A stretch of 64,000 nt of DNA from Bifidobacterium sp. ESL0682 (GTDB lineage: Bacteria > Actinomycetota > Actinomycetes > Actinomycetales > Bifidobacteriaceae): positions 1,178,001-1,242,000 of the forward strand of contig NZ_CP113942.1 of the NCBI RefSeq assembly GCF_029392815.1, in the 5' to 3' direction. The position numbers were made by a program, and so were the translations under genes. The notes under the pieces are model-generated. The model did no database searches, had not been told where the DNA came from, and saw nothing but the letters and a program-made list of their open reading frames with translations. Positions 1 to 64,000 of this stretch are shown piece by piece; within the stretch, counting starts at the first letter, position 1; every line of letters starts with the position of its first letter.

Positions 1-811
1 CAATCAACCCACCCCACCGGCTCAACGCCAGAGCATCATCGAACGCCTCGACCCACGTGTCAAACTAATCGTATTCCTCGTCCTGATGTTCACTTCGTTT
101 ATGGTCACTTCCCTGCCGCAACTGGCGCTGACCGCTGTAATGGTTGTCATACTGGCTGCCGCCGCGAAGCTCGGGCCAAAGCTGTTGTTCCGCTCGATGA
201 AGGGATTCCTCATACTGCTCGCCGTGATGGGTGTCATCAATATGCTCTTCGTACGCACCGGCAGGCCTCTGGTCTCCATCGCCTCCTTCCCCATTACCGA
301 TGATGGCGTCATGGCGGCGATACTCTACACCTGCAGATTCGGGCTGGTCATTCTGCTGGGCATCATCCTGCTGCAGACCACCACGCCCACCGCGTTAACC
401 GACGGATTCGGCTCTTTGCTTTCGCCGTTACGCAAATTCGGTCTGCATACCCAGGAACTGGCTTTGGTGATGAGCCTGGCGCTGCGTTTCCTGCCGACAC
501 TGGCGGCCGAAGCCCGCAACATCATCGACGCGCAATCGGCCCGTGGAGGCAGCATCGAAACCGGTTCACCCACCCGTCGTCTCAAGGCACTGGCGGCCAT
601 TGTCGTTCCGATTTTCGCCGGTGCGCTGCGCCATTCCGACAACCTTTCGCTGGCCTTGGACGCTCGCTGCTATGAAGAGAACATCGAACGCACCCATTGG
701 CATGCGATGCACGTCGCCCGTCGGGATGTTGCCTTCATCGTGCTCTGCGCACTGTATCTGGCGATATTGCTGACGCTCAAAACAGGACTCGTGGCGGCCC
801 CTCGTCTCTAA
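1..811 (+). CDS. ecfT: EcfT, transmembrane component of an ECF-type vitamin/metal transporter (5' end outside window)
   Basis: The frame is open from base 2 with no stop, so the gene begins before the window; 269 residues are visible. EcfT is the membrane scaffold of energy-coupling factor importers. It couples two EcfA ATPases to a substrate-binding S component that defines the vitamin or metal. The sequence shows the family's N-terminal 'DPRVKL' stretch, four or five hydrophobic helices, and the two cytoplasmic coupling motifs with the Ala-Arg-Gly signature: AQSARGG (about 540 nt) and a second, more divergent ALDARCY (about 655-670 nt). The ATPase and S-component genes are probably upstream, outside the window, so the substrate cannot be inferred. 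The family call is strong. Confidence 0.9.
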   Translation, partial: NQPTPPAQRQSIIERLDPRVKLIVFLVLMFTSFMVTSLPQLALTAVMVVILAAAAKLGPKLLFRSMKGFLILLAVMGVINMLFVRTGRPLVSIASFPITDDGVMAAILYTCRFGLVILLGIILLQTTTPTALTDGFGSLLSPLRKFGLHTQELALVMSLALRFLPTLAAEARNIIDAQSARGGSIETGSPTRRLKALAAIVVPIFAGALRHSDNLSLALDARCYEENIERTHWHAMHVARRDVAFIVLCALYLAILLTLKTGLVAAPRL

Positions 812-866
812 CTTTCCTGGTTCAGGTTCCAGGAAAAGAAACACGACCCGCGAATTCGTCTCTTTT

Positions 867-896
867 CTGACAGTCTCAGCCAAATCCTGATAGAGT
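867..896 (+). promoter_or_regulatory. Possible sigma-70-type promoter for the amidohydrolase
   Basis: CTGACA at 867-872 and TAGAGT at 891-896 are separated by 18 bp, about 45 bp before the chosen start codon. The match is only moderate and comes from sequence inspection alone. Confidence 0.3.
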
Positions 897-939
897 GAAA
901 GCGAGTTTGTTTTCAAGCTTCACTTTCAAAGGAGACGAT

Positions 940-2285
940 ATGCACGCACCACGTAATACCGCGATAGAACCTTTCGCCATCGAGCACGCCACTGTCGCCA
1001 CCGGCGACGCTGATGGCCGTACGTTGAGCGATACCACCATCCTGGTGGACGGTCTTGGCAAGATCCGAGAAATCGGACCGTCCTCGAACGTGGTGGTGCC
1101 TCCGGGCTATCACGAGCTGGACGGCACCGGCAAGGTCGTCTCCCCGGCATGATCAACGGTCACGTCCACACCTTCTCGCAGGGCAAGCCGCTCGACCCCA
1201 AGGGCAGCACTCCGGAAGGCCAGCGCAAGACCGCCAAAATCATGCATTCGGCGCCAGGCAAGCTCTTCATGTATGAGACCAGCAAATCCAACATCATGAC
1301 GCTGCTGAACTCCGGTGTCACCACCATCCGCACGGTCGGCGACGTCGGCTATGAGGTCGTCGCCATCCGTGACCGCATCAACTCCGGAAAGATGGTCGGT
1401 CCGCGCATCATGGCTGCAGGCCCGATGCTCGCGATTCCCGACGGCCACGGCGCACCGCTGGTCGCCATGGAAAGCACCACCCCCGAAGAAGCGCGTAGCG
1501 AGGCCGAATACAGCATCGACCACGGTGTCAACGCCCTGAAGATCGCGGCCACCGGTGGTGTCACCGATTCTCAGGTACCCGGCGAGGCCGGCGCTCCGCA
1601 GATGACCACCGAGCAGATGAGCGCTATTTGCGAGGCCGCACACGCCAACGACATCATCGTTGCCGCTCACGCCCAGAGCGTGGAAGGTGTTCGCCGCGCA
1701 CTGAAGGCCGGCGTCGACACCATCGAACACGGCTGCGAGCTGGACGACGAACTGACCGAGCTTTTCCTGAACAATCCGAACTCACTGCGCGGCTGGAGTG
1801 CTCTGGAGCCTACGCTTTCCGCGGGCCTGCCGATGAAGTATCTTTCGCAGGAAACCTTGAACATGACCGACGTCCAGATGCAGAACTCCGTCCCTGTAAT
1901 TGAGGGTATGGTCAATGGCGCACGTCAGGCGCATGAAGCCGGCATCAAGGTCGGCGTCGGCACCGACACCGCCATGCCGTTCGTACCGCAGTATGGCACC
2001 TGGCGCGAGATGGCCTTGCTCAACCGTTTTGCTGGGTTTACCCCTGCCGAGGCCTTCCACGCCGGCACGCAGGTCACCGCCGAGATTCTCGGTCTAAGCG
2101 ATGAAACCGGGTCGCTTGAGGTCGGCAAGTCCGCCGATCTGCTGGTGCTCGAGGAGAACCCAGTCGATAACCTGCGTACGCTGGAGAAGCCGCTGCTCGT
2201 GGTTGCCGCCGGTCATCCGATCTTCCACCCGCAGGTCGAACGTTTCGACGACATGGAAGCTCAGCTGGACGAAGCTTATAAGTAA
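940..2285 (+). CDS. Metal-dependent amidohydrolase (imidazolonepropionase/prolidase-like), broken by one frameshift
   Basis: This is a member of the amidohydrolase superfamily (TIM-barrel hydrolases of cyclic amides, peptides or lactams); the substrate is unknown. The start at 940 has an AAAGGAG site 5-6 nt upstream. Frame 1 stops at 1150-1152 and the rest is open from 1149. Adding one base in the C/G run at 1142-1147 gives a continuous 448-residue protein reading ...VSPGMINGHVH. Visible active-site elements are the HxH metal motif (GHVH), the candidate carbamylated lysine in ALKIAATGG, histidines in VAAHAQS and IEHGCE, and the aspartate in VGTDTAMPF. A strong terminator follows at 2342-2380, so the gene is probably monocistronic. 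The break looks like a missing base rather than decay. Confidence 0.8.
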
Positions 2286-2341
2286 AGCAATCATCATTTT
2301 CATCAGCTGATTCCGCTTCATTACATCGGACGATGAAAGGA

Positions 2342-2380
2342 AAATCCGCCACCTTACAACATTGAGGTGGCGGATTTTTA
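2342..2380 (+). terminator. Rho-independent terminator of the amidohydrolase gene
   Basis: Perfect 13-bp arms at 2342-2354 and 2365-2377 are followed by a short T run. The site lies 57 nt after the stop codon. Confidence 0.85.
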
Positions 2381-2466
2381 TACGTCAGATACGAACATCG
2401 ACCCATTCGGATAATCAAGGTAACCCGGTCACATCGAATAAGCAACCTTTCGTTCCCATCAATGAC

Positions 2467-2502
2467 AATGTGGTCCAATTCTAAGAAGAACTGGACCACA
2501 TT
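2467..2502 (-). terminator. Hairpin terminator candidate downstream of the dehydrogenase gene
   Basis: There are 11-bp arms at 2467-2477 and 2492-2502 (AATGTGGTCCA and its complement), 49 nt beyond the minus-strand stop at 2551. The U-tract is weak in both directions. It could serve as a bidirectional terminator between convergent genes. Confidence 0.45.
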
Positions 2503-2550
2503 TATCAAATGCACGAGTCGGTAGAAACCAACCTGGCAATACCCAACCGT

Positions 2551-3543
2551 TTAGCGATGCGCGTTGTCCTGCAACGGCTCACCATTGGCATACCGACGTA
2601 CGTTGGCCACGGCGATGTCGACGATATGGGCATCGTTGCTGGCCAGGTGGCTGCCGCCGGCGACATGCGGGGTCATGAGGCATCGAGGTTCGTTCCAGAG
2701 CGGATGGGTAGGCGGCAACGGTTCCGTCTCGAAGACATCGAGCCCGACACCACGAATGGCATTATGCTTCAACGCTTCGGCCAAGGCATCGTCGTCAACC
2801 GCGTCTCCACGGCCTCCGTTGACGAGGATGGCATCTTTCTTGAGCATCGCAATCCTACGTACATCAATCAGATGATGGGTATCAGCCGCTCTCGGAAGCG
2901 ACAAGGCGACCACATCAGCCTGCGGCAACAGCTCATCGAGCTCGTCGAAGCCATGCATCTCATCGATGCCCTCAACGGATTTGTCGGCACTGCGACGCAC
3001 ACCAACGGTATGCATGCCGACACCCTTGGCAAGACCTGCGAAATGCGAGCCGATATCTCCGGTACCGATGACCAATGCCGTTGCACCGCGTGGGGTGAGC
3101 ACGCTGCCCTCGTCCTGCCAACGATGAGCCGTCTGGTCACGGACATAGAGTTCGAGGTTCTTCATCAACGCCCACATCATCGCAATCATGTGTTCGGAAA
3201 CCGACTGCCCGTATGCGCCGGTCGCACTGGTGACGGTCACACCTTCCGGCAGCACACCGGGTTTGATATACGCATCGACTCCCGCGCTCCAGGTCTGCAG
3301 CCATTCAAGATTGGTGAATTGCGGAGCCAAAGCCGGATCGAAATTGCCCAGTACCGCCGTGGCACGCCCACGCAATTGCTCGGGAATCTGCGCCTTCACT
3401 TTCATGTCGCCATAGTTCTTAGGATCCCCGCAGAACTCAATGGGAACATCTCCGGCAGCTTCGATGAACCGTTGCTTGTCCTTTTCGTCAACAGGTATGC
3501 AATTAACGATGAATTTGCCGTCTTTGCCATCTTGCTGAGTCAT
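2551..3543 (-). CDS. D-isomer-specific 2-hydroxyacid dehydrogenase family protein (NAD-dependent)
   Basis: A 330-residue cytosolic oxidoreductase that should interconvert a 2-keto acid and a D-2-hydroxy acid with NAD(P)H. The nucleotide-binding Rossmann motif GTGDIG is at residues 160-165. The catalytic triad is in place: R245 in VNGGRGD, E274 in DVFETEPL and H293 in TPHVAGG. The N-terminal catalytic half is divergent, so the substrate (hydroxypyruvate, glyoxylate, phenylpyruvate or other) cannot be named. The start at 3543 has an AGAAGGG site 6-7 nt upstream. The gene lies 40 nt downstream of rarA on the same strand and may be co-transcribed with it. Confidence 0.9.
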   Translation of the reverse strand: MTQQDGKDGKFIVNCIPVDEKDKQRFIEAAGDVPIEFCGDPKNYGDMKVKAQIPEQLRGRATAVLGNFDPALAPQFTNLEWLQTWSAGVDAYIKPGVLPEGVTVTSATGAYGQSVSEHMIAMMWALMKNLELYVRDQTAHRWQDEGSVLTPRGATALVIGTGDIGSHFAGLAKGVGMHTVGVRRSADKSVEGIDEMHGFDELDELLPQADVVALSLPRAADTHHLIDVRRIAMLKKDAILVNGGRGDAVDDDALAEALKHNAIRGVGLDVFETEPLPPTHPLWNEPRCLMTPHVAGGSHLASNDAHIVDIAVANVRRYANGEPLQDNAHR

Positions 3544-3583
3544 ATTTAGCCCTTCTCATAATGACACGTTTTACGGTTTAATA

Positions 3584-5012
3584 CTAACCGTTGTTATGGT
3601 TGCGCTCTTGCCCGTCAGAGGAATCATTACCTGCTGATCCGTTTGTCTGCCCGTTGCCACCATGCAGAATCTCGCGAATCTTCTCGAGTCTTGGCCCGAC
3701 CTCACGCTCATAACCTCGGTCGTTGGGGTGATAATATTCACGGCCCACCAGCTCATCGGGCATGTATTGTTGCGTGGCGACGCCACCGGGCACATCATGC
3801 GCGTAAATGTAGCCTTCTTTGTTGCCCCAATCCTTCATGAGCTTGGTCGGGGCGTTACGCAGCCAGAGCGGCACCTGACCGATCATTCCCGCATCTACGT
3901 CGGCGAGCGCCTGGTTGATGGCATTGTAGCTGGCATTGGATTTGGGTGCCGTGGCCACGGCGATAACCGCTTCTGAAAGTATGATCCGTGCCTCGGGCAT
4001 ACCAACCATGGCTACAGCCTGTGCCGCGGCGACGGTAACCTGCAAAATCTGCGGAGCAGCCATGCCGACCTCTTCGGCCGAGGCAATCATGATGCGTCGG
4101 GCGATGAATCGCGGGTCCTCCCCGCTCGCAGCATTCGTGCCAGATAGTGCAAGGCGGCATCCGGGTCTGAACCCCGCATCGATTTGATGAATGCGGAGGC
4201 GACGTCGTAATGGTCGTCGCCGTCCTTGTCGTAACGCACGGTAGCGGAATCCATGACCTTCGAGACGATATCGGGGGTGATGATCGGTTTGCGAGCGCCT
4301 TTTTGCGTTCTTTATCGCCGGTGACCGCACCGGCGGCCGCCTCGAGGATCGTCAGCGTCTTACGCCCGTCTCCCCCTGCCATGCGAATAATCTCATTGAT
4401 GCCCGCGTCGCTGGCTTTGACTTCGCCCTTGAGACCATGTTCGCTTTCCAACGCACGGGTAATCAGCGTTTTGAGGTCGTCAGGTTCCAGCGACTCGAGC
4501 TTGACCACCACCGACCGGCTTAGCAACGGTTTGTTGATGGAGAAACTCGGATTTTCCGTGGTGGCGCCGATGAAGGTGACATCACGGTTTTCGACGCTGG
4601 GAAGCAATGCATCCTGCTGGGATTTGGAAAAGCGGTGCACCTCATCGATGAACAGCACAGTCTCCCGCCCCTGTGTCACCAAGCGTTCGTGGGCTCGATC
4701 CAACACCGCGCGCACATCCTTGACTCCGGAAGTGACGGCGGAAAGCTCTTCAAAATCGCGTCCGGATTGCTGCGCGACAATATAGGCCAACGTGGTCTTG
4801 CCGACTCCCGGAGGACCAAAAAGGATAATCGAACTCGGCGCAGTCAATGACCCCTTCGACGCAGGACTGGCAAGCCGACGCAACGGCGAGCCTTCGCCCA
4901 ACACCTGTTGCTGGCCCACCACGTCGTCAAGAGACACCGGCCGCATCCGCACGGCCAGCGGGCGGGTCACGTCTTCTGGCGCATCAGCGGCACTGAACAA
5001 ATCTTCGGTCAT
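3584..5012 (-). CDS. rarA: Replication-associated recombination protein A (RarA/MgsA, AAA+ ATPase), two frameshifts
   Basis: RarA is a clamp-loader-like AAA+ ATPase that acts at stalled replication forks. Walker A GPPGVGKT is at residues 66-73 and Walker B FIDEVH at 121-126, followed by sensor-type GATTENPSF. The reading frame changes twice: at the T5 run 4300-4304 and at the C4 run 4120-4123 (plus-strand bases). One extra base at each restores a 476-residue protein, typical for the family, with the middle segment (…[14 protein letters not shown]…) in the third frame and the C-terminal oligomerisation domain ending at 3584. The start at 5012 follows AAGGTG. The gene sits 67 nt after the helicase gene on the same strand. 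Both breaks are most simply missing bases. Confidence 0.88.
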
Positions 5013-5079
5013 GCCTTCACCTTATCCCATCGTTCGAACATTTGTTCGGTTCCTTGCTAGATTTCAAAGACCGAGCTGA

Positions 5080-7650
5080 TCAATCAAGTCCGTCATCGCT
5101 GACTCGATAATCCACGAAGACCACCTCACCGCTTTCCTGCGTGGCATCGAGATCGACGGTGCCGGTGATGGCCCAGTCGTGGTCACCGTCGGAATCATCG
5201 ATGATCTGCCGTACCTTCCAGGTGTGTTCCTTGGCCTCATTGGAGTCGTCCAAGATGAACAGCTTGCCGCTGCGGGCCTTCTGATCGATGCCGACGTATT
5301 CGTGTTCGTCGTAATAATCGTCCAGTGCATCCTCCCATTCGTGCACACCATAGCCCCAGTCCTTGTCGAGCGCACCGAGCTCTTCCGGCCTGTCCTGGTC
5401 CATGAGCTGAATCCGGCGGAACATGGCGTTGCGAATAAGCACGATAAGTCCTCGCCTATCCTCTACCACAGCAGTCTTGCCGCCGGGAGCGGCGGCGGTG
5501 AGCCCAGCGTTTTCTGCATCGGCAGCCGTCTCGCCGCCGGCGTTCTCCCACTCGTCCACAAGACTGGAATCGACGGAACGCACGACCACACGTAGCCACG
5601 AGATGATGTCCTCAAGTTCATCGTTGCGTTTTTCGACGGGAACCGTTCGCGCCAAGGAACGGTAAGCGTCAGAAAGATAGCGCAGAAGCGTGCCTTCGCT
5701 CCGGGCAATGTTGTATCGGGCGATGTAGCCGGTGAAATCACTGGCCGTCTCGACCATGTCGCGCACCACCGATTTGGGACTCAACTCATAATCATTGGCC
5801 CAGGGCACATCATGGCGATATTCATCGAACGCTGCATCAAGCATTTCCTCAAGCGGCTTGGGCCAAGTGACTTCCTGCAGCTTGTCGATGCGCTCGTCGT
5901 AGTCGAGTCCATCGGCCTTCATTTCGGCCATCGCCTTATCGCGCGCCTGTCGTTGCTGGGCTTTCAAAACCTGCTTGGGGTCTTCAAGCGTCGCTTCGAC
6001 CATCGAGAGAACGTCGAGCGCATAAGTGTCGGATTCAGGCTCGAGCAGTTCCAGCGCCGCCAAGAGGAACGGCGAAAGCGGCTGGTCAAGCGCGAAATTG
6101 TCCGGCACCTCAACGGACAGGAAATAATCCTTTCCGCCGCGGTCATTGTCTTCCGCCTCGATGAAGGACGAATCGAACATGGTTTGGAAGATCTCATCGG
6201 CACGCTCGTGCAGATGCTCTTTCTGCTCAGGTGTTTGCGAGGAATCGTCGATGAGCTTGTCGATGCGAGCGCGCGCATCGCCGCCTTGCGCCACCTCGTT
6301 CAGAACCATGGAGTGGCTGATCTTCATGTGCGGCACCAACGTTTCGGGCTCAGCCTCGATGAGCTTGTCGAATGTGCCTTCGTTCCACGTGACGAAGCCT
6401 TCCTGGGGCTTCTTGCGCTTGATCTTCTTGAGTTTTTTCGGGTCGCCATTAGCCTTGGCGATGGCCCGGGCGTTCTCGATCTCGAATTCGGGGGCCTCCG
6501 CCACCACCAGCCCTTCGGTGTCGAATCCCATGCGTCCGGCACGTCCGGCGATCTGATGGAATTCACGAGCGCGCAATTTGCGCATTTTGAATCCATCGAA
6601 TTTGGTGAGCTGGGTCAACACGACCGAATGAATCGGCACGTTGATACCGACGCCAAGCGTATCGGTGCCACAGATGACCGGAAGCAGACCTTGCTGCGCG
6701 AGTTGTTCGACCAAGCGCCGGTAGCGTGGCAGCATACCCGCGTGATGAATGCCGACTCCGGTGCGCAACAGTCGTTGCAGAATCTTGCCGAATGCCGTGG
6801 TGAAGCGCGTTCCCTTGATGGCTTCGGTGATGGCCTTGCGCTGTTCCTTGCTGGAAACACCCGTGCTGGCAAGCGCCTGTGCGGTTTCAAGCGCCGCATC
6901 CTGCGAAAAGTGGACGACGTAGATGGGGGTATCGCTGCGATTGAAGAGCAGTTCGACCGTGCCGGCGAGCTGTTTGTCGGTGTATTCGTAGCTCAGCGGC
7001 ACCGGCCTCGGCGCATCGTCGATGACATCTACATCGCGCCGAGTCATGTCCTCGAGCTTGTCGGCGATGGCGTTGACATTGCCGAGCGTGGCGCTCATCA
7101 GGAGGAACTGAGTCTTGGGCAGCGTCAGCAGCGGCACCTGCCAAGCCCAGCCGCGGTCAGTATCGCCATAGTAATGGAACTCGTCCATCGCCACGCAGCC
7201 GATATCGGCGTTCACGCCTTCACGCAACGCTTGGTTGGCCAGAATTTCGGCAGTGCAGCAGATGATCGGCGCATCAGAATTGATGCTGGTATCGCCGGTA
7301 ATCATGCCGACATTGTCACGGCCGAATGCCTCTACCAAGTCAAAGAATTTCTCGGAGACCAAGGCCTTGATCGGCGCAGTGTAATATGAACGCCGTCCGG
7401 TGCACAACGCCGCAAAATGCATGCCCAATGCCACCAACGATTTGCCAGACCCGGTTGGCGTGCTCAAAATGACATGGTCTCCGGCCAGCAGGTCCATCAC
7501 GGCCTCTTCCTGATGCGGCCACGGGTCGATTCCCTTGACATCGTGCACCCATCCGAAAAACCTGTCATAGATCTCGTCGGCATCGATATTATGCCTCTCG
7601 TCCCCGCTGCCGTCCCAGCTAGGCGCCAATTCCCCTAAACTCTGTGTCAT
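5080..7650 (-). CDS. DEAD/DEAH-box SKI2-like helicase with DUF3516 C-terminal region
   Basis: An 856-residue ATP-dependent RNA or DNA helicase of superfamily 2, Ski2-like. Walker A TPTGSGKS is at residues 64-71 and the motif II variant DEFH at 156-159 (instead of DEAH/DEVH). Motif III SAT follows, then motif VI HQIAGRAGRMGFD. The long C-terminal part after about residue 480 resembles the DUF3516 region found in actinobacterial members. It is related to HelY, but I do not give that symbol because two Ski2-like paralogs exist in actinobacteria. RNA turnover or remodelling is the likely role. It is probably the first gene of a helicase-rarA unit. Confidence 0.88.
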   Translation of the reverse strand: MTQSLGELAPSWDGSGDERHNIDADEIYDRFFGWVHDVKGIDPWPHQEEAVMDLLAGDHVILSTPTGSGKSLVALGMHFAALCTGRRSYYTAPIKALVSEKFFDLVEAFGRDNVGMITGDTSINSDAPIICCTAEILANQALREGVNADIGCVAMDEFHYYGDTDRGWAWQVPLLTLPKTQFLLMSATLGNVNAIADKLEDMTRRDVDVIDDAPRPVPLSYEYTDKQLAGTVELLFNRSDTPIYVVHFSQDAALETAQALASTGVSSKEQRKAITEAIKGTRFTTAFGKILQRLLRTGVGIHHAGMLPRYRRLVEQLAQQGLLPVICGTDTLGVGINVPIHSVVLTQLTKFDGFKMRKLRAREFHQIAGRAGRMGFDTEGLVVAEAPEFEIENARAIAKANGDPKKLKKIKRKKPQEGFVTWNEGTFDKLIEAEPETLVPHMKISHSMVLNEVAQGGDARARIDKLIDDSSQTPEQKEHLHERADEIFQTMFDSSFIEAEDNDRGGKDYFLSVEVPDNFALDQPLSPFLLAALELLEPESDTYALDVLSMVEATLEDPKQVLKAQQRQARDKAMAEMKADGLDYDERIDKLQEVTWPKPLEEMLDAAFDEYRHDVPWANDYELSPKSVVRDMVETASDFTGYIARYNIARSEGTLLRYLSDAYRSLARTVPVEKRNDELEDIISWLRVVVRSVDSSLVDEWENAGGETAADAENAGLTAAAPGGKTAVVEDRRGLIVLIRNAMFRRIQLMDQDRPEELGALDKDWGYGVHEWEDALDDYYDEHEYVGIDQKARSGKLFILDDSNEAKEHTWKVRQIIDDSDGDHDWAITGTVDLDATQESGEVVFVDYRVSDDGLD

Positions 7651-7785
7651 AACCCCAACTCTATCGTCCGCTCGCTACTCTTCACTGTTATTTCAGCATA
7701 GAGATCTCTTCAGCTCACCATTATTCACAAGTAATATCGCCTTCCCGTCCCACAACCTACCTGTCAAAGCAGGTTTACGGACAAA

Positions 7786-7825
7786 GAAATGGTGACCACT
7801 GTGAAAAAACAATGGTCACCATTTC
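7786..7825 (-). terminator. Terminator of the gluABCD operon
   Basis: Perfect 13-bp arms GAAATGGTGACCA (7786-7798) and its complement (7813-7825), 18 nt past the gluD stop. TTTCTTT follows on the minus strand. Confidence 0.7.
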
Positions 7826-7843
7826 AAAACTTACGACAGCAGG

Positions 7844-8983
7844 TTATTCATCCTTGTGTCCGTCAGACTTGTCCGTCTTCGGATGAGACTTGAGTCCCGG
7901 AATCGGGATATTAGGAAGCTCGATATGGTCGGAGTCCTTGGCGCTGTCGGGATGTGTAGCGTCATAGCCCTGCATGTAGCGCGTTTCCCTCCAGTGATGC
8001 ACGGAGGCATTGGTGCCACGATGATGGATGTGGTATTGGCCGGGAGCACCACCATAGCGGTCCTCGCCCAATTCCTTGGCCACGGCAATCTGGTTGACAT
8101 TGGAGGCATCCATGATGGCGATCGGGGCTACGGCTTCAGGCTCGGCGGGAGCTGCGGTGCGTGCCTGCATACGGCTCGGGAGCCATTCGGCGAGCTTGGA
8201 CAGCAACGCGCAGACGATGAAGTAGACCACGCCTGCAACGACCAATGTCTGCAGAATGTTGAAGTACATCGAGCCCAGACGGCGCGATTCCTGCAACAGA
8301 TCCGTGTACATGATGATCGAACCGAGCGCCGTATCCTTCAAGACGACGACCAGCTGGGTCACAGCGGCCGGCAGCATGGCGTAGATGGCCTGCGGGACTT
8401 CGACCTGCATCAACGACTGCGTGGTGGTCAAGCCAAGGGCCAGCGAAGCCTCGCGCTGACCGCCGGGCAGGTTGCCCACACCGCTTCGTACCAATTCCGC
8501 GACCACGGAACCGTTATAGAGAATCAGACCGAGTACGACTGCCCAATAGGAGGCGCTTTGAATACCCATGAAGGAGAAGAGTCTCCAGAAGAAAATCATG
8601 AACATCAGCACCGGCACCGCGCGGCAGAATTCGACGATGACGCCGGAAACCGCTCGTACGATTCCACTCGGCAGCAGCCTGCCGATACCGAAAATCAGAC
8701 CGAAAACAACCGATCCGATAACCGCCAGCACAGCCGCCTTGATCGTCATCCAAAGCCCCGGCAGATAGAAGTCAGTCCAGGCCTCGCCGTCTAAAGCGGG
8801 CTTCCAGAGCGCCCAGTCCAGCTGGTTCTCGCCATCCGGCGGGTTATGCAGGCGCATGAGAATGAGCACCACGAGAATGATGACGATGATGCCACCAATC
8901 CAGTTGGCGATACGAATGTTGCGTTTGCCTTTCGGCCCCGGCTCATCGAAGAGCACGGACGATTCATTGTTGTTCTTGCTCAT
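7844..8983 (-). CDS. gluD: Glutamate-type ABC transporter permease GluD
   Basis: Integral membrane permease of the polar amino-acid (HisM/GlnP) family, second of two permeases in a gluABCD cluster. The start at 8983 (MSKNNNE) has GAGGTG about 6 nt upstream and begins 4 nt after the gluC stop; an upstream in-frame ATG at 9004 lies inside gluC and is less likely. The protein has about six hydrophobic segments and the ABC-coupling EAA-like loop (PGGQREASLALGL). A roughly 90-residue charged, His/Asp-rich tail follows the last helix. The tail is longer than in most family members and probably cytoplasmic. Gene order and family support uptake of glutamate or another polar amino acid. Confidence 0.85.
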   Translation of the reverse strand: MSKNNNESSVLFDEPGPKGKRNIRIANWIGGIIVIILVVLILMRLHNPPDGENQLDWALWKPALDGEAWTDFYLPGLWMTIKAAVLAVIGSVVFGLIFGIGRLLPSGIVRAVSGVIVEFCRAVPVLMFMIFFWRLFSFMGIQSASYWAVVLGLILYNGSVVAELVRSGVGNLPGGQREASLALGLTTTQSLMQVEVPQAIYAMLPAAVTQLVVVLKDTALGSIIMYTDLLQESRRLGSMYFNILQTLVVAGVVYFIVCALLSKLAEWLPSRMQARTAAPAEPEAVAPIAIMDASNVNQIAVAKELGEDRYGGAPGQYHIHHRGTNASVHHWRETRYMQGYDATHPDSAKDSDHIELPNIPIPGLKSHPKTDKSDGHKDE

Positions 8984-8987
8984 GCGT

Positions 8988-9665
8988 TCACCTCTGTACT
9001 GCAAGCTTGTTGGAAAGGAACGTGGTCAGCGCCCCGATCGGAATGATCAGAATGACGTAGCCGAACGCGAAGATCAGGAAGATGGCGACGATGGAGTTCG
9101 CATGGAATTCAATCATCTCGCTCATCAGGCTGGAAGTTTCGGTGGCGACCGATGCCGCCGCTGCGACCGTCGAATTCTTCAGAAGGGCGATCAGGGTATT
9201 GCCCAGAGGCGCGACGGAACCACGAAATGCCTGCGGTAGAATAATCTGCGTGGCCGATTGCATGAAGCTCAGGCCAAGCGCGCGTGCCGCCTCAGCCTGA
9301 CCGAGAGGCACGGTGTTGATGCCGGAACGCAGGGATTCACAGACGAAGGCCGCCGTGTACAGCGAGAGGCCGGTGACCGCAAGCCAGAAGAAGTTCGTAG
9401 CGAAAGTGCTGGAGAACGTGAGCTTGAGCTGGGCGAAAGCACCAAGCACCATGAAGACCATGATAATGGTCAATGGCATGTTTTTGAAGAACTCAACGTA
9501 GCCGCTCGCGACAGCACGCAGCGAGGAAATCGGCGAAATGCGCATCATCAGCAGGATGACACCAAGAATCAGCGAGAACAATGCAGACCAAAGCGTCAAC
9601 TCGATGTTGACAAGGAACGCTCCCGGAACGTTGTACTGGCTGAACAATTGCAGAAATTCATTCAT
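8988..9665 (-). CDS. gluC: Glutamate-type ABC transporter permease GluC
   Basis: A 225-residue polar amino-acid ABC permease with about five transmembrane helices and the coupling loop VPLGQAEAARALGLS. Its ATG overlaps the gluB stop by 4 bp (ATGA), which indicates translational coupling. It forms the heterodimeric channel with GluD. Confidence 0.9.
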   Translation of the reverse strand: MNEFLQLFSQYNVPGAFLVNIELTLWSALFSLILGVILLMMRISPISSLRAVASGYVEFFKNMPLTIIMVFMVLGAFAQLKLTFSSTFATNFFWLAVTGLSLYTAAFVCESLRSGINTVPLGQAEAARALGLSFMQSATQIILPQAFRGSVAPLGNTLIALLKNSTVAAAASVATETSSLMSEMIEFHANSIVAIFLIFAFGYVILIIPIGALTTFLSNKLAVQR

Positions 9666-10516
9666 TTCGCGGCTCCCGTCTCTCCGAGGTCCGGTGTCGG
9701 CGGATTGTATTTCATATTCGGCTTATATTTCACGCCACGCGTATTGTCGCTGATATAGCGTTGCCATGAACCGTCTTTTTCCATCTGGGCAATGGCCTTG
9801 TCGATCTTCTTGGCGAATTTGATATCGCCCTTCTTGACACCGACACCGTAGTATTCCTGCGTGAACGGCTTGCCGATCAGACGCAGCTTGCCGTGGGCGT
9901 TGGAGGCGAGACCGGCAAGAATGATGTCATCGGTGGTCACCGCGTCAACGATGCCGCTGAAGAGGGCGGTCGCGCATTCGGCGTAACCGGGCTGCTCCAT
10001 CAACTGCACTTCGGACGAGAACTTCTTCTTGACCACTTCGGCCGAAGTCGAACCGGTCACCGAGCAAAGACGCTTGCCATTCAGGCTGCCGGGCCCGGTG
10101 ATGTCATGGTCGTCTTTGCGGACCATCAGATCCTGTCCAGCCACGAAATACGGCCCAGCGAAGGTGACGGCCTTCTTGCGCTCGTCGGTGATGGAATAGC
10201 TGGCGACGATCATGTCGACGTCACCATTCTGCAGCATGGCCTCACGCTGCTTGCTCGGCGCTTCCTTCCAGACGATCTCGTCGTCGGAATAGCCGAGTTT
10301 GCGGGCAATGTACCGTGCCACGTCAACGTCGAAGCCAACATAGGTGCCGGACTTCTTGAAGCCTACACCCGGCTGATCGAATTTGATGCCGATGCGGATC
10401 TTGCCCGCCTCATTGCCCGAGCCGCAGGCGGCTACGGTGAATACGCATGCCAAAGCGCAGAAGGCCGCAAGGACCCTGCGCCACATGCGCGAAAGATGGT
10501 TGAATGATGGTTTCAT
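9662..10516 (-). CDS. gluB: Glutamate-type ABC transporter substrate-binding lipoprotein GluB
   Basis: A 284-residue periplasmic-binding-protein family 3 (SBP_bac_3) lipoprotein. The N-terminus has basic residues, a hydrophobic core and a lipobox VAAC (lipidated Cys at about residue 31). Downstream are the typical GFDVDVARYIARKLGY and DVDMIVASYSIT motifs. It captures the amino acid outside the cell and delivers it to GluC/GluD. It lies 153 nt downstream of gluA with no clear intervening terminator. The substrate (glutamate, glutamine or aspartate) rests on gene order, not on ligand residues I could check. Confidence 0.87.
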   Translation of the reverse strand: MKPSFNHLSRMWRRVLAAFCALACVFTVAACGSGNEAGKIRIGIKFDQPGVGFKKSGTYVGFDVDVARYIARKLGYSDDEIVWKEAPSKQREAMLQNGDVDMIVASYSITDERKKAVTFAGPYFVAGQDLMVRKDDHDITGPGSLNGKRLCSVTGSTSAEVVKKKFSSEVQLMEQPGYAECATALFSGIVDAVTTDDIILAGLASNAHGKLRLIGKPFTQEYYGVGVKKGDIKFAKKIDKAIAQMEKDGSWQRYISDNTRGVKYKPNMKYNPPTPDLGETGAAK

Positions 10517-10669
10517 AGATTTTTGCTTTCCCGATACTTCCCCATTCGCTTTTTAGCGGATTAACGATTGATGTTCTTGAATATTTGCGGAAATGTGCGT
10601 CACGGTTGCTGACGTCTACCGAATTCCCGGAATCCGATAGATACCGAACCCCGCACACGATATACCGGG

Positions 10670-11476
<807 letters not shown>

Positions 11477-11483
11477 GAAAAGT

Positions 11484-11489
11484 AGTATA
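11484..11489 (-). promoter_or_regulatory. Putative -10 box of a leaderless gluA transcript
   Basis: TATACT on the minus strand lies 7 nt from the A of the gluA ATG, placing the expected transcription start at or next to the start codon. The -35 region is poor. Confidence 0.45.
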
Positions 11490-11590
11490 CCTGCACATTG
11501 TTACTACATAGTTACCAGCGAAATTATTGCAAGATATCAGCAATTATTGTTGTATATACGCATTACCGTTGTCTAATTTATCTGAAGATA

Positions 11591-11627
11591 CAAATGTGTC
11601 CAGTTCACAATGAGCTGGACACATTTG
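11591..11627 (-). terminator. Terminator of aspS
   Basis: Perfect 13-bp arms CAAATGTGTCCAG (11591-11603) and its complement (11615-11627), 51 nt past the aspS stop. The U-tract is short. Confidence 0.6.
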
Positions 11628-11677
11628 AAAGATGATTCATCTGAAAAGAATCTATAGACTCGAACGAGTCAGAATCT

Positions 11678-13477
<1,800 letters not shown>

Positions 13478-13533
13478 GCTCCCTCTATTCCTTATCTACT
13501 AACCGCTTGAAAACCGCGAGAATCCGCGCTCTT

Positions 13534-14933
13534 TTACTTGTCCAAAGAGACGGTTTGCTGAGCATACACAGTATCGGGTTGCCATGACTTGACATCGGCG
13601 GGGACCTGCTCGCCGGTGATGATGTTCTTCACCTCGTCATGGTCGCTGCCTTCGCCATCACCAGATGCGTCGGCCGGGAACCAGACATACGGGATGCCCA
13701 GTTTGTCGGCGTATTTAATCTGCTTGCCGAGTTTCGCAGCCTTCGGCGCCACATCGGCGGCAATGCCACGCTTGCGCAAGGCAGCGGCGATATGGTTGCA
13801 GTTCAAACGATCGTCCTCGTTCCAGACGGCCACCATTACGGCTGCTGGCGAGACGCGAGAGGCGTGTGCACCGGCAGTGTGCAGCATATAGGAGACCAGA
13901 CGCGAGAGGCCGATAGACAGGCCAACGCCCGGATACTTCTTGTTGCCCTGCGAGGCGAGGTTGTCATAACGACCGCCAGAGCAGATGGAACCAAGCTGGT
14001 CGGCGCCATCAAGGAACGTCTCATAGACGGAACCGGTGTAGTAATCAAGGCCACGCGCAATCTTCAAATCCGCAATGACGGAGCCCGGACGGGTGATGGC
14101 CGCTTCGTCTACGATCATCGCCAACGTGTCGAGGCCTTCTCGGGCGAGCTTGTAGGCATCGCTGTCCTGTGCGATATCGTGCTTGTTGCAGAGCTCGTCG
14201 AACTTCTGCAACAATTCCTTGCCATCGGCTGCAGTGAGTTCCGCTAATTCAAGGCATGCACGGGCCTGTACCTCGGTCGCGCCACATTCACTGACGAGCA
14301 GCTTGACCACTTCGTCGGCACCGATCTTGTCAAGCTTGTCGATCTCACGCAACACGCCTTCGACGTCAGTCAAGCCAAGCCCGCGATAGAAACCTTCGGA
14401 AAGCTTGCGGTTATTGGCATGTACGGTGGCCTTGGGCAGGCCGAACTTACGCAGTTCCTCAAGCGCCTGCACCATCACCAGCGGCAGTTCAACCTCATAG
14501 TGGTCTTCCAGCTCGCCGTTGCCGATCACATCGATATCGGCCTGGACGAACTCGCGGAAGCGGCCTTCCTGCGGACGCTCACCGCGCCAGACCTTCTGAA
14601 TCTGCCAACGCTTGAACGGGAAGGTGAGCTGGCCGGAATGTTCAACCACGTAACGACTCAGCGGAACCGTCAGATCAAAATGCAGACCGAGACGACGCTC
14701 GATGGGCGTGTCGGATTCGTGGCCAACCTCCTGCAGACGCGAAAGGAGATAAATCTCCTTGCTTGTCTCGCCCTTTTGAGGAGACTTGATCCTTCCTCCA
14801 CTGCCCTTGTCTCGATGCCGATGAATCCGTTGAGTTCGAAAACTTTACGAACCGTATCGATGACACGTTGTTCGACCACTCTTTCGCTGGGTAGCCATTC
14901 CGGAAATCCTGATATTGATGCGCCTTTTGCCAT
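13534..14933 (-). CDS. hisS: Histidyl-tRNA synthetase, one frameshift
   Basis: Class II synthetase charging tRNA-His. The protein starts MAKGASISGFPEWLPSERVV at 14933, after AGGGAG. The frame breaks at the T4 run 14774-14777 (AAAA on the coding strand). Adding one A gives ...SLLKKGETSKEIYLL... and a continuous 466-residue protein. Recognisable elements are VWRGERPQEGRFREF (motif 2), the LDYYTGSVYE histidine-binding loop, and CSGGRYD. Since this gene is normally essential, the break is most likely a sequencing error. The divergent DUF349 gene starts 91 bp away. Confidence 0.93.
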
Positions 14934-15024
14934 AACTCCCTATAATAAGTGTTGTTGTGGAAAATCGGGGCATCCGTCTCGATGCCGCAACGCCTGTTAC
15001 ACGAAGACTCTCAAGGAGCTGGCC

Positions 15025-16535
15025 ATGGCCGACGAACAAGTCACTGAATCCGAAAACACCAATGAATCCAACGCGCAGGCAGCGCAGCCTGCCGCGGACG
15101 CACAGGCCAGCGCCACGTCCAAACCGGCAGAGCCGGCAGCAGCGCAAGAACCGGCAACGCCTGAGGTACCGAAGACCGGCGACACGCCGGCCGCTTCTGC
15201 ACCGGCTGTAGCAAAACCGCATGTCCCCTCCCCTTGGCCTTTGCCAAGAAGCCGGCGAAGCACCCGGTCGCAGCTCCTGCTCACACCTACTCCGAGGCCG
15301 ATGTCAAGGCCGCTGAGGCCTTTGGCCGTGTCGACGACAAAGGCACCGTCTATGTCAAGGAAGGCGAGAACGAGCGCGAGGTTGGTGAGTTCCCAGGAGC
15401 CACCAACGAAGAAGCGCTCACGCTCTATGCACGCCGTTACCTTGACCTCAAGGCCAAGCTCGACCTGTTCGCCACACGCCTCAAGGCCGCGAATATCAAG
15501 CCTCATGAGATCGATGAATCCGTCAAGACACTTGGCGAAGAGACCACGAACCCGGCCATCGTCGGTGATATCGCTGCACTCAAGGCCCAGTATGAAGAAC
15601 TGAAGAAGGCCGGAGAAACCAAGAAGGCTGAACTCGCCGAGGCTCGCAAGGCCGCGCTTGAGAAGGCCATCAAGGAGCGTACCGCCATCGTCGAGAAGGC
15701 CGAGGCGCTTGCAAATTCGCTGGGAGAGAACACGAATTGGCGTTCCACCGCTGACAAGTTCCGTTCGCTCTTCGAGGCTTGGCAGGAGCATCAGCGCACT
15801 AGCATCCGCATCGACAAGCCGACCGCCGACGCACTGTGGAAGCGCTTCTCCGCCGCCCGCACCACTTTCAACCAGCACCGCCGCAAGTGGGCTCAGGCCC
15901 GCGACGCCTCCCGCGAGGAGACCAAGCGTATCAAGGAAGAAATCATCAAGGAAGCCAACGAAATCAAGGACTCCACTGAGTGGGGTGCCACTTCGCACCA
16001 ATTCAACGAGCTCATGGATCGTTGGAAGGCCGCCGGCCGCGCCGGACGCAAGGAAGATGACGATTTGTGGGCCAAGTTCCGCGAGGCTTGCGATGTCTTC
16101 TTCAATGCACGTCAGGCCGATCGTGACCAGATGAGCTCCGACGAAAAGGACAACCTCGCCAAGAAGGAAGAGCTGTTGAAGAAGGCCGAGGCGTTGGTAC
16201 CGGTCGCCGACGAAAAGGCCGCCAAGAAGGCCCGTCAGGCACTGGCAGATATCCAGGACGAGTGGGATCAGATCGGTTATGTGCCTCGCGAGGACATGCG
16301 CCGCATCGAAAGCCGCCTCGACGCCGTCGACACCCAGATCAAGTCCGTCGAGGAAGCCGCCTGGAAGAAGAGCGACCCCGAGGCCGACGCCCGTGTCTCC
16401 AGTTTCGAGACTCAGCTCAAGGCCCAGCTCGATGAGCTCGATGCCCAGATCGCCGCCGAGTCCGACCCGGCCAAGAAGTCCAAGCTCGAGGCCGAAAAGG
16501 CCACCAAGGAGCAGTGGCTCAACGCTGTGAAGTAA
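15025..16535 (+). CDS. DUF349 domain-containing protein, one frameshift
   Basis: The start at 15025 has AAGGAG (15013-15018) upstream. The first ~65 residues are Ala/Pro/Glu/Gln-rich and low complexity. The frame breaks in the C4 run 15230-15233; one extra C gives ...HVPSPLAFAKKPAKH... and a 503-residue protein. The rest is highly charged, helical and Lys/Glu/Ala-rich, with repeated W-x-x-R/K units such as WRSTADKFRSLFEAWQ and WGATSHQFNELMDRWK, which are typical of tandem DUF349 modules. The biochemical function of the family is unknown; a coiled-coil cytosolic scaffold is plausible. A terminator follows. Confidence 0.85.
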
Positions 16536-16559
16536 AGCCCTGAGCTTTCATAACCCAGC

Positions 16560-16599
16560 AAAAGTGGCTTGCACCATCAATTTGGTGCAAGCCACTTTT
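16560..16599 (+). terminator. Terminator of the DUF349 gene
   Basis: 17-bp arms at 16560-16576 and 16583-16599, 25 nt after the stop. The structure is A/T-flanked and so potentially bidirectional. The 330-nt gap to clpC (16536-16865) holds this hairpin and two more. Confidence 0.8.
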
Positions 16600-16645
16600 C
16601 ATATTGCGATTGAATCAAGCCCATCTCCAAGAAGAAACGGGAAGT

Positions 16646-16686
16646 GAAAGCCGGAGCGCCTGTGTCTCTCATAGGGGCCGGCTTTC
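16646..16686. other. Additional hairpin in the DUF349-clpC convergent gap
   Basis: Arms GAAAGCCGG (16646-16654) and its complement (16678-16686) around a 23-nt loop. There is no clear U-tract. The role is unknown. Confidence 0.5.
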
Positions 16687-16786
16687 GCTTTGCTTACGAC
16701 GTTGCAGGCAAATCTCGTGATTCCAAAGATTGACTTGGCTTATAAAAGCTATCAACCTTATGAAAATTTTTACGGATTGGATACGT

Positions 16787-16823
16787 AAAGACCCGGCTCC
16801 TCTTTTGAGAAAGCCGGGTCTTT
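16787..16823 (-). terminator. Terminator of clpC
   Basis: Perfect 12-bp arms AAAGACCCGGCT (16787-16798) and its complement (16812-16823), 43 nt past the clpC stop. Confidence 0.75.
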
Positions 16824-16865
16824 GTAGTCCGGATGCCTTTAAATCAGCAGCCCTTTAGCTCAACA

Positions 16866-19559
16866 TCATTCACTCGGAGCTGAAGAAGGATCCGTGCCTT
16901 GTACATCTGAACTGGAGTCACCCGGGAAATCATCCGCAGACGGGTCAGATGTCGGCGTTGAGGACGAAGTAGCTGGCACACCGGAATCAGTGGATACGTC
17001 AGCAGCTGCCGTATCAGACAGAGCACCGGCACCTACCAGCTCAGGTTGTTTGTCAGCTTCAGACGACTCAGCGTTGGAATCCTCGAAGGGCTCGCCCTTG
17101 AAGGTGAACTCGCCCAGGATGCCTTCACCTTCGGCGTCGACTTCCACCTTTTCGCCGTTCTTGAGGTCGCCCATCAGAATCTTCTCGGAGACGGCGTCCT
17201 CGATATCACGCGTGATGACTCGACGCAGCGGACGGGCACCGAGCAGCGGGTCGAAGCCCTTCTGCGCGAGCAAGTCCTTGGCGGCATCGGTCAGCTCGAT
17301 CGACATGTGACGTTCGAAGAGACGGTCGTTGAGCTGGGTCAGGTCGAGATCGACGATCTGACGCACCTGCGGCTCGGTCAACTGGCGGAAGACGATGATG
17401 TCGTCCAAGCGGTTGAGGAACTCGGGACGGAACTGCTGCTTGAGCTCGCTCGTAACCTGGCTCTTCATACGCTCGTAGCTCGACTCCTGGTCATTGCCGG
17501 AGCTGAAGCCGGTATTAGCGGCCTTAGCGATGTCCTTGGTGCCGAGGTTGGTCGTCAGGATGATGATGGTGTTCTTGAAGTCCACCTTGCGGCCTTGGCC
17601 GTCGGTCAAATGGCCGTCATCCAGCACCTGCAACAGTGTGTTGAAGATGTCAGGGTGGGCCTTTTCGATCTCATCGAAGAGCACGACGGAGAACGGCTTA
17701 CGGCGCACCTTCTCGGTGAGCTCACCGCCCTCTTCGTAGCCGACATACCCTGGAGGCGCGCCAAAGAGGCGCGACGCGGCGTACTTCTCGGAGAACTCGG
17801 ACATATCGACACGAATCAACGCGTCCTCGTCATCGAAGAGGAACTGGGCCAACGCCTTGGCCAGCTCGGTTTTGCCGACACCGGTAGGGCCTGCAAAAAT
17901 GAACGAACCTGCGGGACGCTTCGGGTCCTTCAAGCCAACACGCGTACGGCGAATCGAACGGGCCAACGCGGAAACCGCCTCGTCCTGGCCGATGATGCGC
18001 TTGTGCAGCTCGGACTCCATGTTGAGGAGCTTCTTGGATTCGGCCTGCGTGAGCTTGAAGACCGGAATGCCGGTAGTCGAGGAGACGACCTCAGCAATCA
18101 CTTCTTCGTCGACAACCATCTTGACATCGCTGCCACCCTCGCGCCAGGTCTTTTCCTTTTCCTTGCGCTCGGCCTGCAGCTTGTCTTCCTGATCGCGCAG
18201 TTCCGCAGCTTTCTCGAAGTCCTGGCCCTTGATGGCCTTGTCTTTCTCGTCGGAAATCTTGGAGATCCTGCCGTCGAGCTCCTTGAGCTCTGGCGGCGCA
18301 GTGAGACGCTTGATGCGCAGACGTGCACCGGCCTCGTCGATAAGGTCGATGGCCTTGTCGGGCAGGTTGCGGTCCTGGATGTAACGGGACGAGAGTTCGG
18401 CTGCGGCCTGGAGAGCACCGTCGGTGATGGTCACCTTGTGGTGGTTCTCGTAGCGGCTGCGCAGGCCTTTGAGAATCTCGATGGTGTCCGCAATGGACGG
18501 CTCGTCGACCTGGATGGGCTGGAAACGACGTTCGAGCGCCGCGTCCTTCTCGATGTACTTGCGGTACTCATCAGTAGTGGTAGCGCCGATGGTCTGGAGC
18601 TCGCCACGGGCCAGCATCGGCTTCAGAATGTCGGATGCGCCCAGAGCGCCATCCGCCGAGCCCGCGCCGACGATGGTATGAATCTCATCGATGAAGAGAA
18701 CGATGTCGCCGCGGGTCTTGATTTCCTTCAAGACCTTCTTCAGACGCTCCTCGAAATCGCCGCGATAACGCGAACCGGCCACCATGGAGGCCAGATCAAG
18801 CGAATAGACCTGCTTGTCCTTCAAGGTCTCCGGAACGTCTCCGGAATGAATCTTCTGCGCCAACCCTTCAACGACCGCGGTCTTGCCGACGCCGGGCTCA
18901 CCGATCAGCACTGGGTTGTTCTTGGTGCGCCGAGAGAGCACGACCATGACACGCTCGATTTCCTTGGCACGGCCGATAACCGGGTCCAGCTTGCCTTCCG
19001 AGGCTTCCGCAGTGAGGTTGCGACCAAACTGATCGAGAATAGCGGAACCGGTCTGACGGCCCTTGTTCTCCACGCCACCAGCGTTGGCAAGGTCTCCCTT
19101 GCCTTCACCTTCGGCACCGCCGGAGTTGCCACGAATCAGGTCGATGGTGGAGCTGCGAAGCTCTCCCAGATCGACATCCATCTTGATCAGCACCTGGGTG
19201 CCGACGCCCTCACCCTCACGGATGAGGCCAAGCAGAATGTGCTCGGTTCCGATATAGCTATGGCCCAGCTGCAACGCCTCACGCAGGCTCAGTTCCAAAA
19301 CCTGCTTGGCATGAGGGGTAAACGGAATATGACCATTCGGCGCGGCGTTGCCCTTGCCAATCATTTCCTCTACTTGCTTGCGTGTGTCTTCCAAGGTGAC
19401 GCCCTTGGCAGCTAACGCCTTGGCCGCAATGCCTTCGCCTTCACGAATCAGGCCGAGCAGCAGATGTTCGGTACCGATATAGTTGTGCTGGAGGGCCTTG
19501 GCTTCTTCCTGTGCCAGCACGATCACACGCCTGGCACGGTCAGTAAACCGTTCGAACAT
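16866..19559 (-). CDS. clpC: ATP-dependent Clp protease ATPase subunit ClpC
   Basis: An 897-residue AAA+ unfoldase that delivers proteins to ClpP. It shows two N-terminal Clp repeats ([16 protein letters not shown] twice), a first ATPase module ([24 protein letters not shown]) and a UVR-type middle region. A second module follows ([27 protein letters not shown]), then the C-terminal D2-small domain. The last ~65 residues form a Ser/Thr/Asp/Pro-rich low-complexity tail, which makes the protein longer than the roughly 820-850 residues usual for ClpC. The start at 19559 follows GGAAGGA. The 789-residue open frame on the other strand is a shadow. Confidence 0.96.
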
Positions 19560-19690
19560 ACTTGTCCTTCCACTGTTGATAATCCATTTAACTCTACCGA
19601 TTTATGGTGACGTTTATTTCACGTGTCGCACCTATTGCGCTGAGAACGCAACAAAGATGACAGAAACGGCTAGAACTGGCTCGGCTATTC

Positions 19691-21031
19691 CTATTCCGCC
19701 ACTTCGTCGACAGAGTCGTCCAGATCTTCATCTGCCTCATCATCGTCATTGTCGGAATCATTGTCAGAGCTTAGAACGATGGTGGATTCAACGGCCGCAT
19801 CAGCAGTAACAGCGCTGCCTACCGTGCCCTTGCCAATGGCTTCGTCCTCGCCGTCTTCGCTCTCGTCATCGTTTTCTTCCAACGAACCGGGAATGGTTTG
19901 TTCGGCGATATCAGTTTCGGTTGCACTGTTCTCACCCATCTCATCGGATGCTTCGGATGCCACAGCTACAGCCTCATCATCTTCGTCGATCGATTCGATG
20001 AGCTCGACCTGGTCACGTTCCTCACGCGGAGCCTGGGCGATGATGTCGATATGCAGATCGTCGAAGGCAGGTTTGGATTGCACCCACAGACGAGAGGGCT
20101 CAGGCTGCTCTATTTCAGAATGTTCTCCGCAACCATGGTCGAGAGAGACCACACGTCCATCGTCCGGGCTCCAACGGTTCGCACACACACCGAACATAGT
20201 GTCCAAATCGCCCTTGAGTCCGATGAAGAATGCACAAGTTGAGCACAGATTGCCTTCGGCCGTCTTGGTGGAAAGCGACTTCGGCCCGTGTTGCCCGTCG
20301 TACCAACGCTTGGCGGTCTGCGAACGTCCCAATTCACTCATCACATGTCGCCGCGAAAGTCCGAATTGCTCAACCGTGTCCTCAAGCTCACGGCTCAGGC
20401 CGGTTTCCGGGTCGATGTCCGCATCAGCCTTCGCTTCGCCGTCAACTGACGTTTGTTCGTCGGCTTGAACCTCTGAAGTTACAGACTCACTGTCAGTCGT
20501 CACATCGCCATTATCGGACTCATCGGCTGAAGAAGCATTCACCCCCTCAGCGTCATCGGTCTTGACGCCAGTCTTGCGGAATCCATCCTCCATGCGAGGA
20601 TCGTCCGGGTCGGTGCCCAGCGAATCCGTCACAGAAAGGTCGGCGGCTTCGAGCCTGTCCTTCCAAGGAATCCAAGTCGGTGCCAACAACGAATCCTTGG
20701 AGGGGACCAACGTAGATTCATTGACGCTCCAAGAATCGAGTTCGACGTCATGATAGAGCGTCACCGCCCATTGCCAGCCCTCATAGCCTTTCCTCAGGCA
20801 CTCAAAACGAAAATCAGTGACATTGTCACCCAAGTCAATGCTTTGCGCAAAGTCGCCGACTTCTTCCGGTTCATCCGCGACTGCCAGCACAACCGATTTC
20901 GCCAAGGACCGTGGGTCAAGTTTCGTCTCTTCATTCTGATCCTGGGCCATCGTATCTGCCGTTGTTTCCACCATATCGTCTTGCGTCATACCGTCTTCCG
21001 TCTTCTTTTCAGCCTTCGACATCGAAATCAT
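19691..21031 (-). CDS. DUF3027 domain-containing protein
   Basis: A 446-residue actinobacterial protein of unknown function. The DUF3027 core (FRFECLRKGYEGWQWAVTLY ... LLAPTWIPWKDR) occupies roughly residues 25-125. A second conserved part around residues 220-310 includes CSTCAFFIGLKGDL and CANRWSPDDGRVVSLDHGC, whose cysteines may bind a metal. Acidic, low-complexity linkers fill the rest, and the C-terminal 110 residues are almost all Asp/Glu/Ser. The start overlaps the end of the cold-shock-like gene by 23 nt, so the two are a translationally coupled pair. The start could be 21031 or the internal ATG at 21022. Confidence 0.85.
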   Translation of the reverse strand: MISMSKAEKKTEDGMTQDDMVETTADTMAQDQNEETKLDPRSLAKSVVLAVADEPEEVGDFAQSIDLGDNVTDFRFECLRKGYEGWQWAVTLYHDVELDSWSVNESTLVPSKDSLLAPTWIPWKDRLEAADLSVTDSLGTDPDDPRMEDGFRKTGVKTDDAEGVNASSADESDNGDVTTDSESVTSEVQADEQTSVDGEAKADADIDPETGLSRELEDTVEQFGLSRRHVMSELGRSQTAKRWYDGQHGPKSLSTKTAEGNLCSTCAFFIGLKGDLDTMFGVCANRWSPDDGRVVSLDHGCGEHSEIEQPEPSRLWVQSKPAFDDLHIDIIAQAPREERDQVELIESIDEDDEAVAVASEASDEMGENSATETDIAEQTIPGSLEENDDESEDGEDEAIGKGTVGSAVTADAAVESTIVLSSDNDSDNDDDEADEDLDDSVDEVAE

Positions 21032-21398
21032 CAGCCACGGCTCTCAGCAATGTGGCCAGTTTTCGGCTTTCGCCGGGATTGGGATAACGATGATGCCTCA
21101 AAGAATTACCCGCCTGGTCGAGAAGCTTGATGAGGTCTTCGACAATGGCAGTCATGTCATCGGGCTTGGGTCTGGTTGCACGCACGACCGATGGAGCTGG
21201 GCCGAGAACATGCAAATCCATGGCCTGCGGCCCCTTACGTCCGTCAACCAGCGAAAACTCAACCTTGGCCCCTTTGCGTAGGGTCGAGGTGCCATCCGGA
21301 AGCGCTGCCGCAGGCAAGAACACATCGTTGCCTGCTTCATCGGTGATGAAACCGTATCCCCTCTTGGAATCGAACCAACGCACTTTTCCGCTGGGCAT
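21009..21398 (-). CDS. Cold-shock-domain protein with C-terminal extension
   Basis: A 129-residue protein. The N-terminal ~65 residues are a cold-shock (OB-fold) domain with the RNP1-like KRGYGFIT; they begin MPSGKVRWFDSKRG. The remaining ~60 residues (ending AVADDFDVEG) are an extension absent from short Csps. The start at 21398 is preferred over 21410 because TGAGGTG lies about 7 nt upstream. It likely binds single-stranded nucleic acid. It is coupled to the DUF3027 gene by overlap, an association that suggests a shared role. Confidence 0.85.
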   Translation of the reverse strand: MPSGKVRWFDSKRGYGFITDEAGNDVFLPAAALPDGTSTLRKGAKVEFSLVDGRKGPQAMDLHVLGPAPSVVRATRPKPDDMTAIVEDLIKLLDQAGNSLRHHRYPNPGESRKLATLLRAVADDFDVEG

Positions 21399-21529
21399 GA
21401 CACACCTCATTCATTCATATCTTCCAAACGGCATGAACCGTCCGGAGTCCTTGTTGACGTACTACCCATCAGTCTAGCGTAACGACTACGCAAACCGCGA
21501 AACGGCAGGACTCTATAAGTATCTCCGGC

Positions 21530-23566
21530 TCATGCGCCGTCTGGGGTGACGTTTCCCTGTTGCCCTTTGCCAGTGGCTTTTGTCTTGTTTTTGTCACGAT
21601 GGGGCCACTTGCTCTGTTTGTTTGGCTTTCCAGGCTTCTTAGCGGCCGATCTATCGGACATTCCCGTCATCGTGGCACTGCCCAATACATGTGGTTCAAC
21701 GGGCGCTACAGGAAGGATAACGGTCAAGGTCAGCCCTCCCCCGTGTCTGGTCGTTGTGGCGTCGATGAAACCGTGATGCGCCCGCACGACAGACTGGGCG
21801 ATGGACATTCCCAAGCCAGTGCCGCCCTTCTGCCGCGCACGCGACGGATCGGCGGTATAGAAGCGTTCGAAAATCTGGGATTGGCGGTCAGCCGACACGC
21901 CAGGGCCATGGTCGATGAAGCTGAACACGGCATAGTTCATCCCCATCTGCATCGATTGTCCTACCTCTACGGCCTCAAGGAAATAACGCAGGGATTGCGT
22001 ATCGGCTGGCATGCGTTGCAACGATTCCGGGCTGATGGAGGCAGGCATGATGGCAAGGCCCACTTCCACTGGCGAATCAGAAGGCGTATAGCGGTGGATG
22101 TTGCCGACGATGTTGGTGATGACCTGGCGCAACCTCGATCCGTCACCGGTCAACGTCACATCGGGGAACTCACCTTCCTTGAACTCCAGATAGGCCGGAT
22201 TGCTGCCGTCCTTGGCATTGAGCTCAAGTCTGCCGCGACGTATGCCGCGCTGGGAGTCCAATGCATGCAGATCGTCGACGGCGTCCTTTAACTGCTGGGT
22301 GAGATTGACCTGCTGGGTCATGTCGATGCCACGGCCTTCATCAAGCCGCGCGAGGGAAAGCAAATCCTCCACTAGCACTGTCATTCGTTGGCTGGAAGCC
22401 TCGATGTGGTCGATGGATTCATCGGCCCGCTCGAGTGCACCCGGAAGATCACGCTGCATGTGGTAGAGCTCAGAATAGCCGTGAATCGTGGCCAACGGCG
22501 TGCGCAATTCGTGGCTAGCGTCGGAGACGAACTGCTTCATCTTCTCGGTGGTTTCCTCCTGCTCGCGGAAGCTGGATTCGATGCGGGCAAGCATAGCGTT
22601 GAGGGAGGCGGCCAGCGAACCGACCTCTGTGTTCTCTGGAGCGGTGGGCACACGTTGACTCAGGTCACCGGCGGCGATCTTGGCGGCGGTCTTCTCGATG
22701 CGTTTCAACGGCAACAGTGTACGTTGAATAATCAATGTTGCCACTACGGCGCCGAGCAGCACAATAATGATGCTGACAAAAATCGAATATTGGGTCAGCG
22801 TATTGATGATGTCAATCTGATCGGCCATCGACACACCGATGTAAACAGTCATCTTGACCTCGCTGGTGCCGTCAGGCCCGCGTTCACGGCCTTCAAGCGC
22901 CAGGACGCGCCACGGGGCCTGAGCCACCTGCATCGTACGTTTGTCAGCCCTCGCGGTCGGGCTTAATACTCGTACCTTGGCGGAAGCAGTGAAGGGCTTG
23001 TCGAATTTGACGTCGCCCATCGAACCGTTGGCGGGCAGCTCCGGCTCGGAGAGAATGCTGTTGCGCAGCACAGGGACCAGTGGAGTGCTGACGATGTTGT
23101 TGTTAGTATCGCGCAGCTGCATGAAATATTCGTTGGGCCCGACGTTTTCGTTCTCATCTTTGCTGCTCAGCAGATCGACGTTGCTGTATACCAATTGGGC
23201 TTGGTCACGCAGCTGCGTGTCGGTTTTCTGCACCAAGTAGCTGCTGACCAGTTGTCGGATGGTCAGGGAGATGCCGAACGTGCCGACCATCAGCAGCACG
23301 AGTGTACATGCGACGAGTTTGGTGGAAAGCGGCACGGCATCGAGGCGGGTCAGGCAGCGCTTGCGCATGCGGGCGAAAGCAGGAAATCGGCTGGGCTTGC
23401 TCCCTTTGGACGTTTTATTGGGTTTGCTTTCCTCACCGAATTTATCGGAGGCATACGGCATATCCTGATTTTCGCCGATATTGGTCTCATCCGTCTGTTC
23501 GGCGGACTGATGTTCTACACCCGTGCCCTCGTCCTCTGGCTGCAAGGCTGTCTGTATGTTGGTCAT
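21530..23566 (-). CDS. Two-component sensor histidine kinase (MprB/TrcS-like)
   Basis: A 678-residue membrane kinase. A ~75-residue polar N-terminal tail precedes TM1 (about 82-102). An extracytoplasmic sensor region follows (to about 258), then TM2 (about 260-280), a HAMP linker, and HisKA with phospho-accepting H352 in SDASHELRTPLAT. The HATPase_c part carries FSFIDHGPGVS and a GGTGLGMSIAQSVVRAHHG lid. The C-terminus is Lys-rich. Its start overlaps the response-regulator stop by 4 bp, so the two form one operon with the regulator first. The stimulus is unknown; an envelope or stress signal is typical for this architecture. Confidence 0.93.
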   Translation of the reverse strand: MTNIQTALQPEDEGTGVEHQSAEQTDETNIGENQDMPYASDKFGEESKPNKTSKGSKPSRFPAFARMRKRCLTRLDAVPLSTKLVACTLVLLMVGTFGISLTIRQLVSSYLVQKTDTQLRDQAQLVYSNVDLLSSKDENENVGPNEYFMQLRDTNNNIVSTPLVPVLRNSILSEPELPANGSMGDVKFDKPFTASAKVRVLSPTARADKRTMQVAQAPWRVLALEGRERGPDGTSEVKMTVYIGVSMADQIDIINTLTQYSIFVSIIIVLLGAVVATLIIQRTLLPLKRIEKTAAKIAAGDLSQRVPTAPENTEVGSLAASLNAMLARIESSFREQEETTEKMKQFVSDASHELRTPLATIHGYSELYHMQRDLPGALERADESIDHIEASSQRMTVLVEDLLSLARLDEGRGIDMTQQVNLTQQLKDAVDDLHALDSQRGIRRGRLELNAKDGSNPAYLEFKEGEFPDVTLTGDGSRLRQVITNIVGNIHRYTPSDSPVEVGLAIMPASISPESLQRMPADTQSLRYFLEAVEVGQSMQMGMNYAVFSFIDHGPGVSADRQSQIFERFYTADPSRARQKGGTGLGMSIAQSVVRAHHGFIDATTTRHGGGLTLTVILPVAPVEPHVLGSATMTGMSDRSAAKKPGKPNKQSKWPHRDKNKTKATGKGQQGNVTPDGA

Positions 23567-24312
23567 TGCCCTTGCTGGTCTTTCGGCTCGCGAATCATGT
23601 AACCGATGCCACGCTTGGTCTCGATGAGCGGGGCCACCTTATGCTTGGTGCCGTCAGAATCGGTAATGACGACGCCATCGACCTTCTTGCGCAGATAGGA
23701 AATGTAGGATTCGACGATGGCCGCATCCCCGCCCCAGTCGTATTGCCAGACGTGGTCGAGAATCTGTGCTTTGGAGAGCACCCTACCCTGGTTGTCCATA
23801 AGGTAGCGCAGCAGCTTGTATTCAGTGGGACTCAAATCGATGGCTTGCCCGGCTCGAGAGACATCGTGGGAGTCCTCGTTGATTTCGAGGTCGCCGACGC
23901 TGATGACCGGATCATCCTCTACCTGTTCATGCGTACGGCGCAGAATGGCACGGATACGGGCGACCACTTCCTCAAGGCTGAACGGCTTGGTGACATAATC
24001 GTCGCCGCCGACGGTCAGACCCATGATCTTGTCTTGAGTATCGTCGCGCGCAGTCAGGAAGAGGACCGGCGCATCGATGCCTTCCTGACGGATGCGGCGG
24101 GTGACGGTGAATCCGTCGATATCCGGCAGCATGACGTCAAGGACGATAAGGTCAGGCTGGGTCTTTTCAATCACTTCGATGGCTTCGGTGCCCGAGGCGG
24201 CCGTGGCCACTTCGAACCCGGAGAAGTGCAGGGACGCGACCAGCAGATCGCGGATTGACGGCTCGTCATCCACCACGACGATTGATGCTTCTATCGGTTT
24301 GCTCATAGCCAT
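23563..24312 (-). CDS. OmpR/PhoB-family response regulator
   Basis: A 249-residue DNA-binding regulator. The receiver domain has the acidic pocket DDEPS, phosphoacceptor D59 in LIVLDVMLPDIDG, the Thr in FLTARD and the Lys in YVTKPF. The C-terminal winged helix (LSPTEYKLLRYLMDN ... VESYISYLRKKVD) is of the Trans_reg_C type. Partner of the downstream kinase. The start could be 24312 or two codons later; neither has a strong ribosome site. Confidence 0.95.
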   Translation of the reverse strand: MAMSKPIEASIVVVDDEPSIRDLLVASLHFSGFEVATAASGTEAIEVIEKTQPDLIVLDVMLPDIDGFTVTRRIRQEGIDAPVLFLTARDDTQDKIMGLTVGGDDYVTKPFSLEEVVARIRAILRRTHEQVEDDPVISVGDLEINEDSHDVSRAGQAIDLSPTEYKLLRYLMDNQGRVLSKAQILDHVWQYDWGGDAAIVESYISYLRKKVDGVVITDSDGTKHKVAPLIETKRGIGYMIREPKDQQGQ

Positions 24313-24488
24313 AAGATTTACTCATGAGGCTGTACGTTTCCTGAACGTATCCTGCATAATAAGGTTGATTTTTCACTCAGCTAAACGAAGCGAATGAGAA
24401 CTTAGCAAATCTATGAAGAATGCATCATACAGGTGCAGATTCCTTCAAGCCGTTATTTGCTGCTGAGTACCTCCCAGACACTATGTAT

Positions 24489-25238
24489 TCAGTGCTTTTT
24501 ACGATGTTTGGGACCTTTTGCGTTCTCTTTACCAGATTTGCCAGAACCTCCGGCAGCCATTCCGTTGTTCTTTTCCTTGCCGTGCCGCCTGTTTGAACCA
24601 GATTTAACGCTATGAGCACCCAAAGAAGACTTGCGACGTCGAATGACCAAAGCCACTGCCACCGCAATCAGCACGATGACGCCCACACCTACGCATACAC
24701 CGATGATGATCTTGGGCCTTTTCGACGCTTCCTGCTGATGCAACGTTTTGATCTCGTCCATCATCGAGCAGGCGGAACCCGGCCAATCGGGATTATCGCC
24801 CTTCTGTATCGGACCCAATGCAGCCTGCGAAAGCGCGGCTACATGATCCTTGCTCTTAATCCAATTGTCCGAATTGTGTGAAACAGCGACCACGAGTCTT
24901 CCATCATTGGAAGCTACCGCAAGCAGCACTGTATTGGCTGGCGGGTTCGTGGATTGCAGAGTCTCCGCAGCCCATTTGTCCGGATCGTTCGTGCCAGTGA
25001 AATTCGCTAAATACAGCAGACGCACGGTCACCCCGGTCTGCTCTTTGACCGCTGCAATCTCATCGTTGACATGAGACGCGTCTCCGCCCAGAAGATTCTG
25101 CGGATCGGTGATGTCCGAACTAATGTCGACTTTCGCAGGAGTCGCCGCCGCGGCTTCCCTGCTCCCAGTGACAACAAAGAGGCCAGGTCCAGTCATCAGC
25201 GCTATCGCCAATGTCAATACCAACGACACGAACTGCAC
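24489..25238 (-). CDS. Secreted, membrane-anchored TPM-domain protein
   Basis: A 249-residue protein starting with GTG at 25238. It has a signal peptide (hydrophobic residues 3-25, Ala-rich cleavage area about 30-34), then a TPM (TLP18.3/Psb32/MOLO-1) domain of ~130 residues (TVRLLYLANF, NTVLLAVASNDGRLVVAVS). One transmembrane helix (about 175-197) follows, then a Lys/Gly-rich cytoplasmic tail. TPM proteins are linked to membrane-associated quality control or phosphatase-like activity; no catalytic claim is made. The N-terminus lacks basic residues before the hydrophobic stretch, so the true start could be slightly upstream. Confidence 0.75.
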   Translation of the reverse strand: MQFVSLVLTLAIALMTGPGLFVVTGSREAAAATPAKVDISSDITDPQNLLGGDASHVNDEIAAVKEQTGVTVRLLYLANFTGTNDPDKWAAETLQSTNPPANTVLLAVASNDGRLVVAVSHNSDNWIKSKDHVAALSQAALGPIQKGDNPDWPGSACSMMDEIKTLHQQEASKRPKIIIGVCVGVGVIVLIAVAVALVIRRRKSSLGAHSVKSGSNRRHGKEKNNGMAAGGSGKSGKENAKGPKHRKKH

Positions 25239-25412
25239 TAACAGTCTTCTGAAGTCTTTTTCTCAAATCTACGGATATGGCCGCTCAATACTAAACCAGT
25301 ATCGGCTACCGACTCGGAGGCTTTTGGATATTGCGAGATGATGGCTGGCATATCCACCACTGTACCGGTCAGCTTCACCAACGAAATCATGGTTCGCTTC
25401 GAGCACCATACA

Positions 25413-25449
25413 AAGAGGCCGATACCTCATCACGAGATATCGGCCTCTT
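25413..25449 (-). terminator. Terminator of groEL
   Basis: 16-bp arms with one mismatch, 25413-25428 and 25434-25449, with a 5-nt loop, 74 nt past the groEL stop. The remaining TPM-groEL gap shows nothing else clear. Confidence 0.7.
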
Positions 25450-25522
25450 CAGAAATCCTATCGATGTCTTAGCTCATCCTTGGCGGCAAACCGCCTGCGG
25501 ATGATCGGGCATCAGTGACGGA

Positions 25523-27295
<1,773 letters not shown>

Positions 27296-27322
27296 AACTG
27301 ATGAAATTGCGCTGTTGGCATG

Positions 27323-27363
27323 AAAAAAATCAGGCTCTGATTCCTGAAGAATCAAAGCCTGAT
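27323..27363 (-). terminator. Terminator of the cold-shock gene
   Basis: Arms ATCAGGCT (27329-27336) and its complement (27356-27363) with inner GATTC/GAATC pairing. A run of seven T follows on the minus strand (27323-27329). It separates the csp gene from the groEL promoter. Confidence 0.85.
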
Positions 27364-27388
27364 ATAAATACTGCTACTGATTAATCAA

Positions 27389-27592
27389 TCAGAGCTTGGT
27401 GACGCTGGTGGCCTGCAGACCCTTCGGGCCCTGCTCAAACTCATATTCCACCTTGTCGCCGTCATCGAGCTTCTTGAAGCCTTCGCTTTGAATTGCGGAA
27501 TAGTGCACGAACACATCCTCGCTCCCATCATCGGGGCTGATGAATCCGTAACCCTTGCCAGCATTGAAGAACTTCACGGTACCTTGTGCCAT
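27389..27592 (-). CDS. Cold-shock protein (CspA family)
   Basis: A 67-residue stand-alone cold-shock domain, [20 protein letters not shown], with both RNP motifs (KGYGFI and DVFVHYSAI). It binds single-stranded nucleic acid and melts RNA structure. The start at 27592 matches the family N-terminus; an in-frame ATG three codons upstream (27601) is possible. Confidence 0.95.
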
Positions 27593-27778
27593 AATAACCA
27601 TTCTCTCATCCGAGTTACCACGCGAAAACAATATGAGGAACCCGGCTGATTCCGGATACCACATCACGTGATATCAACCATGATAACCAAGACCACGGTC
27701 AAAATGTCGCAACACGCCGAAAAAATAAACAAAACCAGGTGGAAAGTCAAACATGACCTTCATACTAAAAAGTTTCGC

Positions 27779-27834
27779 CAGCCAATCGCATGTAAAGCGT
27801 CTAATTAATTAAGAAGGACAGCAACGATTGGCTG
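27779..27834 (-). terminator. Terminator candidate overlapping the 3' end of the LytR_C gene
   Basis: Perfect 10-bp arms CAGCCAATCG (27779-27788) and its complement (27825-27834) flank the stop codon. CTTTTT follows on the minus strand. The wide 36-nt spacing lowers confidence. Confidence 0.4.
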
Positions 27835-28434
27835 AGATATTCCGCTCTGCTGTTGGACAGACGTGATGCCCAACGTGTTCGCCACATCCTGCGCGGTGGC
27901 CTTTTCGTCCTCATTCTGGTACCAGACCACAGAGGCGCTGGGCACCTTGCCGCTGGGATTCGCTGCAGTGACGCTGGAATATCCAGACTGCTGCAACACG
28001 TTCTGCTTCTTGGCCGCATAACCGTTGATACGAGTAGCGTTGACGACCTGGACCGCCGTCTGCTTATTTACTTGTTGCTCTGGCTGCGAGGTTGCCTGCT
28101 GTTGCTGCTCGGACTCGGAAGAAGTATCCGACTTTGCGGCATCCTTCTTTGCAGTGTCTTTCTTTTCGGTCGTCTTCTTTTTCTCCGTCTTGGAGGCGCT
28201 GACACTCTGCGAGGAATCAGAACCGTGACCCGAGAACGTCTTCTGCAGCTCGCCGGAATAGAGGCCCCACACCAGAAGTCCCGCCAAAACAGCGACGATG
28301 ACCACGATGAGATAAGGAATGAAACGGGAGATCAGAGAGGTATTGCCACGATGGACGCCTACCGGCCCTTTGGGCGGGTTGTCGAACGCGTCCTTCGGAT
28401 AGGACTCGTACGTATCTTGTTCATCGCGCGCCAT
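27805..28434 (-). CDS. LytR C-terminal (LytR_C) domain membrane protein
   Basis: A 209-residue protein starting MARDEQD at 28434, where GGAGGGG lies about 6 nt upstream. A short cytoplasmic N-terminus is followed by one transmembrane helix (about 39-61), then a Lys/Ser/Thr/Gln-rich linker, then a LytR_C domain (QVVNATRINGYAAKKQNVLQ ... VVWYQNEDEKATAQDVANTL). The LytR_C fold often accompanies LCP cell-wall ligases, but no catalytic LCP domain is present here. Probably an extracytoplasmic cell-wall-associated accessory protein. It is divergent from ung. Confidence 0.85.
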   Translation of the reverse strand: MARDEQDTYESYPKDAFDNPPKGPVGVHRGNTSLISRFIPYLIVVIVAVLAGLLVWGLYSGELQKTFSGHGSDSSQSVSASKTEKKKTTEKKDTAKKDAAKSDTSSESEQQQQATSQPEQQVNKQTAVQVVNATRINGYAAKKQNVLQQSGYSSVTAANPSGKVPSASVVWYQNEDEKATAQDVANTLGITSVQQQSGISQPIVAVLLN

Positions 28435-28554
28435 GTTTTCCCCTCCAAATAATTTCACTAGAGTTTACGTGTAAGTGTAGCGTTTGGCACTGTCAAAAGG
28501 CCTGATATCGAGAAAATTCAGCGAACATAGGGACCGGAACCTAAGGTTATAGCC

Positions 28555-29303
28555 ATGAGCGAAACCCATATCAAACCACTGTCGCAGCTGGTCGAGGCCG
28601 GGTGGGCCCAGGCACTGGCTGACGTCGAACCGGATATCCACCGCATGGGAGACTTTCTGCGTGCGGAGCATCAGGCCGGACGCCCGTCCCTTCCTGCAAG
28701 TCACAACATCCTCCGCGCCTTCACCATTCCGTTTGACTCCATCAAAGTGCTGATCGTCGGACAGGATCCCTACCCCACCCCAGGGCATCCGGTGGGATTG
28801 AGCTTCTGCGTGGCTCCCGATGTGCGACCTGTGCCAAAAGCCTACAGAATATCTATAAGGAGATGCACGACGATCTGGGTGTGCCGATTCCGGAAAACGG
28901 CGACCTGACGCCATGGTGCGCACAAGGCGTCATGCTGCTGAACCGCTGCCTCACCGTAGGTGTCGGACGACCCAACAGCCATCAGGGCAAAGGCTGGGAA
29001 AAGGTGACGGATGCCGCCATCACCGCACTCAATGCCCGCACCGACGAACAAGGCCGGCCCAAACCATTGGTCGCCATCCTCTGGGGCCGCAACGCACAGA
29101 GTCTTGAGCCCAAACTGACCAATGCCTTTATCATCAAATCGCCTCACCCAAGCCCGCTTTCCGCCTCGCGCGGTTTCTTCGGTTCACGGCCATTCTCGCG
29201 GACCAACGCCGCATTGCAACAGCTGGGGGCCGAACCCATCAACTGGGACCTCACCTCGCCCTCGACCGCACCAGCCGCTACAATGCCACACACAGAGCAA
29301 TAG
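28555..29303 (+). CDS. ung: Uracil-DNA glycosylase (family 1), one frameshift
   Basis: Removes uracil from DNA in base-excision repair. The N-terminal half carries the catalytic [16 protein letters not shown]. The frame breaks at the A4 run 28836-28839. One extra A gives [17 protein letters not shown] and a 249-residue enzyme of normal length. The C-terminal half has the LLNRCLTV and [19 protein letters not shown] motifs (catalytic His loop). The start ATG at 28555 has AAGG about 8 nt upstream. The break is probably a missing base. Confidence 0.93.
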
Positions 29304-29341
29304 CGATACGAATCATCACCACATCGAAGAATTGAAACATC

Positions 29342-30418
29342 ATGGCATTTTTCCCACCACGCCCGCAGCAGGCACAGCCCGCGGAGCAACCAAGCAATAG
29401 TTCGATACCCACTCCGACATCTCCCAGCGCCGGTGCCACGGATGGCGCACGTGCCAAGCAATTGGCCGACCGTATCCGCTCGCGCTTTGCCCAGACCCTT
29501 ATCGGGCAGGAGAACCTGCGAGAGGCCCTCATCACCACGATGATCGCCGGAGGCCATATTCTCATCGAATCGGTGCCGGGCCTGGCCAAAACCACCGCGG
29601 CGCAAACCCTGGCCACCTCCGTTTCCGGCTCGTTCCGCCGCGTGCAGTGCACGCCGGACCTGATGCCCTCGGACTTGGTGGGCACGCAGATCTTTGATTT
29701 CTCGACCCAGCAGTTCTCCACGCAGATCGGCCCGATTCATGCCAACTTCGTGCTGCTCGACGAGATCAACCGTTCCAACGCCAAGACGCAGTCGGCCATG
29801 CTTGAGGCGATGGCAGAAGGCGCCACAACCATCGGTGGCAAGCGCATTGCCCTGCCGAAACCGTTCATGGTCATCGCCACCGAGAACCCCATCGAAGAAG
29901 AAGGCACTTTCACCCTCCCTGAGGCGCAGATGGACCGCTTCATGATGAAGGCCGTTATGACCTACCCCAGTGCCGAAGACGAGACACGCATGCTGGCACT
30001 GCTGACTCAGCGCGGCACGGATGTGGTCGATCCCACGGCGCCTGCCCAAGATGCGCTGAGTGTCGCAGATGTGGATTTCCTGCGGGCCGCCGCACGCCGT
30101 GTGCATGTCAGCGAATCGATCATGGATTACGCAGTGGATCTGGTGGCGACCTCGCGCGGCGCCGGAAGCCATCCAATCAAGAACCTTGCGTCTCAGGTCC
30201 GTCTCGGCGCCAGTCCCCGTGCCTCCATCGCACTCGTACGCATCGGCCAGGCCCAGGCGCTGCTGAACGGGCGCGACTACGTCATTCCCGAGGACATCAA
30301 GAAATTTGTCCACGAAATTCTGCGTCACCGCATCCTGCTGACCTTCGAGGCTCAGGCCGAAGGGCTGAATACCGATCAGATCATCGACACCATCGTGGAA
30401 ACGGTGCCGGTTCCATGA
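29342..30418 (+). CDS. MoxR-family AAA+ ATPase
   Basis: A 358-residue AAA_3 ATPase with a Pro/Gln/Ala-rich first 40 residues. The Walker A region is ESVPGLAKTTAAQTL (GLAKT in place of the usual GxxGxGKT, as in the MoxR family). Walker B is VLLDEINRSN, and sensor 1 is VIATENPIEEEGTF. MoxR ATPases act with VWA-domain partners in metal-insertion or assembly-type remodelling. First gene of a six-gene operon with ATGA/GTGA overlaps ending at 34753. Confidence 0.93.
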   Translation: MAFFPPRPQQAQPAEQPSNSSIPTPTSPSAGATDGARAKQLADRIRSRFAQTLIGQENLREALITTMIAGGHILIESVPGLAKTTAAQTLATSVSGSFRRVQCTPDLMPSDLVGTQIFDFSTQQFSTQIGPIHANFVLLDEINRSNAKTQSAMLEAMAEGATTIGGKRIALPKPFMVIATENPIEEEGTFTLPEAQMDRFMMKAVMTYPSAEDETRMLALLTQRGTDVVDPTAPAQDALSVADVDFLRAAARRVHVSESIMDYAVDLVATSRGAGSHPIKNLASQVRLGASPRASIALVRIGQAQALLNGRDYVIPEDIKKFVHEILRHRILLTFEAQAEGLNTDQIIDTIVETVPVP

Positions 30419-31377
30419 GTTCCTCCTTACGTGATCTCTCGCCGAACAAGACGGGAGTACGCAGGAAGATCGAGACCCTTTCATCGACCTTGACCCTGCC
30501 GACCGTACGCCGTGCGTTGGGCGTGCTCGAAGGTGAGCATTCCTCATCACGTCTCGGCGGCAACAACGACCCCATGTCCATCAGGGATTACACTCTCGAG
30601 GACGAGGCGAGGCTCATTGACTGGAAGTCCAGCGCCAAACAGGGACGCCCCATGGTCATTGACCGTGAGCGCCTGGTCACCTCACGCATCCATCTGCTCC
30701 TTGACAACGGCATAGAGATGGAGGGACGCACCGCCAGCGGCGAAACGGCGGCTCAAATCGCAACGAATGCCATGTGCATGTTTGCGGCGCTGAGCACCAG
30801 ACGGCACGACAGCATCTCATTGGTGTTCGCCGACAGCAAGAGCATCATCCGCAAACCGTTCAAGGGCGGACTGGCCCAGTTCGAACAGGCCATCGACGCC
30901 GGAACCGGTGCCGAAACTCATCCCCCACGCAATTTCGGGGCGCTGCTTGACTATGCGCGTACGCTGAACGACAAAGGTTCGCTGGTGGTCATCGCCACCG
31001 ACGACCATGCGCTGAGCGAAGACCATCTTCATACCATTCGGCTGATAGCCGCCATGCATCCTCTGATGCTTATCGATGTGGCGACGCTCAACCCGTTCCG
31101 TCCGATTTCCTTCGGCCAAGTCACTGACGGGTTCGACGGACGCAGAATCCCCGCTTTCCTGATGGACGAGGAAAGTGCGGCCGCCGTCGACACGCACCGC
31201 CAATATCTGGCGACGCGACTTGAGGATGAGCTCAGGAAATGCGAGGCAACATTGCTGCGTGCCACTTCCAGCGAAGACATGTTCTCGAAGTTCATCCGTC
31301 TGGTGAGCGTGGCACTGAAACAGAGCTCTTCAGGCGATGTTTCCACAACACCGATGGCTCTTGGGGCAGGTGCATGA
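30415..31377 (+). CDS. DUF58 domain-containing protein
   Basis: A 320-residue partner of MoxR. The DUF58 signature region DYTLEDEARLIDWKSSAKQG (about residues 59-78) is clear, followed by a VWA-like fold. No transmembrane helix is seen. The ATG overlaps the moxR stop by 4 bp. In known MoxR clusters, DUF58 proteins link the ATPase to VWA proteins; the client is unknown. Confidence 0.9.
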   Translation: MSSSLRDLSPNKTGVRRKIETLSSTLTLPTVRRALGVLEGEHSSSRLGGNNDPMSIRDYTLEDEARLIDWKSSAKQGRPMVIDRERLVTSRIHLLLDNGIEMEGRTASGETAAQIATNAMCMFAALSTRRHDSISLVFADSKSIIRKPFKGGLAQFEQAIDAGTGAETHPPRNFGALLDYARTLNDKGSLVVIATDDHALSEDHLHTIRLIAAMHPLMLIDVATLNPFRPISFGQVTDGFDGRRIPAFLMDEESAAAVDTHRQYLATRLEDELRKCEATLLRATSSEDMFSKFIRLVSVALKQSSSGDVSTTPMALGAGA

Positions 31378-31979
31378 TGACAGCAACGCATTGGCTCACC
31401 TCTCTCGCCGCCAATGGGCAGCAACCACACGGCATATCAGGATTCCTCGATGGACAAATCGTCGGCGTCCCTTTCTCGGCTCCCAGGCCAGAGGGACTTA
31501 TCGAAGTACCGCAAACGCTCATCATTGCCCTGGTTGCATGCCTCTGCGTGGCCGCGCTGCTGATCGTCGCGATTCCGGTCCTTTCGCGTCCCAGAAAACA
31601 GACCGACGCGAAACCTCACGGAGCCCACAGCGCAAACAACGACAAGAAGGTATGGCGAGAACGCATCAATGAAATCGTCGATAACCATGCACAAGGTGCT
31701 TCGACACGTGACGAGGCACTGCGCGATCTGGCGCAGGTCGCCCGCGATTTCGCCGGCATGCAGACCGGCAAGGATATGAGTTCGTATACGCTCTCCGACA
31801 TCAGCCAGATGCCGGTTTCCGCCGCTGCCGACCCAGGTCTGAAACTGTTGCGTCAAACCATTAGCGCCCTCTATCCCCCGGAATTCGCAGATGTCGAACG
31901 CCATTCCCAGGCTCGTGAGACGAGCGTGGAACAGGCAGGAGAATGGGTCGCCAATCTCATCGAAAGGTGGCGCAAGTGA
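31374..31979 (+). CDS. MoxR-cluster membrane protein, hypothetical
   Basis: A 201-residue protein. The start at 31374 overlaps the DUF58 stop (ATGATGA) and has a GGGGCAGG site just upstream. One hydrophobic segment (about residues 45-68) is followed by a basic stretch and then a cytosolic helical domain (IVDNHAQGASTRDEALRDLA). I do not recognise a named domain. In other MoxR operons this slot holds a small DUF4381-like membrane protein, which it resembles in layout. Confidence 0.7.
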   Translation: MMTATHWLTSLAANGQQPHGISGFLDGQIVGVPFSAPRPEGLIEVPQTLIIALVACLCVAALLIVAIPVLSRPRKQTDAKPHGAHSANNDKKVWRERINEIVDNHAQGASTRDEALRDLAQVARDFAGMQTGKDMSSYTLSDISQMPVSAAADPGLKLLRQTISALYPPEFADVERHSQARETSVEQAGEWVANLIERWRK

Positions 31980-33034
31980 ACCTCGAATGGCATTGGCCTT
32001 GGGCAGCAGCGATAGGACTGGCTCTTGCAATCGTCCTGATTGTTGCCTGGATGTTGGTTTCCTCGCATCGCCACCCCAAAGTTCCACAGATCCCAGTCTT
32101 CAACCTTGATGAAGATCTCAACACCGAACACGTTGAAGAACGATTCCATCAGTGGCGTGTGCTCGGGCGTGTAGCCACCATAATGCTGGCAGCCTCGCTG
32201 CTGCTTTCGTTGGCGACCATCTCGCGCCCCTCCACGATCGACGAGGCGGACGAACGGGCAGGAAATCGCGACATTGTACTGTGTCTGGACGTCTCCCCCT
32301 CAATGCTTTCCTACGATCATGAAGTACTTGCCTCTTATCAGAAGCTCATCGCCAATTTCAAGGGTGAGCGCATCGGTCTGAGCCTGTTCAATTCGACCTC
32401 GCGCACACTGTTCCCGTTGACCGATGACTACCAATTGGCTTCCAGCCAGCTGAAGAACGCGGGTGACATTCTGGGGCGTATATCTTCTCAGGACAAGATT
32501 GACAAAACCAATCCGCGTACGTTGCAGGATTTCTCCGACCTGATCGATGGCACGCAGAACCGCAAGGACCAGACCAGCCTTATCGGCGACGGTCTGGTGA
32601 GCTGCGCCGCGATGCTTCCGGGGTTCACCTATGGCAAGCCCCGCACCACCGGCACCGAGCGTGAGAGCGCCTCGATCGTGCTGGCGACGGATAACTTCTC
32701 CGGCAAATCGACCTATACGCTTTCTTCGGCGCTGGATCTGACGCACAAGGCCGGCATCGTGGTCGATGGACTCTACGCAGGGCCGGCAAGCAGTGAGCAC
32801 GATACCACGACCATCGAAATGCAGCGTGACATCACCTCGCACGGCGGCTCGTACTTCTCGGTGCACTCCGGCAAACCAATCGAAAATCTGGTGCAAACCA
32901 TCGAGAAACGCAAGAACCGCGATGAGCAGAAGGTCCGCAAGGCCGCGTTGGTGGACGCTCCTGGCTGGTGGACGCTCGCTCTGGCATTGCTTGTCGCCGT
33001 CTGGATCTGCATGGCTTGGAGGCTCAAGCGATGA
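31976..33034 (+). CDS. VWA-domain membrane protein (BatA-like)
   Basis: A 352-residue protein. The start is GTG at 31976, overlapping the previous stop by 4 bp (GTGA), with GAAAGGTGG upstream. Two N-terminal hydrophobic helices precede a von Willebrand A domain with the MIDAS DVSPSMLSYD and downstream TxxxD-type elements (TLQDFSDLID, LATDN). A C-terminal helix (WWTLALALLVAVWICMAWRL) follows. The layout TM-VWA-TM matches BatA-type partners of MoxR. Confidence 0.88.
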   Translation: MNLEWHWPWAAAIGLALAIVLIVAWMLVSSHRHPKVPQIPVFNLDEDLNTEHVEERFHQWRVLGRVATIMLAASLLLSLATISRPSTIDEADERAGNRDIVLCLDVSPSMLSYDHEVLASYQKLIANFKGERIGLSLFNSTSRTLFPLTDDYQLASSQLKNAGDILGRISSQDKIDKTNPRTLQDFSDLIDGTQNRKDQTSLIGDGLVSCAAMLPGFTYGKPRTTGTERESASIVLATDNFSGKSTYTLSSALDLTHKAGIVVDGLYAGPASSEHDTTTIEMQRDITSHGGSYFSVHSGKPIENLVQTIEKRKNRDEQKVRKAALVDAPGWWTLALALLVAVWICMAWRLKR

Positions 33035-34089
33035 ACCTGCAACAATTGACAAATCTTCGTTTCGCCCCGGCATTAGGCTGGCCGGCCGGCATCGCCATCG
33101 CCACTATCATGTTCGCATTCGCGGTGGCCGTCATCGTGATTCACAAGCGAAATAAAGGCAAAAGCGATGAGACGGTATGGGCCTGTGCACGCCGGTGCGC
33201 CATCTGCGTGCTCATTGCCATTCTTGCGCTGACCCCCTCGACGCTGGCCACGACGACCAGTCGGGCGGTCAATACCACTGATGTCGTCCTTGCCGCTGAT
33301 GTGACCGGCTCCATGGCAGTCAACGATGCACATTACGGTTCACAGACCCCGATGACCCGTCTGGACGCAGCCAGGAAAGCCATCGATGACCTGACCGGCA
33401 TCTACGAGAATTCCAGTTTCGCGGCAGTGCATTTCGGCGCCAGTGCAACACTGGACGTGCCCCTGACCCCTGACGTCGGCGCGATACGGAACTGGGCCAC
33501 CGGTCTCAAGCCCGAGCCTACCGCCGTCTCGGCAGGTTCCACTCTCGACGCCCCCATCGATCCTCTGCTGGTTACGCTCAAATCCATGCGTGCCGCGCAT
33601 CCACAGGACCGCATCGTTCTGTATTACATATCGGATGGAGAACAGACCTCTGCTAAAGCCCGGCGTACTTTCTCTTCGTTGCGTCAATATCTTGACGACG
33701 CCTTCACCATCGGCGTTGGCAGCACCCAGGGCGGGCAGATCCCGGAAATCAAGGCCGGAACCGAGGACTCGTCTTCGGCCGCTACCGCAAATTCCGATGA
33801 TGCTTGGGTGAAAGATCCCGCCACCGGCCAGCCCGGAATATCGAAGATGGACGAGACAAATCTGAAGACAATAGCCGACGAAATGGGCGGCAAAAGTGTC
33901 ATCCTCGATGCCACGCACCGACTCAGCAAACATTCGGTCTCCTCGCTTTCCAGACATTTCAGAACCGTCGAGACACCGAAACGGCGTGAACGCATCATGC
34001 CTGTGGTCTGGCCGTTCTCCATCGCGCTGGCAGCATTGCTGGCTATGGAGATGGCCAGCTGGCTGGCGACCTCAAGGAGGCTGCTGTGA
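33031..34089 (+). CDS. VWA-domain membrane protein (BatB-like)
   Basis: A 352-residue protein starting at 33031, overlapping the previous stop (ATGA). It has two N-terminal helices, a VWA domain with a MIDAS-like DVTGSMAVND (Thr in place of the first Ser), and YISDGEQTS further on. One C-terminal helix follows. It is paralogous in layout to its upstream neighbour and likely sits beside it in the membrane. Confidence 0.88.
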   Translation: MNLQQLTNLRFAPALGWPAGIAIATIMFAFAVAVIVIHKRNKGKSDETVWACARRCAICVLIAILALTPSTLATTTSRAVNTTDVVLAADVTGSMAVNDAHYGSQTPMTRLDAARKAIDDLTGIYENSSFAAVHFGASATLDVPLTPDVGAIRNWATGLKPEPTAVSAGSTLDAPIDPLLVTLKSMRAAHPQDRIVLYYISDGEQTSAKARRTFSSLRQYLDDAFTIGVGSTQGGQIPEIKAGTEDSSSAATANSDDAWVKDPATGQPGISKMDETNLKTIADEMGGKSVILDATHRLSKHSVSSLSRHFRTVETPKRRERIMPVVWPFSIALAALLAMEMASWLATSRRLL

Positions 34090-34753
34090 AGAAGAACAAA
34101 AAGATCACCACTCCTGCTCCCCTGTGGCGCCGACCAAAATGTCCGCGAAGCAGACCGACAGGAAACGCGATATCGGAAGCTCTGCGAGTACAAAAGCCCA
34201 AAGCAAGAAGCGACAAGCCATTGTCTCGTTGCCCGTACGTGTGACGATGGGAGTGGCAGCGGTCATCCTTATCGCCGTCGCCGGGGTGTTGCTGGCCAAT
34301 ATGACGGCAATCGACACCTACAACCAGGCCACCGCGTCACTCAATGCCAGCCTCGAATACGCCAAAAAGCCGAATGCGGATCCCCAGCAGCTCAAGGCGC
34401 AGCTCGATCAGGCCAACGCCCAGTTTGACGAGGCGCGCCGCCTGGGCGCATTGCTGGCGCCCAACACCAAGGAACTCATCAACACCAATAGCGACATCTC
34501 CGACAAAATCACCTCCTCCACCAAACGCAAGATAGCCAAGGCTAACGGGAACGGTTCCGCAGGCAAGGCGAACGGCCAAGGCTCGCAATCATCCAACAAC
34601 GGACAGGACAATGGGCAGAATCAGGGCCTGACCGACGAACAGCGCAAGCAGGTCGAGGACACGCTCAAGGCCAACCAGCCGAATGGTCCGGTCAACGGCG
34701 ACAAAAATGCCCAGACAAAAAACGACACGGATACCAACGTCAAGCCTTGGTGA
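34086..34753 (+). CDS. Last gene of the MoxR cluster: single-span protein with Gly/Asn/Gln-rich tail, one frameshift
   Basis: The GTG at 34086 overlaps the previous stop (GTGA) and has a perfect AAGGAGG upstream, but its frame closes early. One extra C in the C4 run 34119-34122 joins it to the long frame, giving 222 residues. The protein has a Lys-rich N-terminus, one transmembrane helix (about residues 55-77), a helical segment with repeated Ala/Gln/Leu, then a low-complexity tail rich in Asn, Gly, Gln and Lys. MoxR clusters often end with a TPR-type protein; no clear TPR is visible here. Function unknown. Confidence 0.7.
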
Positions 34754-34792
34754 GCTCCGTCACAGACAACGGGTTGCGCTAAGCTCGGGCTT

Positions 34793-36238
34793 ATGCAGCT
34801 GACCCAAATTTCACCGGCAATCGCGTTGACTTCATTGGACGGGCGCTATCACCAGCAAACCGCCCCACTCGTCGAATACTTGAGCGAACCGGCATTGAAC
34901 CGAGAACGAATCACCGTTGAAATCGAATGGATGATTCTTCTGACCAACGGCTACGAGGGCAATGGCAATAAGCCCGTGCTTGATGGTATCAAGCCACTTA
35001 CCGACGCTGAAATCAATTATCTGCGCGACATCCCTGAGCATTTCGACGCCGAAGGTATCGCACGCCATGCGGCCTATGAGGCCAAGACACATCACGACGT
35101 CAAGGCTGTCGAATATTACATCGACGACGAGTTGGACCGCGCATCAAGCGTTCTCGGATCCGACACACAGCTGTCGAATCTCAAGACCTTGGTGCATTTC
35201 GCCTGCACCTCCGAAGACATCAACAATCTGGCCAATGCCCGTTGCATCAAGAAGGCCGTCACGCTGGTCTGGCTGACCAAAGCTCAGGAACTGACCGATT
35301 TCCTTGCATCAAAGGCCGAGGAATTCAAAGACCTGCCCATGCTCGCCTTGACCCACGGCCAACCGGCCACACCGACGACGCTGGGCAAGGAACTGGCGGT
35401 CTTCGTCCACCGCCTGAACCGCCAATTGAATCACATCGAGAACCAGGAATATCTCGGTAAGCTCAATGGGGCGACCGGCACGTTCGGCGCCCATATCATC
35501 GCCTGCCCGAAGGCCGATTGGCTCGCCATCTCACGCGAATTCGTCACCAACCGCATGGGGCTGACCTGGAACCCGCTGACCACCCAGATCGAGAGCCACG
35601 ACTGGCAGGCGGAACTCTATGGCACCATCAGCCACACCAACCGCATCCTGCACAACCTTGCGGTGGATATATGGATGTACATCTCCCGCGGAGTCTTCGC
35701 GCAGGTTCCCGTCAAGGGCGCGACCGGATCGTCGACCATGCCGCACAAGGTCAACCCGATCCGTTTCGAGAACGCCGAAGCGAACCTCGAACTGTCCTGC
35801 TCGTTCCTAGACACGCTTTCCAATACCTTGGTCGAAAGCCGTTGGCAGCGTGATCTGACCGATTCGACGACGCAACGCAATATCGGCGCAGCTCTCGGCT
35901 ATTCGCTGCTCGCCCTGGACAATCTGCTCGGCGGACTCAAATCCATTCACCCCAATTTCGAAGTCATTGCCCGCGAACTCGACGAGAACTGGGAAGTATT
36001 GGGCGAACCCATCCAGACGGCCATGCGCGCCCAGGAATTCGCCGGACGCCAAGGCATGGAACGTCCATATGAGAAAGTCAAGGAGCTCATGCGCGGCAAA
36101 AGCATTTCCAAGGCCGACATCGAAACATTCATCGATTCCCTCGACTTCGACGAGGAGACGGCTGCCCGTCTGAAAGCACTCACCCCAGAGACCTATACCG
36201 GTCTCGCCGCACAACTGGTGGATTTCGACAAGCAATGA
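34793..36238 (+). CDS. purB: Adenylosuccinate lyase
   Basis: A 481-residue enzyme of purine biosynthesis acting twice (SAICAR to AICAR, and adenylosuccinate to AMP). It is of the longer E. coli-like type: SPAIALTSLDGRYHQQTAPL at the N-terminus, the TSEDINNLANA catalytic loop, HGQPATPTTLGKE, and the fumarase/aspartase signature GSSTMPHKVNPIRFENAEA. The start ATG lies 39 nt after the MoxR cluster with no strong ribosome site; a TAAGCT box 7 nt upstream raises the possibility of leaderless expression. It overlaps the next gene by 4 bp. Confidence 0.96.
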   Translation: MQLTQISPAIALTSLDGRYHQQTAPLVEYLSEPALNRERITVEIEWMILLTNGYEGNGNKPVLDGIKPLTDAEINYLRDIPEHFDAEGIARHAAYEAKTHHDVKAVEYYIDDELDRASSVLGSDTQLSNLKTLVHFACTSEDINNLANARCIKKAVTLVWLTKAQELTDFLASKAEEFKDLPMLALTHGQPATPTTLGKELAVFVHRLNRQLNHIENQEYLGKLNGATGTFGAHIIACPKADWLAISREFVTNRMGLTWNPLTTQIESHDWQAELYGTISHTNRILHNLAVDIWMYISRGVFAQVPVKGATGSSTMPHKVNPIRFENAEANLELSCSFLDTLSNTLVESRWQRDLTDSTTQRNIGAALGYSLLALDNLLGGLKSIHPNFEVIARELDENWEVLGEPIQTAMRAQEFAGRQGMERPYEKVKELMRGKSISKADIETFIDSLDFDEETAARLKALTPETYTGLAAQLVDFDKQ

Positions 36239-38772
36239 CCAACGAGATGTTTGCAACTTCTTCGGCCGACGAGCCGACCGCTGCTGTGACCTTGACATCA
36301 GACGAACCCAAACTGGTTGCCGATGCTGAAACGAATACGTCGACACCAAGCCAGACGCCAAAGCGTCGTCAACCGGCAGACATCGAAGATGTCGCCCCGC
36401 AGCGCACGCACAACGCCAACGATCTGCTCCATGCTGTCGGAGCTCTGATTATTGCCGTCATCGTCATCGTGTTCGCCACCTATATGAAGGGCATCACCCG
36501 TGGCGTGGAATACGACGCCAAGACGGCCGGGCAGGCCTTGACATGGCTGATGGATCTTCCGGTTTCGGTGCTTCAGCAGTTCCTGAGCTTTGTCATCATC
36601 ATCAGCGTGCTGGTGCATCTGCTCATCAACCGAGAATGGCTGCAATCGGCGGTTTCGGTGGTGGCCCTGTTTTGCGGCTATGCACTTATTCTGGGTCTTT
36701 CGTTTGTACTGGCGCATCTGGGCGTCCCCGCATTACTGGCCGCCCTGCGTTCCAGCGAAGGGGCGGGACCGGCGATGCTGCCCGATTTCTATGCGGGCAT
36801 CGGCGCCTTCCTCACCGTTGCGGGGCCGAAACGTTCCCGTTCATCGGTGAAATGGAGCTGGAATACCCTGCTGGTGGCAGCGGCCGTGTTCGTCATCGTC
36901 TCCTGGCACTCCGTGGCCGGAGTTATCGTCTCCTTCGCCGTCGGACGCATCATCGGCCTCGTTCTTCGTTTTGCCATGGGCACACGAACCCAAGGGCTTT
37001 GGGGCACGGGCGTAGTCCAAGCCGTACACAGCATCGGACTGGACATCACCGAGCTGCATCGTCGCATGGACGCCGACAACGAGCCGGGCGTACTCAAGAC
37101 CAGGCTTGACGACGATCTCATCGAAAACTCCCGCATCTATGATGCACGCGACGGACAGAGCCGACGCTATATCATCTCCGTACTGGATTCACTGCCCCAT
37201 GCGGCCGGCTACCTGAACCAGATATGGCAAGGCTTGCGCTTCACCGGGGTCACCATGCGCCGGGATCGTTCGGCCAGCGATGCCATCCATCATCATCTTG
37301 ACATGCTTCTGGGACTGAAATCTTGCGGTCTTACCACGCCAAGCCCCTACGGAGTGGCGGACAGCGAGGAATCGTCGGTGTTGGTGTTCAACGTCACCGA
37401 CACCTTGAACGCCAGCAGCCCTGAAAACCTCGACGAAAGCACCATGGCCGGCTATATGGACTATCTTGCCCAGGCGAACAACCGCGGCTACACCCATCGG
37501 CGCATCACCCCCGACACCCTGGCGCTGATCGACGGTCAACCCGCCATCATCGGCTGGCAGAACGGCGACTACGCCAGCGGCAACACCAACGTGGCCATGG
37601 ACAAGGTCCAGCTGCTGATGCTCCTGTGCACGCTCACCAGCCCGGAACTCGCCATCAATACAGCGCTGAAGACGTGGGGACGCGAAACACTGGTTTCTCT
37701 GGCCCCATTCGTGCAGAAGGTCGCCATCCCCTCGGCCACCCGCAGTCTGCCGGGATGGGACAAGCAGATCATCGGCGACGTGCGTGACCGACTCAACGCG
37801 CTGGCACCCCACGAAGAGGTCGAGACCACCGAACCGGTGACATTGGCCCGTTTCAATGTCAAATCGTTTGTTTCCATTACCCTGCTCATTATCGCCGTTG
37901 CCGTCATCTTCACCCAGTTGCGCCCCAACGAAGTCATCGACGCAGTAAAGAACGCGAACATTGGCTGGGCCTTGGCATGTCTGCTCTTCTCGATGCTCGC
38001 CTGGGCCGGCTCGGCCATCACCTTGGGCGCGTTCATGGACGACGGCAAACGCCATGGGTTCGACCTGTTCTGTTCACAGGCAGCTTCTGGCTTCACGGCT
38101 GTCTCCATGCCTGCAGGCGTGGGACCGGCTTTCGTCAACCTCCAGTTCCTGCGCAAGAACGGCTACAAGAACACAGCGGCCACCGCCATCATGAGCGTGA
38201 CGTGGGCCGTGCAGGGAGTGACGACAGTCGTGCTGCTCCTGCTTATGGGCCTGTTCACTGGACGCAACATGTTCTCCGGAATGGTGCCCACCAACACATT
38301 GGTCGTTGTCATCGGCGCCATCGTGCTCGTGCTGTGCCTGTGCATGGCCATCCCGCCGTTGCGCCGCCTGCTCGTCGACAAATACCTGCCGCTACTACGT
38401 TCTTACGCGCAACAGTTGGTTCAGGTCTTGGCCCAGCCCACCAAACTCGTCGGCGGTGTCATCGGCGCTATCCTCCTCAACATCGCCACCGGCCTTGGCT
38501 TCTGGGTGGCGTTGAAGGCGTTCGGCACGACTTCGAACCCGTTGGAGACCACTTTTGTCTTCCTGCTGGCCAATACGCTGGGTAGCGCGATGCCCACTCC
38601 CGGCGGCTTGGGTGCAGTCGAAGCTGCATTGACCTTCGCGTTCACTTCCATCGGCGTACCCCCGGCAGTCGCCTTGAGCGCCACACTGCTGTATCGCGTC
38701 GGATTCTATTGGCTGCGCATCCCCATCGGTGCACTGGCCATGAAATGGCTCGACAAGCGCAATCTCCTCTGA
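36235..38772 (+). CDS. LPG-synthase-TM/flippase-like membrane protein with central degenerate kinase-like domain
   Basis: An 845-residue protein. A polar N-terminus precedes about five helices (residues 60-245). A soluble region follows (about 265-520), then about seven to eight helices (545-840) with the LPG_synthase_TM (YbhN/TIGR00374) pattern MPTPGGLGAVEAALTFAF. The soluble region resembles a protein or APH-type kinase lobe, but the catalytic loop reads THRRITPDT (420-428) where HRD-x-K-P-x-N is expected. The DFG position is GWQ (440-442), so it is likely inactive. Related actinobacterial proteins are known without a settled function; lipid or polyprenyl-sugar transport is a reasonable guess. 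Coupled to purB by a 4-bp overlap. Confidence 0.8.
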   Translation: MTNEMFATSSADEPTAAVTLTSDEPKLVADAETNTSTPSQTPKRRQPADIEDVAPQRTHNANDLLHAVGALIIAVIVIVFATYMKGITRGVEYDAKTAGQALTWLMDLPVSVLQQFLSFVIIISVLVHLLINREWLQSAVSVVALFCGYALILGLSFVLAHLGVPALLAALRSSEGAGPAMLPDFYAGIGAFLTVAGPKRSRSSVKWSWNTLLVAAAVFVIVSWHSVAGVIVSFAVGRIIGLVLRFAMGTRTQGLWGTGVVQAVHSIGLDITELHRRMDADNEPGVLKTRLDDDLIENSRIYDARDGQSRRYIISVLDSLPHAAGYLNQIWQGLRFTGVTMRRDRSASDAIHHHLDMLLGLKSCGLTTPSPYGVADSEESSVLVFNVTDTLNASSPENLDESTMAGYMDYLAQANNRGYTHRRITPDTLALIDGQPAIIGWQNGDYASGNTNVAMDKVQLLMLLCTLTSPELAINTALKTWGRETLVSLAPFVQKVAIPSATRSLPGWDKQIIGDVRDRLNALAPHEEVETTEPVTLARFNVKSFVSITLLIIAVAVIFTQLRPNEVIDAVKNANIGWALACLLFSMLAWAGSAITLGAFMDDGKRHGFDLFCSQAASGFTAVSMPAGVGPAFVNLQFLRKNGYKNTAATAIMSVTWAVQGVTTVVLLLLMGLFTGRNMFSGMVPTNTLVVVIGAIVLVLCLCMAIPPLRRLLVDKYLPLLRSYAQQLVQVLAQPTKLVGGVIGAILLNIATGLGFWVALKAFGTTSNPLETTFVFLLANTLGSAMPTPGGLGAVEAALTFAFTSIGVPPAVALSATLLYRVGFYWLRIPIGALAMKWLDKRNLL

Positions 38773-38796
38773 CAGTCCAAATGTATCTAGACATTC

Positions 38797-38830
38797 AATG
38801 AACCGATGACACCCTAGTCATCGGTTCATT
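38797..38830 (+). terminator. Terminator after the LPG-synthase-like gene
   Basis: Perfect 14-bp arms (38797-38810 and 38817-38830) with a 6-nt loop, 24 nt after the stop; the U-tract is weak. Confidence 0.7.
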
Positions 38831-38954
38831 CATATCAATATTTGCGTCAAGAAATGGGCTAAACATTCCATTGGACGGTCATAACGCAAAAATAAGCCCT
38901 CAATCGGGTCAAATCTTTACAAATCAAAGAAAAATCCCTATAAATTGGCGGTAT

Positions 38955-38984
38955 TTGGTCAGAGTTTGAGTTAAACTGTATAAC
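38955..38984 (+). promoter_or_regulatory. Putative hup promoter
   Basis: TTGGTC (38955-38960) and TATAAC (38979-38984) are 18 bp apart in an AT-rich stretch upstream of hup. A small hairpin GGCTTTC/GAAAGCC (38993-39015) would lie in the leader. Confidence 0.5.
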
Positions 38985-39036
38985 TGAAACGTGGCTTTCA
39001 CCAAACAGGAAAGCCCCTAATCACAAAGGATTCTTC

Positions 39037-39321
39037 ATGGCATACAACAAGTCTGATCTCGTTTCGAAGATTGCACAGAAGTCCAACCTGACCAAGGCCC
39101 AGGCCGAAGCTGCCGTCAACGCCTTCCAGGATGTGTTCGTCGAGGCAATGCAGTCCGGTGAAGGCCTGAAGCTGACCGGTCTCTTCTCCGCTGAGCGCGT
39201 TCGTCGTGCTGCTCGCACCGGCCGCAACCCGCGCACCGGCGAAACGATCAAGATCCCGGCATCCTATGGTGTCCGCATCTCCGCTGGCAGCCTCCTCAAG
39301 AAGGCCGTTGCCTCCAAGTGA
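39037..39321 (+). CDS. hup: DNA-binding protein HU
   Basis: A 94-residue nucleoid protein. The HU/IHF signature region around RAARTGRNPRTGETIKIPA (about residues 55-73) contains the DNA-contacting beta arm. No Lys-rich mycobacterial-type tail is present. AAAGGA is upstream and an independent terminator follows, so the gene is monocistronic. Probably highly expressed, given its strong promoter context. Confidence 0.97.
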   Translation: MAYNKSDLVSKIAQKSNLTKAQAEAAVNAFQDVFVEAMQSGEGLKLTGLFSAERVRRAARTGRNPRTGETIKIPASYGVRISAGSLLKKAVASK

Positions 39322-39350
39322 GTTAAACAGCAGGTCTTGTGATCTGTATG

Positions 39351-39382
39351 CCTCCGGTCGTCAATACGATCGGAGGTTTTTT
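39351..39382 (+). terminator. Terminator of hup
   Basis: Arms CCTCCGGTCGT / ACGATCGGAGG (one G-T wobble) with a 10-nt central part, followed by TTTTTT. Confidence 0.9.
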
Positions 39383-39457
39383 CATGGCTTTGAAGGATAT
39401 AAAGCCTGCAGGATACTATAGAAGCGGCAAAAGAATCAGGCAGGTAGGCAGGCGAAT

Positions 39458-40312
39458 ATGACGACGAATCCACGCGCGCTCGCGCTGAAAGTGGCCCAGG
39501 TGACGCAGGATGCAGGAAAATACGCCCTGCACGACCAGATCAACCCCCAAGATTTCGATACCTTAGAGATTCCCACCACCAGCCAAAGGGTCGGCAGCAG
39601 CATCGACAAAAAACTCACCGACTTCATCGAGAACCGTCTCAACTATCTGGAGCCTTATAACGGCATGTGGCGCGACAGGCCTGACGATGCGAAGCCCGGC
39701 GACAAGTTCTGGTGTGTTGGCCCCATCGACGGCGCCATCAACTTCCGGCGCAACATGAGTGAATGGGCCATCACCGTTTCGCTTTTCGAATTCAACGAGG
39801 AAGGCTCTGCGCAGCCGATTCTGGGTGTGGTGCATGCCCCGGCGCTCGGCCTGACCTATCTGGCCGCCGAAGGACAAGGCGCCATCCGCATCCGCCGCAC
39901 ACCGATCGGCGAAAAACGTGGCAAGGTCATCCCCTCCACCATCAGCAGCCTTACCGGTTCGGTGGTGAGTTTCGGCATGTCTCATGTAACGGAGGAATCC
40001 GAACGTGCCTTCCATGTCTTGAGCGACATCGCCGGCAAGCCTGCCGACGTCAAGCGCATTGGCCCTGTCTCCCTCGATCTGTGCAAGGTGGCTGATGGCA
40101 CGTACGACGCGTATTTCGAGCCTCACCTGCATCGTTGGGACATCCCCGCAGTCTCGGCAGGCACTGTCGTCGTACGGGCTCAAGGCAAGGTGAGCCGTTG
40201 GAACGGCAATCCGATTCACTGGCGAAGCGAAAACGATGTGGTGGCCACCAACGGGCTCATCGACAAGGAACTCGAGCCTTATCTGGTCGATCTGGCCTAT
40301 CCCTTCAAGTGA
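39458..40312 (+). CDS. Inositol-monophosphatase-family protein with altered metal site
   Basis: A 284-residue protein starting at 39458 after AGGCAGG. The family core motif normally reads DPxDGTxNF; here it is VGPIDGAINF with Gly at residue 88 where the first metal-binding Asp belongs. D91 remains. The upstream GEE glutamate motif is also not recognisable (LNYLEPYNGMW). The C-terminal WDIPAV motif keeps D228. It may be a phosphatase with a changed metal site or a non-catalytic family member. It lies between hup and pup, 60 nt upstream of pup on the same strand, and could be co-transcribed with the pupylation genes. Confidence 0.8.
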   Translation: MTTNPRALALKVAQVTQDAGKYALHDQINPQDFDTLEIPTTSQRVGSSIDKKLTDFIENRLNYLEPYNGMWRDRPDDAKPGDKFWCVGPIDGAINFRRNMSEWAITVSLFEFNEEGSAQPILGVVHAPALGLTYLAAEGQGAIRIRRTPIGEKRGKVIPSTISSLTGSVVSFGMSHVTEESERAFHVLSDIAGKPADVKRIGPVSLDLCKVADGTYDAYFEPHLHRWDIPAVSAGTVVVRAQGKVSRWNGNPIHWRSENDVVATNGLIDKELEPYLVDLAYPFK

Positions 40313-40372
40313 GCACCATCGCCAACAGCGAGAACGAACGTTCATTTCAGTTTTCTTATGTCAAGGAGCGAC

Positions 40373-40564
40373 ATGGCACAGCAAATGAAGAAGCAGCAAC
40401 AATCGGCCGAGTCCGACAACGAGATCCAGGAGCAAGTCAAGAAGACCGGCAACGTGCAGGAACAAAGCGATGCACTGGACGCGGTACTTGATGACATCTC
40501 CTCAGTTCTGGAGACCGATGCGGAGCAATATGTCTCAAGCTTCGTGCAAAAAGGCGGCGAGTGA
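40373..40564 (+). CDS. pup: Prokaryotic ubiquitin-like protein Pup
   Basis: A 63-residue, Gln/Glu/Asp/Lys-rich disordered protein with a helical middle ([20 protein letters not shown]) and the C-terminus FVQKGGE. Ending in Glu, it should be ready for ligation by PafA without deamidation of a C-terminal Gln by Dop. The start at 40373 (MAQQMKKQ) has AAGGAG upstream; an in-frame ATG five codons earlier is less likely. Its stop overlaps the pafA start by one base. Confidence 0.96.
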
Positions 40565-42084
40565 TGCCACAGCTGCGAGACAGCAGCAATCAGGGACCCG
40601 GCAACCGCACACAACGTTCTGCCGAATATGATTCATACGCCCGCATTTTCGGCATTGAAACGGAATACGGTGTATCGGTGACCGGAGCCAATCAACCCTG
40701 CGACCCAGGGCAGGTCGCGATGATGATGTTCGCACCAATCCTCTCACGCTCACGCTCGACCAACACGTATCTGGAGAACGGCTCTCGCCTCTATCTTGAC
40801 GTCGGCTCGCACCCGGAATATGCCACCGCCGAAGCCCGCGACCCCTCTCAGGCACTGGTGCAAGACCTGGCTGGCGAGGAAATCATGCGTCGACTCGTCA
40901 AGGGCGCTCAGGCACGGCTGCGCAAGACACATGGCGAACATGCCACCATTCATCTGTTCAAGAACAACGTCGACTCGGCCGGCCACTCGTTCGGCTGCCA
41001 TGAGAACTATCTGGTGCGTCGCTATGTCTCGTTGCCCGTCATCAAGCAGCAGCTGCTGCCGTTCCTCGTGACCCGGCAACTCTTCACCGGTGCCGGACGC
41101 GTGAGCGACAACGGTTTCGAGATCACGCAACGCGCGGCGTTCCTTGACGAAGGTGTTTCCTCGTCCACCACACGTTCCAGACCAATGGTCAACACCCGCG
41201 ACGAGCCGCACGCAGACCCGGACGAATTCCGTCGGCTTCACGTCATCATCGGCGATTCGAACCGCTCGCAGTGGGCCACATTTATGAAGCTGGCCACCAC
41301 GCATTTGGTGCTTTGCGTCATCGAGGATGCTGCGTGCAGGGGCGTATCCTCAGGATTGGAAGCCTGTGGTCTCACCGACCCCAGCGCCTCCAATCAGGCG
41401 ATGAGCGCCGACCTGAGTTGCCATCAAGCCACCATGCAAATGGAAGACATCGAAGCATTCCGGGCGGCGCAGCAAAAGTTTGGAACCCAGATAGTCGGCA
41501 ATGCCGATAGCACCGGCAAGGTCACCGCACTGGAAATCCAATACCTTTACTGGCATATCGTTTCCCGATTCGTTGAATACCATGGTGATGAACTCGAAAA
41601 CTCGTTACCGCACACCAGCTGCAAGGACATTCTCAACGAATGGAAACGAACGCTTGATGCGCTGTCGGAAGGCGACTTCGCTTCGTTGAGCAACCGCGTC
41701 GATTGGGTGGCGAAATATCAGCTGCTCACGCAAATGGAACGTCGCAACCCTGCACTTTCGCCGGTCCAAGCGCAGGAAATCGACCTGAATTACCATGACA
41801 TCGCCAACGGAACCATTTATCCATCGCTGCTGAAGCATGGGCTGATGGAAACATTGGTTGACGACGATGCTGTGGAACATGCGTTGGGGAATCCGCCGAC
41901 GGATACGCGCGCAGCCTTACGTGGAGCGTTCATTCACCAGGCTTTGCACAGTGGAGCCGCTTTCAGCTGCGATTGGACGCATCTGAAGACAACCACCCCG
42001 ATCCGCTGCGAAGCCACGCTCATCGATCCGTTTGCATCTAAGCCCGATTCGGATTATGAACAACTGATGAATAGTTTGAGATAA
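40564..42084 (+). CDS. pafA: Pup-protein ligase PafA
   Basis: A 506-residue carboxylate-amine/ammonia ligase-like enzyme that attaches Pup's C-terminal Glu to substrate lysines. It shows GIETEYG (ATP/Mg site), RLYLDVGSHPEYAT with the conserved Asp, KNNVDSAGHSFGCHENYL, LPFLVTRQLFTGAGRV and SSTTRSRPMVNTRDEPH. These features, especially LDVGSHPEYAT and TTRSRP, separate PafA from Dop. ATG at 40564; a GTG directly upstream is possible. Coupled to pup. Length is similar to other PafA proteins. Confidence 0.95.
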   Translation: MPQLRDSSNQGPGNRTQRSAEYDSYARIFGIETEYGVSVTGANQPCDPGQVAMMMFAPILSRSRSTNTYLENGSRLYLDVGSHPEYATAEARDPSQALVQDLAGEEIMRRLVKGAQARLRKTHGEHATIHLFKNNVDSAGHSFGCHENYLVRRYVSLPVIKQQLLPFLVTRQLFTGAGRVSDNGFEITQRAAFLDEGVSSSTTRSRPMVNTRDEPHADPDEFRRLHVIIGDSNRSQWATFMKLATTHLVLCVIEDAACRGVSSGLEACGLTDPSASNQAMSADLSCHQATMQMEDIEAFRAAQQKFGTQIVGNADSTGKVTALEIQYLYWHIVSRFVEYHGDELENSLPHTSCKDILNEWKRTLDALSEGDFASLSNRVDWVAKYQLLTQMERRNPALSPVQAQEIDLNYHDIANGTIYPSLLKHGLMETLVDDDAVEHALGNPPTDTRAALRGAFIHQALHSGAAFSCDWTHLKTTTPIRCEATLIDPFASKPDSDYEQLMNSLR

Positions 42085-42132
42085 ATTTCATCAGCTAATT
42101 GCTTTATTTTTACGTTTCTTCCCAGCGTTGTC

Positions 42133-42221
42133 GTGGAGGGGAGGGATATACAATATTTCGACACCCTCCAGGCCGGTAGGCCAAGCTTTATGTCTCAACA
42201 TCGCATATCCCTCCCCTCCAC
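42133..42221. repeat. Long perfect inverted repeat between convergent pafA and dop
   Basis: 17-bp perfect arms GTGGAGGGGAGGGATAT (42133-42149) and its complement (42205-42221) enclose 55 nt that contain a smaller GGCC-GGTA-GGCC hairpin. TTTGTTTTT follows on the plus strand. It may be a bidirectional terminator or a structured RNA. Nothing else occupies the 185-nt gap. Confidence 0.85.
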
Positions 42222-42269
42222 TCACTTTGTTTTTATGGCTTGCGCTACTACGATTTTTACGCAATCAGT

Positions 42270-44009
42270 TTAATTTGCCAAACGCTTGAGGGCCTGAACA
42301 GCGGATTCATTATGAGCTTCAGAATAGACTAGCGACTGTTCACATTGGGACTTGGTCCAGCGAGCGGAATCTGAGATGTCTAGCGAATAGAGATGTGCGG
42401 ACCTGCGCGCCATGCGGTTGCCTTCGGCATCTGTCGTGTAATCGGGATGGGCGTTGGCATCGTCATTGCTGTCTTCCGAAACGGTGATGTGCGACCATGA
42501 GGCAGCAACAACATCTTGCGGGAAAAGCCTGAGGATTTCGGCTCGAAGCCAGGCTCTCGTATCTTCCGGAGGTGTTGATGTGGCGCGTTCGAGTTCGGCA
42601 TCAGCCTGTTGTTGTGTGGAAACCTGCGATGGTTCAGAATCGCTATCGGAGATGTCAGATTCTTCGGAATCGGCTTGATGATGCAGATTCACGAACGTAC
42701 GCTCGGTTTGCGATTGCAGGCGCGCGAATACCGAGTGCGACGGGTCGAGAGCAGCCCAACTCAGGTCCAGAGCGGCCAGTTTGGGACTGGACCAGTTCTC
42801 GCCAATCTTGCTCCGCAAGCGTTCCATCAGCTGCCATTTCAGCAGCCATTCCAGACGGGAACCTTCGTCTGTCATGGTGAGCCGTTCGTCGTCACTCGCG
42901 TGGCGGACCTTGGCCACGTCGGCGAGCGCCTGTTGCCACATCGCCATGACCCGTTTGGTTGGTTCATCGGGCCATAGCGGATCTCCCCTGCTGTCGGTGC
43001 CATAGGTGGCCGCACCTTGCGCCGATACCGCCGAAAGCAAACGCACCTGAATCTGCCAGGCCGTTGTGTTGCCGCCTTGCTCAAGCGGTAACGGCGCAGC
43101 AAGGCTCAAATCATGCGAGATGATATGCATCGCCTCAACGGGATCGACAAGCTGCAAGTCAGCAAGGAGACCTTCAATATCGAATGCTGAGTTCCCGTCC
43201 TCGGTCTGTTCAAGCAGCCACAGCAGCATGCTTGTTGTGCCAAGTTTCAGCGCCTGAGGCACATCCATGCGGTTGGCGTCGCCGACGATGACATGCAGAC
43301 GACGGAAGTCACCGGTGACGTGGGATTCGTCGCGGGCATTGACAATCGGCCGGTCGAATGTGGTCTGCAAGCCAACGATGGAATGAACGTAATCGGCACG
43401 TTGGCTCAGCTGATAACCAGCCTCCTCGCTTTTCTCACCGATGCCGACACGTCCGGAACCGGCGTAGATCTGGCGCGAAACGAAATGCAAGGTCATCAGC
43501 GCGGCGACCTTTTCAAACGGAACGTTGCGCAGCATCATATAGTTCTCGTGCGTGCCCCAGCTGGCGCCTTTACCGTCCACGTTGTTACGATGCAGAACGA
43601 TATGAGAACCGTTGCGTTCATTGGCCTTACGTGTCGCTTCACGCATGAGTGCATCACCGGCATGGTCGTAGCAGACAGCTTCGAAGGGATCCATCGTCTC
43701 AGGCGCGGAATACTCGGGGTGCGCATGGTCGACGTAGATACGGCCGCCGTTGGACGCGATGACGTTGACAATCTGGCGTTGCGGCTCGTCGGTGAGCATG
43801 TCGGGTCGGGCCGCTGCACGGGGCAGACGGGTACCACGGGCATCATTCAGCGGATCCTCCTGCCGGTAATCCCAACGGATATGCTGCGTTTCAGGGTTCG
43901 CCGCACCGCTGACCACATCGAACGAAAGCTGAACGGGATTGTAATGTTCCCGCCCCAAATCAGAAACGGCATATTCTGTTTCGGTGCCCATCATTCTGCG
44001 TACAGTCAT
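42270..44009 (-). CDS. dop: Depupylase/deamidase Dop
   Basis: A 579-residue homologue of PafA that removes Pup. Dop features are MMGTETEYAV, the Dop-loop region RWDYRQEDPLNDARG, YVDHAHPEYSAPE, NNVDGKGASWGTHENYM, and SRQIYAGSGRVGIG with LSQRADY. It has a longer C-terminal region than typical Dop (about 500), including an acidic Ser/Asp/Gln-rich insert near residues 455-490. Because Pup here ends in Glu, deamidation should not be needed, leaving depupylation as the main role. It lies 116 nt downstream of ARC on the same strand. Confidence 0.94.
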   Translation of the reverse strand: MTVRRMMGTETEYAVSDLGREHYNPVQLSFDVVSGAANPETQHIRWDYRQEDPLNDARGTRLPRAAARPDMLTDEPQRQIVNVIASNGGRIYVDHAHPEYSAPETMDPFEAVCYDHAGDALMREATRKANERNGSHIVLHRNNVDGKGASWGTHENYMMLRNVPFEKVAALMTLHFVSRQIYAGSGRVGIGEKSEEAGYQLSQRADYVHSIVGLQTTFDRPIVNARDESHVTGDFRRLHVIVGDANRMDVPQALKLGTTSMLLWLLEQTEDGNSAFDIEGLLADLQLVDPVEAMHIISHDLSLAAPLPLEQGGNTTAWQIQVRLLSAVSAQGAATYGTDSRGDPLWPDEPTKRVMAMWQQALADVAKVRHASDDERLTMTDEGSRLEWLLKWQLMERLRSKIGENWSSPKLAALDLSWAALDPSHSVFARLQSQTERTFVNLHHQADSEESDISDSDSEPSQVSTQQQADAELERATSTPPEDTRAWLRAEILRLFPQDVVAASWSHITVSEDSNDDANAHPDYTTDAEGNRMARRSAHLYSLDISDSARWTKSQCEQSLVYSEAHNESAVQALKRLAN

Positions 44010-44125
44010 TCGTTGCCACGCTTTCTTTCTGCGTCATCCCTCTGTGTCAATATCGACATCCTACCTTGCTTGTACGCCCTAATATCCCAGACAATGTATA
44101 TCTCTTCCGCATCATTCAACACAGA

Positions 44126-45666
44126 TTATTGTGCCGGACGGATGTGCACGGCATGACCGCCAGCGATGCCATTGATCTTCGACCACTGCACCGGGTCGGA
44201 ATCCATGACCGAATCGCTGGTCTCGGCATATTCGTCGTCAACGGCCCGTCGCACCGCTTCGGCGCCGATTTCCATGGGTCTGCCAAGCGTAATCGAGTCT
44301 TTGACGGCATGCGTCTTGACGCGATCGACGATGTTCTTCAGCATCGCCCCGCACATGACATCAGAGAGCATGACCCTCGACCAACGCCCTTGGTCGTCAC
44401 ACACATCGCAGATGTGCCGTTGCAGGCCATCATCGTAGACGCTATCGACCAAAATCTCGGTCAACGACGCCGCGTCCTGCCCATGCTCATAGGGCAGGTT
44501 ATCGGTCAGATAATGCGAAACAATCTGTGCCGCCTGCTTCCTGCCCGGCCGGTCGATGCGAATCTTGACATCGAGCCGCCCGGGGCGCAGCACGGCGGGA
44601 TCGATCATGTCCACGCGGTTCGAGGCACCGATGACGATGACATTGTCCAAGCTTTCGATGCCGTCGAGTTCGGCCAGGAACTGGGGCACGATAGTGGTTT
44701 CCACATCGCTGGATACACCGGAACCGCGCGTGCGCAACAGCGAATCCATCTCATCGATGAACACGATGACCGGCTTGCCCTCGGCGGCTCGGGCACGGGC
44801 ACGTTTGAAAATCAGACGGATGAGCCGTTCGGACTCGCCCACATATTTGTTGAGCAATTCCGGGCCCTTGACCGAAAGGAACACGCCGTTTTCGGCGTCA
44901 CCTCCGGAAAGCGCGTTGGCGACGGCCTTGGCAATCAACGTCTTGCCGTTGCCCGGAGGCCCGTATAACAGCACACCCTTGGGCGGTCGCAGATCGTAGC
45001 GTTCGAAGAGTTCGCGATGGAGGAACGGCAGTTCGACGGCATCCTTGATACGCCCGATCTGATCATCAAGCCCGCCGATGTCGTCGAATGTGGCATCAGG
45101 CGTCTGTTCCAATACCAGATCGGTGGCATTCTCGCCTGGCAAGACCTCCAGCGCCAAGCGCGCAGTGCTGTCGACCAAAATCCTAGCGGAGGGCTCGATG
45201 GACACGTCCGCGAGCGCGCTGGCCCGTTCAATCAGTGTGACATTGCCGGATTCGTCGGCAACCATCAGCCGGCCATCATCCAACGGCTGCTTGACCACGC
45301 GCACGGCACCGGAGATTTCAAGCCCACGCTGCTCGACCAGCACCATGTTTTCGTTGAGGAGCACCGTCCGACCGCCGACCAGACGTGAGACCTGTACGTT
45401 CGAGGCCACGGGCACAATCAATCGACGGCCGCCGGAAAGCACCTCGGCCTTGGCATGCTGCACACCCTGCTCGTCAGTGCTGCAGGAATCCACACGCATC
45501 ATCGTGGCGAAGTTCAAGGGAGGCGCAGCCATCTGCCCCAGCTGGGACTTGGCCTTTGCAGCTCCTTGCCGGCTCGCGTGAGCGCCACCGCCAGCGCATG
45601 GTTCTTGGCCCTCAGGTTGTCGTTCTCTTTCGCCAACCCCTCCGAACCGTTTTCATCGCTACTCAT
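44126..45666 (-). CDS. arc: ARC/Mpa AAA+ ATPase of the pupylation system, one frameshift
   Basis: A ring ATPase that binds and unfolds pupylated proteins. The start at 45666 gives an N-terminal coiled coil (GLAKENDNLRAKNHALAVAL). The frame breaks at the T3 run 45555-45557; one extra A on the coding strand gives ELQKAKSQLGQM and a 513-residue protein. Next come OB-type domains, Walker A GPPGNGKT, Walker B VIVFIDEMDSL and arginine finger RPGRLDVKIRID. The protein ends HIRPAQ and lacks the penultimate Tyr motif (QYL type) by which Mpa docks on the 20S core. This fits the absence of prcBA nearby. Confidence 0.93.
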
Positions 45667-45893
45667 GTGTCCCCCGCATCTGCCGTTCCGAATCGTTTCG
45701 GTAATCCCATCTTATGATTCGACCACGAGGTTTCACCGTAGATTGATGGATATTGGACAATGCGAATCGAATAGAACCCTCACGATATGCCTGTATTCTG
45801 CATAAGCCGAAACATTCAAGCACACTACCTATCGAAGGTCTGCATTCCTTCGCCGTTACCGATGAGTCCGGCTATCCGATCCGTGCGTCGAAA

Positions 45894-46949
45894 TCAATCG
45901 ACGTAAGCATCAGCAGCGAGACGAGCACCACGGGCCCAATCGGCGGCACGCATGGCCTTTTTGCCCTGTGCCTTGACCTGTTGCAGCTCAATCGGCGCAG
46001 TTGCAGTGCCAATCCACACGTGCTTCTTGGTGGCGGCCAGCATACCTGGCTTCAGGTCAGACGGCACTTGAGGATCGTTGACATCGGCCGGACGTGCCTC
46101 AAGCACATGGAACGGCTCGGCATCACCCATATCGCTTTCGACGCTCGTACCAGCGGAAACAGAAGTATTCACACCGTCACGTCCATCGTTCCCGTTGTCC
46201 ACGTTATCCATGGAAACCGCACCATGCGGATGCAGCATGCACCACGCTCCAGGCTCTGGTGTACAGGCACGAATCTGGCGATCAATAGCGAAGACCGGCA
46301 CATCGAAACGGATGCGGGCGTCATCGTGTGTAATCTTTTGAGCCACCTCGTAGGCGCCCCGTGGCTGCTCCTGCATAAGAATCCGCCCTTCAGCCATAGC
46401 TGTCAACGCGGAGGCCAGCAGATACGAACCGTCGTCGGCCAAGCGCGACAACAAATCGCCGGAAGTTTCGTGCGCGCCGATTTCACAGGTGGATTGAGCC
46501 AGAATCGGACCAGTATCCATACCTTTGGTCAGCCTGAACACGGTGGCACCGGTGAGCGTGTCCCCGCTCCAGATCGAGCGCTGCACGGGAGCTGCGCCAC
46601 GCCACTGCGGCAATAGCGAGAAATGCAGGTTGTACCAGCCCATCGGCAGCGCATCCAGCACGTTTTCCTTGAGAATCTTGCCGTAGGCTACCACGGCTCC
46701 GGCCTGAGCTCCTGTGGCTTTGAGCTCGTCGAGGAACGTCGGCTCCTTCGGGTCGCTTTCCAGCACGGGGATACCTAACTCGAGAGCCGCTTGCTTCACA
46801 GGGCTCGGCATCAGTTTGCGCCCGCGACCTTGCGGGGCATCAGGCCTGGTGAGCACCGCAACAACCTCAAAATGCTCCTCGTCATCCGCCAACCGGCGCA
46901 ACGCAGGAACCGCCACATCAGGCGTCCCTGCAAACAATACTTTCAACAT
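45894..46949 (-). CDS. fmt: Methionyl-tRNA formyltransferase
   Basis: A 351-residue enzyme that formylates initiator Met-tRNA. The N-terminal domain has LFAGTPDVAVPALRRL, the SLLPQWRGAAPVQRSIWSG folate/catalytic motif (with the invariant Asn-x-His in NLHFS), and GATVFRLTKGMDTGPIL. The C-terminal OB domain holds an unusual ~35-residue Gly/Asn/Asp/Ser-rich insert (around residues 245-280). The start at 46949 follows AAAGGA. It is the last gene of priA-HAD-fmt. Confidence 0.95.
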   Translation of the reverse strand: MLKVLFAGTPDVAVPALRRLADDEEHFEVVAVLTRPDAPQGRGRKLMPSPVKQAALELGIPVLESDPKEPTFLDELKATGAQAGAVVAYGKILKENVLDALPMGWYNLHFSLLPQWRGAAPVQRSIWSGDTLTGATVFRLTKGMDTGPILAQSTCEIGAHETSGDLLSRLADDGSYLLASALTAMAEGRILMQEQPRGAYEVAQKITHDDARIRFDVPVFAIDRQIRACTPEPGAWCMLHPHGAVSMDNVDNGNDGRDGVNTSVSAGTSVESDMGDAEPFHVLEARPADVNDPQVPSDLKPGMLAATKKHVWIGTATAPIELQQVKAQGKKAMRAADWARGARLAADAYVD

Positions 46950-46959
46950 GACAATCCTT

Positions 46960-47666
46960 TCAGCGCTGGATATCGGGAATATTGACGCCTTGCTGTCTCA
47001 GGAGTTCCCGAAGCCGAGAAGCGTCATTGAACCGCACACCGCGTATGCCGGCGGAGTTGGCACCGACGATGTTCATCGCCTTGTCGTCGATGAAAATGGC
47101 GGTCTCGGCGGGAATATCGAAGCGTTTCAGCGCGTATTGGAAGATGTCGCGGTGCGGCTTGCGCAGGTTCCATAGCCGGAAACCACCGCATCGTCCAGTT
47201 CACTGAGAATCGGGTACATCTTCTCGGCCGGAGGGAACAGCTCTGTCGCCCAGTTCGACAGGCCCCACACACCGATGCCGGCCTCTTTGAGGTCGTTAAC
47301 CAGCACGCGAGCGCCTTCCACCGGGCCGACCAGCGAATCTTCGAAGTTGGCGAAGTAGTATTCCATCATATCGGCCCAGGTATCGCCGTATTGTCCGCGC
47401 ACCTGATTCACGGCCTGAACGGCTGTGCCGCCGATATCCATGGCATCGCTGGCGTCATAGAAGCCGGAAATGTCGTTGTCGAGGAACTTGTCGGTCAGCT
47501 CCTGCGAATAACGCGGCAGCATTGCGGCCTGCGGGTCCCAGCGCACCAATACGTTGCCGAAATCGAAGATCACGTTCTCGATGGGCTTGCCCGCAGCACC
47601 TTGGGCCGCATCCTCCGACTTGATCACGTTATAGTCCATTTCCGGTTCGCCCGGCCAACCTTTCAT
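46960..47666 (-). CDS. HAD-superfamily hydrolase, one frameshift
   Basis: A HAD-IA-type phosphatase or haloacid dehalogenase of unknown substrate. Motif I FDFGNVLVRWD carries an Asn at the second key position (FDFGN), common in this subfamily. Motif II is GLSNW, then Lys in NLRKPHRDIF, then motif IV FIDDKAMN. The frame breaks near 47168-47171; one added base rejoins ...SGYGNLRKPHRD... and gives 235 residues ending 10 nt before fmt. The start at 47666 has AAGGAGG 5 nt upstream. Confidence 0.85.
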
Positions 47667-47743
47667 GGTGCCTCCTTCAACTGCGTGTTGATACCCTATC
47701 TGCTCTCATATTTTCATAGCGCGACGACGAGAACCCGCTGGTT

Positions 47744-50251
47744 TCAGATCAGGTCCTTGGGGTCAAGCTGGAAGCGCAGCTCCCCGGCGTGCGGGTGGCA
47801 ACATGCCTGGCAACCTCGCTGTGCAGCCGTTGGGCCAGTTGCGCCCGCAGCGCCTGCGGCACACGCACCACGGCCTTGACACGATCCTGCGTGGCCTCCA
47901 GTTCGCGGGCATCCACCGTCCGAGGCTGGGCAATGGGCACCGGCCCCAAGACAGCCGGCAACGGGCCGATTTGTGTCTGCACTTGGCTCCAGTCTCCATC
48001 CAGTGCTCCGATATGTGCCAGAGTCGCCGTCACCGCTTCCCGTCTGCCCCAAACGCAAGCCAGCGCGAAAACAGGTGAAAGTCCGGTCTCCGCACGCTCG
48101 TCAAGTTCGCGTGCAGCGAGGATACGCGAGTCCCACCGTTTCAGAGATTCGGCGATTATCGGGTCAGTCTCGCCGATCAGCAGCACCTGCCCGCCTTCCT
48201 GGTGGCAGGCGCACATCGACGCTGCTCGCATCCAAGCGGTCAGCGCGTCGATGCGCGCGTCGACACCGGGCGCGTAAAGGCTCGTCCATGCATCGAGAAT
48301 GGCCACGGCCTGGTAATGGCCGGTGGTCCCGTCTTGGCGCCTCACCCGAGGCTCAGCCTCCGGGGTGGCGATGACGATAAGCGGCTGGTCCGGAATCCAA
48401 TCAACGATGCCGTTGGACTGGCTTGGGCTGGAAAGCACCATCGGAATATCACGGAATAGATGCTGCAATTGCGCCGCTGTGCCTGCCGCGCCCACGCGCA
48501 CGACGCTCATCCGCTTGCCATGGCACTTGGGACAGCTCCAATCACTAGCTGGTGCCCCGCACCAGCGGCAGCGCGGCGCTCCCCGCGAATCTGCTGCAAA
48601 GGCCCGGTGCAACGCGGGCAACGGGCTTGACGATGGCAATGGGCGCAGCTCAGCACTTCGGCGATGCCTCATGGGGAATGGAAAAGAGAATCGGCCCCTT
48701 CTCCAGCGCCTCCGAAAGGACCCGGACCGCCGTATGCGGCACCCGAGCGCCAATCGACGGATCGGCCAGCCGTGCGAGTTCGTCGCGATTGAGCCAGCGA
48801 ATCCACGGCGAAACGTCCTCGACCACGGCAGGCAACGGATGCACGGCAGTGCTGAATCCGCTGACCGGCGTTTCGCAAACCTCGACGTAGGCGGCCGGTT
48901 CGATGGAGAATATCGCATCATCGGACTGTTCCTGCCCAGCCATCGAAACGTTCGTGTCTTTTTGCCCTCTGTTGGGAGCATCGAGCGAGTAGGTCTCGCC
49001 AGTCTCCAATATCGGGTTTGTTGGGTCATTGCCATCGGAATTGTTGCCGTTGTTCGCCTTCGTCTGATCGACAATACCTACACTGTCCTCTTCAACATTA
49101 TCGACAGCAACCGTGTCATCAACCACAGCCTGCGACGCGTTATCGGCAATCGCCGCAGTCTTGCGTACATTGCCGCTCACTTCCCACTCGCTGATGGCGC
49201 TTCGAGCATTGGCCATGGCCACGAAGGTACCGCTGTGAAGCTTGGCACGAAGCCGCAGGACCCCGCGTGCGGCGGCGTAGGGCATCATGCCGTCGGCGTT
49301 CTGGTAGGCTACGTCTTCAAGAATGGCGAAAAGACCCGGTCCTTCCACCGGCGCGTACATCGCGGCCCTGGTGCCGATGACGCAGCGCACCTGCCCACTG
49401 GCAGCCGCCAGATAGGAGCGGTAGCGTTCGGCCGGCGCCATGGCAGCTGCCAACAACGCAAAATCACCGTCGTAACCACTATGGCTCGCGTTCGTCTGCT
49501 TGAACGGCTTGAGACCAAATCGCCGCAAGGCCGCCGCCACATAGTTGACCTCACGCATCGTCGGCAGCACCAACACCGCAGCTCGCCCGGCCTGCAGCGC
49601 ACAAGCGGCCATATAAGCCAAGTCATCGGCCCAGCGCACCGCTCCCGGCAAGGCATCGACCACGAACGAAGCAAAACCGCCACCGATCAAAGCTTGCTGC
49701 AGGGCCGGAGCATTGTCGTAACCAGCCCGAAAGCGTTCCGCCCCGTGCTCAACAGCGCTGTCGTCAAGTCTTACACGACCCCGGCTTCCGGCCCATGTTC
49801 CGGCCATCGCCAGATGCTGTTCCTTGTCTACTCTGGCGACTCGCGGAGGAACAGCAAGACGCAGAATGTTGGCAGGAGTACCGCCGTAGGCTTCGGCAAT
49901 GGCAGTGATGTCACGCCTCATCGAGGCCGAGACCAGCACGTCGGGGGTCATCACCCGTTCGATATAGCGCAACGCGGAAGCCGTGGTGTGACTGCTCTCG
50001 ACACGATCCCAAACAATCCCGTTGACACGCCTGCCGCCGAAACGCACCCGTACCATCACGCCCGGCTGCGCAGCTTCGGAGAATTTCTCATCGATGAGAT
50101 AATCGAACGTCTGTCCCAAATGGGTGGCCTGCACATCGAGCACCACCTGCGCAATCGGATTCTCCTTCGCCGGGGTATGGGTGACCGGCTTGCGGCGCTT
50201 GCGCGGGGCCAGCCCGGCGAGCGCTGGTTGTTCAGCCTGCGGTTCACTCAT
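47744..50251 (-). CDS. priA: Primosomal protein N' (PriA), actinobacterial helicase-motif-poor type, three frameshifts
   Basis: A replication-restart factor. Frames change at 48667-48668 (CC), 48598-48605 and 47782-47785 (CCCC). One base at each restores 836 residues. The N-terminal DNA-binding part (VVLDVQATHLGQTFDYLID, GVMVRVRFGGRRVNGIVW) and the zinc-binding cysteines (CAHC, CPRC, CRWC, CPKC) are intact after correction. A Walker A GxGKT motif is missing and the DEAH equivalent reads EDVAYQ, so ATP-driven helicase activity is doubtful, as known for other actinobacterial PriA. A ~100-residue low-complexity acidic/Asn-rich insert follows residue 340. The start at 50251 has a weak ribosome site. 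Confidence 0.9.
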
Positions 50252-50289
50252 GCTTCAAGGATAGCAAGGCCGTGGATTGTTGAAACGCA

Positions 50290-50323
50290 AATGTGGCCAC
50301 ATGCCTGAGCATGCAGCCACATT
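50290..50323 (-). terminator. Terminator candidate after cfa
   Basis: 15-nt arms (50290-50304 and 50309-50323), with one mismatch and a 4-nt loop, 25 nt beyond the cfa stop. The U-tract is weak. Confidence 0.5.
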
Positions 50324-50347
50324 CAAAAAGCAGAATCTGATAGAAAC

Positions 50348-51658
50348 TCAGATCTTGGTCGGCTTGACGGTCGAATCCTCGATCCACCACGGACGCAGCG
50401 GGTAGGTGTCGGTCATCTGCTTGTCATCCGGACGCACGCAGAGGAACTGGTGAATCTGGATATTGTTGAGCTCGAAGTTCAGCGCGCAGCCGGCCATATA
50501 GAGGCCCCACAGGCGCGACTTGGGCTCGCCCATCAGCTCGACGGCGCGGTCCCAGCCGGCGACCAGGTTCTTGTTCCAGTTGTGCAGGGTCAGCGCATAA
50601 TGCTGACGCAGGTTCTCCTGGTTGACAACCTCAAAACCAGTGTCTTGAATCACGGTCTCGATCTCGCCCGGAGAAGCCAGCTGGCCATCAGGGAAGATGT
50701 AGCGATCGATGAACTCGCCGGCGGCCTTGCCCGTCATGGAGTTGACGCGGGTGATCTGGTGGTTCAGCAGACGGCCGTTGGGCTTGAGCTTGTCGAAGAT
50801 CTCCTTGAAGTAGGAGGGATAGTGCTTGAAGCCGACGTGCTCCATCATGCCGATCGAGCAGATGCCGTCGAAATCACCTTCCGGCACGTCACGGTAATCC
50901 ATCTGACGCACTTCAGCGAGGTCTTCGAGGCCTTCGCGCTTGATCCATTCCTGAGCCCACTTGACCTGTTCACCGGCCAAGGTGACACCGAGGACCTTGA
51001 TGCCACGCTGTGCGGCGCGAATCTCCATGGAGCCCCAGCCGCAGCCGATGTCGAGCAGCCGGTCGCCGGGCTTCAGGTTGAGCTTGTCGAGCACGAGATC
51101 GAGCTTGCGCCATTCGGCATCCTCAAGCGAATCCTCAGGCGAGGTGAACACGCCACAGGTGTAGGTCATCGAGGAACCGAGGAAGAGACGGTAGAACTCG
51201 TTGGACTGGTCATAGTGATAGCTCACGGTGGCCTCGTCGCCGGCCTTGGAGTGTGGCAGCAGGCCTTCGGTGCGGCGCTTCCAGCGGCTCGGGCCTTCGA
51301 TCGACGGAGCTTCGGGGTGACGGATGCCGTGCGAATAGACGGAAGCGACGATGCGGGCCAGGTCGGCCGGGCTCGGCTTCTTCATATCCGGCTTCAGGGC
51401 TACAAGCTTCTTGAACACCTCATACGGATCGCCGGGGATGAGTTCTGGGGAGGCAATGTCGCCCTGCAGATAGGCGCGCGCGAGGCCGAGATCGTTGGGA
51501 TGGTCGACCATATAATACACGGCACGCGAGTTGTTCACCGTGATGTGCAGCGGTGCGTCCTGCGGCCCGAACGAAGAACCGTCGAAAGCGGTGATGTTGA
51601 TTTTCCCATTGTCCTCAAGGAACATTGAAACCATATCGGCTACGGTCATAGCGGCCAT
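50348..51658 (-). CDS. cfa: Cyclopropane-fatty-acyl-phospholipid synthase family methyltransferase
   Basis: A 436-residue SAM-dependent methyltransferase that adds a methylene bridge to unsaturated phospholipid acyl chains. It shows DQSNEFYRLFLGSSMTYTCG, the SAM-binding LDIGCGWGSMEIRAA, GVTLAGEQVKWAQE, IGMMEHVGFKHY and the ENLRQHYALTLHNWN end motif. The start at 51658 (MAAMTV) has GGAGG 6 nt upstream, so the frame's earlier ATG is rejected. It lies between metK, which makes SAM, and priA; the shared SAM link with metK may be chance, because a metK terminator separates them. Confidence 0.93.
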   Translation of the reverse strand: MAAMTVADMVSMFLEDNGKINITAFDGSSFGPQDAPLHITVNNSRAVYYMVDHPNDLGLARAYLQGDIASPELIPGDPYEVFKKLVALKPDMKKPSPADLARIVASVYSHGIRHPEAPSIEGPSRWKRRTEGLLPHSKAGDEATVSYHYDQSNEFYRLFLGSSMTYTCGVFTSPEDSLEDAEWRKLDLVLDKLNLKPGDRLLDIGCGWGSMEIRAAQRGIKVLGVTLAGEQVKWAQEWIKREGLEDLAEVRQMDYRDVPEGDFDGICSIGMMEHVGFKHYPSYFKEIFDKLKPNGRLLNHQITRVNSMTGKAAGEFIDRYIFPDGQLASPGEIETVIQDTGFEVVNQENLRQHYALTLHNWNKNLVAGWDRAVELMGEPKSRLWGLYMAGCALNFELNNIQIHQFLCVRPDDKQMTDTYPLRPWWIEDSTVKPTKI

Positions 51659-51790
51659 GCGCAACCTCCAAAATAAGTGCATTTCATTGCATTTTCCTCA
51701 TGCAAAACCATATTTAGACTATTGCCCAGTTACGACACCATAACGGTTTTGCTGGCCGTGAAATTCTCGGAGTTTCGCAGGCCCACGAGC

Positions 51791-51832
51791 AAAAAAAGAG
51801 CCGTATCCTCGGAAATCCCTCGGATACGGCTC
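51791..51832 (-). terminator. Terminator of metK
   Basis: 11-bp perfect arms GAGCCGTATCC (51798-51808) and its complement (51822-51832), followed on the minus strand by seven T (51791-51797). Confidence 0.9.
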
Positions 51833-51868
51833 CCTGCATATAGGTCAATTACGACCAGTTAGACACGC

Positions 51869-53104
51869 TCAGCCCTCGGCGATGGCCGCCTTGAGCTCGT
51901 CGACCTTGTCGGTGGCCTCCCATGTGAAGTCCGGATCGGTGCGGCCGAAGTGGCCGTAAGCCGCCGTCTTCAGATAGATCGGGCGCATCAAGTCGAGCTC
52001 GTCGATGATCGCGGCCGGACGCAGGTCAAAGACCTTGCGCACCGCAGCCTGAATCTGTTCGCGGGTCACACCGCCGATTTCAGTGCCGAAGGTGTTGACG
52101 TTGATGCTCACCGGGTCGGCGACACCGATGGCGTAGGCCACCTGCACCTCGACCTTGTGTGCCAGACCTGCGGCGACGATGTTCTTGGCCACCCAACGCG
52201 TGGCGTAGGCCGCGGAACGATCGACCTTGCTCGGGTCCTTGCCGGAGAAGGCGCCGCCGCCATGGTGGGCTGCCCCGCCGTAGGTGTCGACGATGATCTT
52301 GCGGCCGGTGAGTCCCGCATCGGCCGCCGGGCCGCCGAGGACGAAGGAACCGGTCGGGTTGACCAAAACGCGGTAATCGTCGTGGCGAATCTTGGTGCCG
52401 CACACCTCTTCGAGCACGGGCTTGATGACATGTTCCTGCAGCTGTTCCATGAGCCAGTCATGATTGACCTCGGGGTCGTGTTGCGTGGAGATAAGGACCG
52501 TGTCGACGCGAATCGGCTGGTCGTTGTCGTCGTATTCGATGGTGACCTGCGTCTTGCCGTCCGGACGAAGATGCGGCACGATGCCTTCCTTACGCACCTG
52601 AGCCAAGCGGAACGCCAGACGGTGCGAAAGATAGATCGGCAACGGCATCAGCACATCCGTCTCATCGCAGGCATAGCCGAACATGATGCCCTGATCGCCA
52701 GCGCCCTGAGCCTCGTAGCGTTCCTCACGCGAGACCGCGGACTCTTGCTCGGGGTTAAGACGGTCGACACCTTGGTTGATCTCGGCGCTCTGCTCGGTCA
52801 GCGAGACCAGAACGCCGCAGGAATCAGCGTCAAGGCCGACCTCGGAGGAGGTGTAGCCGATGTTTTTGACGACATTGCGCACGATGCGCTGGATGTCGGA
52901 ATAGCCGGAGCTGGTCACCTCGCCAAAGATAAGGAATTGCCCAATGGCGGCCGAGGTTTCCACGGCCACGTGGGAATGGGGATCCTGACGAAGCATATCG
53001 TCGAGAATTGCGTCCGAAATCTGATCGCAGACCTTATCGGGATGCCCTTCGGTAACCGATTCCGCGGAGATCAGGCGACGCTCTTTTGTCACTTCTGTAG
53101 ACAC
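51869..53104 (-). CDS. metK: S-adenosylmethionine synthetase
   Basis: A 411-residue enzyme making SAM from methionine and ATP. The sequence carries [20 protein letters not shown] (ATP-binding), [13 protein letters not shown] and the second signature [20 protein letters not shown]. The start is a GTG at 53104 with an AGAAAG-type site about 8 nt upstream. A strong terminator follows. Divergent from the first adhesin gene across 236 bp in which I recognise no SAM riboswitch. Confidence 0.97.
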
Positions 53105-53340
53105 AGTGAACTTCTTTCTTCCATGCCAGAGCCGCAGTGCGGCCGACGTGTATACATACGAAATGTCACTCTACGCGCAGGCAGGTATGAAGAAACGCCT
53201 TTATAAAACAGAGAAGTCTCGGCCGTGCGATTTCTACTATTTGCACAGCCCAAGCCGACAAGTCCAGCACCAATTATAAATTGTATTGCAGTGTCTTTAG
53301 ACATGAATTTATTTGGGTTTAAACAAAGGGTTTGGTTACC

Positions 53341-56300
53341 ATGAGCGTTTTCCGCTACTTTATTGCTTTTGTACTTTGCATTACAACATCATTGAATATC
53401 GCCCCCCCCGCGAAATCTCATGATGTCCCGATAAACCAAAGCAGTCAGACAGCTAGCGCTTCCTCAACATCAACCCATCCCACTTCCTCATCAGTCCAAA
53501 CTCATCCAGCATCGCAAGTCACCAATGATGGTGACCAACACATAGAGCCTTCGGCCCCAGCCAGCCAAGCCGAGACGCAGTCCCCGCAACCAGCGTCGTC
53601 TTCCCTGCAACAGAAAGATGCAGACAATAGCGAACCTTCATCATTGACTCGCTTGAGTCCGGCGACCCCATCACTCGCCGCGCAGCCCAGCCCCATCGAT
53701 GCCTCGAACGTGCAAAACACCAACAGTCGAACGCTCCCGACTCCAAACCCGCAAGGCCAGATCAGCAGTCCGCAACGCTCGCAAGGCCAAGACAATGCCT
53801 CTCAGACCCCAGAAGCCAAGGGAATCAAATCCAGATCCGAAGTCAGCCCCCGCTCCGCCACCTGCACGTCTACCAGCCCAGCGACCTGGGCAGGTTCCAA
53901 CATCCAATGGCACATCTCGGACGACGGCACGGACTGCACCCTCCACGTCAGCGGTGGCACCACACCATCCACGTTCGTTTCCTCCCCGCGGTACGACCAG
54001 GAAACCGTGTATGGCATCACGCAAGTCATCATCGAAGGCAACCTCACCATCCGCAATACTTCGAGCTATCAAGCAGGTGTGTTCGGAGAATTGCAGTATC
54101 TCAAAACCTTCAAGATGGGCAATGGAGCCTCCCTCACCTTCAGCGGAACAGGAGCAATCAATTTATTTTACAGTGGTTACTGGTCGTTATCAGATCTCGA
54201 ATCAGTGGATACGACAGGATGGGATACCAGCCAAGCTACCAGCCTTCACAGCATGTTCGACGGCTGTGGAAACTTGGACTCATTGAACACCACTAATTGG
54301 AACACCAGCCAAGTCACCGACTTCTCAAATATGTTTAATAATTGCAATGATCTTGCCCCAATAGATACCAGCAAGTGGGACACCAGTCGGGCAACCAATA
54401 TGGACAATATGTTCCACTACTGCCGCAGTTGGGAATCCCTGGACATCAGCAACTTCGATACAAGAAACGTCACAACCGCGAATGCCATGATGCCACCAAA
54501 TCTAAAGAAAATCATCCTTGGCACCAACACTGTCCTTCCTCCTTCATCCGTCACATCATCCCATGATGACGATCCGGTGTCCTCTGGCCCAATGGGTTCT
54601 TTAGACCCCAGCCATTGGTGGCGAGAACAAGGTAATTGGTGCCAGCCCCTGGCTCCCACACAGGTCGGACTCGACAAGCCCGCCACTTACGTCCGCGATG
54701 ATGTCGCTATACCTTCGAACGTCAGCTGCGTCATCTTCGCTATCAACCCCAACGGAGGGGTTATGTCCAACGCCGGCACTGGATTCGACAGCGCTCACAC
54801 CGGCGGTACGCTGACCGTCCCCTCTGCAACAAACCTTATCAATAAGAGCGGCTCGTTATTTGCCAACTGGAACACCTCACAAAATGGCAGTGGAACAGCA
54901 TACACCTCAGCTCAACAGTCCATGAGCTATCCAAAAGGCACCAACACGACCGTCACTTTCTACGCGCAATGGTACGACATCCCACTACCCACGTTCAACA
55001 ACATCAAAGTGCACGCACTGACCGGTCAAAACCCGACCTTCGACCTCACCATAAACTCCCAAAGCTCGTTCCAAGCAGGAGACGCAATATCAGCCTATTC
55101 ATCTTCAGGACCTAGTGGACAGAATCAGCTTACTTGGTACTCAACATCCTATGCCATTCCATCAGACGGGTACGCAGGACCCATCATTTTTTCGGCACAA
55201 CCTGTCTCATCACTCGCTAGTCAACAAACCCAGTGGAAAGTTGGTATCGCAGTCCAGCGCAAAACGATAGACCGTAAAACCGGCAGCAGAGCACGATTGC
55301 GCAACTATTTTGCTCGGGATTTTACGATTCCACATGTGACGTTGTCCTTCGACCTGAATACAGGCGACGGCAAAGTACCAGCTATCGTGGAATCTCCAAT
55401 CGACACAGATAGTTCTACGGCCACATTCGCCATCACCCGACTAACGACTATAAGTAAACCCAATTTCGCGTTCGACAAATGGGCCTCCAACGCAGACGGC
55501 TCCGGCAGCAGTGTCTCGCCTGGAGGAAACATCACATTCACGCAAGCCCAATATCAGCCGGACAACAAAGTAACCCTGTACGCGCAATGGCGGATGGTGC
55601 CCTTTGACTCCAGCGTCGCCTATCACCGCGACTCGGACACGGTCACGGCCAGCGGCACCGCACTGCAATACAGCACAATTAATGCCTGCATATCAGCCGA
55701 CACCTGCCAGTCACAAACGATATCCGGCCCGACAACGATGGACAATGTTCAAAGCAACACCCGAAATACCATCACCAGCGTGACCATTGACCCATTAGAC
55801 CCCGGGAACATCACTATCAGCGGAAAAGTGGGCAGTAACATCTTAAACGGCAAAGGCACATTCGGACGTGTGGTCGTTTTTCCTCGATCGCTTGCCTCCA
55901 TTCCCGCTGGAGGTACTGGTATACCCTGCCCCGTTCCGACAACTTCCGACATGTTCCCCGGCACAAGTTGTGGACAAGGAGAGTCTGGTCTTATTTATCC
56001 GCTTAATAGCGGGAAAAACATGTGGACTGTAAAACTCTCCAGTAAAGATTTCATCCAAGCGGGCTATACATATCCTGCACAAGATCCCGCTACAGGTCGC
56101 TGGACTTACGTCACCGTCCCCGATACACCTGAAGCCCCTGGTTTTTATGACATCTACGTGTGCGTACAAGCTTTGGGACCGGCATCTAATTTTACTAATA
56201 TTCTTAAACTCAGAGCTGATTACCCCTACAGGATGGGCACTTCCACAAGCCCGTGGAAGGTGTCGTTCCCAGCAAGCACGTTCATGGCCAAGTTCCCGAT

Positions 56301-57786
56301 AGCCAACCAGTACTCCGTCGATGTCACCGATTCCACAGGCCAGGTAACCGATCCAGCCACAGGCAACCTAGTGGAGAAACTGACGATGAAGGGAACGCTG
56401 CCGTACATGTACGCCCACTACGACGCCAACGGCGCAACCGGAACCACGCCTCCCGACGGAGCCAAGGCGCTCGTGGACACCACGACAAGCAACTCGATCA
56501 ATGTCACCCTGCCCAAGCCGAACGCGCTGGTTAACCCGGCGCACCAACTCTTCACCGGCTGGGCTACAGACAGTACCAGCCCGCCCACCGACGCGTTCCA
56601 GCCAGGTGCGGCCAAGACGTTCGACGTGGGATACTCGCCAGGCGATGTCGGCATCCCAGTCAATGTGTACGCGATTTGGAAGACCTTGGAGGGTCCGACC
56701 ATCGACACAGTGACCACGCACGCACCGACCGGCGCCGACCCAACCATCGATGTCAAAGCGGTCGACTCGAACGCCCACAAAACCGGCGATGCAATCTATC
56801 TGACCTCCCTGAACGGCGCCGGCTATACCAATATCTACACCTACACCAGCGACGGCGACACCGGCAGCAACACATGGACCGGCCTGACTCCCGCTCAGCT
56901 GCGCGCTGGATGGACCGACACCTACGACCTGAAGGCGGACGCGAGCACCACCGACCCCAACACCGGCCAGACTGTGCACAGCGAATACAGTGAGAAGACC
57001 GGCGTGCTGCCCTTCTTCAACATCACCTTCGATGCCAACAGCGCCCACCACGGCGCCGGCGACCCACCCGATGGTATCAAAACCTTGGCCGACACCACCA
57101 ACCAGAGCGCGACGATCATCCTGCCCAAGCCGACCGCCACCATGACGCCCGCAGCCGCGATCTTCACCGGCTGGTCCAAGACCGCCTCGAGCACGGCCCC
57201 CGACATCGGGATGGGCAGCCCCGGCCACCGCCAGATCGTCGTCAACGCCTCCTCCGAAAACGCGGAGACCGACCTGACCTTCTACGCAATCTGGAACACC
57301 GTCGAGGCCCCGGTAGTCACCGGGATGTACAGAAACGCGTCCGACAACACGGTAATTGTCACCGGCACCAGCAAGCCCTGGTCCACCGCTGACAAACCGC
57401 TCGTCGACGTGACAGGACTGGATGGACAGCCCGGCAACACCACCGGAAACCCCGTCACCTTCGACGACAGTCTCCTGCCCTACGACGGCTCCAATACCCA
57501 TCCTTGGACGCTCACCCTCACTGAGGCGCAGCTGCCCAAGGGCGGTAGCTACCGCGTCAAGGCCAAGATCTCACGCAACGAGGACGCCTGGCGCGACCCG
57601 AGCCGCACCGTCGAGGCCAGCGACACCAAGGACTACACCATCCTCAAGCCCTTCCTCCACGGCCTGCCCATGACCGGCGGCATTTGGAGACGGGTCCTGC
57701 CCCTAGGCATCGTTCTCGCTGCTTTGGTCGCCGGACTCGCCATGGTCCTGCGCGACCGGCGACGTCGCCACGCCAGGCGCGCGTAG
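53341..57786 (+). CDS. Giant LPXTG-anchored surface protein with BspA-type repeats and InlB-type repeats (adhesin 1)
   Basis: A 1481-residue protein. A signal peptide (MSVFRYFIAFVLCITTSLN, about 1-28) precedes a Ser/Thr/Pro/Gln-rich stalk to about residue 175. BspA-like DUF285 units (residues about 283-395) repeat the pattern W-D/N-T-S-x-x-T-x-x-x-x-M-F. At least four InlB/Listeria-Bacteroides (Flg_new) repeats follow, ending in FYAQW, TLYAQW, VYAIWK and FYAIWN (near residues 467-545, 667-755, 1022-1117, 1224-1320), with Ig-like linkers between. The sortase signal is LPMTG at 57664-57678, then a hydrophobic helix and the basic tail RDRRRRHARRA. Predicted cell-wall-anchored adhesin for host or polymer contact. 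AAAGGG lies about 10 nt upstream of the ATG. Confidence 0.9.
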   Translation: MSVFRYFIAFVLCITTSLNIAPPAKSHDVPINQSSQTASASSTSTHPTSSSVQTHPASQVTNDGDQHIEPSAPASQAETQSPQPASSSLQQKDADNSEPSSLTRLSPATPSLAAQPSPIDASNVQNTNSRTLPTPNPQGQISSPQRSQGQDNASQTPEAKGIKSRSEVSPRSATCTSTSPATWAGSNIQWHISDDGTDCTLHVSGGTTPSTFVSSPRYDQETVYGITQVIIEGNLTIRNTSSYQAGVFGELQYLKTFKMGNGASLTFSGTGAINLFYSGYWSLSDLESVDTTGWDTSQATSLHSMFDGCGNLDSLNTTNWNTSQVTDFSNMFNNCNDLAPIDTSKWDTSRATNMDNMFHYCRSWESLDISNFDTRNVTTANAMMPPNLKKIILGTNTVLPPSSVTSSHDDDPVSSGPMGSLDPSHWWREQGNWCQPLAPTQVGLDKPATYVRDDVAIPSNVSCVIFAINPNGGVMSNAGTGFDSAHTGGTLTVPSATNLINKSGSLFANWNTSQNGSGTAYTSAQQSMSYPKGTNTTVTFYAQWYDIPLPTFNNIKVHALTGQNPTFDLTINSQSSFQAGDAISAYSSSGPSGQNQLTWYSTSYAIPSDGYAGPIIFSAQPVSSLASQQTQWKVGIAVQRKTIDRKTGSRARLRNYFARDFTIPHVTLSFDLNTGDGKVPAIVESPIDTDSSTATFAITRLTTISKPNFAFDKWASNADGSGSSVSPGGNITFTQAQYQPDNKVTLYAQWRMVPFDSSVAYHRDSDTVTASGTALQYSTINACISADTCQSQTISGPTTMDNVQSNTRNTITSVTIDPLDPGNITISGKVGSNILNGKGTFGRVVVFPRSLASIPAGGTGIPCPVPTTSDMFPGTSCGQGESGLIYPLNSGKNMWTVKLSSKDFIQAGYTYPAQDPATGRWTYVTVPDTPEAPGFYDIYVCVQALGPASNFTNILKLRADYPYRMGTSTSPWKVSFPASTFMAKFPIANQYSVDVTDSTGQVTDPATGNLVEKLTMKGTLPYMYAHYDANGATGTTPPDGAKALVDTTTSNSINVTLPKPNALVNPAHQLFTGWATDSTSPPTDAFQPGAAKTFDVGYSPGDVGIPVNVYAIWKTLEGPTIDTVTTHAPTGADPTIDVKAVDSNAHKTGDAIYLTSLNGAGYTNIYTYTSDGDTGSNTWTGLTPAQLRAGWTDTYDLKADASTTDPNTGQTVHSEYSEKTGVLPFFNITFDANSAHHGAGDPPDGIKTLADTTNQSATIILPKPTATMTPAAAIFTGWSKTASSTAPDIGMGSPGHRQIVVNASSENAETDLTFYAIWNTVEAPVVTGMYRNASDNTVIVTGTSKPWSTADKPLVDVTGLDGQPGNTTGNPVTFDDSLLPYDGSNTHPWTLTLTEAQLPKGGSYRVKAKISRNEDAWRDPSRTVEASDTKDYTILKPFLHGLPMTGGIWRRVLPLGIVLAALVAGLAMVLRDRRRRHARRA
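53402..53409 (+). repeat. Poly-C tract (C8) in the signal-peptide region of adhesin 1
   Basis: Eight C at codons 21-23 (I-A-P-P-A). The frame is intact here. The same position in the adjacent paralog carries six C and is out of frame. Confidence 0.9.
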
Positions 57787-58252
57787 TGGAACCTTTGCGT
57801 GTGACGGCCTCTGACAAAGGTCGCCATACGCACGGGCGCACCTCTACACGCGATAATCCCCACACACGAAGAGCCCACAATAAGCTCTACCCATAGGGGA
57901 CGTGATTGCGGCCAGATTACAAACGACTGTGCCATCCGTCCCCTCCTAACACTTCCCGCCAGGCCACCCAACACCCGGCCCGGCGGGAACACCAACTGGG
58001 TGCCGACGACGGGTTCAAACAAACCCAAACCAACCGACCCGCCGCCGGCACCCACCCTATTTTTTCTACAGACAGCATCACGTTCATTTCCCGCACCCAA
58101 TATGGTTGCTTGGCGTAGATGCGTGACGACCATATGTCAACGAAGACGCATTCATAATGAACAAGACGCAAGCGCTAACAACAAAAACGTTTTGTATCTT
58201 GCGAAGACAGCGCTTACCGAAAGAGCACCTTCATTAAGTTTTGTATCACAAT

Positions 58253-58280
58253 TTGGACACTTTCCAGATTTACACATTAT
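58253..58280 (+). promoter_or_regulatory. Candidate promoter of adhesin 2
   Basis: TTGGAC (58253-58258) and CATTAT (58275-58280), spaced 16 bp, in the AT-rich block upstream of the second adhesin. Confidence 0.35.
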
Positions 58281-58305
58281 GAGATATATGATTAAGTACG
58301 GATAG

Positions 58306-58340
58306 TTATGGAGTGCGCCGCTCCGGCGAACTCCACATAA
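58306..58340 (+). promoter_or_regulatory. Leader hairpin just upstream of adhesin 2
   Basis: Nested pairing CGCCG/CGGCG, GAGT/ACTC and TTATG/CATAA with one mismatch and a 2-nt bulge; the hairpin ends 23 nt before the ATG. There is no U-run, so it is more likely a leader structure than a terminator. Confidence 0.5.
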
Positions 58341-58363
58341 TTCTCTAGGAATTGGGTTTGATC

Positions 58364-61300
58364 ATGGGTATTTTCCGTACAATTGTCGCCTTCGCGCTAT
58401 GTGTCGCGAATACTGCTTTTATCGCGCCCCCCGCGATTTGAGTCCCAAGAACTAAACTCCGCATCCGCGGCACAGTCGCCGCGCACCACCGCTGACGCAA
58501 CAGCTTCCAGCCATTCCTCAACTCAATCGGGCAATACCGCCCATCCAGACAGAACTACTTCCCTAACTTCTTCGGGCAATGTCCGCTCCGCTTCGGAGGC
58601 CGAGCCGAACACAAGTGCCACATCCCGGCAACCAACGACCACGCAATCCCCTCGCAGACGCCACAGTCCCAATCAGCACCGTCACCGTTACAAGGACAGT
58701 CGCCCTCCGGCATAGGTCAAAGCCGACTTCCATCCCCGTCATCGCCGCTACAGTCTTCCGGTATCACATCCACACCCCCAGCATCCGCAAACAAGCAGGA
58801 TGCTACTTCGGGATCAGGTTCCAACCCGCTGCTGCGCGGGGGCGTGACACCACAGACACCATCCCTGCCATCGCTCGGCTCACCGGTAGACGGCCAGTCC
58901 GGCATCAGCCTGCGCGACTCCAACCCCCAGGTCACCGGCTTCACGCAAAACAGCGATGGCACCATCACCATCACCGGCACCGCCACCCACCTCTTCATAC
59001 CCACATACAACCCCGGCTCCTGGTCAGGCGGCACATGGTGGGAATCCGGAGGCACCGTCATCGCCATCTACACCTGCCGCACCGGCATTGACTCCGTCCC
59101 CCTCAACTGCACCAGGATATGGGCGCAGCCAGAGAACGTGTTCCCCGCAACCCCGACCTACGCGAATACAACCAACTCGACCTCCACGCCTGGTACCCAA
59201 ACGGGAAAAGCAGCAACAACTACGGCGTCATCAAACGCACCGTCTACCAAAACGACCCGTTCAACTGGACCGCCAACCTCGACAGCAGCTGGTTCAACGG
59301 CGCAGGAACCTACGACATCTACGCCCAGCTCGAGACCGTCGGCCGGTTCTCACAGCCCTTCAGCAGCCTTCTCCCCTACGACCAGCAGACCGCCCCCATC
59401 GTGACCATCCGCACTGGCGTCCCCTACGGGGGCGTCAACCTGCACCTCGATCCCAACAGCGGCCAAGGCGGCTACGGGTCCGTCAACGACCAATGGCGGA
59501 ACCTGGCCGGGTCCGGCTGGGCATCCTTCACCCTGCCCACCAGCAACGGCATGGCCAACACCGGTAACAAGCTCTTCACCGGATGGAACACCCGCGCCGA
59601 CGGCAACGGCACCCAATACAACGCCGGAAGCACATACAGCGCCTACACCTCCACCGGTCAGACATTGACCCTCTACGCCCAATGGCGGAGCGTCAACAGC
59701 CCGTCCATCAGCGGCACATCGCGCACCAGCCGCACCCAGATGACCGTCAACGGCTATAGCCAGCCCTTCACCAGCTCGGACCAAATCAAGGTCTGCTCCA
59801 AACCCTCCAGCTGGGCCGAGTCCGAAAACAACTACACCTGCACCACCGTCAACCCATCCAGCTACGGCAGCTACGACGGCAGCACCAGCCACTACTGGTC
59901 CACCAACATCAGCCCCTACAACTTCCCGACCGGCGGCACCTACACTGTCCGCGCCCGCATGCAGTCCTGGGATTCGGCCAACAGCCGCTGGGTATGGAGT
60001 GACGCCACCCGAACCACGGTGACCTACACCGTCTACCCCTCCCAGATCACCCTCCAGCCCAACACCGCCGCCGGCGGCCAGGGCGCCGCGCAGACCCAGA
60101 GCCTTAACCCCGACAGCGGCGGCCATGCGACCTTCACGCTGCACGACCCCACTTATTACTTCACCAACACGAACAGCCATGCCACCTCGACCGGTTGGAG
60201 CACCAACGCCTACGCCCTAGACGCGGCGGGCGCCACGAACACGAACAGCCAGACGGGCCCGTTCACCCTCACTCCGCCCGAGGCACGCACCCTCTACCCA
60301 GTGTGGCAGACCGTCAAACAGCCGACATTCGCCTCCGTCACCCGGCAGTCCGACCAGACGCTCACCGTGACTGGATCAGCCAAGCCCATCAGCGCCAACG
60401 ATACCGTCGAAATATGCTCCGCCACCCCAGGCACGGCCAGCACACCCAACTGGGGCAACTGCGCGAGCGCAACGCCCTACACCGGCACCACCCCCGACGG
60501 GCAGGCCAGCCAACCATGGACCCTTACCGGCGTCGCTACACCCAGCAGCGACTACTACTGGCTGCGCATACGCCTCGGCCACCAGAGCGAACGCGGCACC
60601 ACCTGGAGCAGTGAACAGTACGCCGCCGGACCCGACACCACCTGGAAGTTCCACCCCAACACCGCCCAAGGCGGTCAGGGCGACGACCAGACCGTCACCG
60701 CCACGCCCAACGCCACCACCGGCCTGAGCACCACCACCATGCCCAAACCCGACACCGTAGGCGGCACCGACGGCTACACCAACACCGACCTCCACAAGGT
60801 CTTCGACGGCTGGAACACCGATCAGAACGCCACCACCGGCGATCCGACCCTGAACCCCGGTCGCACCGCCACCAGCCCCGGCGGACCCACCGACCGCTAC
60901 GCCATCTGGCGCACCGTGCTCGCCCCCACCATCACCAGCACAATCCGCCAGACCGACGGTACACTGAAGATCAGCGGAAGCAGCACACCCCTCAAGTCCG
61001 GCGACACCGTCACCGCCTGCACCAAAGAGACCAACAACCCGGTCGCCATGGCGAACTGCCAAAGCATTGCCATCCCTGACAACCCAGCCGGAACAAGCAA
61101 CGCGTACGACGGCACCACCCCGCACGCATGGACCATCACCCTTCCCGCCGCCTGGTACACCAACACCAGCTTCGGCACCGGCTACACCATTACCGCCTTC
61201 ACGACCAGCAAAGACTCCTGGCGCGGCGACGGCACCAACACCGTCAACAGCGCCGAGGCCAACGGCACATACACACGCCCGGCCGTCACGCTAACCCTCG

Positions 61301-64000
61301 ACCCGAACGCAGGCACAGGTGCAAGCCAAGGTGGTTCCGGCACCCTAACCGACACCAACTGGACCGACAACGCACAATCCCTGTGGTCCGACGCCGGCGG
61401 CACCGTGACGTTCACCTACCCGTCCAGCGCAGGCATGAGCGCCCCAGGCAAGCTGTTCCTCGGCTGGGCCGAGAACCCCACCGACACCACGCCCAGCAAG
61501 ACCGCCGGCCAGACCGAAACGTTCACCCAAACCTCCGGCACCCGCACGATTACCCGCTATGCGGTGTGGAAGGCCTTAGACGCACCCACCGGCGTCACCG
61601 CTACATGGAAGCGCTCCACCAACAAAGTCACGTTTACCGCCTCGGGGTTGCCGAGCGCCGCCACCGGCTGGCAAATCCGGTACAAGCCCAACAGCAGCCA
61701 GTACGGGTGGCACGTTCCGAGCTGCGCACCGGCATTAACAAGCTCCTGCGAGGTGTATGCCTACAACGATTTCACGCCGGGCGCCACATGGATAGCCCAG
61801 CTACGCTCGACCTCAAGAGACAGCACTGGAGCTACCGCCACCAGCGCATGGAGCAGCGACATCACCGGAGTCCTGCCCTACATGGACGCCACCCTCAAGC
61901 CCGGGTCGGGCACCGGCCCAGCACCGGATCCACACGTGAAAGCCCTGCTCGACAAGACCGACGGCAAAGCTGACCTGACCCTGCCCACCGCTGCGGACAA
62001 AGGCATGACACCTCCCACGTCCATGAAGTTCGACCAGTGGAACACCGCCGGCGACGGATCTGGCACAAGCTACCAGAACGGCCCGGTCACCATTCCCGCA
62101 AGCCTCGGCATCCCGGACGGGCAGGCCACCCGCCTGACCCTCTACGCCCAATGGAAGCCAAGCACGCCCACCGCCACGCCCGGCCATTGCGAGGACACCG
62201 CCGGCTGGCACACCTGGGGCGGCCCCGGCCAACCGACACCGGGCCTCATTCCTCCGGTGCCCGAAGCCGTGTGCTGGACCATCGACAACGGCGACACCCT
62301 GCGCCTGTCCGGAGGCACCAGCCCCAACTACTACGGATATACAGACATCCCCTGGATTGCACGGAAAAGTGGCATCACTAGAATCAGCATCGAGGGTGAT
62401 CTCACCCTCACCACCAGTAGCTACGCCGGCAACGGCCCCCTCAACAACATGTCCGCGCTCACCGCAATGGACAACGGACATCATACCGTAACCCTCGATG
62501 GGAAAGCCGGCTATTACCTCTTCTACAACGACTCCGCCTTGCAATCATTGGACCTGAGCGATTGGAAAACCAGCACCCTCACCAATATGACGGTCATGTT
62601 CACCGAATGCACCAGATTGTCGCGGCTGACCGGCCTAGAGAATTGGGACACAGGCAATGTTACCGATATGACCCAAACGTTCGGCTACGACCAGGCGCTC
62701 ACCAGCCTCGACCTCAGCGGTTGGGACACCAGCAATGTCACAGACCTGAGGTCGATGTTCAACGACTCCGGTATCATCGACCTCGATCTGACCGGCTGGG
62801 ACACCAGCAAGGCCCTAGCCTCCGGCACCTACAACATGGCCAGCATGATGCCCGCCAACTTACAACGTTTCCGGCTCGGCGAGCACACCCGATTCGCCGC
62901 CAACACTCTCAACGGCCTCGACCCCTCGCACACTTGGACAAAATGGGATTGGCCCAAAGGCCACCACCCCTCCAACCCCAGAATCGTCGGCAATCTCACC
63001 GGCCTCCAGACGAACACCACCTCCGCCACACCCCAAGGCACTTATGTGCGCGACGACGTAACCATCACTTACGTCGATCTCAAATACGACCTGGCCGGCG
63101 GCACTGGGGACGCCAGCCTGCCCACGCAGGCGAGCACCACCGACAGCAACGGCCTCGCCATCGACACCACCTTCCAGCCCGGCACCTACACCGTCCCCGA
63201 CACCGCCACGGCTCATATCACTGCCAACAAACCCAACAACCTGTTCAACGGCTGGGCCTATGACACCATCGGAGTCACCGGCGGTGCGGCTACGGTGAGC
63301 AACCACACAATCACAGCGCCAAAAGGCACAGGAGGCACCGCCACTGTCAAGGCCGTCTGGAGCACAATCGCGGAGGCCGTCACCGCTGCGCCCCAGGTCG
63401 CCATCGACACCCACGCCACCGACAAGGGCACCGCCACCGTCGCAGCGACCGCCCCGCTCAGTGCGGCCCTGCCGGCACTTGGCTGGATGCCGGCGTCCGG
63501 CACCGATCCTGGCCGAGTCCCCCAGCCCGCCGTGAACGCCGGAGGAACGGTGACCGTCTGTGTGAAACCCTCCAGTCAGACCGGCGCCTACACCGGCGGG
63601 CAATGCCACACCAAGACGAGCTCCACCGCGGGCAGCCAGACGGTCACTCCCGACGCGTTCACTCTGCCCGGCTCACTCACCGCAGGACAGGACACCACCT
63701 TCCCCGAACCCGGCGAAAGCTACGTGATGACGGCCTCGTACACGACCACCGACCCGATCACGCGCAACAGCATCACCAGCGACGCCACTGCCGCGGGTGG
63801 CGGGCTCGTCTCGGGAACCCTGCCATGGGTGGATGCATCGTTCGACGCCAACAGCATGCACGGCGGCGCCGGCACACCCCCAGGCGACCTGAAGTCCCTA
63901 GTCGACACCGGCAGTAGCAAGGCCTGGATCCAACTGCCCTACGCCACCGCGAGCATGGCACCCGCCCACGCCGTGTTCGCCGGCTGGTCCGCCAGCAGCG
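58364..64000 (+). CDS. Second giant surface protein, paralog of adhesin 1, 3' end outside window, three frame changes
   Basis: The start MGIFRTIVAFALCVANTAF at 58364 mirrors adhesin 1, but the frame stops at 58439-58441 after the C6 tract 58427-58432 (net +1 or -2 shift). The coding sense continues in a Ser/Thr/Pro/Gln-rich stalk. One missing C at 58648-58651 and one at 59143-59146 lead into a frame open from about 59150 to the window end, more than 1600 codons. This part has at least seven InlB-type repeats (ends such as TLYAQWRS, YAIWRT, YAVWKA), a BspA/DUF285 block at about 62400-62870 (WDTGNVTDM, WDTSNVTDL), then more InlB repeats. The sortase motif must lie beyond the window. Confidence 0.8.
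58427..58432 (+). repeat. Poly-C tract (C6) in the signal-peptide region of adhesin 2
   Basis: Six C at the position equivalent to the C8 tract of adhesin 1. The downstream frame closes eight nt later. Losing one C, or gaining two (C8 as in the paralog), would open the frame into the stalk. Confidence 0.85.

Follow-up and report, generated by a model that had tools for sequence, protein, structure and literature searches.

Each tract-bearing gene of a family of giant surface proteins in Bifidobacterium sp. ESL0682 and its relatives is, judging from the sequence, probably an independent slipped-strand ON/OFF contingency locus. In the proposed mechanism, a short, conserved cassette of promoter-like sequence, leader, ATG and a signal peptide of about 20 residues with a conserved Cys would have at its 3' end a C run coding for Pro-Pro(-Pro), and the replicating polymerase would slip on this run, so that one C is gained or lost. 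When the length modulo 3 is right, translation would continue from the signal peptide into a giant Ser/Thr-rich protein that has PARCEL/DUF285 and an LPXTG anchor, resulting in display; at other lengths translation would end within 24-64 codons and display would fail. Our reading revealed three features of a contingency locus: a long homopolymer within the coding region, beyond chance, a length that decides between a truncated and a full (predicted) product, and lengths that differ between related alleles, here alleles of species and paralogs only. Tract length presumably changes in living cells and the family proteins presumably serve as adhesins; most of them may be OFF in culture, with selection for the ON state in a host.

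Two adhesin genes and their tracts in the window

The window, i.e. the whole stretch of 64 kb that was analyzed, contains a C8 and a C6 tract as its only C runs of at least 6, and no G run of at least 6. All features described here are on the forward strand. The C8 tract (53402-53409) is in frame in this assembly, within the open frame 53341-57786 that encodes adhesin 1 (1481 aa). The C6 tract of adhesin 2 (58427-58432) is out of frame, with a stop after 25 codons from the ATG at 58364; the frame changes here from 0 to +1, and restoring it takes +2 or -1 base. The sequence-only reading had given both tracts correctly in position, length and frame. It had also called the two signal peptides near-identical, which is overstated: MSVFRYFIAFVLCITTSLNIAPPA (53341-53412) and the OFF reading MGIFRTIVAFALCVANTAFIAPPAI, followed by the TGA stop codon at 58439-58441 (58364-58441), share 12 of 24 residues, while the poly-C tract is indeed present in both. 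The leader AAAGGGTTTGGTTACC (53325-53340) adjoins the first start codon, and a similar motif before the ATG of aligned family members suggests a ribosome-binding role. The alignment of family leaders also placed AATTGGGTTTGATC (58350-58363) ahead of the start of adhesin 2. A metK gene, identified by Pfam, neighbours the locus.

Adhesin 1 consists of a Ser/Thr/Pro-rich start, a PARCEL/DUF285 head, Listeria-Bacteroides repeats and an LPMTG anchor (about 57664-57678). Its DUF285 (PF03382)/PARCEL region covers residues 289-384 (54205-54492; DUF285 3e-19, TIGR02167 2.8e-18), and the sortase-anchor features (LPXTG, hydrophobic stretch, positive tail) are present as LPMTG ... RDRRRRHARRA; members in tandem arrays carry LPLTGG. 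The coding body of adhesin 2 (58431-64000) is read in three frame segments, from 58431 to about 58645, to about 59140, and then in the frame of 59119. This last frame contains a DUF285/PARCEL region at residues 1134-1233 (62518-62817; DUF285 7.4e-21, also TIGR02167) and continues beyond the window to G000:1242513 (G000 being this genome); there the sorting signal is in a different frame and the sorting motif is split by the break. Among the scanned bodies, DUF285 was above the curated cut-off in six of eight (P0001, P0002, two of L207, L211, L333), below it in L213 of G004 and without a match in L048 of this genome; TIGR02167 was above its curated cut-off in 4/4.

The two later shifts in adhesin 2 (-1 near 58645 and -1 near 59140) both coincide with C4 runs and have the appearance of assembly errors. 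The LPLTG codons of four paralogs in this assembly likewise read C4 and lose the frame at that point, whereas the run in relatives is C5 or interrupted. This assembly drops a C from short C runs, and its ON/OFF tract states are therefore not trustworthy. The caution raised earlier about homopolymer error was thus justified, and we rejected reading states off this assembly; given the undercalled C runs, an ON state of adhesin 1 and an OFF state of adhesin 2 in the cell are unsupported. We also do not favour adhesin 2 as a pseudogene, as its later shifts resemble the errors seen elsewhere in the assembly and relatives have this layout in intact form.

The sequence-only reading had further suggested that a cell could alternate in displaying one or the other adhesin, if the switch is real. 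We rejected this two-gene alternation: the family has 14 members in this genome, 11 of them with a tract, and we saw no coupling. Each adhesin has its own promoter-like leader (judged by eye), and an inverted repeat with 18-nt arms (89% complementary), followed by a T run, lies between the genes (57997-58054) and is likely a terminator. With separate leaders, this hairpin and no coupling seen, switching would be independent.

A shared cassette in several Bifidobacterium genomes

In the whole 2.09-Mb genome, C/G runs of at least 6 occur at 20 sites, 11 of which are located in one paralogous signal peptide. Runs of at least 7 are found at five sites, three of them in the same signal peptide, one in the 23S rRNA and one (G7 at 240248) 76 codons into another secreted gene. 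Under the generous assumption that 5% of positions fall on the sense strand within the first 120 nt of a gene, the chance of such clustering is 5e-10 for at least 11 of 20 and 0.001 for at least 3 of 5. Tract placement in the signal peptide exceeds chance.

The DNA model R1 was built from 24 of 34 leader pieces, taken from this genome, G004 and G047, with none from G057. R1 matched 14 sites in this genome (including signal peptide 1 at G000:1231317-1231400, with which it was built), 16 in G004, 8 in G047 and 8 in G057, and the same cassette is thus present in three other Bifidobacterium genomes. A fourth relative, G024, has the same layout with different signal peptides; G002 gave one weak tract-free match that stops after 35 codons. 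Viral contigs contained no exact match to either of two cassette strings. In the four cassette genomes, only 3/37 tract genes are in frame and 34/37 are out of frame, whereas 9/9 tract-free paralogs, in which the run is interrupted, are open through the signal peptide (p = 2e-7, for members that are not independent). Together with the enrichment, this recurrence bears out the earlier description of the tract as sitting at the classic ON/OFF position.

By one mechanical criterion, C/G tracts of at least 8 were signal-peptide-linked in 12/14 cases in G004, 9/13 in G047, 8/10 in G057 and 20/35 in G024. The same criterion yielded 3/23 in G038 and 1/24 in G008 (20 loci sampled of each), 23/191 for the C5/G5 control runs of the same loci, and 9/60 in nine other genomes. 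Tract lengths range over C7-C9 and C6-C11 among paralogs (C7 and C8 in G004), and one of five presumed ortholog pairs of G047 and G057 has C10 versus C7 next to leaders that are 95% identical; these differences are between species and paralogs only, with one genome per species, and are subject to assembly error. The C/G run-length distributions of the relatives, with few runs of 7 and more of 8-10, come from stretches chosen for their tracts and were given no weight.

Behind the tracts, the genes are largely intact. Of the 15 tract genes in the arrays of G004, G047 and G057, 14 were covered to their end and have bodies of 1590-2197 codons with LPLTGG and no further break. Outside the arrays, 10/11 are open to the end of the stretch read (666-1000 codons) and one, in G004, ends after 257 codons. 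As the bodies behind the breaks stay intact, most OFF genes would not be decaying, and the silent genes are evidently kept. The best reading is that members would be mostly OFF in the sequenced cultures, by analogy with the pili of B. breve.

Alternative explanations of the shifted frames

One observation speaks against free slippage: a random walk would mix both OFF phases, and the tracts of the relatives are almost all in one phase. In G004, G024, G047 and G057, 45 tracts need +1, one needs +2 and three are in frame (one probably a false hit), a bias of 1e-12 if the tracts were independent, which paralogs are not. A systematic one-base undercall or a programmed frameshift would explain such uniformity no less well than slippage does.

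If the shifts were a sequencing artefact, the C runs would be real and the consensus one, sometimes two, Cs short, with all genes in frame, constitutive and carrying a Pro-rich linker. The 45/46 shifted tracts exactly one base below the in-frame length agree with this, as do the four LPLTG codons, where C4 is expected to be longer, the two -1 shifts at C4 runs in adhesin 2, and a deposited G11 of B. breve that is G12 in 59% of molecules according to PMC9187656. Nevertheless, we consider an artefact unlikely: the array bodies are break-free over their whole length in three genomes, the same assemblies contain long in-frame tracts (G9 following a signal peptide, L188 of G024; G11, L142 of G057), and a C11 family member in G053 sits in the other phase. 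It would also leave unexplained that C8-C11 runs are kept at one place and that the run is interrupted in tract-free paralogs.

Programmed recoding would use the fixed offset: ribosomes frameshifting by -1, or transcriptional slippage, at the C run would yield a low, constant full-length fraction. The shared correction of the 45/46 tracts in four genomes would suit it, and the offset survives both the C10 to C7 change and, in G024 (L166), a substitution extending the run to C10. RNA polymerase slippage, however, favours A/T runs, and -1 frameshifting on C runs is not known as a common signal. Moreover, the offset is not uniform, since in this genome the tract leaves three members in frame and +2 is needed by seven of the other eight, as well as by two G004 paralogs and the G053 member; furthermore, the B. 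breve tracts were shown to vary in DNA (PMC9187656). Taken together, we regard recoding as quite improbable. Least credible is a graveyard of adhesins decaying after inactivation at a mutational hotspot: it would account for the 34/37 shifted genes and the one short G004 body, but the intact array bodies with sorting signals make long neglect unlikely, and presumed orthologs with bodies diverged to 59-77% identity still share 95-99% in leader plus signal peptide.

Independent slipped-strand switching therefore remains our preferred reading. If the tracts vary, the 6 to 14 cassette genes of one commensal clone could give rise to surface combinations numbering in the hundreds to thousands, and such genes would tend to be annotated as broken. 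More tentatively, and as a possibility rather than an expectation, a bifidobacterial lineage may maintain a large reserve of giant surface proteins, all silenced by one mass-produced switch cassette, and dozens of loci across several species may be waiting exactly one base away from the ON length. Expansion by a single base in the host would then turn them on singly, giving very many surface combinations, or else programmed frameshifting would read through the fixed offset.

Comparison with known systems

Repeats in signal-peptide codons cause translational ON/OFF switching of pilC and opa in Neisseria and of outer-membrane genes in Helicobacter. These are unrelated bacteria and proteins, partly with other repeat units. 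A literature search of open-licence papers found no report of poly-C signal-peptide switches in the present group. In honeybee-gut bifidobacteria, large and diverse surface proteins with an LPxTG anchor and Listeria-Bacteroides repeats are likewise arranged in tandem, but their heads consist of RCC1 repeats, and the words frameshift and phase are absent from the main text of that paper (PMC4449606). In Gardnerella, many C/G tracts of at least 8 likewise adjoin surface proteins that carry LPXTG and InlB B-repeats, and one tract varies by Sanger sequencing; in contrast to our family, about 70% of its G/C tracts are upstream of annotated genes, the genes are mixed, and the available text of the paper does not describe a shared signal-peptide cassette (PMC11287997).

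The closest case is in the same genus. As the sequence-only reading had noted, slippage has been reported for a bifidobacterial pilus: the sortase-dependent pilus loci bbr_0113 and bbr_1889 of B. breve UCC2003 carry an intragenic G-tract, for which replication slippage was tested experimentally (PMC9187656). In both systems a long C/G run separates the signal-peptide ORF from the LPXTG body, which lie in different frames, and a mostly OFF state in culture and independent switches would also be shared; tract lengths are 9-11 in B. breve strains and 8-13 in the genus table of that paper (PMC9187656). In B. breve each genome has one or two pilus clusters with a tract, the coding strand carries G and the productive change is -1 (PMC9187656), whereas the present family has 6 to 14 cassette genes per genome, coding-strand C and a shared cassette, and for nearly all of the relatives' tracts the productive change is +1. 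Compared with the one or two pilus switches per genome of the published genus case that we found, the family offers a testable route to how bifidobacteria choose their attachment. The principle of the slippage switch is already known; its use across so large a gene family appears to be new.

Adhesins 1 and 2 and the reliability of their C runs

The genome of Bifidobacterium sp. ESL0682 (G000) is a single contig of 2,093,512 bp, and the window covers G000:C1:1178001-1242000. Adhesin 1 (53341-57786, 1481 aa) carries DUF285/PARCEL repeats, Listeria-Bacteroides repeats and an LPMTG anchor, and frame reading confirmed that the C8 tract in its signal peptide (53402-53409) is in frame in the assembly. 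Adhesin 2 starts at 58364, and its C6 tract (58427-58432) is out of frame, as the sequence-only reading had it, with a TGA reached at 58439. Its body contains further -1 shifts near 58645 and near 59140, each at a C4 run, and extends beyond the window's end as far as G000:1242513; the sorting signal there is in a different frame. The description of both signal peptides as near-identical was too strong, with 12 of 24 residues being identical.

Homopolymer error had been named as a serious confounder, and this caution was justified. At the LPLTG codons of four G000 paralogs (L052, L217, L218, L054), the assembly has CTCCCCTGACC in three and CTCCCCTCACC in one, and the reading frame is lost at that point; the corresponding codons of relatives contain C5 or an interrupted run. 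C runs are therefore undercalled in G000, and a C6 may be C7 or more. The loss is a systematic error of this assembly, which makes its longer C runs suspect and the ON/OFF calls (in or out of frame) of adhesins 1 and 2 unsafe. Existence and position of the tracts are safe. Two other sites were observed: a G6 at G000:C1:10139-10144 (L043) coincides with a frame break in a gene reading by eye like gyrA, probably an assembly error, and one 23S rRNA site (confirmed as large-subunit rRNA) reads G7 in the copy at G000:C1:141451-141457 and G6 at 149648-149653.

A tract-bearing signal-peptide cassette

R1 is a sequence model of leader and signal peptide with the tract left out (91 positions, no structure; trained on 24 of 34 pieces from G000 and the Bifidobacterium genomes G004 and G047). 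Under strict filters it matched 14 times in G000, 16 in G004, eight each in G047 and G057, five in G053, two in G002 and once each in G093 and G106; at E <= 0.001 and the same filters, the remaining 104 of 112 Bifidobacterium genomes gave no match. Frame reading covered 53 of the 55 matches, leaving out those of G093 and G106, and 51 were classified; two in G053 have no ATG at the expected place.

Among the tract genes of G000, 3/11 are in frame (C8, C8, C11); the other eight are all C6, seven requiring two additional bases to restore the frame and one a single base. None is in frame in G004 (0/14; six C9, six C8, two C7; 12 need one base, two need two), G047 (0/6, all C10) or G057 (0/6; five C10, one C7), all of the latter two genomes needing one base. 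The tract-free members (three in G000, two each in G004, G047 and G057) are all open through the signal peptide, one in G004 being a weak match with a start of a different kind. Thus, 9/9 tract-free genes versus 3/37 tract genes are in frame (p = 2e-7, a guide only, as members are related). Two of the three tract-free G000 members break further downstream, like other genes of this assembly. The tract-free genes of G000 have interrupted runs, e.g. CCCCTCG or CCGTCG, as would be expected of locked-on alleles. Outside these four genomes the matches are weak and the frames mixed. Of the two G002 matches, one is open and the other reaches a stop after 35 codons; in G053 one with a proper start is open and two have doubtful starts.

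Genome-wide, G000 has five C/G runs of at least 7. Three (C8, C8, C11) lie within one paralogous signal peptide, one in 23S rRNA, and one, a G7, 76 codons inside another secreted gene; of 20 runs of at least 6, 11 fall within the same signal peptide. This concentration is beyond chance. The G7 (G000:C1:240248-240254, L047) lies in a Ser-rich gene whose frame changes at the run, and is either an extra switch candidate outside the cassette family or an assembly error.

Between G047 and G057, five presumed ortholog pairs show 95-99% identity over the 150 nt upstream of the tract and 59-77% in the region 300-1500 nt downstream; both tracts are C10 in four pairs, and the fifth has C10 against C7. 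This suggests a conserved switch with diverging cargo and would fit a common switch serving diversifying surface heads.

Signal-peptide tracts in other genomes

G024, whose leaders have no R1 match, contains 17 poly-C signal-peptide tracts in four signal-peptide kinds, all out of frame when read by eye, and three poly-G tracts, one in frame. A second family common to G047 and G057 has its run early in the signal peptide, ahead of the hydrophobic core (L128, L130, L131, L140, L141, L142: five G10 out of frame, one G11 in frame).

One mechanical criterion for signal-peptide linkage was used on C/G tracts of at least 8. Linked were 12/14 in G004, 9/13 in G047, 8/10 in G057 and 20/35 in G024, 4/12 in G033 and 3/13 in G049, and, with 20 loci sampled per genome, 3/23 in G038 and 1/24 in G008; C5/G5 runs from these loci, taken as controls, gave 23/191. 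Nine further genomes totalled 9/60 (G094 0/6, G093 0/6, G028 0/4, G054 1/4, G096 1/10, G027 1/6, G006 1/4, G053 4/18, leaving out a nineteenth site without locus, and G002 1/2). The criterion gives false positives, L189 in G024 probably being one. From these counts, the signal-peptide tract habit is therefore strong in a few related genomes and not genus-wide.

G038 and G008 hold 50 and 85 C/G runs of at least 8, mostly away from signal peptides in the sampled loci. In G053, a C11 family member that starts with GTG and a G13 run behind another signal peptide (L102, L427) are both out of frame, in a phase opposite to most tracts of G004, G047 and G057.

The one-base offset and known systems

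In G004, G024, G047 and G057 together, 45 of 46 shifted tracts of at least 8 require exactly one additional base, while a free random walk of tract length would fill both OFF phases. Among three readings we rank true OFF states first, from the B. breve precedent: the resting state would lie one slip under ON, either through recent descent from ON combined with a contraction bias or because expression in culture is selected against. A consensus sequence short by one base at the tracts remains the second reading; against a general undercall, the same assemblies hold long in-frame tracts, the bodies of the tandem arrays are unbroken over 1590-2197 codons, and G053 shows another phase. Against the third reading, programmed frameshifting at the tract, speak the mixed phases of G000, G004 and G053.

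For B. breve UCC2003, the part of PMC9187656 consulted describes a G11 and a G10 tract, one at each of two pilus loci, placed between the signal-peptide and body frames, and pili made by strains put in frame. Molecule-counted sequencing gave 37% G11, 59% G12 and 3% G10 at one locus and 93.4% G10 and 6.5% G9 at the other, and mouse passage enriched ON lengths (PMC9187656). Gardnerella genomes, according to an excerpt of PMC11287997, have many tracts of at least 8 adjoining surface genes, one proven variable. Bee bifidobacteria carry tandem LPxTG surface arrays, in a description whose consulted portion uses neither 'phase' nor 'frameshift' (PMC4449606). The present family differs from these systems in scale, in its shared cassette and in its cargo proteins.
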